From positions 248,001 to 312,000 of the forward strand of contig JAIXUD010000022.1 in assembly GCA_027483645.1 (NCBI GenBank): DNA of 64,000 nucleotides. Reading direction: 5' to 3'. This stretch comes from Sphingobacteriales bacterium. GTDB taxonomy: Bacteria; Bacteroidota; Bacteroidia; Chitinophagales; CAIOSU01. A program made the position numbers and the translations under genes. Shown here in pieces: positions 1-64,000 of this stretch (the stretch's first letter is position 1; each line of letters begins with the position of its first letter). Below the pieces are notes generated by a model. That model saw only the letters and a list, made by a program, of their open reading frames with translations, did not search any database and was not told where the DNA came from.

Positions 1-527
1 ACTCTCTTACTGAAGCCTCCTTGCCCGATGCATTGACCACCCTAACGGAAATGCAAAACAAGCTGGATACAGTGATAAAAGATGTGCGCGATATTTCGCA
101 CAACCTGATGCCCAACGAGTTTGACTCGAAAGATTTTTCGGATATACTTAAAGAGCATATCAGCTATTTCAATGAAAACGGTGATGTGGAGATTCAGTAT
201 TTCTTTGATGGGAAAGTAAACATGTTGGCCAAAGAAATACAGATAAACTTGTACCGTATAATTGCTGAACTGATTAAGAACATCGAAATGCACGCAAAAG
301 CTACCCAAGCCACCATACAATTGATAGCACACGACCAAACCGTGGTGCTGCAGGTAGAAGATAATGGCATCGGTTTCGAACCACAATATAACATGAAGAG
401 TGGCCTTGGGCTTAAAAACATACGGTCGAGAGTGGTATTTATGAGCGGCAATATGAACATCGATTCAAGCAAGATAGGCTCTACGCTTACTATTGAGATC
501 CCAGTAGTATACCGCCCAAGCCATTAA
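1..527 (+). CDS. Sensor histidine kinase, C-terminal part (HisKA_3/HATPase_c type); 5' end lies outside the window
   Basis: The frame is open from base 3. 'DVRDISHNLMP' resembles the HisKA_3 H-box; 'VEDNGIGF' and 'SGLGLKNIRSRV' resemble the N and G boxes. It is followed by a response regulator. Confidence 0.9.
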   Translation, partial: SLTEASLPDALTTLTEMQNKLDTVIKDVRDISHNLMPNEFDSKDFSDILKEHISYFNENGDVEIQYFFDGKVNMLAKEIQINLYRIIAELIKNIEMHAKATQATIQLIAHDQTVVLQVEDNGIGFEPQYNMKSGLGLKNIRSRVVFMSGNMNIDSSKIGSTLTIEIPVVYRPSH

Positions 528-730
528 TTAGAAGATTGGTTAGATACAGATTCTGCATCGAGCCCACTCACCATTAATAGCTAAAATTTGGTATAAATAA
601 TAACAAAATATACCTAATATTAGGTAATTTTATGAATCAGTTAAATGTCATTTTTACACTTTCGTGAGAAGTAATTAAGCCATTCTGCCTGAATGGGGAT
701 AAGGTTAGCTATTCCAAGTACATCTGCTTT

Positions 731-1351
731 ATGAAAAATTACAAAATAATAATTGCTGATGACCATCCATTGCTGATTGACGGCATCCGTTCCATCATAA
801 GTTCGGAAAAGGGTTTCGACCTTTGCGCCGTAGCGAGCAACGGTAAGCAACTACTACAGATTATTCCCCTACATAACCCCGACTTGATAATATTGGATAT
901 TAACCTACCAGAGATTGATGGAATAGAAGCGGCAACCTTTATTAAGAATACGCATCCTGAAATCCTGATACTTTGCATCTCTACATACTATAGCAAAAGC
1001 CTGCTCGACAAGCTTAGGGCCATTCCTGTAGAGGGCTTTATACCCAAGCAAAGCGATAGCCGGGTAGTGCTGCAGACGATAAAACAAGTGATTGATGGAG
1101 GGCATATTTTTATAAAAAGCCCTAAAGACAACATCTACAAAAAAGAAGACCCGGTAGAAATAGCCCTCCTATCCACCCGCGAAAAGGAAATAGTAAGGCT
1201 TATTAAGAAAGGACTAAGTACCAAAGAAATTGCGGAAGGACTCTATCTAAGTGCCTATACGGTAGATACTCACCGCAAAAACATCTGCCAAAAATTGAAT
1301 ATAACCACTCCGGGGGCGCTACTTAGGTATATTAGCGAGAAGGATTTTTGA
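731..1351 (+). CDS. LuxR/NarL-family response regulator
   Basis: N-terminal receiver domain (IIIADDHPLLIDGI, DLIILDINLPEIDG) and C-terminal HTH LuxR (LSTREKEIVRLIKKGLSTKEIAEGLYLSAYTVDTHRKNI). Confidence 0.95.
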   Translation: MKNYKIIIADDHPLLIDGIRSIISSEKGFDLCAVASNGKQLLQIIPLHNPDLIILDINLPEIDGIEAATFIKNTHPEILILCISTYYSKSLLDKLRAIPVEGFIPKQSDSRVVLQTIKQVIDGGHIFIKSPKDNIYKKEDPVEIALLSTREKEIVRLIKKGLSTKEIAEGLYLSAYTVDTHRKNICQKLNITTPGALLRYISEKDF

Positions 1352-2382
1352 TTTATTAAAGTAGGTAGCATTATTACTGAATCGGTTCAAAAAGGATAAT
1401 CTCGTACCTATCTACAGGATAACACAACTAGAGTTGAGAGCTGTGCCTTGCTTTCTGCCTTAGCAGAAAAAAGCGCTGGGTAGTGAGGCTACAATAGCAT
1501 GTCTACTTCAATCACTGACGGCAGCCCTGCATAATTGGTCGCACTGCTGTCAAGGTAGTGGGCAGGCTGGGCTATGATGCGACAATATCAAAAAGCTCCA
1601 TCTCGATTTACATGAGACAGGGCTTATAAAACATCGTTTACCAATCAACCAATCAACCAATAACCCTCGCCCTAAGCGAAGCAAGCTAATCAACCAGTAA
1701 CCAAACGTGAAGCTTGAAGAAATTGATTCGAACTTATTAAAGATGGATGCGGAGTTGGTTAACTTAAAATGGCAGAACTCATAAATCCTACTCAAGCGCT
1801 ACTGACGAGATAGAAAAGAAATTCTTTAATCCTTGTATTGAAGTCTCAGTACTCTATATCTGGCGCATATATCTTTCGTAGTTGTGCCTTTTTATGGGGA
1901 AAGTATTTACATACACCGCGCATTGATAATCATTCCAACCAACTTTACTATTCCATCGCATGTAACCCAAAGTAAAAATCTCTAAATCGTCGTTTTGCAA
2001 ACATTTGGGGATAGAGTATATGAACACCTCGGGGTCGCACAGCATTGTAAGGTAGTGCACAGTATCTTACGCTATCATGCGTAAAGCGATGTAATTCTTG
2101 CACTTCTGAACCCCTTAAGGTAAGATAGCGCACAACTGCAGATAACTGATGAAGGCCGAAAATGCATGTAAAAGCGCATGTAACTATATGAGAACGTACA
2201 ATAGTAGTTGGTTCAACTTCTGTGGGTTTTGACAGAAGCCAGGCTAGGTTCAATGGCCAACTGCTCATTTTGTTGTTACAATGTGTTCGGTCTACATCAG
2301 TTTCTGTGTAGATGAAAACTACATAGGTTGATATAGAAGGGGGTTTGATTTTTTTCACTAAAAATCTCTTTGCTTGAGATAT

Positions 2383-2575
2383 TTATGGTGGGTACAGGGA
2401 CTCTTCGAAAGCCTCCTCTGTTTTGTAATCGGGGAACCACAGGCTAACCATGCGTTGCGCTACCGATGTGTTGAGTTTGCTGGCCAATAGAAACGGCCGC
2501 ATACCAATATCCACCAAGCGCGAGATGATGTCACACGCAGAGTTGTTATGGATGTGGACAGCATCAAATGATTTC
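2383..2575 (-). pseudogene. Remnant of a GspE/PulE/PilB-type secretion ATPase, frameshifted
   Basis: Reverse-strand reading gives 'HLMLST' then, after a 1-nt frame change, 'HNNSACDIISRLVDIGMRPFLLASKLNTSVAQRMVSLWFPDYKTEEAFEESLYPP*'. This matches the conserved GspE block GHLV.STLHTN-A--.ISRL.DMG..PFL.A..L..SVAQR. Confidence 0.75.
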
Positions 2576-2728
2576 TAATTTTTATTGAAAACAACTCAAA
2601 ACCCGATCTCCACACTTACTCCCCAAAACAACCCGTTTACACCTCCACCTTTATCGTATGCGAACTTTAGGAACTAGAATATATTAAGGAAACTACCTTT
2701 ATAACCGTCCCTATAAAAATGCTCGCTT

Positions 2729-5700
2729 ATGAAACCCCTACGCCTATTCCCCGCTCTAGTAGCATGTTTGCTGTTGTTTGCTTCATCAGCATTAAATGCA
2801 CAAGTTATAACGGTCGATGTTAACGCTATTCCGCCAGATGTAACTTTCTGCCAAGAGAATGTCATGTATGAATTGCAGGTGGAAAACCTCAGTATGGCAA
2901 ACCAAGAGTTTGGGATAGCCATAGATTTCGGCAATGCCGATGTGGCCAACAGCTTTGCTTTCACTATACCCAATGGTTTTATAGAAACCACAGTTGGTGC
3001 TGTTGTCACTATCCATACCCCCTTGGGCGTAGGGCTGCCGCCTACCGTTGGTACACCATTGCTCATTGAGTACTCGGTGGATGCTTATTGTGTTGATTTG
3101 GAAGATGGCCTAGTGCAGGCAATCAGCGTAACCAACTCGCCAGAAATCGGTGCGCCTGCACTGGTGGGCTCTTACGCCATCAACTCGGGCACATTGAATG
3201 CCCCTGCTACTATCACATCGCTCATGCCCAATTTCCCCAGCATTGATGCCACTACAACCGCTGTTAATAGTATAGATCTTGCCACCGGCGAACAGGGGCA
3301 TTTCAGCATTACCTATACCAACAATGGCAACATCGATTACACGGGCGACTTAGAGCTGGTGCTAAGCAGTGCTTTTGCTTGCGGTGCTGGCATCGTTTCC
3401 ATTGATGCTATCACCGTAACTATCGGTAGTGGCAGTCCGACTCCATTCGCTGGTTTTCCGGTAATATTTCCGGGTGTTACCGTATTGGAAGATGAGGATA
3501 TTATTGTAGATATTGCTGTTACCTTGGATGATTGCATACCTGGAGGGTTGGATTGCTTGGCAGAAGTTGTGCTCAACTGGGGTTGCAATGGAAACTTGTG
3601 CCAACAGTCATTTCAACAGACGTTGGAGGTTACCCAAACCACTGAGAGGCCATGGGTAGCGGTATCACGCATTTCGCCAGCACCAAGCCCTTCAGGTAAT
3701 TCTTTTGACTATGCTTGGGATAACTCTTGCATGAATACTTCCTTCGGCTGGGAATATGTAATCATTAACCGTGGCGATGCAGTAGCCAAAAACGTTGATA
3801 TTGATCTTACCAGCATGCTGGGCACTTATACCTACATTGATGCTAATAGCATTCAAATTACTATAAATGATGATAGGTTTAGCACTACTACCCTAACCGA
3901 CTTTCCTACCCCAAGCATCAGCACGCCGTTGCTTACTAGTGGCTCGGCACATTGCCTCAGCGCATTGTCGCACCCTATAGATAGCATGTATTTGGAAATA
4001 CCTGCCCTGCAACCCGGCGAAAACCTTGTAATATACTTTGAAACGTACCGGTGCTGCCCAAATGATTTGGCCTATGATCAAGGAGCCTACTTTAACCATT
4101 GGAAACTTGATGTGGATTATGACCATTGCGGTAGCACATTTAATGCAAGCGAGAGCTTACCTAATGGCAACTGGTATGCCGATAGCTATACAGGTGTACT
4201 TGGTACTGTAACCCAAACTTATGAAGCCTACAACTCCGATAACCGAGCGGGTTCTTATATAGCCTCGCATGTGTTTGATGGCAATGCCGATTTGGATTTG
4301 ATACAAACCTATCAGCCTGACATCTTAGAACTTACCGGTGGCCAAGGTGTTTGCGGCCCCGCAGAAATGTTCAAAATACGCAACCGTACCTTCACCGGCT
4401 TAAACGCCAACTCGGAATACGACACCCAGATATTCACCACCAACGGCACATCGGGTGGGGGAGCTACGGTAACGGGTGCCAACCCGGCCGGTAAGTTTAA
4501 ATTGGAATTCAGTTGGGACCCTGGTTTAATACTTGACAATACACCCACAGACCCTATTACCATTACTAACCAAGGTATAACCTGGCGCCCAGTACCCGGT
4601 ACCTTGATAGTGAGCACAGGTACAAATACCGCCGAAGTGTGGTTTGATATACAGTCAGGGTTTACAAATGACCAATCGGGCCTTCCGGTAACATGGACAA
4701 CTAGTTTTGCCTTCAGGAAATTCTTCTTGGAGTCGGACATCAACTTTTACCTAAAGGCCTGCTGCCCGCTGCCTGATAACGATAAAATAGTAAAAGCAGA
4801 AGCTACCGTAAACACACTTTTCAACCCTTCTACAGGCTCGGGTTGTGCAGTATGCCCTACCGATTTAAACTGCTGCCTCATTCCTCTTTCCCAAATAGTG
4901 TTTGAAGTAAACCTGCACTGCCCAGGCTGTGTAGCACCGGGCATTATTATGGATAAATATACTTTGGTGCGTACTACTTTAGGCTATGCTGATGCCGACA
5001 ACGACGGTATGCCCGAAAGTGCGCCACCTACCGGGGCGATTACGAGTGCATATGATCAATATGAACACGTAAACCTGAAAGGCTCAGTGGTGGGCGACGA
5101 ATTGCTTGGCGTAGCTGAAGGCTTATTTGTAGATGGCGACCCAAGTGTAACCTTTGCCTATGCCGATTGGCAAGCCTATTGGGCCACCCATACTTCCAAC
5201 CCTAATCCAGGAGTAGCACCAGTGGCCCACCAATTCTACTTTGAGCAGAAGATTACGAATGCCAGTTTGGTTGGGCTATCATGTACGGGAGCTACGCTGT
5301 ACTATATAAAAGGCTCAATAGAAACACCTTACACGCTTACCACCTTCCCTACTAGCCCAACCGCCGACAAGCTGCTGTTTCATGTTGACATGGATGCGGC
5401 ATTCCCCGGCATGACTATAGATGTACAGGCCGGCGATAAATTTAGGTTTGAAGCCACTTACAGCAGTTGTACTAACCCTGCGAACACGGTGATGCTATCG
5501 GTTGACAATTATATGTACTTGAGTGTAGGTACACTTAGCTCAGGCTCTCCTTTCCAAAGTGGCTACAATCAGGTGATTGACGCATATAGAGATTACTTCC
5601 CGCCGCTTACCGACCCGATACCGAATGAAGTATTTGATGCGGTAAACCCATTCAATAGCACGGGCAGGAACGCATTGTTCTATTGCGATGCCAAAGCTGG

Positions 5701-8700
5701 TGCACACCACGTGTACCGCATAGCAAGGGAATACAGAGAGCTGTGGTATAACAACCCTGGCTGTAATAAATTGTTGGAAATTGAAGTAGGTTACAAGATT
5801 ACCGACGATGGCAATGATAATGTTTTCCCTTATGAGTATAGGTATGTGCCCCGTATTGACACGCCCGATTTAGACCTAGGCCCTTGGTTGTCAGGGTCTC
5901 CTATCGGTCCGGTAAAATTCCATATCAACCTACCTCAAGGCTATATGGCCAACTTTTTGGAAACATATACCGAAGGCCTGTGCTTTGAAAACAACGTGCA
6001 GAACAGCATCATAATAGCCCGAGTAACCGATGCTACAAAAATGCTGCCGAACACGCTACTGGTACCTGGCCAAATAATTGGCGGAATGGGTGCCGTAGAT
6101 TTCAGTATTGATCCTGTCCAAGTGAATTATACCGCTCCGTATAGTGGGGCAGGTTTCTATTGCCCTACAGCCCCTTACCCATACCCTAACCAAAACCTAG
6201 GCAACAAGCTGGTACTGGGCGACGAAATGTTCAGGCAGGGCATCAAGTTCAGCATCACTCCCGTATGTAGCACGGCCTTATCGCCAGATGCCCATATTGC
6301 TACAGGTGATGCCTACGCCATAATACCTGATTATGATTCACCTTGCGATGGAACAAATGGCAATGATATAGCCGATAATGGTAACACCCACTACCTAAGT
6401 ATCCCTACCCCTAGTATTGTAGTGGTACCACAACCTACTACTAACTACGGTTTGGAGTATGTTGATTATACCTTTACTATGCAAGTAAGCAACGGCTTTA
6501 CTGCTAGCAACTTATACTTGTATTTTAACACTGCCGATGTTGCATTTACCAGTCACGGTATTACGGTGCTGTCAATTACTGAAGGCAGTACTACACACAC
6601 CTTAAGCTCAGTAGCGTCCAACCCTAATTTGGTTCATGTTCCACTAGGAACTTTAAATGGTGCTGTACGTACCTTTACGGTAAGGTTTGCATTAAGCAAC
6701 TGCAACGTTGCAGGCAATACCATAACCTTGCCATTTAACTATGCCTGGAGCTGCGACGGATATCCTGATATTATGGATGCCGGCATTACTTACCCGCCAG
6801 CAACTAATTTGTGCTCTGCACAAGTACCTATGGAGGTTGAGATTGCTTTCCCAAATGTTTCTTTAATAATCAGTCAACAGCGTGGCCCATCTCCTACCAC
6901 CTGCATTGATTACGAGTATAGGGCATGCATTAGAAGCACCAATTTGGGTGGTGTAGGCAATCTAATGGCTACATTAACACTGCCTGATGAGATTAACATT
7001 TCTATGGTAAAAGTGTCATTAGGCACTGACCTGCATACCGTTACGGCAGTAAGCAGTGTGAACATAACTGGTCCAAATACTGATTGGACTATTGACATCT
7101 CTGATTTGACTGCGTTTAGTGATGCTTTGCCATCTATTGTGGGCGAAAATGGCCTAAATAACAGCGAGGGTAACCTATGCTTGTTGGTTTACATTAACAT
7201 ACCATGCGCCAAAGCCTCGTATACTCCCGTACTACCTGTTGTAACCATTCAAATGACGGGTGACAGATATTGTGGCGAGCCGATTGATCTGATCACTAGC
7301 CCTACAGAAGAGGGCATACTTTATACCTACACCGGTGGTACCGTGGCTAACGGCTGTGGACCTTTCATTACCTTAACCAAAAACTGTTCAGGCAATCTCC
7401 TCTTTAGAGTAACGGGTGGCCCTACCAGCGCTGGAACTTACAGCACAGCATGGAGCCATCCTAACCCATACGGCTTAACCACCTTTAATGCCAATACAGA
7501 CTATAATGCTACCGTAACCGTTAGCTCACCAACGGTGTATACAGTTACCGTTACCGATGATGCCACGGGTTGTATGTCAAGCAAGAGCATTACCTTATAT
7601 CCCGTTGCCACAATCGATCCAATAACCGCAAGCCCTTCAACCACGGTTTGCCCCGGAACTCCAGTAGTGCTCACCACCAATTCCAACGTTGGCGTATATA
7701 CTTGGATTAAAAGACTTCCAGCTCCTAGCGTTACACTTTATACTAATACTACCAGTAATTCGATAACCGTTACACCTACGGTAACTACTACTTACCGAGC
7801 CTCGGCATTGTTTGCAGGCAGCGGCTGTACGGTTCTTTCCGATTATACGGTGGTGGTACATGCCGTGCCTACGCCAACCTTTGTATATGGCAATGGGCCA
7901 ATATTATGTAGTTATCAAAGTACCACATCAATAGCAGTAACCCAAGCAGCAAACATTACCAGCTACCAGTGGAGCAATGGTGCAGGCATCATATCCACCG
8001 ACCCAACTATTACAGTGGGTGTTGGCACCTATACTGTAACAGTAACTTACACAACGGGCTGCGCCGCCACGGCCACCACTACCATTACACAGGCCGCTGC
8101 GCTTAGCCTGAGCGCTACGGTAACCGATGCCAGTTGCCCAGGCGTGGAGGATGGCAGTATTGATTTAATGGTAGCTGGCGGCGTGCCCGCTTACTCTTAT
8201 AATTGGGGCAGTGAAGGTACTACGCAAGATATCAGTACGTTAGGTGCTGGTTCGTATACGGTAACCGTTACCGACAACATTGGTTGTATCGCAACGCAGA
8301 TTTATAACATCAGCGAGCCCGCTGAGTTCTTTGTGAGCCTAGATGCCACCGATGCCACTTGCCACAATGCTGATGATGGCAGTATTACTGCTACCGTTAC
8401 GGGTACTTCTGGGCCATTTACCTATCACTGGAGCACCAACCCAAGCGTGGCCGGCACCAATACCATTACGGGCTTGGCACCAGGGCTGTATAGTGTAACC
8501 GTAACAAAAGGGGTTTGTACGGTTATAGAGAGCATTAGCATTACAGAACCAGATGCCATTGTAATAACTGGTACGGTAACCAACGTATCGTGCTATGGAG
8601 AAGATAATGGAAGTATCGATATAACCGTAACTGGAGGAGGAGGCGCACCAGGTGCTTATACCTACTACTGGGATAATGGCGCATCAACCGAGGATATAAC

Positions 8701-11700
8701 CGGCCTTTTTGCGGGTACTTATGTAGTGGATGTAATTAACGACCCCGGCTGTACAGGCACCAATATCTTTACGGTAACCCAACCTGACGAATTACTGGTA
8801 AATACCGTAAGCTACAACACAACTGCGTGCGGCGTGGCTGACGGAGCACTTGAGGTGACTATTTCGGGAGGTACTGGACCTTATGACTTGGACTTCGATG
8901 GCGGAACCCTTCCCATTTTCGATCAAATCATGGCAGGCCCAGGCACCCTCAACATTATCGGCGTGGGCCATGGTACTACCAACTTGCTAATTACAGATGC
9001 CCATGGCTGCGAAGTTTCTACCGTGATTACTGTAAACAGCAACTTTACTTCGGAAATTGAGGTAACTACCACAGGTTGTATTACCCCAGGTGGCGATAAC
9101 CTCTTCGCCCAGAACCTAAGTGTAAACCTTGCCAACGGTGCCGGCGGTACCTATACCTACCTTTGGAGCAATGGCGCAACTACTGCTTATATAAACAATG
9201 CCACTTGCGGCAGCACTTATACGGTAACCGTGACGGATGTTTCGGGTGGTTGCACTACTACTGCCTCTTTGCCGCTACTATGCCTGCCGAGCACTATTTG
9301 CGAGGAATTTGACGTTGCACCTTTAATTACCCCAGCACAACAAACCCATGCCTTTAATACCTTTGGAAATGGCAACCCTGGGTTTCTTTCAAACTGGCGC
9401 GTTGCTAGCGGTACACCGCAAATTGCCAACTCGTTTACCATTGCGGGTGTAAGCCCTTTCTCAGGCAACCAGTATGCTCTATTGGGCTTATGTGGGGGCG
9501 GTAATAATGGCGAAGGCATTATGTTAAACATATCAGGTCTTCAGCCAGGTAGTTACCAAGCTACCATGCAAATACGCAACAAGACATTTACTGGTCCAGT
9601 ACGCCCCATTACAATTGAATTTGCACTGTTGGATAATGCCATACCATTTACTTACCAATTTTTAAACAATTGCACTGCAATACCTACTTTGCCTATGGCA
9701 GGCGCTACTTCCATTGCCACTTATGCAGGTTTCAATGCCCAAGATTGGGTGCCTTATACTGTTTACTTCAATGTGCCAGTAGGTGGTACTAATGATTTCC
9801 TATGGATACAGCCACGGTTCACAGGTAGTGTTGGTACCCAAGGTCAAGATGCAGCACTATTGATCGACCATCTGTGCATCAGCCCTGCTGCCACCGACCC
9901 GCTTACTGCAACGGCAGACTTAGTGGACCCTTCTTGTGTTGGCGACTGTGACGGCTCTATAACAGTATACCCAGCCGGCGGTGTCGGGTATGGATATGAA
10001 TATAGTTGGGTTATTGGCAATCGTGGCTACAACACACCCATGGTTCCGGGGCTATGCGCGGGTACCTACACAGTAACCTTGGTAGATGATAATAGCTGTG
10101 GCTATGTACAATCATATAGCTTGAACGACCCTCCGCAGCTTACTGTATCAGTAACTAAAACCGATGCAACTTGCACTAATAGCAACGGAACGGCTACCGC
10201 AACTGCGGCCGGGGGAACACCGGGTTATACTTATGCGTGGTCTCATGGCCCTACTACGGCAACCGTTACAGGCCTATCGGTAGGCACCTATATTGTAACC
10301 GCTTTCGATTCGCATGGGTGTAGCGCTACCGATACGGTGGATATTGACAGCATACCTATGACGGTAAACATAATAGCCACCAACGCCACATGTAATGGAA
10401 GCAACAATGGCACACTGACAGCGGTACCATCAGGCGGCATACCACTATATACCTATATATGGAGCAATGCGATGGTTACACAAACTATCACCGTACCAGC
10501 AGGTATATACAGCGTAACAGTAACCGATGCCACGGGTTGCATCGCTACCGATACCGATACCATCTATCAACCAGATAGTTTGGACTTTAATGAAGTAATT
10601 ACCGACGTGAGCTGCTATGGTGAGAACGATGGTTCAATCTATCTTTACACCAGTGGTGGTGCACCTGTCTATAGCTATGTATGGAGTACTGGTAGCAACA
10701 ATAGCTTTATTACTGGGCTTAGCGCAGGTAGCTATAGCGTTACCCTGTACGATTTCAATGGTTGTGGCAAAGGAGGCTACTTTACCGTAGGCGAACCCGA
10801 TGAGCTAGATATGTATATTAACCAAACGAATCCAACAGCTTGCGCAGTGGCAGATGGGCAAATTGAAATCACATTGATTGGGGGCGTTGGTCCGTACAGA
10901 TACAGATGGAGCCCAGGTGGCCCAATAGCACCTATACCACTTGCATTAGGAGTAAACAGCGCTACTATTACAGGCCTATCAGCCGGAAGTTATACACTTA
11001 CAGGCTATGATGCCAATGGTTGTGAAGTAGGGGGTTTATCAATATTAAGTACTAGTGCCGGCTTTAGCCTTACCATGTCATCAACTGGGGTGGGTTGCAG
11101 TACACCTATGCCAAATGGTACCGCTACCGCTTCTGTAGGTGGTGGCCCTGGCGGCCCTTATAGCTGGGTGTGGAGTAATGGTGGCACAACCAGCACCATT
11201 AGCGGGCTCAGCACGGGAACCTATAAGGTTACTGTTACTAATGCGGCTGGCTGCATAGCTACAGGAAGTGTTAACGTAACTCAAAATGTAGTTCTAGCAA
11301 GTGCTTCGGGCAACAGCTATAGCTGCCATTACGTTAGTGGTATGCCTCTAACTGGGACAGTATCCGCATCCGCAATGGGTGGGTTTGGGGCTTATACCTA
11401 TACTTGGCAGTACCCCACAGGCATATACCCTACCGGTTCAACCTTAAGCGGTTTGCCACCAGGCAGCTATACCGTAACCGTTACTGATATGAATGGTTGC
11501 ACTGGTATGGCCACCGCTACGGTTACCAACCCTGCACCACTGGTAGCAACGGTAAATACCAACCCTGCCACTTGCGGAAATAATAATGGCAGTGCATCGG
11601 TAAGCATTACAGGTGGCACTGCACCGTACTCCCCTATGTGGAGCACAGGCATGCCCGCCATAGCCATTGGCGGATTGGCCCCTGGGCCATACTCAGTAAC

Positions 11701-14700
11701 TGTAACGAGCTTGGGCGGTTGCTCTACCTCGGCCACTGGAGTTGTGAATGCACAAGCTGGATTGAGCTTAACAACATATGTGCAGAATGTACAGTGCGGC
11801 GGCTCGCTGGGCTCCATAACCGTAATGACTAGTGGTATACCGCCACTCAATTACCAATGGGAAGATAATATTGGTTCAACATTGCCTTTTATTGGCGCAT
11901 TTGCTTCGGGCTTAACAACCGGCAATTACCGTGTTACCGTTACCGATGCCAATGGCTGCCAAGGCGAAGCATACGTATATGTAGGCTTTGATGATGGGTT
12001 TGACATAGATTACACCTCCGTGCCTACCTCTTGTTATGGACTACTTGACGGGTCGGCTACGGTAACACCACTAGGTGGTACTGGTCCCTACAGCTACGAA
12101 TGGGTAGACCAATATGAGAATGACCTAGGGGTAGTTGGACCAACAATTACCGGCGTAGGTGCTGGTGCCTACGGTGTAACCGTTACGGATGCAAACGGTT
12201 GCAGCAGCAGAATGGAAGTATATATATTGGGTACTGATTGTTGCGAACCATACTATATAGAAACCCATACCATAATTGACCAAAGCGTGGTATCGGCTTA
12301 TGCAGCAGGTGCGCATATAGTATGGCCTCCACAAGTATATGTAAGAGAGCTTTTATCCATACCGCCCGATGTGGAAATTCTGGATATTACCAATACCGAT
12401 GTGGTATTTGATGCTGACGGGGGTATCCAGTTTTCGGGTATTACCCATTTAAGGGCCAACAATTCCGTATTCAGGCCTTGTGATGAAAACTTGAACTGGG
12501 TGGGCATGCTGTTCCACGAAAACAGTACTGGGCAGATAAACAGCTCCACCTTTAAAAATGCCGCTGCTGCAACTGTTATGATCGAAAACACCTCAACAGG
12601 TGTGGCTATAAACAACAACCTGTACAAAAACTGTATTGTGAGCGTAGCCGTAATAAATAGCATAAGCAACGAACCTATAACCGGCAACACCTTTATGAGG
12701 GACGACCATTACCATACCTTTGTGCCGCCTCCTATTGTACTGCCATTCCCTCCAGGTGAAAACAGGTTTATCTTTATGATGGATGCCACGGTTACCAAAT
12801 TGATATCGGAAAACGACTTTATCAATACCCAAATTACTCCAGTTGCCTTGAGTTATGGTATTTTCTTAGATGGGGCTAATGCCAATATCTCTAAAAACAA
12901 CTTTGCGAATGTATGGCGTGTGCTGGATATGGAGTTGGTACCCGATTATATGAACTTTACCGATAATGAGATTTCATATCAAGAAGGGTATGAAGAACAT
13001 ACCAGCGGTATCCACACCATTAGTATGTACGACATCAACAGCAGCGCCGCTATCTATATCGGTACCAATACTTTTAATTGCCAGCATTCGGTAGGCGATT
13101 TTAATTCCCCTACCAACAACGTTGCCATATTTGGAACGGTAGCCGACAACGTAATTATATTGGAAAACGAGTTCAAAGGCTATAGCGTGCCTATTGAGTT
13201 TCACGGTTCTGGAAATGCCACCATTGCATTTAACAAAATTGAACAGTTTGAAGAGCAAGGCATCTATATGAGTGGCGCCAATGGGCTTCAGATATTCTTC
13301 AATGAAATTAACGGCATTGGTGCACTAACTGAATTCCCAGGTGCGGGTATCCATATCGTGGAGCCTAGCAGTCAAATGATAGTGATAAGGAATAAGATTT
13401 CCATGAACGGTATAGGTATTAATCCGAACGATCCTGCTGCAGTTGCAGGCGTATGCAATGGCATCGAGTATAGCAAAACATCTAATTCCGTGTATATGCC
13501 TACCGTACCTTCGGCCGAGCACTTCATTATGGATAACTGCATATACGACACTAAAACGGCTATGCACTTCTATGGCGTAAACTTTAACCCCACAGCTACT
13601 AATACCCTACCAGTGTTCTCCAATAACTATCTATACAATTACACCGATTTCGGAGTATATATAGATGATTATAGAGGCAACGCATCAAGCCCAGCCACAG
13701 GTGATATTGGTACCAATGCTGCTGTGCCACATACTGCTGGTAGAAACTCGTTTATAAGCAACTACCTAAGCTTCCCGGTAACCTGGGGTGGGGCTATGGA
13801 TATATTCAGCTTAACGAATCCGATATATTCATTTGGCAACTCTGATAACTTGGTAGTAAACCCTAATGTGTATAACGTGAACGACGATGTGGTTTTCACT
13901 TCCAACACTAGTTGTGGTAATATGATAGGCAACAATGAGTACGAAATGCCTGATGATGTTACCATGTTCCGAATTATGGATGAAAGCGTTTGGGTAGATG
14001 AAAACAGGTATGAAGCTGAAGAACTGGATGTAATAAAATCAAGTAATACGCAACACCCGGTTACCAAAGTAGGCAATACCTACCAGTTGGCAAGCAACTA
14101 TCTGGAAGTGGTAGAACAGGTAATAACCCGCCGGATGGAGTTCAGCATCAAAACGCTGTCGCTATTGAGAGGCAATAATAATGACATGGATGTGTTCCAT
14201 GCAGGCATTAATGGTTCGGGCCTGCTGGCCGCCGATGAGTTATTGCACTTCAACTACACTTACCTACAAATTAAGAAAGACGATGTAGGTATGGCTACCT
14301 TGATAAACGGTGCTACATCCAGCGACCCTGATATGCTGGAGTGGATTCAGCTTAAGAAGATTGGGTTGAACCTTAAAGGCTTCAACATGTTGTTTGAAGC
14401 GCCGCCAGTCACCGATATTGCCACCTTAAGGGCTATATCGCAAAGGAATGGCAAATATGCCAATATGGCTCAAGGCAAGCTTAACGCATTGCTAGGCGGC
14501 CACGACCATATCTTTGCTATGCCTGAACCGCCACATGCACCAAAACGTGCGGAGGGGGATGAATTGGCTACGCAAGGTAATATGGCTATGGTGTACCCTA
14601 ACCCATTTAGTGGCTCATTCCAATTGGTTTATCAAATCGGGGAAGATATGGTGAATGCAAAGGCATATGTAACCGACATTCTAGGCCAAACACTTATGAC

Positions 14701-14830
14701 CATTCCATTGATAAACCAAAACGGTGTTATCGAGTTTGACTTGTCTCACCACGCCAACGGTATTTACTTCTTAACCGTGATGAACGGAGATGAACGCTTT
14801 ACCGTGCAAAAAGTGGTAAAAGGGCTATAA
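2729..14830 (+). CDS. Giant (4033 aa) secreted surface protein: SprB-like repeats, right-handed beta-helix-like region, T9SS type A sorting domain
   Basis: Signal peptide MKPLRLFPALVACLLLFASSALNAQ. About 15 copies of '..C.G...G.I...V.GG..PY.Y.WSNG.TT..I.GL.AG.Y.VTVTD..GC'. N/G-rich beta-helix-like segment. C-terminus 'MVYPNPFSGSFQLVYQ...ANGIYFLTVMNGDERFTVQKVVK'. Confidence 0.95.
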   Translation: MKPLRLFPALVACLLLFASSALNAQVITVDVNAIPPDVTFCQENVMYELQVENLSMANQEFGIAIDFGNADVANSFAFTIPNGFIETTVGAVVTIHTPLGVGLPPTVGTPLLIEYSVDAYCVDLEDGLVQAISVTNSPEIGAPALVGSYAINSGTLNAPATITSLMPNFPSIDATTTAVNSIDLATGEQGHFSITYTNNGNIDYTGDLELVLSSAFACGAGIVSIDAITVTIGSGSPTPFAGFPVIFPGVTVLEDEDIIVDIAVTLDDCIPGGLDCLAEVVLNWGCNGNLCQQSFQQTLEVTQTTERPWVAVSRISPAPSPSGNSFDYAWDNSCMNTSFGWEYVIINRGDAVAKNVDIDLTSMLGTYTYIDANSIQITINDDRFSTTTLTDFPTPSISTPLLTSGSAHCLSALSHPIDSMYLEIPALQPGENLVIYFETYRCCPNDLAYDQGAYFNHWKLDVDYDHCGSTFNASESLPNGNWYADSYTGVLGTVTQTYEAYNSDNRAGSYIASHVFDGNADLDLIQTYQPDILELTGGQGVCGPAEMFKIRNRTFTGLNANSEYDTQIFTTNGTSGGGATVTGANPAGKFKLEFSWDPGLILDNTPTDPITITNQGITWRPVPGTLIVSTGTNTAEVWFDIQSGFTNDQSGLPVTWTTSFAFRKFFLESDINFYLKACCPLPDNDKIVKAEATVNTLFNPSTGSGCAVCPTDLNCCLIPLSQIVFEVNLHCPGCVAPGIIMDKYTLVRTTLGYADADNDGMPESAPPTGAITSAYDQYEHVNLKGSVVGDELLGVAEGLFVDGDPSVTFAYADWQAYWATHTSNPNPGVAPVAHQFYFEQKITNASLVGLSCTGATLYYIKGSIETPYTLTTFPTSPTADKLLFHVDMDAAFPGMTIDVQAGDKFRFEATYSSCTNPANTVMLSVDNYMYLSVGTLSSGSPFQSGYNQVIDAYRDYFPPLTDPIPNEVFDAVNPFNSTGRNALFYCDAKAGAHHVYRIAREYRELWYNNPGCNKLLEIEVGYKITDDGNDNVFPYEYRYVPRIDTPDLDLGPWLSGSPIGPVKFHINLPQGYMANFLETYTEGLCFENNVQNSIIIARVTDATKMLPNTLLVPGQIIGGMGAVDFSIDPVQVNYTAPYSGAGFYCPTAPYPYPNQNLGNKLVLGDEMFRQGIKFSITPVCSTALSPDAHIATGDAYAIIPDYDSPCDGTNGNDIADNGNTHYLSIPTPSIVVVPQPTTNYGLEYVDYTFTMQVSNGFTASNLYLYFNTADVAFTSHGITVLSITEGSTTHTLSSVASNPNLVHVPLGTLNGAVRTFTVRFALSNCNVAGNTITLPFNYAWSCDGYPDIMDAGITYPPATNLCSAQVPMEVEIAFPNVSLIISQQRGPSPTTCIDYEYRACIRSTNLGGVGNLMATLTLPDEINISMVKVSLGTDLHTVTAVSSVNITGPNTDWTIDISDLTAFSDALPSIVGENGLNNSEGNLCLLVYINIPCAKASYTPVLPVVTIQMTGDRYCGEPIDLITSPTEEGILYTYTGGTVANGCGPFITLTKNCSGNLLFRVTGGPTSAGTYSTAWSHPNPYGLTTFNANTDYNATVTVSSPTVYTVTVTDDATGCMSSKSITLYPVATIDPITASPSTTVCPGTPVVLTTNSNVGVYTWIKRLPAPSVTLYTNTTSNSITVTPTVTTTYRASALFAGSGCTVLSDYTVVVHAVPTPTFVYGNGPILCSYQSTTSIAVTQAANITSYQWSNGAGIISTDPTITVGVGTYTVTVTYTTGCAATATTTITQAAALSLSATVTDASCPGVEDGSIDLMVAGGVPAYSYNWGSEGTTQDISTLGAGSYTVTVTDNIGCIATQIYNISEPAEFFVSLDATDATCHNADDGSITATVTGTSGPFTYHWSTNPSVAGTNTITGLAPGLYSVTVTKGVCTVIESISITEPDAIVITGTVTNVSCYGEDNGSIDITVTGGGGAPGAYTYYWDNGASTEDITGLFAGTYVVDVINDPGCTGTNIFTVTQPDELLVNTVSYNTTACGVADGALEVTISGGTGPYDLDFDGGTLPIFDQIMAGPGTLNIIGVGHGTTNLLITDAHGCEVSTVITVNSNFTSEIEVTTTGCITPGGDNLFAQNLSVNLANGAGGTYTYLWSNGATTAYINNATCGSTYTVTVTDVSGGCTTTASLPLLCLPSTICEEFDVAPLITPAQQTHAFNTFGNGNPGFLSNWRVASGTPQIANSFTIAGVSPFSGNQYALLGLCGGGNNGEGIMLNISGLQPGSYQATMQIRNKTFTGPVRPITIEFALLDNAIPFTYQFLNNCTAIPTLPMAGATSIATYAGFNAQDWVPYTVYFNVPVGGTNDFLWIQPRFTGSVGTQGQDAALLIDHLCISPAATDPLTATADLVDPSCVGDCDGSITVYPAGGVGYGYEYSWVIGNRGYNTPMVPGLCAGTYTVTLVDDNSCGYVQSYSLNDPPQLTVSVTKTDATCTNSNGTATATAAGGTPGYTYAWSHGPTTATVTGLSVGTYIVTAFDSHGCSATDTVDIDSIPMTVNIIATNATCNGSNNGTLTAVPSGGIPLYTYIWSNAMVTQTITVPAGIYSVTVTDATGCIATDTDTIYQPDSLDFNEVITDVSCYGENDGSIYLYTSGGAPVYSYVWSTGSNNSFITGLSAGSYSVTLYDFNGCGKGGYFTVGEPDELDMYINQTNPTACAVADGQIEITLIGGVGPYRYRWSPGGPIAPIPLALGVNSATITGLSAGSYTLTGYDANGCEVGGLSILSTSAGFSLTMSSTGVGCSTPMPNGTATASVGGGPGGPYSWVWSNGGTTSTISGLSTGTYKVTVTNAAGCIATGSVNVTQNVVLASASGNSYSCHYVSGMPLTGTVSASAMGGFGAYTYTWQYPTGIYPTGSTLSGLPPGSYTVTVTDMNGCTGMATATVTNPAPLVATVNTNPATCGNNNGSASVSITGGTAPYSPMWSTGMPAIAIGGLAPGPYSVTVTSLGGCSTSATGVVNAQAGLSLTTYVQNVQCGGSLGSITVMTSGIPPLNYQWEDNIGSTLPFIGAFASGLTTGNYRVTVTDANGCQGEAYVYVGFDDGFDIDYTSVPTSCYGLLDGSATVTPLGGTGPYSYEWVDQYENDLGVVGPTITGVGAGAYGVTVTDANGCSSRMEVYILGTDCCEPYYIETHTIIDQSVVSAYAAGAHIVWPPQVYVRELLSIPPDVEILDITNTDVVFDADGGIQFSGITHLRANNSVFRPCDENLNWVGMLFHENSTGQINSSTFKNAAAATVMIENTSTGVAINNNLYKNCIVSVAVINSISNEPITGNTFMRDDHYHTFVPPPIVLPFPPGENRFIFMMDATVTKLISENDFINTQITPVALSYGIFLDGANANISKNNFANVWRVLDMELVPDYMNFTDNEISYQEGYEEHTSGIHTISMYDINSSAAIYIGTNTFNCQHSVGDFNSPTNNVAIFGTVADNVIILENEFKGYSVPIEFHGSGNATIAFNKIEQFEEQGIYMSGANGLQIFFNEINGIGALTEFPGAGIHIVEPSSQMIVIRNKISMNGIGINPNDPAAVAGVCNGIEYSKTSNSVYMPTVPSAEHFIMDNCIYDTKTAMHFYGVNFNPTATNTLPVFSNNYLYNYTDFGVYIDDYRGNASSPATGDIGTNAAVPHTAGRNSFISNYLSFPVTWGGAMDIFSLTNPIYSFGNSDNLVVNPNVYNVNDDVVFTSNTSCGNMIGNNEYEMPDDVTMFRIMDESVWVDENRYEAEELDVIKSSNTQHPVTKVGNTYQLASNYLEVVEQVITRRMEFSIKTLSLLRGNNNDMDVFHAGINGSGLLAADELLHFNYTYLQIKKDDVGMATLINGATSSDPDMLEWIQLKKIGLNLKGFNMLFEAPPVTDIATLRAISQRNGKYANMAQGKLNALLGGHDHIFAMPEPPHAPKRAEGDELATQGNMAMVYPNPFSGSFQLVYQIGEDMVNAKAYVTDILGQTLMTIPLINQNGVIEFDLSHHANGIYFLTVMNGDERFTVQKVVKGL

Positions 14831-14850
14831 CCCTGTTTTGTTGTGGTGCT

Positions 14851-14881
14851 CAGCGGCCGTTGCATTCTGCAATGGCCGCTG
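14851..14881 (+). terminator. Strong hairpin after the giant gene; U tract poor
   Basis: cagcggccgttgca-ttc-tgcaatggccgctg: 14-bp stem (one G-T pair) with a 3-nt loop, 21 nt after the stop codon. Confidence 0.6.
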
Positions 14882-14956
14882 CATTTCAGCAATACTTGGC
14901 TGCTACTAAGTTTATCCGTTTGTATATATTAACTTTAGTAGCGCTCAACTGAAACT

Positions 14957-17884
14957 ATGCCCGAACCATTCCCCCCATTGCTACCGAGATGGTGCTTTGT
15001 AATGTTGCAACTCTTAATAGCTATGCTTTTGTTTATTGCGCCATCACAAGCACAAACATATAGGCACTTTACCACCGCTTCGGGTATGCCTAGCAATGAG
15101 GTATATACGGTTTTTCAAGATAAGGATGGCTATTTATGGTTCGGTACCGATCATGGATTGGTAAGGTATGATGGTAACCGCTTGATAACTTACACTACCA
15201 ACGATGGCCTTACCGATAACACTATTTTTAATATTGAACAAGATAACAATGGCTGTATTTGGCTCTTAACCTTTACTGGAGGTATGTGCTATTACGATGG
15301 TGTCGGGTTTTATCCGCACCCACAAAACGACTCGATAAGGGCATTGTGCCATCAGCAGCTCCCTACTTCCATGATGACGTTGGGCAACATGGAGTTGTGG
15401 CTCGGGTTTAACGATATCGGCATCTACCAGTTTAGCGCAAATGCAACAAAGGCTTACATCCCCAGCGCTACGGTAGATTATAACTCCATTTACCGATTTA
15501 AATTTGGCCCAAAAAAAACTGTTTATGCTGGTTTTAGTGGAAAAACCTTTGCTGAACTGCCAGATAATGGAAGTTGGCAAGTAAACCATTTTAATATTGC
15601 CCAAAGTAGAATCATCGGTCACAACTTTAACTTATTCCCTACTGATGGCAACCAAACAGTGGTGGCTGCGCTTAATCAATTACTAATATTGGCCGATAGC
15701 GAAACAATAAGTAAATATGAATGGGGCCAGAAGGTGCGCCACACCAGTTTAAAAACCCTTGCTGATAGTTCTACTTGGCTTACCAGCATCAATAGCCCCG
15801 TATACCAAGTATCTTTTAAGAACGGCACAATGCAGCTTATCGATTCTTTGAACATTACACGCAAGGCAACAAATATACTTATTGATAACCAGGGAAACTG
15901 CTGGCTAACTACCTTGGGCGAAGGCATATACATGTTGCCCAACAAAAACATAAAGCAAGTAACAATAGATAAAACTGCAGCCGCACAGCCCATCTCTAAC
16001 CTACAGGTAATTGACAACAAACTATATGTAGGATTGCCCGAGAGTAGATACTGGCAGATAGATTCGACTATGAATATTGCAACCGTAAAGGTAGATAGCA
16101 CGGCATCAGCACCCATGAGCTTTATGTTGCAAAACGGAGGGGTGACAACTAATATAAGCGAAACTAATTATTGGCGCAAGCGATATAACAACCCATCCCT
16201 TTTCTACATTTCGAAAATAGTTGAGCTGCCTAATGGCAATACCTTGATAGGCGGAGTTAATGGATTGATGATAATAAGCCCCACGGGTATCTTGTTCAAC
16301 TCAAGTGACATGGGTTTCAGTGGGCGGGTAACATCCATGTGCAAACTAGCCTACCCTCATTATATTATTGGCACTACACTAGGGCTATACTATTTTAATG
16401 TTGACACCAAAAAATTAGTACACGAAAAAGCATTAGGCGAAACAAGAATAACAAGCTGCCATACCAATACTGACAGTACATTTGTGGTTACCACCCGCGG
16501 TAAAGGGATGGTATATTTTAAGCACGATATACCTTACTATGTAAACCAATCCATTGGCCTCATTAGCGATTTGGCTGAAGATTGCTATATAGAAAACGAC
16601 TCCACAATATGGGTAGCCACCTACAAAGGCGTATGCAAAGTGATTTATCATTTCCAAGATGGCCAATTGTACACCCAAATTGCTTACTATTCAAAAGAAG
16701 ATGGCATATGCAGCGATGAGATAAATTCGATAATCGGTTACAACGGGTATATTTGGTTGGGCACCAATAATGGCCTATGCTACTTTGAACCAGAAAGCAT
16801 AGCTAGGGATACAGTGTTGATAGCGCTTTCCTTTGGCAATGTGCATGTTAATGGAGTGTTGCACTCCCTAGATAGCCTAGAACTGGAACATGACCAGAAC
16901 AACATACTTATCAACTTTAATGGCATGTATCATCGCCTGCAAGATAATATGCGCTATAAAGTACGGCTAAACTCAAGCAAGTGGCAATACATAACGCAAA
17001 ACTCCATACAATACTTTAACCTACCACCTGCTCAATACAAGCTGGAGATAGCAGCGGAAAGCAAGTATGGCAAGTACCGATCAGCAATACAAGGCATTAG
17101 CTTCTCCATATCGCAAAGATTTACTGATACGCTCTGGTTTAAGAGTATTATGGGAGGCTTCCTTATAGCTATCATCGTACTTATTGTGTATGCTATAATA
17201 GCCTACCAGCGTGCGAAGGTACGCAACCAGATAAGATATCTTCAAGCAGAGCTAAAGGCCCTAAATTACCAGATAAACCCCCATTTTATTTTCAATACCC
17301 TTAATTCCATTCAACATTTCATCTTAAAAAAAGACAGTAAGTACGCCGCCGAACTACTTACCTCCTTCTCTTCCCTAATTAGGAAAATAATATTGAATGC
17401 CAGGAAGCCATATATAAGTGTTTTGGAAGAAGTAGAATGTTTAAAGGAATATATGGATTTGGAAAAAGTACGTCTTGACAATCAATTTGATTATGAAATT
17501 GTTATCAATAGCGACATCGATATTCAGAAAAAATCTGTTCTACCAATGGTTATACAACCGATAGTGGAGAACAGTATCTGGCATGGCATTATTCCGTCTT
17601 TGAAAAAAGGAAAAATTATTATTACATTCAAGAAGGAAAATAACAGAATAGCTTGTACTATTGAAGATAATGGCATTGGTTTTACCCCTAAAAACAAAAA
17701 CGACAAGAAAAAAAAGAAGAACAACTTATCACTGGCAATGGACAATGTACGTGAACGACTCAAAATTATTGGGGAGCTGAACAACAGCTTGGGCTCGTTT
17801 ACGATTACCCACAAAGGCTCGATTGGGGGAAATGAAAAAGGGACGATTGTTACTATTACATTTCCAACTTTAAAGCACCACTGA
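14957..17884 (+). CDS. Two-component-type sensor: beta-propeller sensor domain, TM helix, LytS-type His_kinase domain
   Basis: Propeller repeats ('VFQDKDGYLWFGTDHGLVRYDG'), TM 'SIMGGFLIAIIVLIVYAIIAY', His_kinase motif 'LKALNYQINPHFIFNTLNSIQHFI', ATPase motif 'IEDNGIGF'. Confidence 0.93.
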   Translation: MPEPFPPLLPRWCFVMLQLLIAMLLFIAPSQAQTYRHFTTASGMPSNEVYTVFQDKDGYLWFGTDHGLVRYDGNRLITYTTNDGLTDNTIFNIEQDNNGCIWLLTFTGGMCYYDGVGFYPHPQNDSIRALCHQQLPTSMMTLGNMELWLGFNDIGIYQFSANATKAYIPSATVDYNSIYRFKFGPKKTVYAGFSGKTFAELPDNGSWQVNHFNIAQSRIIGHNFNLFPTDGNQTVVAALNQLLILADSETISKYEWGQKVRHTSLKTLADSSTWLTSINSPVYQVSFKNGTMQLIDSLNITRKATNILIDNQGNCWLTTLGEGIYMLPNKNIKQVTIDKTAAAQPISNLQVIDNKLYVGLPESRYWQIDSTMNIATVKVDSTASAPMSFMLQNGGVTTNISETNYWRKRYNNPSLFYISKIVELPNGNTLIGGVNGLMIISPTGILFNSSDMGFSGRVTSMCKLAYPHYIIGTTLGLYYFNVDTKKLVHEKALGETRITSCHTNTDSTFVVTTRGKGMVYFKHDIPYYVNQSIGLISDLAEDCYIENDSTIWVATYKGVCKVIYHFQDGQLYTQIAYYSKEDGICSDEINSIIGYNGYIWLGTNNGLCYFEPESIARDTVLIALSFGNVHVNGVLHSLDSLELEHDQNNILINFNGMYHRLQDNMRYKVRLNSSKWQYITQNSIQYFNLPPAQYKLEIAAESKYGKYRSAIQGISFSISQRFTDTLWFKSIMGGFLIAIIVLIVYAIIAYQRAKVRNQIRYLQAELKALNYQINPHFIFNTLNSIQHFILKKDSKYAAELLTSFSSLIRKIILNARKPYISVLEEVECLKEYMDLEKVRLDNQFDYEIVINSDIDIQKKSVLPMVIQPIVENSIWHGIIPSLKKGKIIITFKKENNRIACTIEDNGIGFTPKNKNDKKKKKNNLSLAMDNVRERLKIIGELNNSLGSFTITHKGSIGGNEKGTIVTITFPTLKHH

Positions 17885-18630
17885 TGAAAATCATTCGTTC
17901 AGCTATTATAGAAGATGAACCAAGAGGCACCCAAACCTTGCTATCACTCATTAAGGAGAATCACCCCGATGTAAGGGTAAGCCGGTTTGCCCGAACGGTT
18001 GCTGAAGCCAAAGAGGCACTCATTGATAAAACCATCAATCTTTTCTTTGCCGATATTGAGCTGCTGGATGGTAACATTTTTGAAGCGCTTGATACCACCA
18101 CACTCGATGCTAGCCAGCACATCGTTTTTATAACGGCGTATAGCGAATATGGGGTACAGGCCTTTAATTATCCTACCATACATTATCTAATGAAACCCAT
18201 TAGCCCGGTTGGGCTAGCCAAGGCAATAGCTAGATACAAGGAAGCCCATATGGGGATGGAGGCCCCTCGTAAAAGTATTGATCCGATAAACAAATTCGAG
18301 CGCGACAAGATATTGTTGCCAACCCAAAATGGCGCCACCTTTATTGATGTGGATACCATATTACGGATTCAATCAGCCAATAAATACTCTATCGTTTTCA
18401 CTTCCGATAAGAAACAGCATATTGTATCAAAACCTTTGCTACGGTTTGAAGAGTTGCTGGTAGAGAAAGGCTTTATAAGGGTACATGATAGCCACCTTAT
18501 TAACATTTACCAAATAACAACCTATATGAAAGGCAAAGGAGGGGAGGTAGTAATGTCGGATGGCAGTCATGTGCCAATTTCGTCTCGAAGGAAGGACATG
18601 CTATCAGAATTGCTGAAGCTTACACTATAA
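17884..18630 (+). CDS. LytTR-family response regulator
   Basis: Receiver domain (AIIEDEPRGTQTL..., FFADIELLDGN) and LytTR domain (ILLPTQNGATFIDVDTILRIQSANKYSIVF...VHDSHLINI). The start overlaps the upstream stop (TGATG). Confidence 0.95.
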   Translation: MKIIRSAIIEDEPRGTQTLLSLIKENHPDVRVSRFARTVAEAKEALIDKTINLFFADIELLDGNIFEALDTTTLDASQHIVFITAYSEYGVQAFNYPTIHYLMKPISPVGLAKAIARYKEAHMGMEAPRKSIDPINKFERDKILLPTQNGATFIDVDTILRIQSANKYSIVFTSDKKQHIVSKPLLRFEELLVEKGFIRVHDSHLINIYQITTYMKGKGGEVVMSDGSHVPISSRRKDMLSELLKLTL

Positions 18631-18727
18631 AGCAAGGTTTGATACCACTCTCTATTCGGCAACCTATAATTAAAACGAGACCATGAGCCCCCTAAAATTT
18701 GCATCCATATTGTGGAAGTGGTATTGG

Positions 18728-18799
18728 TGATCTCGGCGGGAATCGAACCCACATCAAAAGTTTAGGAAACTTCTATTCTATCCGTTGAACTACGAGATC
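18728..18799 (-). tRNA. tRNA-Arg (anticodon CCT)
   Basis: Reverse strand gatctcgtagttcaacggatagaatagaagtttCCTaaacttttgatgtgggttcgattcccgccgagatca: 7-bp acceptor stem, GGTTCGATTCC T-arm, anticodon loop TTCCTAA. Confidence 0.95.
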
Positions 18800-18854
18800 A
18801 AAATGCGGACTCAAAGATAGGCTATTTCTGCTTTTATGGAAAGCATTGAAAACA

Positions 18855-18885
18855 AAAAGGCCTCTTGGGTACACCAAGAGGCCTC
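18855..18885 (-). terminator. Rho-independent terminator for the downstream minus-strand hydrolase gene
   Basis: Reverse strand ggcctcttggtgtacccaagaggcctttttgtttt: perfect stem plus T tract. Confidence 0.8.
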
Positions 18886-18903
18886 TATATAGGTTTGTAT
18901 TGG

Positions 18904-20139
18904 TTATTGTACTATCAATTTGTGGTTGGTGAGCAAGGTGCCAGTAGCGCTATCGCTTACCCTTACTAGGTATACACCGCTTTGCACGGCGCCAAGGTCA
19001 AGCTGCTGCTGGGCATTGATGCCCAGTTGAGTAGTACTTACCAGTTGGCCTATCAGGTTGTATACGGCCACAGTAACAGGGGTTGCATGGCCGGTAATTG
19101 CGATGGTAGCAATACCATTATTAGGGTTTGGATATACGCTCAATGTACCGCTAAAACCAGGGGCATCAAAAATGCCGCTGGTGAGTGATTGGCAGGCAAC
19201 TATAGAGGCGTTTTCTGATGAGCGGTTCAACACAGTATCATTATCTTGGGCATTGTTGAAGTATGATACGTGGCCCGATCGCTCAAACCAAAGGTAATCA
19301 AAATCAACACCTACATTGGCACAACGTACAGCCATGCTGGCGCTTCCGTCGGCCACCAAACCAGTATTAACGCCGAGGGCGTTTATGGTATCGGTACCGA
19401 ATGGAACGGTATTATCTAAGGTATCGTGAAACAAAACGATAGGAGGGCTGCCCGCTTCAATCCATGACGAATCGCCGATGGTACCACTATAGCTAAGTAC
19501 ACCATGTACCGTTGATGAATAGCCTAGGTTTCCACTTTTGCCATCTACACTGCCAATTGCTGCGGTATCGCTGTTCAGATAAGCAGGTATTTCGCTCTGC
19601 TTATCCAAGTATGCAGTATGGATGGCGGTGATAGCACCAGCAGAAATGCCGCCAACAATGATGCGGTTGGTATCAATTCCGAAAGTGTTGGTAGTGGCGG
19701 CATCTTTGTAAAAGAAGCGTACAGAGGCCTTCATATCGTGCATGGCACGTACTACTGCCAAAGTGGTAGATTTTTCATTAATAGGGAAGAAGATGCCTGT
19801 GCGGTAATCGATAGCGGCAGTTACATAGCCGCGGCGGGCAAAGTACTCGCAAAGAAAATGTACTTGCGTACGATCGCCTGATACAAAACTACCACCAAAA
19901 GCAAAAATAATTAACGGTCGATTGGCTAAGGTATCGTTTGCGGGCTCAAAAAAATCAAGGCGCAACTCTTGCTGGGTTGCGCTGCCCACGGCTACGTTGG
20001 AGCCGAACAAAACATTGGAAGTTTCAACAATAGAATCAAAGTAATCTTCGGTAACATAGCGTCCTTCGTCACAAAGGCCTTGGGCTTTTAGGCCAAAAAC
20101 CGCGAGCAGGGAAAATGCGGTAAGTAGAATGTTTTTCAT
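18904..20139 (-). CDS. Secreted alpha/beta hydrolase (carboxylesterase-like) with T9SS type A sorting domain
   Basis: Signal peptide; 'RPLIIFAFGGSFVSGD', 'GGISAGAITA' nucleophile elbow; C-terminus 'LSVYPNPNNGIATIAITGH...GVYLVRVSDSATGTLLTNHKLIVQ'. Confidence 0.88.
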   Translation of the reverse strand: MKNILLTAFSLLAVFGLKAQGLCDEGRYVTEDYFDSIVETSNVLFGSNVAVGSATQQELRLDFFEPANDTLANRPLIIFAFGGSFVSGDRTQVHFLCEYFARRGYVTAAIDYRTGIFFPINEKSTTLAVVRAMHDMKASVRFFYKDAATTNTFGIDTNRIIVGGISAGAITAIHTAYLDKQSEIPAYLNSDTAAIGSVDGKSGNLGYSSTVHGVLSYSGTIGDSSWIEAGSPPIVLFHDTLDNTVPFGTDTINALGVNTGLVADGSASMAVRCANVGVDFDYLWFERSGHVSYFNNAQDNDTVLNRSSENASIVACQSLTSGIFDAPGFSGTLSVYPNPNNGIATIAITGHATPVTVAVYNLIGQLVSTTQLGINAQQQLDLGAVQSGVYLVRVSDSATGTLLTNHKLIVQ

Positions 20140-20248
20140 AGTACAGGTTTCTTGATGATTTTTAGGTACTTTAAATGATGTTATTGTTAAAGTTAGGTAA
20201 AATTTAAGTAAACCAAACTTTTTAACATCATTATAGCGCCGATAAACG

Positions 20249-21790
20249 CTAGTGTAATTGCTTGTCTATAATCATGATCCTCGGATTATTAGTTATTGAG
20301 GGAGGCAATACCTGGACCCCATGACTTTTAAAAATGGCAATCATGTGGCCCGCATTGAGCAGCGAATCCAATACTTGCTCATTAGGCCACCAATGATGAG
20401 CGTTCAGGTCGGTATAAAACATCATCTCCACATCCTCAAAGCTTTTGCAGTTGAAGACTAGATAACCCTCTTCTAGGGTTTGGCCAATTTCTTTATATAC
20501 TTCTGTGTTGTATATCTTTTCGTTACGCTCTTTGTTATTGATACTCCTGTTTTTATCTATATCCCACGGCCTGAAAGCAAATAGCATTATCGCTATCATA
20601 GCCGAAATCAACACTAGTTTATGGGCGTGGCGGGCGGCCACTTGATAAGCACTTACTAATGCATAAGCCGTAACCATGTATAAGATAGGCGCTACTGCGA
20701 AGGTGAAAGCGGGCATTTTTGTTTTTACTTGCGAAAAGAACAGATAGATAATCGCCACCATCACCAGCATTTCGATGGTGTAGGGGCGCTTGAGCCAGCC
20801 CCTAGCAAAAACCATGATCAAGCCTACAGCCATAAACGGTAATAGGGTAATGCCATAGTGGGGCAGCATATACCGCAAATGGTACCAAGCATCGCCACCA
20901 TGACCTTCCAGCGGTTCAATAATATGCAGGTAGTTGTGGTATTGGCTCCAAGCCATTTCTTTAGGAAAATGCTGTGCCGTATATATTTGCCAAGGTAAAA
21001 AGATTGCCACGGCTACTGCTAGGGCCAATAACAGGTGTAGCCAATTCTTTTTATCAGTGCGTTCAGCGGGTGTAAACAATAGCATAGTGCCCCACCCAGC
21101 GAAAACCAACAACCCCGTAAGCCACTTGTTGAGCACCGCACAGCCCACAAAAAGCCCTATTAGCAACAACCACTTAAGGGGCTTGTGCAATTGGTTGCGA
21201 TACTCCGTATAGGCCCAAATAGAGGCTAATACATAAACATGGTAAACGAGGTCGTTGTGGTCTAAGCCCATTAAACCAGAGGTCATCTCCAGTTGATAAT
21301 AGCTAAGGGCAAATAGCAGTGCTGCTAAATATGCCACCGCTTTATCTTTCAACCATAGGTAACCTGTTCTATAAACCAACCACACCGCAATAGTGCCCAT
21401 AATGGCACTAGGCAGGCGCATGGCTACTTCGTTTACCCCAAATAGCTTCATGCTTAGGGCCATTTGCCATAAAAACAGGGGCTGCTTGTGTACCCAAATA
21501 TGGTTGCAGCACCAGTCCTGATAGTTGTAAGGTAGTACCGGGTTTACCCGCAACATGGGTACCCAAGGGTTGTCCATCATGTTTTTGGCAACCAGTGCAT
21601 GGAAGCGCTCATCCCAATCGTGCAGAAAGGGGTCGAGGGTAATCATTACCATGCGTAGGCAAAAGGCACCGAGCAAGAGGAAAGCAATACCAAGCTTCTC
21701 TTTACCACTGAAAAAAAAGTATGTACCCAAGGCTATTGGCAGCACGGCAAACAACAGTTTTACGAAAGGTGTGAAAGCGGTTATATCCAA
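20249..21790 (-). CDS. ArnT/PMT-like glycosyltransferase (GT39 superfamily), membrane protein
   Basis: Multiple TM helices, 'DPFLHDWDERFHALVAKNMM' DE motif, 'HKQPLFLWQMALSMKLFGVNEVAMRLPSAIMG'. Confidence 0.85.
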   Translation of the reverse strand: MDITAFTPFVKLLFAVLPIALGTYFFFSGKEKLGIAFLLLGAFCLRMVMITLDPFLHDWDERFHALVAKNMMDNPWVPMLRVNPVLPYNYQDWCCNHIWVHKQPLFLWQMALSMKLFGVNEVAMRLPSAIMGTIAVWLVYRTGYLWLKDKAVAYLAALLFALSYYQLEMTSGLMGLDHNDLVYHVYVLASIWAYTEYRNQLHKPLKWLLLIGLFVGCAVLNKWLTGLLVFAGWGTMLLFTPAERTDKKNWLHLLLALAVAVAIFLPWQIYTAQHFPKEMAWSQYHNYLHIIEPLEGHGGDAWYHLRYMLPHYGITLLPFMAVGLIMVFARGWLKRPYTIEMLVMVAIIYLFFSQVKTKMPAFTFAVAPILYMVTAYALVSAYQVAARHAHKLVLISAMIAIMLFAFRPWDIDKNRSINNKERNEKIYNTEVYKEIGQTLEEGYLVFNCKSFEDVEMMFYTDLNAHHWWPNEQVLDSLLNAGHMIAIFKSHGVQVLPPSITNNPRIMIIDKQLH

Positions 21791-21888
21791 TTGCCGTTTT
21801 TTCTATATAAACAATAATGCCACCTAGACGCTACGCTTAGCCAGTAGGTTGTATGGTGGTTTCCTTTATGCATCACCATATTATGATA

Positions 21889-22290
21889 CTAATAGTAGCT
21901 ATTGATAATGGGGAAATGGAAATTGTACCATATAGTGTCTGTTACTACTGGGGTCTGAAAACGTTGCACCGAGCAGATTATATCAATAATATCGAACTCC
22001 CCACACTTATCACTCCTATAGTCGATGTTATCTCCGAACAAATCAAGCCAGCGATTATTATGCTTCTTGAGATAAACCCGTTGCACATTAACGGCTTGAG
22101 TATCCTGAATATTAAAATCCTTAACCAACCTCATTACTTCTTCTTCGTCGTTTGGCAAGCTGCTGATTAAATAGTATTCGTGCACATAGTTTCCACGCTC
22201 TACTTTGCATAAATACTCTACTTTAGGTTGAGAGCAACCTGATAAGACAATAGAAAAAATGAGCAATAACGGGATCGTTCGGCTGTTCAT
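21889..22290 (-). CDS. Hypothetical lipoprotein (133 aa)
   Basis: Lipobox 'LLLIFSIVLSGCS' at the N-terminus; no family recognised. Confidence 0.65.
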   Translation of the reverse strand: MNSRTIPLLLIFSIVLSGCSQPKVEYLCKVERGNYVHEYYLISSLPNDEEEVMRLVKDFNIQDTQAVNVQRVYLKKHNNRWLDLFGDNIDYRSDKCGEFDIIDIICSVQRFQTPVVTDTIWYNFHFPIINSYY

Positions 22291-22332
22291 TTAAAGCCCT
22301 TTTAATTAACGCCATTAACAGCTATCAAACAA

Positions 22333-24426
22333 CTATCGTATCACCGACCCATTCGGTGTGCCTTCTGCCGGAACAGTAAAGTACAGTTTACCAGCACTAT
22401 CTTCAGCCAGCAGTATCATGCCTTGGCTCTCAATGCCTTTTAGCTTACGTGGTGCAAGGTTGGCTACAATACTTACCCGCTGGCCGATAAGAGTTTCAGG
22501 TTGAAAATGCGAAGCTACACCCGATACTATGGTGCGCTGCTCAAAACCCAAATCAACGGTAAACTTCAATAACTTATCAGCTTTCTCAACCTTCTCCGCG
22601 GTAATAATGGTGCCAGCACGCAAATCTATCTTGGCAAAATCATCAAATACTATTTCAGCCTTCATAGGCTCGTATGCTGATGTTTGAGTTGTTGCTATTC
22701 CTTCGGTTGATGGTGTTTCTTCGGTAGGTGTTGTCATAGGTTGGCTGGCGTGCAGTTTTGTTACTTGTTTGGCAATGGTTTCGTCTTCTACTTTGCTAAA
22801 GAGGAGTTCAGGTTGATTCAATTGATGGCCAGTTGGCAGGTAAACCGTGCCCGGGTTCCATTCAAATTCATTGGGTAGATTGAGCAAACGGCGTAATTTG
22901 CCGGACGTGGTTGGCAAAAAAGGCAAGCTCAATACCGATAGATGCGCAATAACCTGTAGGCCATTGTACAATATCTCGGCTGTGCGCTTTGGGTCAATTT
23001 TGTATAGTTTCCAAGGCTCAAGCAAACCCAGGTAACGGTCGCCGCTTCGGGCAAGCTCCATTAGGCTATTTTGCGCCTGGCGGAAATCGTATTTCTCTAT
23101 GCTCTCGCCTACGTTTTGGTATGCCTTGGCTATTTGGGCAACGAACTCGATATCCTCTTGTTTCAAATCACCTTGTGGACCATCGGGTATTTTGCCTTCA
23201 AAGTATTTATGGGTGAGCACCATTACGCGGTTCACAAAGTTGCCAAGCGTGGCCACCAGCTCATTGTTGTTGCGGGCTTGAAAGTCGGCCCAGGTAAACT
23301 CACTATCCTTGGTTTCCGGCATGTTGCTGCACAGGTAGTAGCGCAGCACATCTTGCTGTCCTGGGAAATCTTCCAGAAACTCATGTACCCACACCGCCCA
23401 GTTGCGGCTGGTGCTCAGCTTTCGCCCCTCTAGGTTCATAAACTCATTGGCAGGCACATTGGTAGGTAGTATATAGTTGTTCGCCTTGAGTATCGTAGGG
23501 AAGATGATGCAGTGGAACACAATGTTATCCTTACCGATGAAATGCACCAGCTTGGTATCCTTGTTTTTCCAATACAGCTCCCAATCCTTGTTGTTGTCAA
23601 TAGCCCATTGTTTGGTGGCACTTATATAGCCTATGGGCGCATCCAGCCATACGTACAACACTTTTCCTTCGGCACCGGGCAGCGGCACGGGTACGCCCCA
23701 GTCAAGGTCTCGGGTAATGCTGCGCGGGTGCAGGCCCTGTTCAATCCAGCTACGGCACTGGCCGGCCACGTTCACCTTCCATTCTTCGTTGCGACCGTTG
23801 CCTTTTATTATCCATTCGCGTAGCCAGTCCTCTTGCTTATCAAGCGGTAGGTACCAATGTTTGGTAAGGCGTTTTACAGGAGCCTTGTTGCTCAGCATCG
23901 AACGGGGGTTAATTAGTTCGTCAGGGCTGAGGGTAGTGCCGCACTTTTCGCACTGGTCGCCATAGGCGTTTTCGTTGCCGCAGTTTGGGCAGGTGCCTAT
24001 AATGTATCTGTCGGCCAAAAACTGGCTGAACTCGTCATCGTAATACTGCTCCGTTTCACGTTCCTCAAAAAAGCCCTTGTCATACAAGTCTTTAAAGTAC
24101 TGCGAGGATGTTTCGTGGTGTAGCTTGCTGCTGGTGCGGTGGTATATATCGAAATTGATACCCAAATCCTTAAAGGCCTGCTTGTTAATTTCGTGGTACT
24201 TATCGATAATGGCCTGTGGCGTGGTGCCTTCTTTCTTGGCCTGTATGGTAATAGCCGCACCATGTTCATCGCTGCCGCACACGTACACCACATCGCGCCC
24301 ACGCAGGCGCAAGTAGCGCACATATATGTCGCCGGGTAGGTAAGCCCCAGCAATGTGCCCAACGTGTAGCGGGCCATTGGCATATGGCAATGCGGAAGTA
24401 ACCGTATATCGTTTCGGCTCGCTCAT
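22333..24426 (-). CDS. metG: Methionyl-tRNA synthetase with C-terminal tRNA-binding domain
   Basis: 'YTVTSALPYANGPLHVGHIAGAYLPGDIYVRY', 'KLSTSRNWAVW' (KMSKS-like), C-terminal 'FAKIDLRAGTIITAEKVEKADKLLKF'. Confidence 0.97.
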   Translation of the reverse strand: MSEPKRYTVTSALPYANGPLHVGHIAGAYLPGDIYVRYLRLRGRDVVYVCGSDEHGAAITIQAKKEGTTPQAIIDKYHEINKQAFKDLGINFDIYHRTSSKLHHETSSQYFKDLYDKGFFEERETEQYYDDEFSQFLADRYIIGTCPNCGNENAYGDQCEKCGTTLSPDELINPRSMLSNKAPVKRLTKHWYLPLDKQEDWLREWIIKGNGRNEEWKVNVAGQCRSWIEQGLHPRSITRDLDWGVPVPLPGAEGKVLYVWLDAPIGYISATKQWAIDNNKDWELYWKNKDTKLVHFIGKDNIVFHCIIFPTILKANNYILPTNVPANEFMNLEGRKLSTSRNWAVWVHEFLEDFPGQQDVLRYYLCSNMPETKDSEFTWADFQARNNNELVATLGNFVNRVMVLTHKYFEGKIPDGPQGDLKQEDIEFVAQIAKAYQNVGESIEKYDFRQAQNSLMELARSGDRYLGLLEPWKLYKIDPKRTAEILYNGLQVIAHLSVLSLPFLPTTSGKLRRLLNLPNEFEWNPGTVYLPTGHQLNQPELLFSKVEDETIAKQVTKLHASQPMTTPTEETPSTEGIATTQTSAYEPMKAEIVFDDFAKIDLRAGTIITAEKVEKADKLLKFTVDLGFEQRTIVSGVASHFQPETLIGQRVSIVANLAPRKLKGIESQGMILLAEDSAGKLYFTVPAEGTPNGSVIR

Positions 24427-24666
24427 AGTCTTTGGTAGGCTTTAAGGCAAAGATAGTTGATTGGTTGATTGGTTGAATGGTTACTGGTTGATTGGTTGTG
24501 CTTCAAGGCAGAATTATTAATTCATTTCCTTGCGATTCGTGCCAAAACAGGTTCATCACCCTTTTTCAGGGGGAGGGTAGGAGGGGCTAATTGCGGGCGT
24601 GATGATAAGGTTACAGATGATTTCATTCGTAGTAGAAAAATAATTTAATACTAACTATGAATGTTA

Positions 24667-25209
24667 TTATTCCCCCACCTTGCTTAGCACGGAGGTTACT
24701 TCCGGCATTCGGGAAGAGCGAGGGCTAATAAAATTGAGCCTTTTGCGGCGTTCTGGAACCAGCCCCTTTACAGCACTTTTATCAAGTGTTATCGTATAAA
24801 TCTCTGCAAAATCAGCAGAAGTAATATTGCGGGATGCAACCACTTGGTTTTGGAGCAGCACATTGAGTTGCAGGGTATCGTTCGGCCTCAGTAATGATAA
24901 AAAAGTACTGTCAAAAGCTAAACCACCTAAGCCGGAAGCATTGGTAATGGCGGCCATTGGAGTGCCCGCAATACTTAGCTGTGCCCCAGAAAGGGTTTGC
25001 CAAGACTTTCTACCGTTGGGGTAAGATACTTCCACCACAAGTATTAATTTGTTGTCCTGTTTTATGCCTGCAATTTCGGTAGCCTTTTTGCGTACGGTCA
25101 TAGTGCCTAGTAGAGCTTCACTATTTACAATGCTATCCTGTTGTGCAATACCATCCGTATAGCAAACAAGCACAAGTAAACTCAATAGCAAACCATATTT
25201 CATAAGCAC
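24667..25209 (-). CDS. Hypothetical secreted protein (180 aa)
   Basis: Signal peptide-like N-terminus; same-strand pair with the next gene; no clear family. Confidence 0.6.
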   Translation of the reverse strand: MLMKYGLLLSLLVLVCYTDGIAQQDSIVNSEALLGTMTVRKKATEIAGIKQDNKLILVVEVSYPNGRKSWQTLSGAQLSIAGTPMAAITNASGLGGLAFDSTFLSLLRPNDTLQLNVLLQNQVVASRNITSADFAEIYTITLDKSAVKGLVPERRKRLNFISPRSSRMPEVTSVLSKVGE

Positions 25210-25214
25210 TATTA

Positions 25215-25802
25215 TTATTTTGCTACTTCTCTAGGTTCCCTTGGCGGCAGCTTATCTTCCTTTTGGAACCACTTCCATGGGAAGAAAATACGCTTCAGCA
25301 TTTCACGGCGACGCTCTTGGCGGCTCATGCCTGTTTTCGTAGCCACATCGGGGATGTAATGGGTAACGATAAAGTCATCGGTATTATTGGCTAAGGGCAC
25401 CGTTATGGTGGTGTCCCAATCGGTTTGGTGTTGTACGAGTATTTGAAACGAGTCTTTCTGGGAGGTGGATTGGAGCGACACTTTCACTTGGAAGTTACCG
25501 TTGGCATCGGTATATACCGGTGCTGCTCTCCCCGCTGCCAACACAGTAGCAGAACGGATGGGCGTAGAGTCGTTTTGGTATACCCTTAATACACGTCCTT
25601 TTATGGTGATGGTGTCAGCTGGGGCACTCCCACCTCCACTAGACGAGCCGCCCAAGTTGCCCAGAAACTCCAACCCACCTGGTATAAAATCGCCCATATG
25701 CACCTTGCGCACCACAAAAGTGCCAGCCTGCAAGGTATCTTGCCCGCACAAATGCAGGGGCAGCATACACCATAAACCAATAAGCAGCAGGCACTTCATC
25801 AT
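25215..25802 (-). CDS. Hypothetical secreted protein with carboxypeptidase-regulatory-like segment (195 aa)
   Basis: Signal peptide; 'ITIKGRVLRVYQNDSTPIRSATVLAAGRAAPVYTDANGNFQVKVSL'. Confidence 0.65.
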   Translation of the reverse strand: MMKCLLLIGLWCMLPLHLCGQDTLQAGTFVVRKVHMGDFIPGGLEFLGNLGGSSSGGGSAPADTITIKGRVLRVYQNDSTPIRSATVLAAGRAAPVYTDANGNFQVKVSLQSTSQKDSFQILVQHQTDWDTTITVPLANNTDDFIVTHYIPDVATKTGMSRQERRREMLKRIFFPWKWFQKEDKLPPREPREVAK

Positions 25803-26025
25803 ACTAAAGATAATATTCAGGCATTGATACTGCTATAACTCGGGAAGTAGATTTGGTTACAGTTTTCTTTGACATTTATTTTTCCGTGGCCCTTACCAAC
25901 TTACAAGACTCACCAACGGTGCAAATCTTTTGAATTACCACGTCCGCTCACCATGACACGACTGGGGCATAGTGAGATAGGTTGTTTATGCATCTTATTC
26001 TGCAGCGTAACTTATATTCAATTAA

Positions 26026-26622
26026 TCAAAGTCCCACCTTCCTAAACGTCAAATTTATCCTCGGCCCCATCACTTTGGCGGACTTGGGCAGGGAGTGTTG
26101 CCAATAATGCTGCAACTGGCCGCCCATTACGAGTAGCGAGCCATGGGGTAGGGGCACATCTAGTTTGCGGGTTTTGTCATGCTTGTGCTTTAGCTTAAAT
26201 ACCCGCTCTTCGCCTAAGCTTATGGATGCAATGAGCGGATTGCTTCCAAGTTCCTTCTCATCGTCGCTGTGCCAGCCCATACTATCTTGCCCATGGCGGT
26301 ACAGGTTAGCGAGGGCGGAGTTGAAATCGGCGTTGAGGTATTGCTCAATGTCGAACTTTATCTTCAACAGGGTAGGAGAGAAGGGGTGCGGCACAAACGT
26401 GGTACCGCTGTAGGTGTACACGGCCTCGGGTTCGCCATACCAGGCCACCAAGCGCGGCTGCATAATCTCCTTTCCGAAAATTTTGATGGCTTTGGCTTCC
26501 CATTGCAGCTCTAGGGTAAGGGTTTTAAGCAGTTGGTTGGCTTCAGCCAACGGGTAAAAGCCTGTAACCAATAGCAAGCTGCCATCACCTACAGGAATAT
26601 CTATCGCTTCTTTACCGAACAT
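26026..26622 (-). CDS. AlkB-like 2OG-Fe(II) oxygenase (DNA repair type)
   Basis: 'GWHSDDEKELGSNPLIASISLGEERVFKLKHK', 'LPHGSLLVMGGQLQHYWQHSLPKSAKVMGPRINLTFRKV'. Confidence 0.93.
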   Translation of the reverse strand: MFGKEAIDIPVGDGSLLLVTGFYPLAEANQLLKTLTLELQWEAKAIKIFGKEIMQPRLVAWYGEPEAVYTYSGTTFVPHPFSPTLLKIKFDIEQYLNADFNSALANLYRHGQDSMGWHSDDEKELGSNPLIASISLGEERVFKLKHKHDKTRKLDVPLPHGSLLVMGGQLQHYWQHSLPKSAKVMGPRINLTFRKVGL

Positions 26623-26643
26623 GCTTGCAATATATCACATTTA

Positions 26644-28212
26644 CTACCGGCTCTGTAGGGCTCGCTCCAAATCCCTTACGTAGTTGGGGTGCGCTTTTTG
26701 GCCTAGTTTGCCAGCTTGTATTAAGTCCTCCTTAGCTTGCTCGTAGTGCCGCAAGTTATAGAACGTAACGGAGCGGTTGAGATATGCTTTTCCTACTTTA
26801 GGCTTTAGGCTGATGGCTTTGTTGTAGTCTGGTACGGCCTCCGCAAATTTTGATTGAAACGCCAACGCATTGCCCCGGTTAAGATAGGCACTGGCAAAGG
26901 TACTATCGTATTTTATGGATGTGGTAAAGTCTTTTTCGGCAAGCTCCAGCCGTTTCTGTTCCAAGTTCACGACCCCGCGGTTGTTGTAGGGCAATGCTTG
27001 CTCGGGGTAGCGCTCTATGGCGGTATCCCACAGGGTATAGTCTTTCTCCCAAATGGGTAACTGCAAAAAGGTAATCGCCCCAAAAAACATGATGATAACT
27101 GTGGCACCTACCTGTGCACCCCTGCCCAGCTTGTATACTGCATACGACATTGCCAGCCCTGCCGGAAACATAGAAAGGTAGATGTACCTATCGGCCACGT
27201 TGGAAAACTTTTGAAAGAAAAACGGGATAATGCCCGAAACGGTTGCAAAGCCCACGGCAAATAGTAGCAAGCAAGCCAGAAATGGACGGGCGTGCTTGTA
27301 AAAAACGGCAAATAGCACCCCTAATACCAAGGGTGTAAGCAATGCCCAGTTGATGAAGCTTTCCTCAATAAGGCTTTGTGGCGTGCGCCCATACGATGGC
27401 GACAAGTTGAAGGGGGCTATCAACTTCATTAAATAAAAGTTGAGCGCATCCAGTGCCAATAGCGGCCGGCTCCACAGCGGGGCTACAAAATCTACCTTGC
27501 TGGCGGGCTGTACATTCAGGGTCATTACTATTATCGGTATGGTAAATAACATGGCACAGCTAGCTATGAGCAAACTGTTATTCCATTTTTTATGCCTCAG
27601 CATCACATCGCCAATAAAGGCAAAGATGGGCAGCACCACCATATTGGGCTTGCAAAGCATACCCAGCGTGAACAGAATAGCGGGTACTACAAACTTTCGG
27701 GCGATGGATTTATTATCAACCGGCGTACCCCAATAAATAAAGAGTGCCCCCAACCCAAAGCCAGTTGCTAATAGACCCCTAAACTCCGATACCCAAGCTA
27801 CGCTTTCCACTTGCAACGGGTGTAGTAAAAACAGCGCTGCGCCAATAGCCGATGCAGCTATGTGGGGTATAAACAGCCTAATGATCGCAAATACTAGCCA
27901 GCCATTAATAAGGTGCATGAGCAAATTTATCAAATGGAAGGGTACGGGGTCGGGCTTGCCTTGGGCATCTTTATCGGCCACTTGATACACCAGCCCCCAT
28001 ACGGTATAGCTAACAGGTATATATAATCCTTCGTAAGGTTTCGCCCAAAACTTGCCCAGTTTGCCTTGGCGCAAGTTTTCGTTGGCGGTAAGGTGTGTGC
28101 GCTCGTCGTCCCAAACAAAGTCATAGTCTATGCTACGGCCGTAAATTAAAAAAACAAGCACCAATAATAACCCAAAGGGCCAATAACTTGTTATCTTTTG
28201 GGATGGAAGCAT
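26644..28212 (-). CDS. Multi-TM glycosyltransferase-like protein with C-terminal TPR repeats
   Basis: 'YDFVWDDERTHLTANENLRQG' and 'HLINLLMHLINGWLVFAI' as in PMT/TMTC-like proteins; C-terminal TPRs 'SAYLNRGNALAFQSKFAEAVPDYNKAISLKP'. Confidence 0.85.
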   Translation of the reverse strand: MLPSQKITSYWPFGLLLVLVFLIYGRSIDYDFVWDDERTHLTANENLRQGKLGKFWAKPYEGLYIPVSYTVWGLVYQVADKDAQGKPDPVPFHLINLLMHLINGWLVFAIIRLFIPHIAASAIGAALFLLHPLQVESVAWVSEFRGLLATGFGLGALFIYWGTPVDNKSIARKFVVPAILFTLGMLCKPNMVVLPIFAFIGDVMLRHKKWNNSLLIASCAMLFTIPIIVMTLNVQPASKVDFVAPLWSRPLLALDALNFYLMKLIAPFNLSPSYGRTPQSLIEESFINWALLTPLVLGVLFAVFYKHARPFLACLLLFAVGFATVSGIIPFFFQKFSNVADRYIYLSMFPAGLAMSYAVYKLGRGAQVGATVIIMFFGAITFLQLPIWEKDYTLWDTAIERYPEQALPYNNRGVVNLEQKRLELAEKDFTTSIKYDSTFASAYLNRGNALAFQSKFAEAVPDYNKAISLKPKVGKAYLNRSVTFYNLRHYEQAKEDLIQAGKLGQKAHPNYVRDLERALQSR

Positions 28213-28267
28213 TCGGTTGGGTGATTAACGGCCTCCAATATTAAACAATCTGCCCCGAAAAACATTT

Positions 28268-28687
28268 ATGGAGACCTACAAAAGCATTACATCGGGCAAG
28301 TGGACGGCCTATAACCACCCATTTAGCAGCGCGGCCTTTTTGTTGGGGCTGGCAGTAGTGGTTATGTTATTAGCCAAAACTACAAACCCCACACTACCTT
28401 GGCAGGTGTGCGGGGTTAGTATTTTGTTTTTTAGTGTTTACAACCAAGTAATGGGGCTGTTTCTACAGCGTTGGCCGCTGTACATGGGCCTATCTTACCT
28501 GGCATTTATAGCGCATGTAGTTTTGGCAATTTTGGTTGCAGGGCTTATTGCCGATGCACCCTTGGCCGAGTTGCCGAGTTTCAAAAAAACATATGCATTG
28601 CTTAGTGTTTTCTTTATTATGCTTACGGTGCTGGCCAGTGTATACCGGGTAGCATTGTACCTTATTGCTACACCTAAAAAGCAATAG
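28268..28687 (+). CDS. Hypothetical membrane protein (139 aa)
   Basis: Four predicted hydrophobic segments. Confidence 0.65.
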   Translation: METYKSITSGKWTAYNHPFSSAAFLLGLAVVVMLLAKTTNPTLPWQVCGVSILFFSVYNQVMGLFLQRWPLYMGLSYLAFIAHVVLAILVAGLIADAPLAELPSFKKTYALLSVFFIMLTVLASVYRVALYLIATPKKQ

Positions 28688-28692
28688 TGCTA

Positions 28693-28866
28693 TCAATCCA
28701 AGTCGTCATCGTCGTTTAGCCGCTGCAGGTGGTGCGGGCGTTGGTTTTTAGATTTATGTCGTTCGCGGCGCTGGGTTTTCATAGTTTTCGCCTTCTGTTC
28801 CCATTGTTCTATGTCGAATTTTTTGCCGTCTTTTTCTTTTTTGTCGCGGCGGTAGTTGCTTTTCAT
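28693..28866 (-). CDS. Small highly charged protein (57 aa), not in the supplied ORF track
   Basis: Reverse-strand translation MKSNYRRDKKEKDGKKFDIEQWEQKAKTMKTQRRERHKSKNQRPHHLQRLNDDDDLD*. Falls below the 60-aa cutoff. Confidence 0.55.
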   Translation of the reverse strand: MKSNYRRDKKEKDGKKFDIEQWEQKAKTMKTQRRERHKSKNQRPHHLQRLNDDDDLD

Positions 28867-29083
28867 TGTGCGGTATAGGGTTGGATTTTAATTGAACATA
28901 AAAATTGATTCCAACTATTTATACGCCAAACTGCTGTGTAGGTTTCCGTCAACTAATAAAAAGTAAGAAATTTGCGTAGTTATCCGTAAAAACAGTTACA
29001 ACCTGCTAAAAATCAACAGAAAAAGTTAACTCGAGAAAACCTTTTATAAACTTCTCTGTTATACCCCATATACCTATACCCCT

Positions 29084-30055
29084 ATGGAATTAAATAAGGC
29101 CAAGCCTTCGTGGTGGATAAGACCCGTTTTGTTTATAGCATTTCTTTACAGCCTGGCTTTGGGCTTGTTAATCATTTTTAGACCAGAGTTTATTTTTGCA
29201 GCTACTGGTATCGACCAGCCCAACCACATGTACATGTGGCAAACATTGGGAGCGGTTGAGGTTGTGCTGGGCTTTAGTTATATTATAGCTCTCACAAATC
29301 CTTACCGTCATTGGTCGCCGGTGGTTATGGGGCTTCTTTATAAAGTCTTTGCTACTATCATTTTCTTAAGTGGTGCCTTTGCCAGCGCAGAGTTAATGAA
29401 TCTGAAAAACTACGTTTTTGTCAATAACCTTATTTGGATGATTCCGTTTGCAGCCATTTTGGTGCATACCTACCTGCATAGCATGCGTAGCGACGACTTG
29501 TTGATTGAGGCATTTGATGATGATCAGATTACTTTGGATATGTTTGATACCACTGAGGGTATCGATTTAAAAGAAACGAGCCATCGCTCTCTCACCATGG
29601 TAGTTTTTTTAAGGCACTTTGGCTGTACTTTTTGCCGTGAAACATTACAAGATTTGTCTAACCTACGCAGCGAAATTGAGGCTAAAGGTTTGAAGATTGT
29701 ACTAGTGCACATGATGGAGGATGAAGAAGAAGCGCAAAGGCAAGTTCTCTTTTATGGTCCCAGTTTAGTAAACATCCCACTTATTAGCGATCCTGAAGGT
29801 ATTTTGTATAAAAAATTCAAGTTGCGCCGAGGCACGTTGTGGCAGTTGCTGGGTGGAAAGGTATTGTTCAGAGCTTTTATTGCCGGTATTATCAAAGGTA
29901 ACGGTATTGGAAAAGAAACTGGTGATATGACCCAAATGCCTGGTGTATTTGTAATGCACAAGGGGGAGGTAATTGATCATTTTGTACACGAAAGTAGTGC
30001 CGATAGGCCCAAGTATATTAAAATTGCTGAGATGGCTTTGAATAAGGCTGCTTAA
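29084..30055 (+). CDS. Membrane protein with C-terminal peroxiredoxin-like (AhpC/TSA) domain
   Basis: N-terminal four-TM region; 'MVVFLRHFGCTFCRETLQDLSNLRSEIEAKGLKIVLVHM' redoxin motif with CxxC-type site. Confidence 0.85.
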   Translation: MELNKAKPSWWIRPVLFIAFLYSLALGLLIIFRPEFIFAATGIDQPNHMYMWQTLGAVEVVLGFSYIIALTNPYRHWSPVVMGLLYKVFATIIFLSGAFASAELMNLKNYVFVNNLIWMIPFAAILVHTYLHSMRSDDLLIEAFDDDQITLDMFDTTEGIDLKETSHRSLTMVVFLRHFGCTFCRETLQDLSNLRSEIEAKGLKIVLVHMMEDEEEAQRQVLFYGPSLVNIPLISDPEGILYKKFKLRRGTLWQLLGGKVLFRAFIAGIIKGNGIGKETGDMTQMPGVFVMHKGEVIDHFVHESSADRPKYIKIAEMALNKAA

Positions 30056-30104
30056 AAGTTTCAGTGATGCCCTTCTCCGGTTGAATTTTTATTTCTAACT
30101 AAGT

Positions 30105-32045
30105 TTACTCGATTATCATAATCTCCGTTCGGCGATTTTGCCCTCGGCCTACTTCGGTGTCATTGTCGGAAATAGGTTTAGTGGCACCGTAGCCTTTGGG
30201 TACTAGTCTTGTTTTATCAATACCCGCAGCCACCATAAAGTTTACCACTTCGGTTGCCCGTTTTTGAGATAGGGTAAGGTTATTGGCGTCGGTGCCTACA
30301 TTATCGGTATGGCCTGCCACCTCGAGTTTTACGGTTGGGTTTACTTGCATAAACTTCACTAAGCGGTCCAGTTCTATTTTTGATTCTGGCTTCAGCTTAA
30401 ACAAGCCCGTTTCGTAAAACACGTTATTCAACACCACACTGCTCCTATTAGTTATGGGCTCCAGTAGTATGTTGAGCTTTTGGCTGTTTTTCTGCTTATC
30501 TATGGGCAAGTTATAAGAGTAGAACAGATAGCCGGGCTGGTTGATATTGAGTCCATAATTACTGCCTGTTGGCAACGTAAGCAGAAACTCGCCCGTTTGT
30601 ACATCAGGTACCACCAAGTTGGTGGTAAGGCCTGTGTTCAAATCAATAAACTCCACCACAGGGAAGATGGCTTTGTTGGTTGTCTTGTCTTTTACCGTTC
30701 CTGAGATATAGGTAACCGTTCTGGGCCTAGCTGCTATGGGCATTTCAAAGGCATAGATATCCAAGTTGCCAGTGCTGGTAAAGCGGTCGGTAGCGAAGTA
30801 GCCGGTATCGCCCGTTAGGCTTACAAATATACCGCCTTCGTAGTAGTAAGAGTTCAGCGGGTAGCCTAAGTTTTCGGGGGAGGCCCAGCCATCGGCTTGT
30901 TTGCGGCTATAGTATATATCGGCATCGCCAAAGCCCGGTCTGCCATTGCTGGAAAAGTAGAGCGTTTGCCCATCGGGGTGCATATACGGCCTTTCATCTA
31001 TTTCCTTGGTATTTACATTTGGGCCAAGGTTTATCGGCATGCCCCACTCACCTTCAGCATCCATATGGCTCACCCAAATATCTAGCATGCCCAACCCGCC
31101 GGCTCGAGAACTCACAAAGTATAGCGAGCGACCATCGCCACTTATGCAGGGCTGCGTTTCCTTAGCGGTTGTATTTACTTTCGGGCCTAGGTTTTGTGGC
31201 TTCCCCCAGCTATTGCCCACACGCTTCGAAACATAGATGTCGCAACTACCGTAGCCGCCGCCTTCGCAAACCGTGAAGTAAAGCTGGCGCCCATCCGGCG
31301 AAATGCTGTGCGCGCCTTCGTTGGCATCAGGGGTGTTTATCAAATCGCTTACTGATATGGCCGTGCTCCAGCCAGTACTATTGCGTTGGCTTACCAATAT
31401 ATCTTCTTGGTTGTGCCTGGTAGTAGGGTCTTTTACTTGGCGTGTAAAGAATAGGTACTGTCCATCGGCTGTAAGTGCCGGAAAGTATTCGTTGTTAGTT
31501 GAGTTCACCCCATCACCAGCAGGTTTGGGTGTAAAGGGGAATGGCTTCTTCACCGCCTCGCGGGCAAAGGTGATACTGCTTTCCAGTTGTTTCAGCTCGC
31601 CCTCGCGCTTTTCGTTTATAGCACCTACGGTTCTGTAGATGTTTACGTAGTGCTGCGCGGTATCAAACTGTTGTATATAAAAGCTGCTGCGTGCTAGGTA
31701 ATAATAAGCTTCCTTGCTTTTAGTTGGCTCTGCTTGCACTACTTGTAGTAGGTGGTTTTTGGCATCGCTATATCTACGTATGTTGTAGTATATAAGGCCT
31801 AACCGATCGTGCGCCAAAATGAAGTCCGGTTGTATTTCCAGTGCCTTTAATAGGGCCTGCTCCGCTTCGCTAAAACGGTCCCAATGCAGGTGCTCGGTGC
31901 TTTCGGTATACAGGTCCATTGCCTTTTTGTTCACCTTTTGGGGCTGGGCAATGAGCGGGATAGTACCCAATAGCAAAAGCAATAGTAAGCTGCTCAGCTT
32001 TACGGAATATCTAAGTATTTGTGTGTTTGCAGGGAGATTTCCCAT
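30105..32045 (-). CDS. TPR + PD40 beta-propeller + regulatory-like + OmpA C-terminal domain protein (PorE-like architecture)
   Basis: TPRs, WD40-like 'PDGRQLYFTVCEGGGYGSCDIYVSKR', 'YISGTVKDKTTNKAIFPVVEF', OmpA 'LEVAGHTDNVGTDANNLTLSQKRATEVVNFMVAAGI...GRGQNRRTEIMI'. Confidence 0.9.
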   Translation of the reverse strand: MGNLPANTQILRYSVKLSSLLLLLLLGTIPLIAQPQKVNKKAMDLYTESTEHLHWDRFSEAEQALLKALEIQPDFILAHDRLGLIYYNIRRYSDAKNHLLQVVQAEPTKSKEAYYYLARSSFYIQQFDTAQHYVNIYRTVGAINEKREGELKQLESSITFAREAVKKPFPFTPKPAGDGVNSTNNEYFPALTADGQYLFFTRQVKDPTTRHNQEDILVSQRNSTGWSTAISVSDLINTPDANEGAHSISPDGRQLYFTVCEGGGYGSCDIYVSKRVGNSWGKPQNLGPKVNTTAKETQPCISGDGRSLYFVSSRAGGLGMLDIWVSHMDAEGEWGMPINLGPNVNTKEIDERPYMHPDGQTLYFSSNGRPGFGDADIYYSRKQADGWASPENLGYPLNSYYYEGGIFVSLTGDTGYFATDRFTSTGNLDIYAFEMPIAARPRTVTYISGTVKDKTTNKAIFPVVEFIDLNTGLTTNLVVPDVQTGEFLLTLPTGSNYGLNINQPGYLFYSYNLPIDKQKNSQKLNILLEPITNRSSVVLNNVFYETGLFKLKPESKIELDRLVKFMQVNPTVKLEVAGHTDNVGTDANNLTLSQKRATEVVNFMVAAGIDKTRLVPKGYGATKPISDNDTEVGRGQNRRTEIMIIE

Positions 32046-32677
32046 TTCGGGTGGGCTTTTACGTAATCAACAATCAATGGGGTTACCTTCTTATTAACGC
32101 TCCATTCGGGTTGAAGATACAATTTACATGCCGAGTTTACTTGTGCGGCATGTTCCTCAGCCCATATGAAATCGCTTTTGTTGTATACAATAACCTTGAT
32201 TTCATTGGCATACGGTGCCACTTTTGGCAGTGGGTTTTTAAATTTCTTCGGCGACAAACAAATCCAGTCCCATTGGCCAGTAAGCGGATAAGCGCCCGAT
32301 GTTTCAATATTGGTTTGGAAACCTGCCTTGTGCAGCTGTGCCGTTAGGTAGGTTAAGTCGTACATCAGTGGTTCTCCGCCTGTTACTACTGCCAGCCTGC
32401 CAGGGTATTTGGCTGCTTCGGCCACTATATCGTCCACTTCCCAAATAGGGTGTACGCTGGCGTCCCACGATTCTTTTACGTCGCACCATACGCAGCCTAC
32501 ATCGCACCCACCCAAGCGAATGAAATAAGCGGCATGGCCTTGGTAATAGCCCTCGCCTTGTATGGTGTAGAACTGTTCCATCACCGGTAGGCGGGTCAAT
32601 AAAGCATTGGCAATCATCCTGCAAATATCGGAAGGATTATTGGTATGGCGATGGACCATATAATCTGGTTTCCCCAA
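32000..32677 (-). CDS. queE: 7-carboxy-7-deazaguanine synthase (radical SAM)
   Basis: 'FYTIQGEGYYQGHAAYFIRLGGCDVGCVWCDVKESW' (CxxxCxxC), 'VVTGGEPLM', 'NIETSGAYP'. The true start may be internal. Confidence 0.9.
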   Translation of the reverse strand: MGKPDYMVHRHTNNPSDICRMIANALLTRLPVMEQFYTIQGEGYYQGHAAYFIRLGGCDVGCVWCDVKESWDASVHPIWEVDDIVAEAAKYPGRLAVVTGGEPLMYDLTYLTAQLHKAGFQTNIETSGAYPLTGQWDWICLSPKKFKNPLPKVAPYANEIKVIVYNKSDFIWAEEHAAQVNSACKLYLQPEWSVNKKVTPLIVDYVKAHPKWEISLQTHKYLDIP

Positions 32678-32833
32678 CGGGGTCTTGCACCGCTAGAATA
32701 GGGCATCGCCCTATAAACATAATGCGTTTCCGGAAATGGGTAATACGAAAATTATTTTCACCCACCTCGTAACCTTTTCCAATTACCCCCGTATACCAAC
32801 ATAAGTTAACCAATTATTTAAACTCAAACACCC

Positions 32834-33181
32834 ATGCAGAAAGGAATATTGATTGCCGGATTTTTGATAATTCTTGGTACCGCTTTCGTAGGGTTCCGTT
32901 ATGGGAATGATGCCCAGTCGTTGGTTATTAAATACGAAGTGGAGTGCAAAGAATGCACCGTAACGTACCGAGACGAAAATGGCAACTCTGCTGAAATTAA
33001 AGGCGTTCGAGACGAATGGACCTATGAGTTTGTAGGCAAACCGGGCCAGTTTGTATATGTATCGGCCAGCAACCCTGACGGTAGCGAAACCGAAGTAGCA
33101 ATAAAGCGTGGCGGAAAGCACCTTATTAAGGGCTCAAGCGTAGCAAAAGAACAAGCAGCCAGGGCGGGCTCTATTTTGTAA
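32834..33181 (+). CDS. Hypothetical protein (115 aa), N-terminal TM/signal
   Basis: Signal-like N-terminus; good coding character; no family recognised. Confidence 0.6.
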   Translation: MQKGILIAGFLIILGTAFVGFRYGNDAQSLVIKYEVECKECTVTYRDENGNSAEIKGVRDEWTYEFVGKPGQFVYVSASNPDGSETEVAIKRGGKHLIKGSSVAKEQAARAGSIL

Positions 33182-33206
33182 TATCAATACAATCATCGTT
33201 TATAAA

Positions 33207-33247
33207 GGCAATAAGCCACTCCAGTTTGGGGTGGCTTTATTGTTTTT
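33207..33247. terminator. Bidirectional terminator between convergent genes
   Basis: caataagccactcc-agttt-ggggtggctttattgtttttt. Confidence 0.75.
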
Positions 33248-33701
33248 TGCGCTTCATACTAACGCCTATAAATACCACCCCCGCCATCAATACGGCCGAT
33301 ACACTTAAGAGTATACCGAAGTAGGTATTGAAGGCCAACATGCCTTCTTGCATATCAAAGGTTTGGTAGGCCAGTATCAATTTATTGTTCAATAAACCGT
33401 AGCCAACATAGGCAAACAACAGGAAAATGCCACAGGCTAACAAGTAGTAGCCCCTATGGTTCTGACTGCGGTGCAAATAAGCTGCAATGATAAGCAGTAT
33501 TAAATAGCTAATAAGATTGGTGTAAAATAGCTTTTTGCTGAAGCTGTAAAACTGTACAATACGATATTGTATGTCGTCATCGGCATCCAATGCCCACCAC
33601 GCCAACATGGCCAGTATGGACATAAAAACAGTGGCCAGGCCAGCCGTATACCATATAAGCTTGGTAGCTGTAAAGGGTTTAGAAGGCTGGGAGGTCGCCA
33701 T
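33237..33701 (-). CDS. Hypothetical membrane protein (154 aa)
   Basis: Several hydrophobic segments; KKRKKQ-type tail. Confidence 0.6.
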   Translation of the reverse strand: MATSQPSKPFTATKLIWYTAGLATVFMSILAMLAWWALDADDDIQYRIVQFYSFSKKLFYTNLISYLILLIIAAYLHRSQNHRGYYLLACGIFLLFAYVGYGLLNNKLILAYQTFDMQEGMLAFNTYFGILLSVSAVLMAGVVFIGVSMKRKKQ

Positions 33702-33753
33702 TAATGGTAGGGATTAGTTGCTAGCGATTGTTTTTTTCTGACGTGCTAAATAA

Positions 33754-34308
33754 TTATTGCTTAGCTGCCCAGCTTTTGGCATCATCAATTTGGTGCTTCT
33801 GGGGCAGCAATATCAATTTGCTTGGGTCGGTAGTGCTTTTGGAAAGTATTTTTATAAACTGCAAGCTACCTGGCTGCGAAGGATAAGCAAGTTTCTGACG
33901 GTAAGATTCTATCAGCAGCAAAGCCTCCGCCGCAATGCTTGATTGCACATTATCAGGCGGGTTGGGGCCTTCGTTTTTAAGGCTTACCCCGGCACAAGGC
34001 TCCACATTATCGAGCATAGCAATCAGTTGCGGTATGTGCTGCTTTTTTACCCAATCTTTAGGTGCTTTATCCAATAGCACGGTGCCGCTGGCGACGTTCT
34101 CCTTTAGGTAATCAATAAAAGTAATAGGGCTATACTGGGTATACCCATCTTCTGGAAACGTAATAGCGTTGGTGCCTTTTCTCACCGGTGGCGGTGGGGC
34201 GGGTACTGTATCGGCTACGGGTGCCATTGCTACAGGTTCGGCATCGTTGGTACAACTTGCACAAAACAGCATGCAAGCAAGGGTTGAAAGCGCTAGCAAT
34301 CGAAGCAT
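33754..34308 (-). CDS. Hypothetical lipoprotein (184 aa)
   Basis: Lipobox 'STLACMLFCASC'. Confidence 0.65.
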   Translation of the reverse strand: MLRLLALSTLACMLFCASCTNDAEPVAMAPVADTVPAPPPPVRKGTNAITFPEDGYTQYSPITFIDYLKENVASGTVLLDKAPKDWVKKQHIPQLIAMLDNVEPCAGVSLKNEGPNPPDNVQSSIAAEALLLIESYRQKLAYPSQPGSLQFIKILSKSTTDPSKLILLPQKHQIDDAKSWAAKQ

Positions 34309-34314
34309 GAATCG

Positions 34315-35211
34315 TTATTTTACTACGGTGATAAAGCGTGTTTCCACTGCGCCGTTTTCAAATTGTATCTGCACGTAGTAGAAACCTTTGGAAAGCCTGC
34401 CAGTATTCACCATCAGGTCGTTAGCACCCGAAACGCTGTTAATTGATTGTATATGCCTGCCCTCGGCACTCAATACCGATGCACCAATTACGCGGTGCGT
34501 AGGACTGCTGATAACAAAGTAATCTTCTACCGGATTGGGGTATATAAGTATATCCGATGCATCATCAAGGGTGGGTGCCGCCACGGGCTCAATAAAGTTG
34601 AGATTGTCAATCATTAAAGTGCTAATACCTTGCGCAGGGGCATTTAAATTAGTGGAAGTAATAAGGATAACGTAGCTATCTGGAATTGGCGTGGTTGAGC
34701 CAGGGAAAGCATTCAAAACCGGAAACTCAAAGTACGTCCACTCCGTTGCGGTGGTAAGCCTTGTATTGCCGGTAGCAACCAGTTTGTTAGTATCGCCATT
34801 TTGATCATACTCATACATGTATAGTATCACCCTAGCGGTATCGCCCGGTGTGGGGAAATACTTATAATAGCCACTAAACTTATCGGGTCGGTAGTTAATT
34901 TGCCAGCCGTTGGTACCAAGCGAATCGGGGTTACGTGTGCCGTTTGTCAAAAAACCACCAAAATACTCATCCAAGCTAACCGAGTATACAGTGCGCACCA
35001 CAGCAGCTAGGCTGTCTTTTTGGGCATCGGTAGTGTCGGTTACGGTATTGCCTAGCGAAAGCGTGCTAGGGTTGTTGCTGTTCCAGTTTTGTGGTTCAAT
35101 AAAGCTTACACTATCTTCCCATTGTTCAAAGTTGCCGTTTACTACATTGTTTTGAGCTACTGCTGCTAACACTGTTAAAGTGGCCAGCATCATTAAATAC
35201 ATCTTTCTCAT
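34315..35211 (-). CDS. Secreted protein with carbohydrate-binding-like region and T9SS type A sorting domain
   Basis: 'VVNGNFEQWEDSVSFIEPQNWNS'; C-terminus 'DILIYPNPVEDYFVISSP...KGFYYVQIQFENGAVETRFITVVK'. Confidence 0.85.
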   Translation of the reverse strand: MRKMYLMMLATLTVLAAVAQNNVVNGNFEQWEDSVSFIEPQNWNSNNPSTLSLGNTVTDTTDAQKDSLAAVVRTVYSVSLDEYFGGFLTNGTRNPDSLGTNGWQINYRPDKFSGYYKYFPTPGDTARVILYMYEYDQNGDTNKLVATGNTRLTTATEWTYFEFPVLNAFPGSTTPIPDSYVILITSTNLNAPAQGISTLMIDNLNFIEPVAAPTLDDASDILIYPNPVEDYFVISSPTHRVIGASVLSAEGRHIQSINSVSGANDLMVNTGRLSKGFYYVQIQFENGAVETRFITVVK

Positions 35212-35285
35212 AGTCCGGTTCTCACAGTTTTATTAAATAGCTTTACATCAAATGCTAAACATTTCAATACCAAGATAGGCAAAAA

Positions 35286-35319
35286 GAAAAAGGCACGGAA
35301 ACCTCCACGCCTTTTTCTT
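35286..35319. terminator. Rho-independent terminator (bidirectional form)
   Basis: gaaaaaggcacgg-aaacct-ccacgcctttttc with A/T tracts. Confidence 0.65.
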
Positions 35320-35417
35320 TGAGAAATTTTATATTCTTTAAGCTGGGAAACACCTTTTAAATATTGTACATCGTACATTGTACTTTGCACATCCTCGTTC
35401 ATATATCAAGGAATAAA

Positions 35418-36548
35418 TCAGCTACCAAACACTTCGGCAAGCTTCTGCTCCAAGGCCACGCCACGAAGGTTTTTGGCTATGATGTTGCCTTCTTTGTCAA
35501 TCAAGAAAGCAGCAGGGATAGAGTTAACGTTGTATTGGCGCACCACTGGGCAGTTCCAGAACAGGAGGTTGCTGCCGTGGTATTGCCAAGTAAGGTTATC
35601 CTGCTTAATGGCATTAACCCAAGCATCAAGCTCCTTATCCAAACTTACGCTGTAGATGGTAAAGCCTTTGTCTTTATATTGCTCGTAGGTTTTTACCAAG
35701 TTCGGGTTCTCCGCACGGCAAGGCTTGCACCATGATGCCCAGAAATCGATCAATACTACTTTGCCTTTCAAACTTGAAAGTTGGATGGTCTCGCCAGTTG
35801 GGCTTTTTAAAGAAAAATCAGGGGCTGCACTGCCTACTGATATCTTAGATGTTTCGCTTACCTTGGCAGCAATCTCTTTAGCCAAAGCCAAGTTTGGATC
35901 CTTTTGAAGGGCCTTGTCAGTTACCTGTTTCAAGAATGCAGCGTTCTCTTCTACGCTTAGGTTGCTTACGGCAAAAATGGCCAACAACGGGTCGCTCACA
36001 GTATCGGCAAACGTCTTCAACGACTCTACCATGCCCGTTTGCAACTGTATGTATTCGTTCTGTAGCGCCGTTAAACTAGCTTGGTCGGCACCGCTGTATT
36101 GCGCGTTCATAAACTCTTGGTTTATTTCGCCTACCCTGCGGTTAGTATTGCCCATGTTTTTAATCAATTCGTTCAGCACCACGGTGGATTGGTGGCCGGT
36201 AAAGTTGTACTTCATGACATCGTTCAAGTCACCATCGAAGGTAACCTCTGCACCTGGCTCCAGCACCATTAACCAAGTACGCTCTTGGCTTACGCGCAGC
36301 ATGTACAGGCCACGGCCAGTAATGGGCTTTTTCATGGTAAAATCACCTTCTTTGCTAATGATGGCGGTGTCCACTGGGGTAGCGGTAGTTAGGTTGTCCC
36401 ATTTATCCAAAAAAACGGTGGTGCCACTGGCGTTGGCCATTTTACCTTTCAACAAATATCCGGTTGCATCAGCACCTTCGCCGGTTTCGCAAGATTGGAA
36501 AAGGGCGGCGGCCGCTAATACTAAAAACAACGTACGTAAGCTATTCAT
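35418..36548 (-). CDS. TlpA-like thiol:disulfide oxidoreductase lipoprotein (N-terminal DUF4369-like)
   Basis: Lipobox 'ALFQSC'; 'GKVVLIDFWASWCKPCRAENPNLVKTYEQYKDKGFTIYSVSLD'. Confidence 0.92.
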   Translation of the reverse strand: MNSLRTLFLVLAAAALFQSCETGEGADATGYLLKGKMANASGTTVFLDKWDNLTTATPVDTAIISKEGDFTMKKPITGRGLYMLRVSQERTWLMVLEPGAEVTFDGDLNDVMKYNFTGHQSTVVLNELIKNMGNTNRRVGEINQEFMNAQYSGADQASLTALQNEYIQLQTGMVESLKTFADTVSDPLLAIFAVSNLSVEENAAFLKQVTDKALQKDPNLALAKEIAAKVSETSKISVGSAAPDFSLKSPTGETIQLSSLKGKVVLIDFWASWCKPCRAENPNLVKTYEQYKDKGFTIYSVSLDKELDAWVNAIKQDNLTWQYHGSNLLFWNCPVVRQYNVNSIPAAFLIDKEGNIIAKNLRGVALEQKLAEVFGS

Positions 36549-38014
36549 TTGGTTTGGAGTTTATCAAGTAATACCTGTGTAGCCGCTTTTGGGTCGGCAA
36601 TGCCCTTGGATGCTTTCATAACCAAGCCCATAAAAAAACCTTGGAGTTGTTTCTCGCCATCGCGGAATCGCTGTACCTCCGTTGGGTGGGCTTGCAGTAT
36701 GTCATCAACGATGTTTCCAATCACTGAAACGTCGCTTTGTTGAATCAGATTTAGCTCTTTGGCCAAGATTTCAGCACCTTTATCGGGTTGCTGCAACATG
36801 GCCGGGAAAAGCTGCTGGCTGGCAATGGTGTGGTTGATTACCCCGTCGTCTATCAGCTTGATTAAACCCGCTAACGACTCAAAGGTAACAGGAAATTTTG
36901 CCATTTCCATACCGTTGTCTTTCAAGTAAGAACGCACATTGTTTAAAATCCAGTTCACGGCAGCCTTGTAATTGATACTAATACCCGCAAGATTAACAAA
37001 ATATAACGCTACGGCCCGTTCTTCGGTTAGGCCACGGGCATCTACAGGGGATAGGCCATACTGGCTTTCAAACTGCACCTGCAACGCAGCTGGCAAGGCG
37101 GGCATATTAGCCTTTATGGCATCCACATACCCTTGGGTAACTACTACAGGCGGCAAATCGGGCTCAGGGAAATAGCGGTAGTCATCCGCATCTTCCTTGG
37201 TGCGCAGGCTAAAGGTGGTGCCGTTGTCCGCATCAAAGCTGCGGGTTTCCTGTACTATTTTGCCACCGTTTTCCAGCACCTCAATCTGTCGGGTTACCTC
37301 GTGCTCAATGGCGCGCTTCAGGTTTCGTATGCTGTTGAGGTTCTTCACTTCTGCCCGCTGCCCATATTGAGCGGCATCCTTCAGCATTACCGATACGTTG
37401 GCATCGCAACGCAGACTGCCTTCTTCCATGTTTCCATCGCAAATACCTAGCCAGCGAACCAGCTTTTGTATTTCTGCAAAGTAGGCAAAGGCTTCATCGG
37501 CACTACGCATGTCGGGTTCGGTTACTATTTCTATCAACGGCACACCTGCACGGTTCAAATCGACTAGCGTGTTGTTAGGGTCAATGTCGTGGGTGCTTTT
37601 GCCTGCATCTTCCTCTAGGTGTATGCGGTTGATGCGGATGCGCTTGGTTTCGCCATTTACGTCAATATCCAAATGGCCGCCATAGCATATCGGCGTATCC
37701 ATTTGTGTGGTTTGGAAGCCCTTAGGCAAATCGGCATAGAAGTAGTGCTTGCGGGCAAACTGGTTTACTTCCTGTATCTGGCAATTGGTTGCCAGCCCCA
37801 TCCTCACCGCAAACTCTAATGCCTTTTTATTAAAAAACGGCAACGCCCCCGGATGCCCCAAAGATACCGGCCCCAACTGCGTATTGGGCTCACCGCCATA
37901 CAATGCCGACTCGCCACTAAATATTTTGCTCTTGGTGGATAGTTGTGCGTGCACTTCCAAGCCTATTACGGGCTGGTAGAGGTGTTGGGTTGGTATGAGG
38001 GTGGTGTTCTGCAA
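36545..38014 (-). CDS. gatB: Asp-tRNA(Asn)/Glu-tRNA(Gln) amidotransferase subunit B
   Basis: 'YQPVIGLEVHAQLSTKSKIFSG', 'LDLNRAGVPLIEIVTEPDMRSADEA'-type motif, 'RCDANVSV', C-terminal GatB_Yqey domain. TTG start; 4-nt overlap with the downstream gene. Confidence 0.97.
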   Translation of the reverse strand: MQNTTLIPTQHLYQPVIGLEVHAQLSTKSKIFSGESALYGGEPNTQLGPVSLGHPGALPFFNKKALEFAVRMGLATNCQIQEVNQFARKHYFYADLPKGFQTTQMDTPICYGGHLDIDVNGETKRIRINRIHLEEDAGKSTHDIDPNNTLVDLNRAGVPLIEIVTEPDMRSADEAFAYFAEIQKLVRWLGICDGNMEEGSLRCDANVSVMLKDAAQYGQRAEVKNLNSIRNLKRAIEHEVTRQIEVLENGGKIVQETRSFDADNGTTFSLRTKEDADDYRYFPEPDLPPVVVTQGYVDAIKANMPALPAALQVQFESQYGLSPVDARGLTEERAVALYFVNLAGISINYKAAVNWILNNVRSYLKDNGMEMAKFPVTFESLAGLIKLIDDGVINHTIASQQLFPAMLQQPDKGAEILAKELNLIQQSDVSVIGNIVDDILQAHPTEVQRFRDGEKQLQGFFMGLVMKASKGIADPKAATQVLLDKLQTK

Positions 38015-38057
38015 ATGATTGGTAATGAATACTTTAATATTTTATGGCAGGCCTATC

Positions 38058-38204
38058 CGTTGTGTCATGGTGAGCGGAGTCGAACCATTCACCATGTAGG
38101 TGGCATAACACCAATCTTGTGTAATTGCGTGCAATGCTGTTACTATGATTGGTGTTATGTGACCGTGTTACGGATGGTTCGGCTCCGCTCACCATGACAC
38201 AACG
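38058..38204. repeat. Long imperfect palindrome, 147 bp (MITE/REP-like)
   Basis: Left arm cgttgtgtcatggtgagcggagtcgaaccat pairs with right arm atggttcggctccgctcaccatgacacaacg; inner cataacaccaatc pairs with gattggtgttatg; centre attgcgtgcaat. Confidence 0.9.
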
Positions 38205-38231
38205 TTAATTCCTTGCTGTATATCTAACATG

Positions 38232-40862
38232 CTACCCAGCCGTTACAAACCCCTTCGCCTTCTCCAACACCGCTGGCAAACCAGCAGGGTTTTTACCGCC
38301 TGCTGTAGCGTAGAAGGGCTGTCCGCCACCGCCGCCTTGTATCTCCTTGGCCCACTCACGTACCAGGTTACCGGCGTTCCAGCCTTTACCTTGTACGAGC
38401 TCCTCGGCTATCATTATGGTTATCTGTGCCTTGCCGTCGCCTTGTGAACCCAGCACCAAGAACAGATTCGGTATTTCCTGTTTCAGGTTGTAGGCAAGCC
38501 CTTTAATGGCATCGGCATTGTTCAGGCCGATTTCGGCAGCAATGAAGTTTACGCCGTTCAGGTTCTGTATGGTTTTGGCTAGGCTGTCTTTCAGTCCACT
38601 GGCTTGGGCGATGGTGGCTTGGTCCAGTTCTTTTTTCAGGGCAGCATTCTCCTCGGCTAAGGCTTGTATGCCTTTTACAATGTCTTTATTGTTGCGGCTT
38701 AGGGTAGCAATCTGCTCCAGTTGGCTCAGCTTGTCGTTGATGTAAGCTAAAGCACCTGGGCCAGTCAATGCCTCAATACGGCGTATGCCGGCCGCCACGG
38801 CGGTTTCGGTAGTTACTTTCAGCAAACCGATTTGGCCGGTTGATTTAACGTGTGTACCACCGCAAAGCTCTACCGAGTTGCCGAATTTGATAACGCGCAC
38901 CACATCGCCATACTTCTCGCCAAACAGGGCCATAGCACCAAGGGCTTTCGCCTCGTTAATCGGCACGCCACGGCGCTCATCCAACGGGTAGTTGGCACGG
39001 ATGCGCTCGTTTACAATCTGCTCCACGCGGGCCATTTCCTCGTCGGTTACTTTACCGAAGTGGCTAAAGTCGAAGCGCAGGTAATCTTGGTTTACCAAAG
39101 AGCCTTTTTGCTGTACGTGCGTGCCCAATACTTCGCGCAACGCCTCGTGCAGCAAGTGCGTGGCGCTGTGGTTTAGTTCAGTCAACTGGCGCTTCTCGCG
39201 GTTCACTTGCGCATGGAAGGTAGCCTTTGGGTCACTTGGCAACTTATCTGCATAGTGTACTATTAAGTTGTTTTCTTTCTTGGTATCGGTAATGTGCACG
39301 TACTCGCCCTTCACGCTCAAAGTACCGGTATCGCCAATCTGGCCACCGCTTTCGGCATAGAAAGGGGTGTAGTTCAGCACCAATTGGTACTGCTCTTTAT
39401 CTTTAGCTTTTACTTTGCGATAGCGGGTAATTTGCACCTCGCCCTCTTGATAGTCGTAGCCTACAAACTCCTCGTCGGCATCCTCGTTCAATATCACCCA
39501 ATCGCCCTGCTCGCTGGTAGCATCAGCACGGCTGCGTTTCTTTTGCTGTTGCAGTTCGGCTTCAAAACCGTTTTCATCAATATTAAAGCCATTCTCGCTA
39601 GCTAATAGTCGCGTTAGGTCAATTGGGAAACCAAAAGTATCGTACAGTTCGAAAGCCTCTTTACCGGTAATGGTATTCTCTTTCAGCTCCTCGGTTATCT
39701 GGGCAAACTTACGCAAGCCGCTGCCTAACGTGTTCAAGAAAGCAGTCTCTTCCTCCTTAATCACTTTCGAAACAAAATCAACTTGCTGCTGCAATTCTGG
39801 GAATACACGCTGCAATTGGCCGCCCAGTACCGCTACCAGTTGGTGAATAAAAGGCTCTTTCAGGTTAAGGTAAGAGTAGCCATAACGGATAGCCCTGCGT
39901 AATATGCGGCGGATAACGTAGCCCGAGCCACCGTTGCTTGGCAACTGCCCATCGGCAATAGCAAACGATACGGCACGTATATGGTCGGCAATAACACGGA
40001 TGGCGATGTCGCTCTTAGTATCGGCATAGGTGTAGGTAATTCCGCTAATTTCTTCTACTTTATTAATTAGTGGCGCAAAAACATCCGTATCGTAGTTGCT
40101 GCGCTTGCCTTGCAGCACCATACACAGGCGCTCAAAGCCCATACCGGTATCTACGTGCTGGGCAGGTAGCGGGGTAAGGCTGGTATCGGCATTACGGTTG
40201 AACTGGATAAATACCAAGTTCCATATCTCTATTACCTGCGGGTGGTCGTTGTTTACCAGGTCGCGGCCGTTTACTGCAGCACGCTCCTCGTCGGTACGCA
40301 TGTCCACGTGTATCTCGGTACAAGGGCCGCAGGGGCCGGTAGCGCCCATCTCCCAGAAATTATCCTTCTTGCTGCAAGACAGGATGCGGTCGGCTGGCAT
40401 ATACTTACTCCACAGTTGGCGGGCCTCGTCGTCTTCAGGTAGGTTGTCCGCGGTATCACCTTGGAAAACGGTAACGTACATGCGGTCGGTATCGATGCCG
40501 TACACATCAACCAACAATTCCCAAGCCCAATCAATAGCTTCTTTTTTAAAGTAGTTGCCAAAGCTCCAGTTGCCCAACATCTCGAACATGGTATGGTGGT
40601 AGGTATCAATTCCTACTTCCTCCAAGTCGTTGTGCTTGCCGCTTACACGCAGGCATTTTTGGGTATCGGCAATCCGCGGATTCTCCGGGGTTTTGTTACC
40701 CAGGAAAAACTCCTTGAACTGGTTCATGCCCGAGTTGGTGAACATCAGGGTCGGGTCGTCCTTCACCACGATGGGCGCCGAGGGAACGATACGGTGCTCT
40801 TTGGAGTTGAAGAAATTTAAGAAAGTCTCCCTAATCTCGGCTGATGTCAATTGCTTGGGCAC
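38232..40862 (-). CDS. alaS: Alanyl-tRNA synthetase
   Basis: '[49 protein letters not shown]', '[20 protein letters not shown]'. GTG start. Confidence 0.98.
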
Positions 40863-40971
40863 GGTTTTAACTTTATTTAGGTTTTGATAAGAGGCTGAAA
40901 TAATTATCTTTGTTAGCTGCCCATTGGTAAGGGCAGTGCAAAATTACATGAATTAAGTATCAAGTAGCTTC

Positions 40972-41109
40972 TTGTCTGAATCAGAATTTATAGAATTTTT
41001 GAATTACAGAATCGATTTGGTAAAGAAGTTTAAAGATTTGATTGTTAAGGCTTGCTGTGTGTTTCTGAATTCTAGAATTCTTTAATTCTGTAAATTCTGA
41101 TTCAGACAA
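40972..41109. repeat. Inverted-repeat element with tctgaatcagaattt arms
   Basis: ttgtctgaatcagaatttatagaattt...aaattctgattcagacaa. Confidence 0.85.
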
Positions 41110-41126
41110 ACGAACAACCAAACTGC

Positions 41127-42098
41127 ATGAAAAAAGTAAAATACCATTACAACAAACAAACCCTGCGCTACGAGCGCATTAAACCATCAGTGGGCAAAAG
41201 CCTGTTGCTGGCTATGGGGTTTTTGGTTACCTCGGCGCTGTTTGGCTTTGCTGTGGCTATGATTGGTTTCTATTATTTTGATTCGCCCAAAGAAAAGCTG
41301 TTGAAACGCGAAATTGAAAAGATGGAGATTGAGTACAGCTTGATGGACCAAAAGCTGGTGCAGATGAGCGAAGTGCTGGATGGCCTGCAATACCGCGATG
41401 AGAATATTTACCGGGTGGTTTTTGAGGCTGAGCCAATACCGCTTTCGGTACGAGAGGCGGGAACGGGTGGTTCGCAAAAATATAAGAGCCTCGAAGGGTA
41501 CGATAATAGCGAACTGATGGTGAACACCGTAACGCTGATGGACAGGTTACGCAAAAAGATGTACATACAGAGCAAGAGCTACGATGAGGTGGCCGAACTG
41601 ATACAGAACAAGGAGTTGATGCTATCGTCCATCCCGGCAATTATGCCGGTAGCCAATAAAGACCTTACCCGCGTGGCATCGGGATACGGTATGCGCATAC
41701 ACCCGGTTTATAAAACCTATAAGATGCATACGGGCATGGACTTTACGGCCCCCATCGGCACCGATATCTATTCTACTGGCAGTGGTACCGTGGTGCATGT
41801 AGAGTATAATAATGGCGGCTATGGCAACCACGTAATTGTTGACCACGGCTTTGGTTTCCAAACGCTATATGGCCATATGCACAAGGTTTCTGTAAGGCAA
41901 GGACAAAAAATATTACGCGGCGAAGTGCTGGGCATCGTAGGCAACACCGGTACTTCCACTGGCCCGCACTTGCACTACGAGGTAATTAAGAACGGTGTAA
42001 AAATCAATCCGGTTAACTACTATTTCAACGACCTAAGTCCTGAGGAGTTTGAGCTGATGATTGAGATAAGCAGTAATCATAACCAATCGTTTGACTAA
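41127..42098 (+). CDS. M23 family metallopeptidase (membrane-anchored)
   Basis: 'RIHPVYKTYKMHTGMDFTAPIGTDIYSTGSGTVVHVEYNNGGYGNHVIVDHGFGFQTLYGHM...GTSTGPHLHYEV'. Confidence 0.95.
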   Translation: MKKVKYHYNKQTLRYERIKPSVGKSLLLAMGFLVTSALFGFAVAMIGFYYFDSPKEKLLKREIEKMEIEYSLMDQKLVQMSEVLDGLQYRDENIYRVVFEAEPIPLSVREAGTGGSQKYKSLEGYDNSELMVNTVTLMDRLRKKMYIQSKSYDEVAELIQNKELMLSSIPAIMPVANKDLTRVASGYGMRIHPVYKTYKMHTGMDFTAPIGTDIYSTGSGTVVHVEYNNGGYGNHVIVDHGFGFQTLYGHMHKVSVRQGQKILRGEVLGIVGNTGTSTGPHLHYEVIKNGVKINPVNYYFNDLSPEEFELMIEISSNHNQSFD

Positions 42099-42099
42099 G

Positions 42100-42245
42100 C
42101 TTAGTTACGAGTTACGAGTTGCGAGTTGAAAACCTTACAACTAATTGCCTTTTTGAACGATATTTGCACTGTTACTATTTCAATAGTAGCAGTCATAATC
42201 TCCCTTTATAAACTCGTAACCCGTAACTCGCAACCCGTAACTAAG
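42100..42245. repeat. Inverted-repeat element with gttacgggttgcgagtt-type arms
   Basis: cttagttacgagttacgagttgcgagtt...aactcgtaacccgtaactcgcaacccgtaactaag. Confidence 0.85.
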
Positions 42246-42662
42246 ATGAAAAATGCGGTTTCCATACTTAAAGACCATCAGCTTCGTAATACCGAGGCGA
42301 GGGTTGATGTGCTTAACACCTTTTTGGGTCAGCACCATGCCCTCTCGCATAGCGATGTGGAAAAGACCTTGGGCGAGCAGTATGACCGTGTGACCATTTA
42401 CCGCACCCTTACCTCATTTATGGAGAAGGGCCTATTGCACAAGGTACCCGTTGATGACGGCAGCACCCGCTACGCCCTTTGCAACGACCATTGCGACGAC
42501 CACCAGCACGAGGACAACCATATACATTTTAAGTGTACCAGCTGCGGAAACACAGAATGCCTGGATGAACTACCCATACCGCAAGTAAAGCTGCCTAATG
42601 GCTACACCCTAACCGAGACCAATTTTTTGGTGCAAGGGGTTTGTGGGAAGTGCAATGGGTAA
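42246..42662 (+). CDS. Fur-family transcriptional regulator
   Basis: 'RNTEARVDVLNTFLGQHHALSHSDVEKTLGEQYDRVTIYRTLTSFMEKGLLHKV', 'HFKCTSCGNTECLDE'. Start placed at MKNAVSIL; the ORF-track start (42126) lies in the palindrome. Confidence 0.9.
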   Translation: MKNAVSILKDHQLRNTEARVDVLNTFLGQHHALSHSDVEKTLGEQYDRVTIYRTLTSFMEKGLLHKVPVDDGSTRYALCNDHCDDHQHEDNHIHFKCTSCGNTECLDELPIPQVKLPNGYTLTETNFLVQGVCGKCNG

Positions 42663-42830
42663 AGTATTGGAATATTTAAGTTGCATATTGCATCCATAAA
42701 CATCCAAGCACCTGACTATCGTCATACCTTATCGGCTTTTTGGGTAATAATTTTACTTCATTTACAGATTGCTGCGAACGATTCTGGCGAGGCTTGCCTT
42801 TACACATTACTACCGAAGCAAATGATTGAT

Positions 42831-43445
42831 ATGAAACCGATTTCTTTCCAGCCTTATCTTGACAAAGCCTTTACTTATTCACAATACCGCGATTTAATTG
42901 ACAAGCTATTGGCTGAAGGCAAAACCACTGGCGAAAACCACTCGGAGTTTTATTTGGACTATACCAAGATGAACGTTCACCGCATGGAGCGGTTGGACAA
43001 AACCACCACCCTTACCGATGACATGGTTGAGGTGCTGGGCAACTTGAAACGCAAGTATATTTGGCTGGTGATAACCGAAGCCTGGTGCGGCGATGCGGCG
43101 CAGAACTTGCCTGTGCTGAACTTGATAGCCAAGCAAACGCCTAACATTGACTTGCGGCTGGTGCTACGAGATGAGAACCTGGAGCTAATGGACCACTACC
43201 TTACCGATGGTGGCCGCAGTATACCCAAGCTGATAGTGCTAGATGCCGAAACGCTGCAAGAGATTGGACACTGGGGGCCGCGCCCTGCTGGTGCGCAGGC
43301 TTTGTTGGTTGCACATAAGGCCAACCCAGCCCAAACACACGAAGACTTCGTAAAAGAAGTGCAGCTATGGTACGCAAAAGACCGTACCTTGAGCACCCAG
43401 CACGAACTGTTGGCACTATTACAAGCTTGGGAACGGCAGCAATAG
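42831..43445 (+). CDS. Thioredoxin-family protein
   Basis: 'WLVITEAWCGDAAQNLPVLNLIAKQTPNIDLRLVLRDENLELMDHYLTDGGRSIPKLIVLD'. Start placed at MKPISFQPYLDKAF rather than 42681. Confidence 0.85.
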   Translation: MKPISFQPYLDKAFTYSQYRDLIDKLLAEGKTTGENHSEFYLDYTKMNVHRMERLDKTTTLTDDMVEVLGNLKRKYIWLVITEAWCGDAAQNLPVLNLIAKQTPNIDLRLVLRDENLELMDHYLTDGGRSIPKLIVLDAETLQEIGHWGPRPAGAQALLVAHKANPAQTHEDFVKEVQLWYAKDRTLSTQHELLALLQAWERQQ

Positions 43446-43601
43446 CCATTTTAGGGTAAATGATGGTAAGCCAGTTTGTTGAGTGGAATATATTGTATAA
43501 TATAGCTTATGAAGAGCTCCGGTAGACAAACCATAGTAATAGTATTAATAGAATGAGAGCGGTTAGTTAATCTTGGAGCAGCTATTTTTAAAAACCTTAC
43601 T

Positions 43602-44444
43602 ATGATAGAGCATATATTAGTGCCCACCAATTTTCTTGATTATGCAATAAATGCGGGCCACTATGCTGTGCAGTTTGCTGCCCAGTACAATGCCAAGGTA
43701 ACCTTATTCCATACGTACCACATCCCCGTGGTTGATCCACTTATACCTTCGGAGTATTTGGCGGAGTTGGCAGGTACTGCTGAGAAAAACGCGGAGCGTA
43801 GTATTGCCCAGCAAGCTGAAGACCTGAAGGCTGCTTACCCGAATATGGCGCAATACATCTACCACCAAACGTCCATGGGGTTTGCCGCCGACGAGATACT
43901 TTCGGTAGCACAAAGCCTTAATGTGGATGCTGTTGTGGTGGGTACCCGACATACAGATAAGGTGCAACGCATTTTGCTGGGAAGTGTTTTAGGCACGGTG
44001 CTTGAGCGGTCGAATGTGCCGGTGATAGTAGTGCCCGACCATGTTGTTTACCATACGGTAAAGAACATCCTATTTGCATCAGAGTTTAACGATAGCGAGG
44101 ATGTTGCATCGATAAATCAAGTGTTGGACTTTACCTCTAAGTTAAATGCAATTCTTTATAGCGTGCATATTCAGGACGCAGATCCTGATGAGAACGATGT
44201 AGCCCGTATACAAAACATACGCTCGCAATATGAAGGTAAATTGGGGAATGGTAAGGTACATTTCGAAAACATCTCTTACGGCAACATTATTGAGGGCTTA
44301 GCAAAGTACAGCCAAGTGAACGATATTGACATGGCAGTAATGGTTACGCACAAGCGCAGTTTTTTTGAAAAGCTGTTCGATAGGAGCCTTACTAAACAGA
44401 TGGCCTACAAAACCGACATACCGTTGGTGGTATTTCACAAATAA
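43602..44444 (+). CDS. Universal stress protein family (two UspA-like halves)
   Basis: 'HILVPTNFLDYAINAGHYAVQFAAQYNAKVTLFHTY', 'VDAVVVGTRHTDKVQRILLGSVLGTVLERSNVPVIVVP'. Confidence 0.92.
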   Translation: MIEHILVPTNFLDYAINAGHYAVQFAAQYNAKVTLFHTYHIPVVDPLIPSEYLAELAGTAEKNAERSIAQQAEDLKAAYPNMAQYIYHQTSMGFAADEILSVAQSLNVDAVVVGTRHTDKVQRILLGSVLGTVLERSNVPVIVVPDHVVYHTVKNILFASEFNDSEDVASINQVLDFTSKLNAILYSVHIQDADPDENDVARIQNIRSQYEGKLGNGKVHFENISYGNIIEGLAKYSQVNDIDMAVMVTHKRSFFEKLFDRSLTKQMAYKTDIPLVVFHK

Positions 44445-44507
44445 ATCGTTTTTACTGAACAGTTTTGCCCCTTGAAGCGTACATTTGTATAGCTAGTTCG
44501 TTCACTT

Positions 44508-45209
44508 ATGAAGTTTGCCCAACCAGATTGCGTGCATTGCCAAGGTCGTCGAGATTCTTTGTTCCATTTTTGCAAAATGGATGAAATTGAGGAGTTGAAC
44601 AACGAAAAATCATGCTCATTATACAAGCGTGGGCAGGTGATTTTTCAAGAAGACGCCAATCCTTTAGGCGTTTATTGCATCAATTCGGGAAAGGTAAAGA
44701 TGTACAAGCACGCGTCGGATGGCAAGGAACAGATTATCCGCATCGTTAAGCCTGGAGACTTTTTAGGTTACCGCTCTATGTTGGCAGGAACCCGGTACAA
44801 GCTTTCTGCCGAGGCGCTAGAAGATACCGCCGTCTGCATGATTCCTAAGGCTACTTTCTTAGAGCTGTTTCGCACCAATGAGGCTTTCTCCAAAGGTTTG
44901 CTGGCAGTTTTGTGTAGTACCCTTGATGAAAGCTACACTAAAATTGCCGACATCGCCTACAAGCCTGTGCGCGGCAGGGTAGCTGAGGCATTGCTTTTCC
45001 TCCACAACTTTTATAAAGACGATCAGAACCCTACAGGCATCATCAACATTGGCCGGGAAGATTTGGCAAGCTTTGTAGGTACAGTTAAAGAAACCGCCAT
45101 CCGTATGCTCAAGGAGTTCAAGGACGAGGGCTTAATTGAAACCGACAAAAGCAACATCATCATTAAAGATACCGAGGGCTTGTTGCACATAAGCGAGCTC
45201 TACGATTGA
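44508..45209 (+). CDS. Crp/Fnr-family transcriptional regulator
   Basis: cNMP-binding fold 'GQVIFQEDANPLGVYCINSGKVKMYKHASDGKEQIIRIVKPGDFLGYRS' plus HTH 'INIGREDLASFVGTVKETAIRMLKEFKDEGLI'. Confidence 0.93.
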   Translation: MKFAQPDCVHCQGRRDSLFHFCKMDEIEELNNEKSCSLYKRGQVIFQEDANPLGVYCINSGKVKMYKHASDGKEQIIRIVKPGDFLGYRSMLAGTRYKLSAEALEDTAVCMIPKATFLELFRTNEAFSKGLLAVLCSTLDESYTKIADIAYKPVRGRVAEALLFLHNFYKDDQNPTGIINIGREDLASFVGTVKETAIRMLKEFKDEGLIETDKSNIIIKDTEGLLHISELYD

Positions 45210-45227
45210 GATAGACACAAGACACAC

Positions 45228-45273
45228 AAAAAAAGCGATGCCGCGCAAACTTTTGCGCGGCATCGCTTTTTTT
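45228..45273. terminator. Very strong bidirectional terminator between convergent genes
   Basis: aaaaaaagcgatgccgcgcaaa-ct-tttgcgcggcatcgcttttttt: 22-bp perfect stem. Confidence 0.9.
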
Positions 45274-45327
45274 AAGAAAACCTAAGGAAAAATCTTGTGT
45301 CTTGTATCTTGTGTCTTGCGTCTAAAT

Positions 45328-48300
45328 TTACTGCTTCACCAATTTACTGGTAATCGCTTTTTCGCCAGATATTTGCGCAGCTATAATGTAGGTGCCGCTT
45401 TGTAAATGACCCAGTTTTAAGCTGATTTTATTCAAACCACTATGAAGGGCATTTACCTTTTGGTCTACCACCATACGGCCAGTAATATCAAACACTCTTA
45501 CTACCGCCTCACGACCATTCACTACAAATAGCTCTACGGTAGCGGCTTCGGTAACGGGGTTTGGGTACACCTTTAGGCTAGCGGTTTTATTAGTAGCTAG
45601 GTCATTAACGCTGGTTAAATCTTTACAAGCGTTTACATCACAATCGATAGGCGTAAGGCTGGTACTGCGGAAAACACCACGGCCGTGGGTACCGGCATAC
45701 AAAATGCGGCAGTCCTTTTCATACAACTGGTCCACACGTACTTGGAAGGTAGGCACCGCCCCAAAGCTTTGGCTGTTTTCAGTTGCCCAGCTTACATTGG
45801 TTGAGCCATCCAATGCATTGTTGGTACTCCACACGCCTAGCTCAGTTCCCAAAATGAGGTTGTTGCCATTGTAGTAGTCATATACGGCATCGTAAACTGG
45901 CATTAGAGGCAGGTTGCTCTGTATTGAAGAGAACTGCGCAGTTGGTGTGGTTTGGCCTACTGGAGGGTCATTAGCATTTAATGCTTGGTAAACATAATTG
46001 CTATTGCCATAGTTACCTAAAGTAACAGCTACTTGGTTGCCGTTTTTAGGGTTAATAGCGATGCCTGTTACATAACGGCTGCCTGCGTTAAGTTGAATAT
46101 TTACCCTACGGATGCCTTGATGTGTTCCAAAAGGTACGTTCTGACCGGGGAAACTCCAAGTATCGCGGTCTAAAGGCGATTTGTAGAAGTAATCAAAAGT
46201 AGTATCGATGATATCAATATTTGGGTCGTTAGGGTCAACGGTAGTAGTGATCCCTGCAATCAACGAGTCTAATGCATAGCCATCTGCCAAGCCATCAATG
46301 CGGTACAACAATCCATTTTGGGTACCAACAAAAGCCACACCTTGCTCAGAGGCTGATACTGCTGTTGCAGTACCTTGAATTGGCACATTGAACCATGTGG
46401 GGGAATTTGATGGAATAAGAGAATTTGGCGAAAACCAAAGACCACCATTGGTGCACAAAAACAATATTGACTTTTCTAAACGTACCTCTTGCAACTCTGG
46501 CGTAACGTCTACAGATACTACTGTTTGTGTTACACGGTTAAAGCGTGTGCTCTTTTTGTAGATGGTGGTTTCCACCAAAGTATCAAACTCCCACAAAGTA
46601 AAAGGAGAGATAAAAATGGTACCGTTATCTGGTTGACAGTCAGAGTTTGCATCTATGTTTATATCCAAGGCACAACCATAAGAGTCATGGTTGTTTACCG
46701 AGCGCAGCAACTCCCCACTATACAAGGTGGCAAAAGAAATATTAGGGTTAAGGCGCGAAATCAAGCCATCACCTCCATCACCGCCGTTTACTTCACGGAA
46801 GCTCTTTGCGGAGTTGTTGCGGCAATCGTTCAGGTTGGTACCGTTATCTTGTGTACCACCCAATATATAGCCATTGTTGCTTGCACTGAAACCATAAAAC
46901 TGGGTAATGGCCAAGCCCTTATTACGAGGGGTGAATTTAGGGAACTGGTCTTGCGCAGTAGTGCTTTTACTTACCCCGCCATCGGTACCAATAAACAGAA
47001 TGTTAGGGTCGGTAGGGTGGAAACATACCACGTGCATATCGGCATGTATGTAGTATGGGTTTGATGGAATTTCGGGCTGCCAGTAACCAATCAAATCGCG
47101 GCCACCGCTTACGTTTACGCTCCACAATTCCAACTGGCCACCAAGAATCAAGCGATTTACATTGTTAGGGTCAACACCGAAAGCAATGTTCCAGAATGAC
47201 TGACCACCGAGCGGATTGAAACCGTTTTCGCTACCTACTACAACGGTAGTCCAGTTTGCACCACCATCATCAGAACGATAAATACCGTCCAAAATGCCAC
47301 CAAAACCAGGCGTAGCTACACATGCATACACCAAATTTTCTTGTGATTTGGTAGTAGAAAACTCTACCCTACCAATTCTTGATTGAATTGGGAATCCATT
47401 TTGACCAGTAAAATCAACAAAGTTCAATCCGCCATCGGTTGAGCGAAAAACCCTATTGCCTAATACTGCATATACGTGGCCCAGAACAGGGTCGGTTACT
47501 ACATCAACAGATGGGTTATTTTGCGATGGTGCAGGAATGCCATTAGGTGTGGTAAAGGTATTTCCACCATCAGTGGTCATTACCAATCCTTTGTGGGTAG
47601 ATACGTAAAATTTATTGGCATCAAATGCATCAACGGCAATTTCGTAGATAAACGCCCAACGATCATCACCATCATTTACTGCAGGTGCAGTGGCCGGTAT
47701 TAACTGAAAAGTTTCGCCATTATCAGTAGAACGGTAAACGCCACTACCTATAAAGCCAGGCGCACCAAATGTATTCGGCACACCATCAAGAACTGGTGCA
47801 AAGCCCTCACCAGTACCTATGAAGATTTCTCCGCCCGGTCCCATCCTCAATACGGTAACGCCCACATGGTCGTTTTCCAATGTCCAAGGGTGTATATTCC
47901 AGTTTAGGCCACCATCTTCTGATACAAACAAGCCACCGCTCACACCGCCCGTCCACATTTTGTTAGGGTTGGCAGGGTCAATCAATATGGCACGTACACG
48001 ACCGCCTACGTTATCAGGGCCCATTTCTTCCCAAGTTAGCCCCAGTGAGCGGCCGCCATCGGCTTTCAGCTGCTTCGCTGCCAACCATTGGTCACGCGCG
48101 TTTATCACGTCGGCTATCGAAACGATTCCCGTATGCTGGTTAGCCCGTATCTGGTATAGCCATTCTTTGGCGCCAATAATACCTTTGTTTGGTTTGTCTT
48201 TGCCATATTTCAATTTCAACTGCATGGCAGGAGAATCGCTCACTACGGCAGTACGCTCAGCCGACTTGGTTAGGCTATTGGCCCAGAAACTTGCAGCCAC

Positions 48301-48342
48301 TAATGCAATAGCAGCGACAAAAACTAGTAAGACTTTTTTCAT
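45328..48342 (-). CDS. Secreted Sortilin/BNR-type beta-propeller protein with T9SS type A sorting domain (1004 aa)
   Basis: 'MWTGGVSGGLFVSEDGGLNWN', 'GVYRSTDNGETFQLIPAT', 'GTDGGVSKSTTAQDQF'; C-terminus 'LKVYPNPVTEAATVELFVVNG...SGTYIIAAQISGEKAITSKLVKQ'. Confidence 0.92.
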   Translation of the reverse strand: MKKVLLVFVAAIALVAASFWANSLTKSAERTAVVSDSPAMQLKLKYGKDKPNKGIIGAKEWLYQIRANQHTGIVSIADVINARDQWLAAKQLKADGGRSLGLTWEEMGPDNVGGRVRAILIDPANPNKMWTGGVSGGLFVSEDGGLNWNIHPWTLENDHVGVTVLRMGPGGEIFIGTGEGFAPVLDGVPNTFGAPGFIGSGVYRSTDNGETFQLIPATAPAVNDGDDRWAFIYEIAVDAFDANKFYVSTHKGLVMTTDGGNTFTTPNGIPAPSQNNPSVDVVTDPVLGHVYAVLGNRVFRSTDGGLNFVDFTGQNGFPIQSRIGRVEFSTTKSQENLVYACVATPGFGGILDGIYRSDDGGANWTTVVVGSENGFNPLGGQSFWNIAFGVDPNNVNRLILGGQLELWSVNVSGGRDLIGYWQPEIPSNPYYIHADMHVVCFHPTDPNILFIGTDGGVSKSTTAQDQFPKFTPRNKGLAITQFYGFSASNNGYILGGTQDNGTNLNDCRNNSAKSFREVNGGDGGDGLISRLNPNISFATLYSGELLRSVNNHDSYGCALDINIDANSDCQPDNGTIFISPFTLWEFDTLVETTIYKKSTRFNRVTQTVVSVDVTPELQEVRLEKSILFLCTNGGLWFSPNSLIPSNSPTWFNVPIQGTATAVSASEQGVAFVGTQNGLLYRIDGLADGYALDSLIAGITTTVDPNDPNIDIIDTTFDYFYKSPLDRDTWSFPGQNVPFGTHQGIRRVNIQLNAGSRYVTGIAINPKNGNQVAVTLGNYGNSNYVYQALNANDPPVGQTTPTAQFSSIQSNLPLMPVYDAVYDYYNGNNLILGTELGVWSTNNALDGSTNVSWATENSQSFGAVPTFQVRVDQLYEKDCRILYAGTHGRGVFRSTSLTPIDCDVNACKDLTSVNDLATNKTASLKVYPNPVTEAATVELFVVNGREAVVRVFDITGRMVVDQKVNALHSGLNKISLKLGHLQSGTYIIAAQISGEKAITSKLVKQ

Positions 48343-48424
48343 CAGTTTCCTAAATTTGAACTTTTATAAAAGTAGGACAGCGCGCTGCCACAACTATGCT
48401 ATTAACGAAATTACTAAAAATACA

Positions 48425-49297
48425 CTAGATATGCCTTTCAGCATGATAAGATGACCGAACCAACGGCCCGCTCTCCACATAGCTTAATCCCCGTTTCAAT
48501 CCTTCTTCTTTATACATCTCAAAAACCTCCGGGGTAACATATTCTTTCACTTCTAAGTGCATACGCGTTGGTTGCAAATATTGCCCTATGGTCATCACGT
48601 CGCAACCATGCGCTGCCAAATCGTCCATCAGTTCAAAAACCTCCTCGTGTGTTTCGCCCAAACCCAGCATTATTCCGCTTTTGGTGCGCATGCCTCCTGC
48701 CTTTAGCGCCTGTATTACATCCAAGCTACGCTGGTATATAGCTTGTGGCCTTACTAGGCGGTACAAGCGTTTCACCGTTTCCATATTATGGCTTACTACC
48801 TCGGGCGCTACTTCTATGATGTCATTTATAGCCTTTTGGTTGCCTTTGAAATCAGGAATTAATGTTTCCATGGTGGTGCCCGGGCTCCATTCCCTTACGG
48901 CCCTTACAGTTGCGGCCCATACCTTGCTGCCGCCATTGTGCAGTTCGTCGCGGTCTACTGAGGTTAGCACACAGTGTTTTACACCCATCAGTTTCACGGC
49001 CTCGCCCACGCGGCGCGGCTCATCCCAATCAATAGCTGCAGGGCGGCCAGTTTTTACAGCGCAAAACGAGCAACTACGGGTACATACGTTGCCAAGTATC
49101 ATAAAGGTGGCCGTGCCTGCACCCCAGCACTCGCCCATGTTGGGGCAGTTGCCGCTTTCGCAAATGGTGTGCAGCTTATATTCGTCCACTAGGCCGCGTA
49201 CTTTGCGGTAGCCTTCGCCTGTTGGCAGCTTTACACGCAGCCACGAGGGCTTGCCGCCGCGGCGTTCTTTCTTTTCAACAATATCTAGTTCAATCAT
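48425..49297 (-). CDS. lipA: Lipoyl synthase
   Basis: '[41 protein letters not shown]', '[14 protein letters not shown]', '[17 protein letters not shown]', '[11 protein letters not shown]'. Confidence 0.97.
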
Positions 49298-49506
49298 GGG
49301 CAGTAGCTGTAGATACTACAAAAGTAACCAATATTGGGTTCATTGGTTTATCGGTTAATTAGTTTCTGGTTGAGTTTAATGTAAGGTTATTGGTACAACT
49401 TGCCACTCCAAGACAACTAAATTGCTTTATAGGTATGGTTGTCGTTAAAGGCAAGTAGTACTACAACATCTGAAGCGGTAGGTCTGGTTTATTAATACAA
49501 AATTAT

Positions 49507-51933
49507 TTAATATATCTTCGGCCATTTGTCTGGGTCGGCATCGTGCATCAACCCGTACAACACCTCAAAGATATCATCGGTATTCGGTTTGCTGAAGTAG
49601 TCGCCATCGCTGCCGTATGCGGCGCGGTGAGGCTTGGCCGTAATAGTGCGTGGTTCAGCATCCAAGTGGAAGTAGCCTTTCTGGGTTTCTAATATTTGCT
49701 GCAGGATATAGGCAGATGCACCACCGGGCACATCCTCATCCAACACCACCAGGCGGTTGGTTTTCTTTACCGATTCTACTATTTGATGGTTAATGTCAAA
49801 TGGCAATAGCGTTTGCACATCCACCAACTCGATAGAAATACCATACGGCTCTAGCATCGCAATGGCCTCCTGCGCCACCCGCACGCATGAGCCATAAGTA
49901 ACCAAAGTAATATCCGTTCCTTCCTTCACCACTTCTGGTATGCCCAACGGGACACGGAACTCTGCAATATTGCTCGGCAGTGTTTCTTTCAAGCGATACC
50001 CATTCAAGCATTCCACTACAATGGCAGGCTCATCGGCTGCCAATAGCGTGTTGTACATGCCTGCTGCTTGCACCATGTTGCGCGGTACGCAAACATGCAT
50101 GCCACGTAGTGAGTTGATAATCATCCCCATTGGGCTGCCGGTGTGCCATATACCCTCTAGCCTATGCCCGCGGGTACGTACTATCAACGGGGCTTTTTGC
50201 CCGCCACGGGTGCGGTAGTGCAAGGTTGCCAAATCATCGCTCAGCGGCTGCAGGCCATAAATAAGGTAATCCAAATACTGTATTTCGGCAATAGGGCGCA
50301 GGCCGCGCATGGCTAGGCCCATCCCTTGACCCATAATGGTAGCCTCGCGTATGCCAGTATCGAACACGCGCTTTACCCCAAACTTCTCTTGCAAACCTGC
50401 AAAGGCTTGGTTTACATCGCCAATTTTACCAACATCCTCGCCAAAAGCTACAACCCTACTATCGCGCTCCAAAATACTATCAAAGCAGCGGTTCAATATC
50501 TCATAGCCGTTCAGTTGTTGCGCATCGCCGTCATATTGGGCAGCTATCGGTTCAATCTTCAAAGCCGCCTGTGCCGATTGACTATGCACGTGGCTGCTGA
50601 ATTTATCCTCGCCTTCGGCCAGCAAGGTTTCTAGATACTGCTTTATGTTGGTACGGGCATCGTTATCCTCACCAATAGTAAGGCGCAACGCCTTCTTTAG
50701 GTTAAGTACCACATCCTTCCGCATCGGGTCCAGCATCTTCTGCAAGGCTTCTTTTGCTTCGGTAATGGCTGTAGCTTGGGCACTGTCGTTAGCTAAGGCA
50801 TCGAGCAACTGGCCTGCGTAACTCAATTGGTTCTTAATAGGCTCTAAAAAACGCTGCAATGCTGCCTTTTGTGCATCTCGAACGGTTTTGCGGGCGGCCT
50901 GCTCTATGCTGTCAAGCTCGTCTTCGGTAGCCAATTGGCTATCCAGTACCCATAGGCGGAACTGGCGATTACAATCATATTCCTTCTCCCAATCCAAGCG
51001 CTCCTTGCTCTTGTAGCGCTCGTGCGAGCCACTAGTGGAATGCCCTTGCGGCTGGGTAACCTCAGTAATATGGAACAGCGCCGGTATGTGCGTTTCGCGC
51101 ATCTGCGCCACTGCGGTAGTAAAGGTTTCTATCAGCTCGGTATAATCCCAGCCCTTAGCGGTATGTATGGATACGCCCTTGCCGTTTTCATCCACCTGAA
51201 AACCCGAAAGCGCCTCTGAAATGCTGCCCTTAGTGGTCTGGAACTCTTTGGGTACAGAAATGCCATAGCCATCGTCCCACACGCAGGTAGCTAGCGGTAT
51301 ACGCTGTACTCCTGCGGCATTGATGGCTTCCCAAAACAAGCCTTCGCTGGTGCTGGCATCGCCAATAGTGGCAAAGCTCACTTCGTTGCCATTGACGGAG
51401 AAGTTTTCGCTGCCTTCAACTTTGTTTTCCCTATATACTTTCGATGCCAAAGCCAAACCCACGGCACGAACCATTTGGCAAGCGGTTGGCGAAGCATCGG
51501 CACTGGTATTGAATCTGCTGGTAAGGTTTACCCAGTTGCCATCCGCATCTAAGCTGCGGGTAGCAAAGTGGGCATTCATTTGCCTGCCGGCTGATGAAGG
51601 GTCGGCCTCCACGTCGGGGTTGGCATATAGTTGGGCAAAAAACTGCTCAAGGGTAACTACGCCAGTAGCCAGCATCAAGGTTTGATCGCGGTAGTAACCG
51701 CTGCGGAAATCGCCATTGCGCACGGCTTTTGCGAGGGCCACTTGTGCCAGTTCCTTACCATCGCCAAATATGCCGAATTTAGCCTTGCCAGTAAGCACTT
51801 CCTTACGGCCCAAAAGGCTGGCCTCACGGCTTTCCCACACCAAGCCATAGTCATTAAGCACCTGCGCCTTAAACTCCTCAAATGATAGCTCAGTGCCTTG
51901 CCCGCCCTTAGTTTTCACGTCTTGTTCCTCCAT
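49507..51933 (-). CDS. 2-oxoacid dehydrogenase E1, fused alpha-beta (2-oxoisovalerate dehydrogenase-like)
   Basis: Alpha half 'GDFRSGYYRDQTLMLATG...GDASTSEGLFWEAINAAGVQRIPLATCVWDDGYGISVP'; beta half 'ALPFDINHQIVESVKKTNRLVVLDEDVPGGASAYILQ'-type. Start placed at MEEQDVKTKGG. Confidence 0.9.
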   Translation of the reverse strand: MEEQDVKTKGGQGTELSFEEFKAQVLNDYGLVWESREASLLGRKEVLTGKAKFGIFGDGKELAQVALAKAVRNGDFRSGYYRDQTLMLATGVVTLEQFFAQLYANPDVEADPSSAGRQMNAHFATRSLDADGNWVNLTSRFNTSADASPTACQMVRAVGLALASKVYRENKVEGSENFSVNGNEVSFATIGDASTSEGLFWEAINAAGVQRIPLATCVWDDGYGISVPKEFQTTKGSISEALSGFQVDENGKGVSIHTAKGWDYTELIETFTTAVAQMRETHIPALFHITEVTQPQGHSTSGSHERYKSKERLDWEKEYDCNRQFRLWVLDSQLATEDELDSIEQAARKTVRDAQKAALQRFLEPIKNQLSYAGQLLDALANDSAQATAITEAKEALQKMLDPMRKDVVLNLKKALRLTIGEDNDARTNIKQYLETLLAEGEDKFSSHVHSQSAQAALKIEPIAAQYDGDAQQLNGYEILNRCFDSILERDSRVVAFGEDVGKIGDVNQAFAGLQEKFGVKRVFDTGIREATIMGQGMGLAMRGLRPIAEIQYLDYLIYGLQPLSDDLATLHYRTRGGQKAPLIVRTRGHRLEGIWHTGSPMGMIINSLRGMHVCVPRNMVQAAGMYNTLLAADEPAIVVECLNGYRLKETLPSNIAEFRVPLGIPEVVKEGTDITLVTYGSCVRVAQEAIAMLEPYGISIELVDVQTLLPFDINHQIVESVKKTNRLVVLDEDVPGGASAYILQQILETQKGYFHLDAEPRTITAKPHRAAYGSDGDYFSKPNTDDIFEVLYGLMHDADPDKWPKIY

Positions 51934-51967
51934 TTTGTCCGGCTTTTTGGAGTAGTAAAGATAAGGA

Positions 51968-52204
51968 TAATGTGCTGATGAGCGAATGTGCTGATGTACC
52001 AATGTGCTAATAAATGATGCCATAATTTTTCCATTAGTTGATGTCCGATGAGTGACTCAAAAAATTTCTATTATAAAAAATGACTGTAAACAATCCTATG
52101 TTTGGCTATGGTAAAAGAAACAATGGTACATTAGCACATCGGTAAATCGGCACATTTTATGCATTGGTACATCAGTACATTGGTACATTAATTGCAGCAC
52201 ATTA
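51968..52204. repeat. Inverted-repeat element with aatgtgctgatgtaccaatgtgct-type arms
   Basis: taatgtgctgatgagcgaatgtgctgatgtaccaatgtgctaat...cattggtacatcagtacattggtacattaattgcagcacatta. Confidence 0.85.
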
Positions 52205-52214
52205 ATTAAACACT

Positions 52215-52949
52215 ATGAAGAACATCGACATACGCAAACTGCCCACCGCGCCACCTAAAGGAACTGACAAATCCGTTAGCAAAGGGCACTTGGTTTCACT
52301 GCGGCAAGAACTATCAGAGCTGCAAAACGTATTTTATGCAGATGGGCGATTTGGGTTGCTAATCATTTTGCAAGGTATGGATGCATCGGGTAAAGATGGC
52401 GTTTGCCGCCATGTAATGAGCGCGATGAACCCGATGGGCGTGCAGGTAACTTCCTTCAAAAAACCCACAGAGGCTGAGTTGCAGCACGATTTTTTGTACC
52501 GCATTTATCCGCATTTTCCTGCAAAGAGCAGGATACGGGTGTTCAACCGCTCTTACTACGAGGATATACTGGTGCCTACCGTAGAGGGATTGTACGGTAA
52601 AGAGCGAATTAATGACCGCTACAAGCTTATCAATACCATTGAACGCCACTTGCAAGTAAACAACATACATGTGCTTAAATTCTTCCTACACTTATCTAGG
52701 GAAGAGCAAGCCGAGCGTATAGCCGAGCGTAAAACCATACAGCATAAAAAGTGGAAGTACGACCACGCCGATAATATAAGCGATGAGAAATGGGACCACT
52801 TTCAAGAAACCTATAGCCAACTATTCAACGATTGCGATAACACCCCTTGGCACATAATACCCGCCGATAGACGCTGGTACCGTAACGAGCAGGTGGCCAT
52901 CATCCTGCGCGACCACTTGAAGGGACTAGGCCTAGAATACCCAGGGTAA
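52215..52949 (+). CDS. Polyphosphate kinase 2 family (PPK2) protein
   Basis: 'LLIILQGMDASGKDGVCRHVMSAMNPMGVQVTSFKKPTEAELQHDFLYRIYPHFPAKSRIRVFNRSYYEDILVPTVEG'. Confidence 0.95.
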   Translation: MKNIDIRKLPTAPPKGTDKSVSKGHLVSLRQELSELQNVFYADGRFGLLIILQGMDASGKDGVCRHVMSAMNPMGVQVTSFKKPTEAELQHDFLYRIYPHFPAKSRIRVFNRSYYEDILVPTVEGLYGKERINDRYKLINTIERHLQVNNIHVLKFFLHLSREEQAERIAERKTIQHKKWKYDHADNISDEKWDHFQETYSQLFNDCDNTPWHIIPADRRWYRNEQVAIILRDHLKGLGLEYPG

Positions 52950-52953
52950 TTTT

Positions 52954-53103
52954 AGTTACGGGTTGCGAGTTACGAGTTGCGAGTTTTTTTATGGAAATTT
53001 ATGCTAGCTGTAACTTCGACCCTTAATCGATTTCATCCCTAATTCTGTCAATATAGTTATCATTGTTATTCAACCCGCAGCTCCTAACTCGCAACCCGTA
53101 ACT
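52954..53103. repeat. Second copy of the gttacgggttgcgagtt inverted-repeat family
   Basis: agttacgggttgcgagttacgagttgcgagtt...aactcgcaacccgtaact. Confidence 0.85.
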
Positions 53104-53112
53104 TAGTTTCCC

Positions 53113-53904
53113 ATGAACCATATCTATACCGCCGCCGCCGAACTCGTATTCAAAGCCGGCCTCTTCATTCGTAAGGAAGCAGCCCATACCGCTGATATTT
53201 CTATTGAGGTAAAGGACCGCAACAGCCTGGTGAGCTATGTAGATAAGCAAGCGGAACAGATGCTAGTGGATGGCCTATTAAAACTGATACCCGACGCGGG
53301 CCTAATAACCGAGGAAGACACTACCGACATACAAGGCCGCGAATGGGAGTGGATAATTGACCCGCTGGACGGCACTACCAACTTCCTGCACGAGCTACCC
53401 GCTTATAGCGTTAGCGTGGGCTTGCGCCACAACGAGCAGCTAGTAATGGGCTTTGTGTACGAAGTGAACCGTGGCGAGATGTTCAGCGCCCTGAAAGGCG
53501 AAGGCGCTAAGCTGAACAACCGCGCTATACACGTAAGCAAGCGCGCCACCATAGCAGACGCATTGATGGCTACGGGCTTCCCATATACCGATTATAGCCA
53601 GGTGGATGCCTATATGGAAAGCCTAAAATACTTGATGAAGAGCAGCCGCGGTGTGCGCCGTATGGGCAGTGCCGCCGTAGACCTCGCGTACGTGGCCGCT
53701 GGGCGTTTTGATGGTTTTTTTGAATATGGCCTAAGCCCTTGGGATGTAGCTGGTGGCGCCATCATTGTGCAGGAGGCAGGCGGCATCATTACCGACTTTG
53801 GCGGTGGCGATGATTATCTTTTCGGCAAAAACATCATTGCCAGCAGTCAGCAAATACATGGGGATTTGCTGGAGGGTGTGGGGAGGAGGTTTACAGGGAA
53901 GTGA
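53113..53904 (+). CDS. Inositol monophosphatase family protein
   Basis: 'LITEEDTTDIQGREWEWIIDPLDGTTNFLHELPAYSVSVGL', 'WDVAGGAIIVQEAGGIITDFGG'. Confidence 0.95.
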   Translation: MNHIYTAAAELVFKAGLFIRKEAAHTADISIEVKDRNSLVSYVDKQAEQMLVDGLLKLIPDAGLITEEDTTDIQGREWEWIIDPLDGTTNFLHELPAYSVSVGLRHNEQLVMGFVYEVNRGEMFSALKGEGAKLNNRAIHVSKRATIADALMATGFPYTDYSQVDAYMESLKYLMKSSRGVRRMGSAAVDLAYVAAGRFDGFFEYGLSPWDVAGGAIIVQEAGGIITDFGGGDDYLFGKNIIASSQQIHGDLLEGVGRRFTGK

Positions 53905-53910
53905 GTCTTG

Positions 53911-53955
53911 GTGTGTTCAGCCACGCCTTAGGCGTGGAAGCCGTCCGAACACTTT
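53911..53955. repeat. REP-like element (variant/chimeric)
   Basis: gtgtgttcagccacgccttaggcgtggaagccgtccgaacac: shares gccgtccgaacac with the REPs below but has a different inner hairpin. Confidence 0.7.
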
Positions 53956-54047
53956 ATACAGCTGAACTCTAAGATAAGAATGTCGACCCGTAATATGAAG
54001 CTTGTATGATAATGAGAGTAGCGGTCAATTGGATCTTTACCACGGTA

Positions 54048-54078
54048 GTGTTCGGACGGCTCGCAGCCGTCTGACCAC
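54048..54078 (+). repeat. REP palindrome copy 1
   Basis: gtgttcggacggctcgcagccgtctgaccac. Confidence 0.9.
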
Positions 54079-54123
54079 AGCTTCAGTTCAAATTATTTCT
54101 TAGGTTAGCAGAAAGATTATTAA

Positions 54124-54750
54124 ATGCAATTTACTGCTGATAATATCTATCACGTCTATAATAGAGGCAATAACAGCCAGCGTATCTTCTTTTACAGAAC
54201 CAATTACATTTACTTCATCAGGAAGATTAGGGAGTCATTGTTACCTGAATGTGAGATTTTAGCTTATTGTTTAATGCCCAACCATTATCACCTACTCATC
54301 AAACCAAACGCTCAAGGTTGCGAACAGCGGTCACCAAGTGGTCAGACGGCTGCGAGCCGTCCGAACACTCCTGCGCTGCAGTCCCTCTCCCACAAGATTG
54401 GCAATTTGCAAAGCTCTTACACCAGGGCTATTCAAAAACAAGAGGGAATTAAGGGTTCTCTGTTCCAACAAAAAACAAAAGCTAAGTTGCTCGAATTGAA
54501 TGCGTGGCCTGGTATGAATACTGCGGCCATTTGTATGCATTATATTCACCAGAACCCTCTAAAAGCAAGTTTAGTAAATCGCATGGAAGATTGGGAATAC
54601 TCTTCGTTTCCAGATTACGCTCAACTACGTAATGGTACCCTTTGCAATCAAAAATTAGCTTTTGAAGTAATGGGTCTTTCAAGTGAAACATTTACTTTAG
54701 ATAGCTATGCAGTAATGCGGGATGATGTTTTGGAGAAAGTACTGTTTTAA
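54124..54750 (+). CDS. REP-associated tyrosine transposase (RAYT, Y1_Tnp/IS200-like)
   Basis: 'NIYHVYNRGNNSQRIFF', 'CLMPNHYHLLIKP', 'YIHQNPLKASLVNRMEDWEYSSFPDY'; flanked by REPs. Confidence 0.92.
   Translation: MQFTADNIYHVYNRGNNSQRIFFYRTNYIYFIRKIRESLLPECEILAYCLMPNHYHLLIKPNAQGCEQRSPSGQTAASRPNTPALQSLSHKIGNLQSSYTRAIQKQEGIKGSLFQQKTKAKLLELNAWPGMNTAAICMHYIHQNPLKASLVNRMEDWEYSSFPDYAQLRNGTLCNQKLAFEVMGLSSETFTLDSYAVMRDDVLEKVLF
54338..54368 (-). repeat. REP palindrome copy 2, inverted and inside the RAYT coding sequence
   Basis: gtggtcagacggctgcgagccgtccgaacac, the exact reverse complement of the copies at 54048 and 54785. Confidence 0.92.
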
Positions 54751-54784
54751 TCTGATCGTTGGTTGGAGAACCTTCCCTGAAAAG

Positions 54785-54815
54785 TGTTCGGACGGCTCGC
54801 AGCCGTCTGACCACA
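54785..54815 (+). repeat. REP palindrome copy 3
   Basis: gtgttcggacggctcgcagccgtctgaccac. Confidence 0.9.
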
Positions 54816-54835
54816 CAAATGTTTGAACATAATTA

Positions 54836-55166
54836 TGGCTACCATCGACGATTTCCTGAAAATAGACATGCGCGTGGGCCGCGTGGTAGATGCGCAGCCC
54901 TTCCCAGAAGCGCGGAAGCCTGCTTATAAACTCACTATTGACTTTGGCGAGGAAATAGGCACCAAGCCACCAGTGCCCAAATAACCCACCACTACACGCC
55001 TGAAACGCTTATAGGCAAATTGCTTGTGGCGGTAATCAATTTCCCGCCAAGGCAGATTGGCCCATTTATTTCCGAAGTATTGGTGCTCGGCCTACCGGAT
55101 GCCGATGGGCATATTGTGCTGCTAGAACCCCAGCAAGATGTGCCAGTAGGTGGAAGAGTCCATTGA
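54836..55166 (+). pseudogene. csaA: csaA-like tRNA-binding-domain protein, disrupted by one frameshift
   Basis: [44 protein letters not shown] / frameshift near 54965-54975 / [64 protein letters not shown]. Confidence 0.88.
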
Positions 55167-55199
55167 AGCAACCATGGACCATCGACCGTGGACCGTGGA

Positions 55200-56273
55200 C
55201 TACTGCTTAAATCCAATCTTCTTATGCGGGCTAAGGTAGTTTTTGTCTTTCAGGTGGTAGATGTCCGCCAGGGTCATTGGCTCAATGGCCTCAAAGCCGT
55301 GGCCAAGGTTTTTAATCAGGGCATTGGTTTTCTCCAGCTCCAGTTCTTTAAACTCGTACTGTGCTATTAAGCGTCCTTTCCGCAGCAGTGCATCGTCAAT
55401 ATCGCCAAGGTTGGTATTGAAAGTGCAAATAACTTGTATGTTGTAGCAGTCGCTTATAAGGCCATCGCTCAGGTTAAGCAAGTTGGCTACGGCGCTGCCT
55501 TCGCTGTTGCTGCGTTTCTTTAGTATGCTCTCCGCATCCTCAATAATCAGCACCGAGTTTTCGTAGCCGTCGAGCAACGAAAGAAACTCCGGGCTGGCAA
55601 TTTTCTTGCCCAACTCCACCGGTATAAAAAGTTTCTTCTTGTTCACCTGCGAACATAAGTAGCGTATATAGGTGGTTTTGCCCGTACCTGGCTTGCCGTG
55701 TAGCAGCAATATGCCTTTCTCGTCTTTTTGGTTTAGCCGTGCCACTATATCGTTATTCAGCTCCACCAACTCATCGTTGTAGTGCTTGTTGAGCTCAATG
55801 GCGGGTATGTTTAGCTTAAACTTATGGAAACCCATGCCGTATTGAAACGTCTTCAACAGGTACAGATTATTTGTTTCATCAACTGCTTTGTAGGTCTGCC
55901 TTTCGCGGAACAGTTGGGTCAGTTTATCCAAAAGCTCTTTCTCCACCTCTTTGGTGTGGAGGATGATGGCTGTAGTCTCCTCATGGTCGTACTCGTTCAT
56001 GCTCAGGCTCACCAGCAGGCCCTCACCAAGCCAATAGGTGCCAGTCGGGGCCATGCCTTCCTTGTTCTCGTTGGGGTACAGGTAAGTACCTAGTACTTGC
56101 TCCAAGCCTGTAAACGATTCGGCTAGCAAATCTTGCACGCCCGCCATTTCAATACCTTCAATAATGATGCGGTAAGGTATCTTGCCCGTTTTTACATAAA
56201 AGTAATAGTACGGCTGAAAATAATCGGCCGTGGTGAACATATTCTGTAATGCATCTTTCGTCTCTGCTGCCAT
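55200..56273 (-). CDS. AAA-family ATPase (BCS1/FtsH-like core)
   Basis: Walker A 'LLLHGKPGTGKTTYIRYL', Walker B 'SVLIIEDAE', 'DIDDALLRKGRLIAQYEF'. Confidence 0.9.
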   Translation of the reverse strand: MAAETKDALQNMFTTADYFQPYYYFYVKTGKIPYRIIIEGIEMAGVQDLLAESFTGLEQVLGTYLYPNENKEGMAPTGTYWLGEGLLVSLSMNEYDHEETTAIILHTKEVEKELLDKLTQLFRERQTYKAVDETNNLYLLKTFQYGMGFHKFKLNIPAIELNKHYNDELVELNNDIVARLNQKDEKGILLLHGKPGTGKTTYIRYLCSQVNKKKLFIPVELGKKIASPEFLSLLDGYENSVLIIEDAESILKKRSNSEGSAVANLLNLSDGLISDCYNIQVICTFNTNLGDIDDALLRKGRLIAQYEFKELELEKTNALIKNLGHGFEAIEPMTLADIYHLKDKNYLSPHKKIGFKQ

Positions 56274-56569
56274 AGTAGGCGCAAAATTAAGGATTAGTTA
56301 TTGGTTATTAGCTTGCCATGCATTTGGGTGTGGGTTATTAATTATGGCTTATTCAAGGCTATCGAATTTAATTTTTATGCCTATTTATTTTGGCCAATGT
56401 CTCTCATGGTTAAAAATGCGAAATTGGTTTCTAATACCTTATTAGGCTAATAATATGGCTACACCTGTTATGCACTACCCAATTGGCACAATATCTGTAA
56501 GCATTCCCACAAGTTTATTATAAAAATTGTAGTTTTACTTCCGTATTCTCAAACAGAAAAACACTCATC

Positions 56570-56977
56570 ATGAAAAAAAGTATTCTATTCGCCAGTGGTA
56601 TTGCCCTGAGCCTGGCTTTTGCCGGTTGCGACGATGGCTCTGCCAAAATTGCCGAACTACAAACCCAATTGGATGCAGCCAAAGCTGAGCGCGATGCCGC
56701 TAGCCTAGCCAGCCAAGAGGAACTTGCCAACTTGGGCACCACTTACCAGTTTCAAGTAGACTCTTTGCAGTACATCATTGATTCGTTGACTGCGCCTAAA
56801 GGCACTACCCCTAGCAAGCCTAAACCTAAGCCAGCTACTCCAACTACAAAAACTGAAGAGCCCAAAAAAGACGACAAGTTGGATGTAGGGACTCAAGGTG
56901 GTAAAAAACTTGATGTTGGTACCAACAAAACTGAAGAAGACAAAGGTGGCGGCAAGAAATTGAACGTTAAGCCATAA
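56570..56977 (+). CDS. Lipoprotein with coiled-coil and low-complexity KPT/KKLDVG-rich tail (135 aa)
   Basis: Lipobox 'LSLAFAGC'; 'KIAELQTQLDAAKAERDAA'; tail 'KLDVGTQGGKKLDVGTNKTEEDKGGGKKLNVKP'. Confidence 0.75.
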   Translation: MKKSILFASGIALSLAFAGCDDGSAKIAELQTQLDAAKAERDAASLASQEELANLGTTYQFQVDSLQYIIDSLTAPKGTTPSKPKPKPATPTTKTEEPKKDDKLDVGTQGGKKLDVGTNKTEEDKGGGKKLNVKP

Positions 56978-57000
56978 TTATTTCAATAATATAATTAGGA

Positions 57001-57031
57001 GCCCCGCATCTTTCGAGAGCGGGGCTTTTTT
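57001..57031 (+). terminator. Rho-independent terminator
   Basis: gccccgcatctttcgagagcggggcttttttа-type stem plus T tract (gccccgc/gcggggc then tttttt). Confidence 0.85.
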
Positions 57032-57239
57032 ATGTTGTGGACATTAAGATTGTCAATGATGGTATAAAAACGCTAATAACGTGTTGTAAAGGTGCGCACC
57101 GCTGCGGTTATATTGAACCTATACTCTCATTAACCGCTAGCCCTAGGCAATACCAATTAATGAGTGTAGAAAACGGCGAAGCATAAAGTGATGGGCTGAT
57201 TACAACAATCAGAAGATATTAAGGAAAAGTACGGGCAAT

Positions 57240-57270
57240 AAAAAAGGCCTCCCTTTGCAGGAAGGCCTTC
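57240..57270 (-). terminator. Rho-independent terminator for the minus-strand lipoprotein
   Basis: Reverse strand aaggccttcctgcaaagggaggcctttttta. Confidence 0.75.
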
Positions 57271-57291
57271 TAAAAAGCGTTTAGTCAATTA

Positions 57292-57789
57292 TCATTGGCT
57301 GATAAAAGTACAAGCATCAGAGCTACCAGCAACCGCTACGGTGAAGCTGATAGTTGTAACACCACCAGTCCTAGTGATTGAACCAGAAATAGTACCTGTA
57401 CCAAAAGTTTGGCTAGCGATAGTGATGCCACCATCAGCATTTACGGTACCGTTTGTTACCAAACCCTGGTCATAAATGTTGCTGATAGTTACATTCTCAT
57501 CAGCTGTACCAGCGGCAATTGTAACTGCATAGATATCACTACCGGTAGTACAAGTTTCGTTACCGTTGATGCTACCTAGGAATTTAGCGCGAACCAAAGT
57601 GCCGCAATCAGTGCCTTCATAGCCAGTTTCGCAAACGCAAGCACAAGCGCCGGCAGCTTCAGTAGCAGTACCGTTAGCACCACACTCTACATCTTTACAA
57701 AGATCCTCTTCGCAAGAAGTGAAAGAAAAAGCCAATGCAAATGCCAAGCAAGCAGTAGCCAATGATTTAATAGAGAACAAATTTTTCAT
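57292..57789 (-). CDS. Lipoprotein with EGF-like Cys motif (165 aa)
   Basis: Lipobox 'FSFTSC'; 'CKDVECGANGTATEAAGACACVCETGYEGTDCG'. Confidence 0.8.
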   Translation of the reverse strand: MKNLFSIKSLATACLAFALAFSFTSCEEDLCKDVECGANGTATEAAGACACVCETGYEGTDCGTLVRAKFLGSINGNETCTTGSDIYAVTIAAGTADENVTISNIYDQGLVTNGTVNADGGITIASQTFGTGTISGSITRTGGVTTISFTVAVAGSSDACTFISQ

Positions 57790-58381
57790 GATTTAATAGT
57801 TTTAGTTGGTTTAATCAATGGAATAGTTTTGCGAAATTAAGGAAATTAGTTGAGGTAATACCAAATCGGCCACTTAACATTTTTCCTACATATTGTTGTT
57901 GATATCGTAATTTACCATTCAACCTTGCTGGCAGACGTTTCGCCCACTATATTACACGCTTGGGTGCATTCCATTTTTTGGGAAAATAAATAGCGGTTAA
58001 TAGCCTGCGGTCTTACCAAATTCCATTTTGCAGATTCAGCTACTATGGTAATGCCATCGATAACTATTTTTATTCAGGGTCGGTTTTCGCCGCCCTTACA
58101 AAATGATAGTAAATAATATGCAGTAAAAGTAACCATTAATTTTTGCACACAATGTTGCTAAAAATTAAAATAATACCGCTTTTTGCTCGTAAATACATCC
58201 ATCTATTATTGTCGGGTGGCAGCAATACTAACTTTTGCAACTGATTGAATACTAGTTTTGGCAAAGGGGCACGATTTAATTATGTATACTTAAGGGAGCA
58301 ACTTACTAAAGTTTTGTTAACTTTACACCCCTATACATTAATGTGCGACAATTGGATTTGATGGTTTTAAACACCTTTAGG

Positions 58382-61300
58382 ATGAACATGAAGAATTATT
58401 TACTCACGTTCCTGACCACGACGACATTACTATTTACTATTGCCCAAGAAGCCCGTGCCTCTCATGCCATGGGTGCCGACATTTTTTACGAATGCGTAGG
58501 CCAGGACTCGTTCCTAGTTACGCTTAACTTTTACAGAGATTGCGACGGTATTGATGCCCCTACTACTGCCGCAATCAATGTTAACGGTTGCGGAGTAAAC
58601 TTAAACTTTACTGCACAGCGTACAGCATTGATACAGCCCGAAGGTATTGCCAATGGCAGCGAAGTGTCGGCACTGTGTAACAGCCAAATACAGAACAGTA
58701 CCTGCAACAACGGTGGCTTACCGGGCGTGCAGCAATACCAGTACAGCTTTTTGTTTGTGGCACCTTCTGAGTGCGCCAATTGGCGTGTTTCGTTTGACTT
58801 GAATGCTCGCAATGCACAAATACAAACCTTGCAAAACCCAGGTTCGGTGGACTTGTACGTTGAGGCGTTCATTAACAACGTAAATAACCTTTGTAATAAT
58901 TCGCCAAGGTTTACCAACCGCCCAGTGCCGTACTTTTGTTATCAAGATTCCATTTTGTACAACCACGGTACCATTGATATTGATGGCGACTCGCTGGTAT
59001 ATACCTTGATACAGCCATTACAAAGCCCAGGCGTTACAGTTCCTTACGTTGGTGGTTTTTCGGTTACCAACCCTTTGACCACCAATAATAGCTTCACCTT
59101 TAATAATGCGACAGGCCAAATGTTTTTTGTGCCGCAACAAGCGCAGATTGGAGTAATTACCGTGAGGGTTGATGAGTATAGAAACGGCGTGCTTATTGGT
59201 TCAACCATGCGCGACATCCAGGTTATCGTGCTAGGCCCGCCGCTTTGTGTGCCGCCATATGGGGTTATCAATGAAGATGGTATCGATTCATTAAGCGTTT
59301 CGGGTGGTGTATTCACGGGCCCTTATGACCTAGAAGCCTGCCCTGGAGACACGGTGAAGTTTACCATTCGGTTGGGTGGCCAAAACATTACCCTTACCTC
59401 TAATGCAGCCCAAGCGCTGCCAGGTGCTACATTTGTAACTACGCCTATTGGTACCGACTCTATAGTTGGTCAATTCAGCTGGGTAACCACTGCTTCTGAT
59501 ACTGGTATCCGCAACTTTTCCATCAGCTATGGTATCAACTCTTGCCCTATTGATAGGAGTGCTTTCCAAACGGTTACTATTACCGTATTGGATGGAACCG
59601 ACGCTGGTGCCGATCAAACTTATTGTACCGAAGGCGCACCCTTGCAGCTATTTGTAACAGGGGGCAACAGCTTTACCTGGACACCACTTGCTGGGTTAAG
59701 CAATAACACTATCCAGAACCCTTTGGCTAGCCCTACGGTAACTACTGACTATATAGTGCAGAGCGACTTGAGCGCACGATGCAAGAATAGGGATACGGTA
59801 AGGGTAACAGTGGTGCCAAACTTTATCTTGGACATATTGCCACTGGATGATACGTTGAACATTTGCCGCAACTCATTGGTGTTCTTAAATGTAGAAACCG
59901 ATTCAACATTTGCACCTTATACTTACTCTTGGAGCCCTGGCGGTGGTTTGAATGACTCCACCCTGCAAAACCCAGTGGCATCGCCTATTTTAGGTACCAA
60001 TTATGTAGTGGAAGTAACATCGGATACTGGCTGTACCCTGCGAGATACCGTAAGGGTAAACGTGGTAGGCGTTGGCCCACAGGTTACCGTTACGCCAGCA
60101 GAAGCCTTATTGTGCCCAGGGGCTAGCGTGCAGCTGAATTCATCAGTGGTTGCAGTTACTTGTGGCCCATCTATTGGCACCGGTAGCTGCGGTGCGGGCA
60201 ATCCGCCAACTTCTAGAGTTTATGGCACAGGTACCGCTACCTCATCGGTTACCCCCTTCTCAGGTGGTAGCAGTGATGGGCGATATCAAGTTTTATATAG
60301 AGCATCCAATTTGCTCGCAAGCGGTTTTACCGCTGGTACTATTTTCCGTATGCAGCTCAATGTAGGCGCAAAGGCTAGTAACGCAGTGTTTAGTAACATG
60401 ACCATCCGTATCGGTTGCACAAGCGCTACACAACTTACTCGTGGCGACTGGTTACCTACTTCAGCACAGGTATTTTCTTCGGCAAACTTCCTTACAGTAG
60501 CTGGTGTAAACAACTTTACCTTCAGCCAGCCTTATGACTGGGATGGTGTATCGAATTTAGTAATTGAGTTTTGCTATGGCAATGCTACTTCTACCAATGC
60601 AGGTGGCAACGATTTGTTGCTATCTACCAGTGTAAACTATGCAGCCTCTATGAGTGCGGTAAGCACTACTAACAATGGTGGTTGCAATTTGCCTGCTAGT
60701 GCTATTCCATTGGCACAACCAGTACAGCAGGTGCCAAACCTTACCTTCTTTATCTGCTCGGCTATTGTACCTACTTATACTTATGAGTGGACCCCAGCAC
60801 AAGGTTTAAGTAGCACTACTTCGCAAAACCCGACAGCATCGCCAACGGTACCAACTATCTATACCTTAACAGTTCGCGATAGTGTTTGCGACGGACAAGA
60901 TTTTGCTACTGTAAATATCGACACGTCTAGCATTAATATCACTAGCGACACTTCTCTTTGTAATGCTGATAGTATTGAGCTATTTGTAGATGTGTTGGGC
61001 GTTATTACCAGCGATTGTGGTTTTAATGGCAACGGCTGCGATGGCAACTTGGATACAACTATAGTAGGTACTGGCAATGCGAGCAATACTTCAACCGGCT
61101 ACCCAAGCCCGTATAGCAACAATTTTGAGAGTGCCAAGCACCAATTTTTATACCGTGCCAGCGATTTATTGGCTGCCGGTGTAACCCCAGGAAGGTTAAC
61201 ATCATTAGGGTTTAACATCCTTACCCGTATTGGTAGTAGTACTTATCGAAATTTCTCTATTAAAATTGCTTGTACCAATATAGTATCTCTTACCCAAGGC

Positions 61301-64000
61301 AACCCCACTTCGGCCAACTTTGTAACGGTATTCAATCCTAAAAACATTTCTCTACCTAGTAGTGGATGGACAACCCACTTGTTTGATAACCAATACGACT
61401 GGGATGGCGTATCGAATTTGTTGATAGAGGTATGTTTTAACAACGACCGAGACCCAAGCGTTAGTTCTGATATTACCCTTAATACAATAGTACAAAGTAC
61501 CAATGCGGGTTATGTGGCCTCGGCTTGGTACCCGGTAGATAACCAGGATGCCTGCGCAGGAGGCCTTGGCTTACCTACTAACCAAGGCGCCAGCAACAAT
61601 AGGCCCAACATACGCCTAGCTACTTGCGATGCGGCACCACCGTTTACGGTTTCTTGGTCGCCAGTTAATAGTTTAATAGGCGCTAATACCGCCACCCCTA
61701 CGGCGTTCCCAACGGTAACTACTACTTACACAGCTACCGTGGTAACTTCAAGCGGTTGCACTAAAATTGATTCAGTTACAGTAAACATAGGGGTATTGCC
61801 ATATACCATCATTCCTGATACTACCATTTGTGGTGGAGGTAGCGCGCAGTTGCGGGTGTTCGGCAACAATGGCTATACCTATAACTGGACTACTGGTACT
61901 AGTACCTTATCATGTACCAACTGCTCAAACCCCATAGCTACACCAGATACCACTACTACTTATTTCGTAGTAATAAGTGATGGCAACTGCACGGTAACTG
62001 ATAGTGTGGTGGTAACAGTGTTTAACCTTGGTGGAAACGTAATTGTAGACCCAGGCACCCTTTGTGTGTTCGATTCTACTTTGTTGGTAGCATTTGGTGG
62101 CTTTGCTGATTACTTATGGAGTAATGGTGATACAACTGCCACCACCTTTGTATTTGGTGCAGGAAATTATTCCCTTACCATAACTGATGCCAACGGATGC
62201 ACCGCGGCTGATACTATAACTATTAACCCAGCAGCCAGCCCACCGGTCAATCTAGGTAATGATACTAGTATCTGTGTTGGCGATAGCGTAATACTAAGCA
62301 TTAATGATATCTACACCAGTTATGACTGGAACGTACCAATTACTGTTGATACTGGGTACACGGTGCTCGCTACTGGTAGTTTCCAAGTAACGGTTGTAGA
62401 TGCTAACGGTTGCTTTAGTAGTGATACGGTATTGGTATTTGTTAACACGGTACCAACGGTTAATTTAGGTCGTGATACTGCCATTTGTGATAATGAAGTA
62501 TTGAATTTATCCGCTGGTTTCCAACCGGGCTATAGCTACTTGTGGCAAGATTCAAGCACCAATAGTTTATATACCGTTGATACAACTGGTACCTATTATG
62601 TAACCGTATCAGGCGGTGCAAACTGCTCGGCTAGCGATACCATTAATGTGGTGGTAAATCCGGCACCCGAAGTGTTCTTGGGCCCTGATGTTCAAAGTTG
62701 TGTAGGCCAAGTGGTGATTTTGCGTGCTGGCCAAGGCTTTGATAGCTACGTATGGTCTAACACCTCTACTAGGGATAGTACCGTAGTAACCGTATCGGGC
62801 ACTTACAGTGTAACCGTGGAAGATGCCATTGGTTGTAGCGATGTGGACAGCATCAATGTTACTTTCAACAATTCGCAAGTAGTAATAGTAGATACCATTA
62901 TTTGCGAAGGCGAAACGGTGATTTTAGATGCTGGTATTTTCGCAAGCTATACTTGGAGCACTAGCGATACCACACGAACTATTGCTGTGGATACGGGTGG
63001 TACATATGCAGTAACTGTGGTAGATAACTTTGGTTGCACAGCAACTGATGCTGCTATTGTAACAGTATTGGCTACACCAACGGTAACCATTACCGCCAGT
63101 GCCGATAGCATCTGCCCGAATACTGCTATTACCCTAGATGCTGGGCCTGGTTTCACCACATATATTTGGTCAACCTTAGGAAATACCCAAACTATATCTG
63201 CACGTAATGAAGGTGCCTATGCCGTAACGGTAACCAATGCTGGCGGCTGTGAAGCATCTGATACCTTTAACTTGTTTGAGTATCAAAATGCTACGCTATT
63301 GTTGGAAAACTTAGTATTGTGTCCTAATGATACGTTAGTTTATAGCGCACCTGCTGGCTTTACAGTTTACAACTGGAGCAATGGCTCCCAAACTGCAAAT
63401 ACTACGTTTACAGCTACTGGCGACTATATATTGACAGTAACCAATGCCGAAGGTTGCCAAGCGATAGATACGCTAACCGTTACCGATGGCGGCTTTACCG
63501 CTACCGCATTGGTTGACCCTAGCCAAGTGAATATTGGCGAATCGGCATCTTTGCATGTAGATGTATTGGGTGGTACTGGAAACTACAGCTATAACTGGAG
63601 CCCAGCTAGCTATTTGGATAATGCCAACGTGGCCAACCCAACTACTAAGCCAGATTCTACCCTTACTTATACCGTATTGGTAACTGACGACAGCACTGGC
63701 TGTATCGCTACTGATACTATCTCAATTACAGTGTTCAATGAGTCGCGCTTTGCGTTTACTGATGCTTTCTCACCAAATGGCGACGGAAACAACGACGTGT
63801 TCTTCCCAGAGGTTGCTGGTAATATTGATGTTACTACTTTCCGCATCTACAATCGTTGGGGCGAGTTGGTACACGATGAGGCAACCCCTTGGAATGGTAC
63901 CATTGAAGGTGCTAACCAACCTATGGGCACCTATGTATACTATGCGGTAATAGAGATAACTTCGGCAACCGGTGTAGCTACCGAAACCGTACAGGGATCA
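58382..64000 (+). CDS. Giant secreted protein with PKD/Ig-like repeats and gliding-motility-associated (CHU_C/T9SS type B) C-terminal domain; 3' end outside the window
   Basis: Reading frame opens MNMKNYLLTFLTTTTLLFTIAQEARASHAMGADIFYECVGQDSFLVTLNFYRDCDG and reaches '...AFSPNGDGNNDVFFPEVAGNIDVTTFRIYNRWGELVHDEATPWNGTIEGANQPMGTYVYYAVIE' in frame at 64000. Not in the ORF track because no stop lies within the window. Confidence 0.92.
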   Translation, partial: MNMKNYLLTFLTTTTLLFTIAQEARASHAMGADIFYECVGQDSFLVTLNFYRDCDGIDAPTTAAINVNGCGVNLNFTAQRTALIQPEGIANGSEVSALCNSQIQNSTCNNGGLPGVQQYQYSFLFVAPSECANWRVSFDLNARNAQIQTLQNPGSVDLYVEAFINNVNNLCNNSPRFTNRPVPYFCYQDSILYNHGTIDIDGDSLVYTLIQPLQSPGVTVPYVGGFSVTNPLTTNNSFTFNNATGQMFFVPQQAQIGVITVRVDEYRNGVLIGSTMRDIQVIVLGPPLCVPPYGVINEDGIDSLSVSGGVFTGPYDLEACPGDTVKFTIRLGGQNITLTSNAAQALPGATFVTTPIGTDSIVGQFSWVTTASDTGIRNFSISYGINSCPIDRSAFQTVTITVLDGTDAGADQTYCTEGAPLQLFVTGGNSFTWTPLAGLSNNTIQNPLASPTVTTDYIVQSDLSARCKNRDTVRVTVVPNFILDILPLDDTLNICRNSLVFLNVETDSTFAPYTYSWSPGGGLNDSTLQNPVASPILGTNYVVEVTSDTGCTLRDTVRVNVVGVGPQVTVTPAEALLCPGASVQLNSSVVAVTCGPSIGTGSCGAGNPPTSRVYGTGTATSSVTPFSGGSSDGRYQVLYRASNLLASGFTAGTIFRMQLNVGAKASNAVFSNMTIRIGCTSATQLTRGDWLPTSAQVFSSANFLTVAGVNNFTFSQPYDWDGVSNLVIEFCYGNATSTNAGGNDLLLSTSVNYAASMSAVSTTNNGGCNLPASAIPLAQPVQQVPNLTFFICSAIVPTYTYEWTPAQGLSSTTSQNPTASPTVPTIYTLTVRDSVCDGQDFATVNIDTSSINITSDTSLCNADSIELFVDVLGVITSDCGFNGNGCDGNLDTTIVGTGNASNTSTGYPSPYSNNFESAKHQFLYRASDLLAAGVTPGRLTSLGFNILTRIGSSTYRNFSIKIACTNIVSLTQGNPTSANFVTVFNPKNISLPSSGWTTHLFDNQYDWDGVSNLLIEVCFNNDRDPSVSSDITLNTIVQSTNAGYVASAWYPVDNQDACAGGLGLPTNQGASNNRPNIRLATCDAAPPFTVSWSPVNSLIGANTATPTAFPTVTTTYTATVVTSSGCTKIDSVTVNIGVLPYTIIPDTTICGGGSAQLRVFGNNGYTYNWTTGTSTLSCTNCSNPIATPDTTTTYFVVISDGNCTVTDSVVVTVFNLGGNVIVDPGTLCVFDSTLLVAFGGFADYLWSNGDTTATTFVFGAGNYSLTITDANGCTAADTITINPAASPPVNLGNDTSICVGDSVILSINDIYTSYDWNVPITVDTGYTVLATGSFQVTVVDANGCFSSDTVLVFVNTVPTVNLGRDTAICDNEVLNLSAGFQPGYSYLWQDSSTNSLYTVDTTGTYYVTVSGGANCSASDTINVVVNPAPEVFLGPDVQSCVGQVVILRAGQGFDSYVWSNTSTRDSTVVTVSGTYSVTVEDAIGCSDVDSINVTFNNSQVVIVDTIICEGETVILDAGIFASYTWSTSDTTRTIAVDTGGTYAVTVVDNFGCTATDAAIVTVLATPTVTITASADSICPNTAITLDAGPGFTTYIWSTLGNTQTISARNEGAYAVTVTNAGGCEASDTFNLFEYQNATLLLENLVLCPNDTLVYSAPAGFTVYNWSNGSQTANTTFTATGDYILTVTNAEGCQAIDTLTVTDGGFTATALVDPSQVNIGESASLHVDVLGGTGNYSYNWSPASYLDNANVANPTTKPDSTLTYTVLVTDDSTGCIATDTISITVFNESRFAFTDAFSPNGDGNNDVFFPEVAGNIDVTTFRIYNRWGELVHDEATPWNGTIEGANQPMGTYVYYAVIEITSATGVATETVQGS

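Follow-up and report, generated by a model that had tools for sequence, protein, structure and literature searches.

How does a REP come to lie in frame within the coding sequence of a transposase whose gene is flanked by the same REP, and is it kept there because it is used or just because it does no harm? The question is raised by a locus in the window, that is, the whole stretch of 64,000 nucleotides that was analysed (positions 248,001 to 312,000 of contig JAIXUD010000022.1, assembly GCA_027483645.1, Sphingobacteriales bacterium). The features of the locus, numbered within the window, are the following.

53913–53952, plus strand: degenerate or composite REP of family A, with the 3′ arm AGCCGTCCGAACAC intact and the 5′ arm replaced by a CCACGCCTTAGGCGTGG palindrome
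54048–54078, minus strand: 5′ flanking REP of family A, 45 nt upstream of the RAYT start (31-mer match)
54124–54750, plus strand: predicted RAYT, a TnpAREP-like tyrosine transposase of 208 aa (ORF; matches to Y1_Tnp, REP_Tyr_transpos and 4ER8)
54283–54291, plus strand: HUH motif His54-Tyr-His56, invariant in the alignment
54338–54368, plus strand: internal REP of family A, residues 72–82 of the RAYT (31-mer match, fold, AlphaFold loop, CT edge)
54541–54543, plus strand: catalytic Tyr140 of the Y-IHQ-NP motif, invariant in the alignment
54784–54814, minus strand: 3′ flanking REP of family A, 33 nt past the stop codon (31-mer match)

Judged from its sequence and its structural model, the host protein should be a REP-associated tyrosine transposase (RAYT). 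Its match to Y1_Tnp (PF01797; E 1.8e-4) has 22.1 bits, just below the cut-off of 23, and that to the NCBI family REP_Tyr_transpos (NF047646; E 8e-13) has 48.5 bits, well below the cut-off of 80. These shortfalls are a matter of the score threshold and not a biological feature; the fold, the motifs and the surrounding REPs all agree with the RAYT family. The structure of E. coli TnpAREP in complex with a REP (PDB 4ER8) is both the sole profile match to PDB (E 2.3e-7) and the best PDB fold match to the AlphaFold model (E 4.8e-7), whose mean pLDDT is 93. In an alignment of 57 sequences the RAYT keeps all 18 invariant columns, including His54, His56 and Tyr140, and the Y140..N144P145 motif is invariant. 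The protein is probably still working. With E. coli TnpAREP it has in common the fold, the HUH and Tyr residues, a bulged REP with a GT[AG]G foot, the CT edge and REPs around the gene, while the two proteins are about 16% identical in the structural alignment and the linker between HUH and Tyr is longer in the window RAYT. For E. coli TnpAREP, the literature consulted has no mention of an internal REP.

How good is the evidence that the internal element is a REP at all? The 31-mer at 54338–54368 on the plus strand (GTGGTCAGACGGCTGCGAGCCGTCCGAACAC) is identical at 31 of 31 positions to the reverse strand of 54048–54078 and of 54784–54814, and the identity between the internal and the flanking REPs reaches 32 nt. 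Beyond these three there is no other match within 3 mismatches in the window, and none to the 31-mer in 100 shuffles of the sequence. The ORF at 54124–54750 stays open across the element, which encodes 11 residues (72–82). The initial annotation, in which an exact inverted copy of the flanking REPs was read in frame within the RAYT, was thus right on both points. A chance palindrome is ruled out by the shuffles, together with the lack of a strong hairpin in all 585 codon-shuffled genes of the survey described below; an assembly chimera is ruled out as well, since the two halves of the gene each match its paralogs in frame (64%) and the contig is 500 kb long. As single-stranded DNA the element folds into a bulged hairpin (-9.9 kcal/mol, z -3.8) whose loop is 3 nt long and whose stem has internal mismatches. 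It retains the GTGG foot, of which 3 of 4 positions pair with the 3′ end ACAC of the family A REP, the bulged stem and the 3′ CT edge, formed by the T at 54369 directly after the REP. Such a T comes directly after the 3′ arm in 51 of the genome's 53 REPs, and known TnpAREP enzymes, which require both the GTGG foot and the 3′ CT, cut at this edge (PMC8266576). In its sequence, the internal REP has all the marks of a usable site.

The position of the REP in the protein and its absence from kin are informative on its origin. The REP-encoded peptide lies in a loop that AlphaFold places between the strand of residues 54–61 (beta-3, with the HUH motif) and the helix of residues 87–107 (helix C). Apart from the C-terminal tail, residues 71–80 are the sole weak stretch of the model, with mean pLDDT of about 65 as against more than 90 over most of the rest. 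In a tree of 107 RAYTs the window RAYT clusters, with support 98, with L011, L012 and L049, and the insert is found in none of these three. Peptide and palindrome are likewise missing from both paralogs, which are 64% identical to the window RAYT, and from L012 and L049, its nearest relatives. Because these lack it, the insert is not ancestral but a gain specific to this lineage. It had been suggested that close homologs be aligned to see whether the segment is missing there, which it is in all four, and no homolog was found with the same peptide in the absence of the palindrome. The added segment had been put at roughly 20 aa; the net gain is smaller, the linker being about 8 aa longer than in the paralogs and nearest relatives, which is less than a whole REP. 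Either part of the linker was lost or its length drifted, and since 31 nt is not a multiple of three, flanking bases or indels must have been involved. Five of the six reading frames of the family A REP contain no stop, so that its capture in frame is easy.

Our preferred reading is that the REP was inserted locally, most likely by the RAYT, and was kept because the loop is permissive; we give it a probability of roughly two in three. A family A REP would have been inserted through the action of the RAYT on the REPs beside its own gene, the RAYT being the presumed agent, and would have landed in the surface loop between beta-3 and helix C, where an in-frame addition is expected to be harmless. 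What would have allowed the palindrome to stay is that its translation is short and hydrophilic and that the catalytic core is intact; the insert itself would have no selected function. The absence from paralogs and nearest homologs, the loop position and the stop-free frames favour the tolerated insertion that was the first of the possibilities named in the initial annotation. Nunvar et al. (2010, PMC2817692) report a preference for new REPs to form close to a rayt gene.

The arrangement of REPs around the gene and in the genome can be described in the same terms. Across the locus the REPs alternate in orientation (53913 plus, 54048 minus, 54338 plus, 54784 minus): the flanking REPs at 54048 and 54784 form a direct repeat and the internal REP between them points the other way, the degenerate REP at 53913–53952 is the outer partner of that at 54048, and the inverted outer pair of the RAYT is 53913 (degenerate) and 54784. 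The flanking and internal REPs thus resemble a BIME unit of two direct copies and an inverted one between, an arrangement described by Nunvar et al. (2010, PMC2817692). The 4.27 Mb genome has only eight family A copies when up to 3 mismatches are allowed, and the RAYT gene accounts for three of these. A broader search by the foot gave about 52 sites of three REP families, and each family pairs with one RAYT of this type in the genome:

REP family A: the window RAYT; 31 nt
REP family B: RAYT L010; about 78 nt, with a long loop
REP family C: RAYT L011; about 80 nt

Many of the copies are inverted pairs, and their feet are either GTG..CAC or GCG..CGC. In one copy the stem has changed on both sides, from GACGGCT/AGCCGTC to GATGGCT/AGCCATC, so that pairing is maintained. 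Nearly all REPs of the genome are intergenic. The others that lie under ORFs of at least 100 aa are in ORFs of 123–180 aa that span a REP pair or start at one; these ORFs are probably spurious, which leaves the copy in the RAYT as the only REP in a clear gene. A scan of viral contigs for the REP core gave no match. The presence in one genome (G000) of three RAYTs (loci L010 and L173 on C21, L011 and L175 on C22), each with its own REP family, the families having related feet and loops of 3 nt or of about 50 nt, offers a good set for the study of RAYT–REP specificity. A palindrome like GCCACGCCTTAGGCGTGG is found within or beside REPs of two families (53913–53952 and G000:C10:340119, L245), as if one repeat had been inserted into another.

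Is the window RAYT alone in this? Among 117 RAYTs surveyed, at least 13, the window one included, have a palindrome 5–22 aa after the HUH motif, and a strong hairpin is present in 15 of 117 compared with 0 of the 585 codon-shuffled genes. An in-frame REP in the linker is not unusual among RAYTs. At least seven different REP sequences account for the linker palindromes, which occur in Bacteroidota and Chloroflexi, and L212 adds an eighth; several of these RAYTs have another copy 6–80 bp past the stop codon. Two RAYTs of Chloroflexi (L092 and L118) have different REPs at one position, as a clean insert of 13 aa. Within genus g96 some RAYTs have a linker REP of one of two types and others a decayed copy or none; the REPs that are there resemble those in the flanks or genome of the species concerned. 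One genome (G067) has five copies of its RAYT's REP in all, three of which are at the RAYT in 5′, internal and 3′ positions, and the same three-site layout is seen in another (G334). By parsimony, at least nine gains or losses of the linker REP occurred on the RAYT tree. Two further sites, one ahead of the tyrosine and the other close to the C-terminus, are occupied less often than the linker. The coding sequences of L212 (G304) and of L184 and L210 (G360) each contain two or three REPs from two REP families, and L204 has a near-perfect palindrome of 45 nt (GTTTCCAGTGATACTATGACTAGGAGTCATAGTATCACTGGAAAC) 55 aa after the HUH motif, in the loop before the tyrosine, with no copy in the flanks. FGGKPMQE linkers (L056, L059, L068 and relatives) were rejected as REP-derived, since their linker DNA has no palindrome and its matches to the flanks are of chance length only.

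The initial annotation also named autoregulation of the mRNA or transposase and self-cleavage of the gene. Could the internal REP be a selected self-target instead, so that the RAYT binds the hairpin of its own mRNA, or nicks its own gene when it is single-stranded in replication, and thereby limits its own expression or copy number? The exact identity with the flanking REPs and the retained foot, stem and edge of known TnpAREP sites would suit such a role, as would the enrichment in RAYT genes: with the same loop limit, hairpins are found in 14 of 117 RAYTs and in 4 of 303 neighbouring genes (p about 1e-5), about a tenfold difference, although the neighbours are ORF predictions with hairpins at gene ends left out and the RAYTs are not independent. 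With nine changes set against 4 of 303 neighbours, p is still 0.002. This enrichment could mean function rather than tolerance. In one clade, moreover, the REP DNA is conserved beyond the divergence of the gene: in four RAYTs with a common CATCCGATG REP, the segment is 82–93% identical as against 58–68% for the remaining gene, which exceeds what neutral decay predicts. Re-insertion, conversion or selection could account for it, and repeated insertion of the same REP could do so equally. Against a self-target stands the lack of an internal REP in most RAYTs, including both paralogs and the nearest relatives, as does the linker REP of genus g96, which turns over, decays and changes type. The orientation of linker REPs relative to the gene and to the flanking copies is not constant, and further loops of the same protein are also occupied. 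Within a 91-nt mRNA context, moreover, the internal REP folds no better than shuffles do (z -0.44). The turnover of REPs, the several permissive loops and the unrelated peptides argue against a fixed function, and we consider the self-target unlikely. A broader form of the idea, that RAYT genes repeatedly gain and keep a cognate REP as a brake that is in use, the transposase recognising its own gene or mRNA, and that this evolved many times with different REPs, we regard as rather unlikely too.

It is also conceivable that the RAYT had no catalytic part in it and that the insert arose when the alternating REPs, as a BIME-like array, recombined or underwent gene conversion with one another. The alternation across the locus is as in BIMEs, and the three full copies at the RAYT are identical while those elsewhere in the genome differ by 2–3 nt. 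However, conversion requires a resident homologous sequence in the linker, which the paralogs do not have, and by itself it does not explain why REPs of differing types occupy the same loop in many lineages. This origin is quite improbable. That the protein gains a function from the REP-encoded peptide, for instance contact with DNA or a partner, would suit the site between HUH and Tyr but is highly improbable, as these peptides differ completely between lineages and an equivalent extension was modelled by Quentin et al. as directed away from the DNA and the active site (PMC6006769).

An in-frame REP in a RAYT gene is not an undescribed phenomenon. Quentin et al. (2018, PMC6006769) reported in-frame REP insertions in subclass 2.4 tnpAREP genes, as a rule between HuH and Y, and modelled this region as a peripheral extension; some members of the small subclasses 2.7 and 2.8 also carry an internal REP. 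The window RAYT is a new example and not a new kind. With TnpAY1 subclass 2.4 (RAYT group 4 of Bertels) it shares an in-frame REP like those of its flanks, placed between HuH and Y in the variable beta3–alphaC insertion, and subclass 2.4 cases come from Bacteroidetes and Cyanobacteria, the window RAYT being likewise of Bacteroidota. Its motifs, on the other hand, are NHYH, FQ at the W position, YIHQNP and an invariant tail S160-S161, unlike the NH[IFV]H, WQ, YIxNNP and lack of an SS tail that mark subclass 2.4 (Table 1 of PMC6006769), and its REP ends in ACAC and probably has no true double foot; a long or double-footed REP is among the marks of subclass 2.4. Judged by the published motifs, the set is closer to 2.1.2/2.6 than to 2.4, and the window RAYT is provisionally kept out of 2.4. 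Should it indeed belong elsewhere, the phenomenon would extend further than was stated in 2018. In-frame REPs in unrelated genes are known as well (Di Nocera et al., 2013, PMC3733652): the GTAG/CGTC REPs in uvrA, recB and dnaE2 are also read through and thought harmless in flexible parts, but the window REP sits in the transposase of its own REP family.

Whether RAYTs move REPs is a question still debated mostly on the basis of anatomy and in vitro work. What is added here is a documented lineage-specific case of an internal REP, a motif set closer to 2.1.2/2.6 than to 2.4, a comparison of RAYTs with the genes next to them, and the finding that congeners differ in REP type. A loop in which REPs have lodged on several independent occasions, in genomes that have few of them, records local insertions much as fossils would, and these can be dated by comparing congeners that have the insert with those that lack it. 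Loci with an internal REP also provide a ready test of transposase regulation through a target inside its own gene. At the window locus, a frameshift interrupts the first gene beyond the 3′ REP (54835–55166), which codes for a CsaA/tRNA-binding protein: profile positions to about 44 are matched in one frame and positions 50–113 in another, and the gene is either a pseudogene or the product of a sequencing error.
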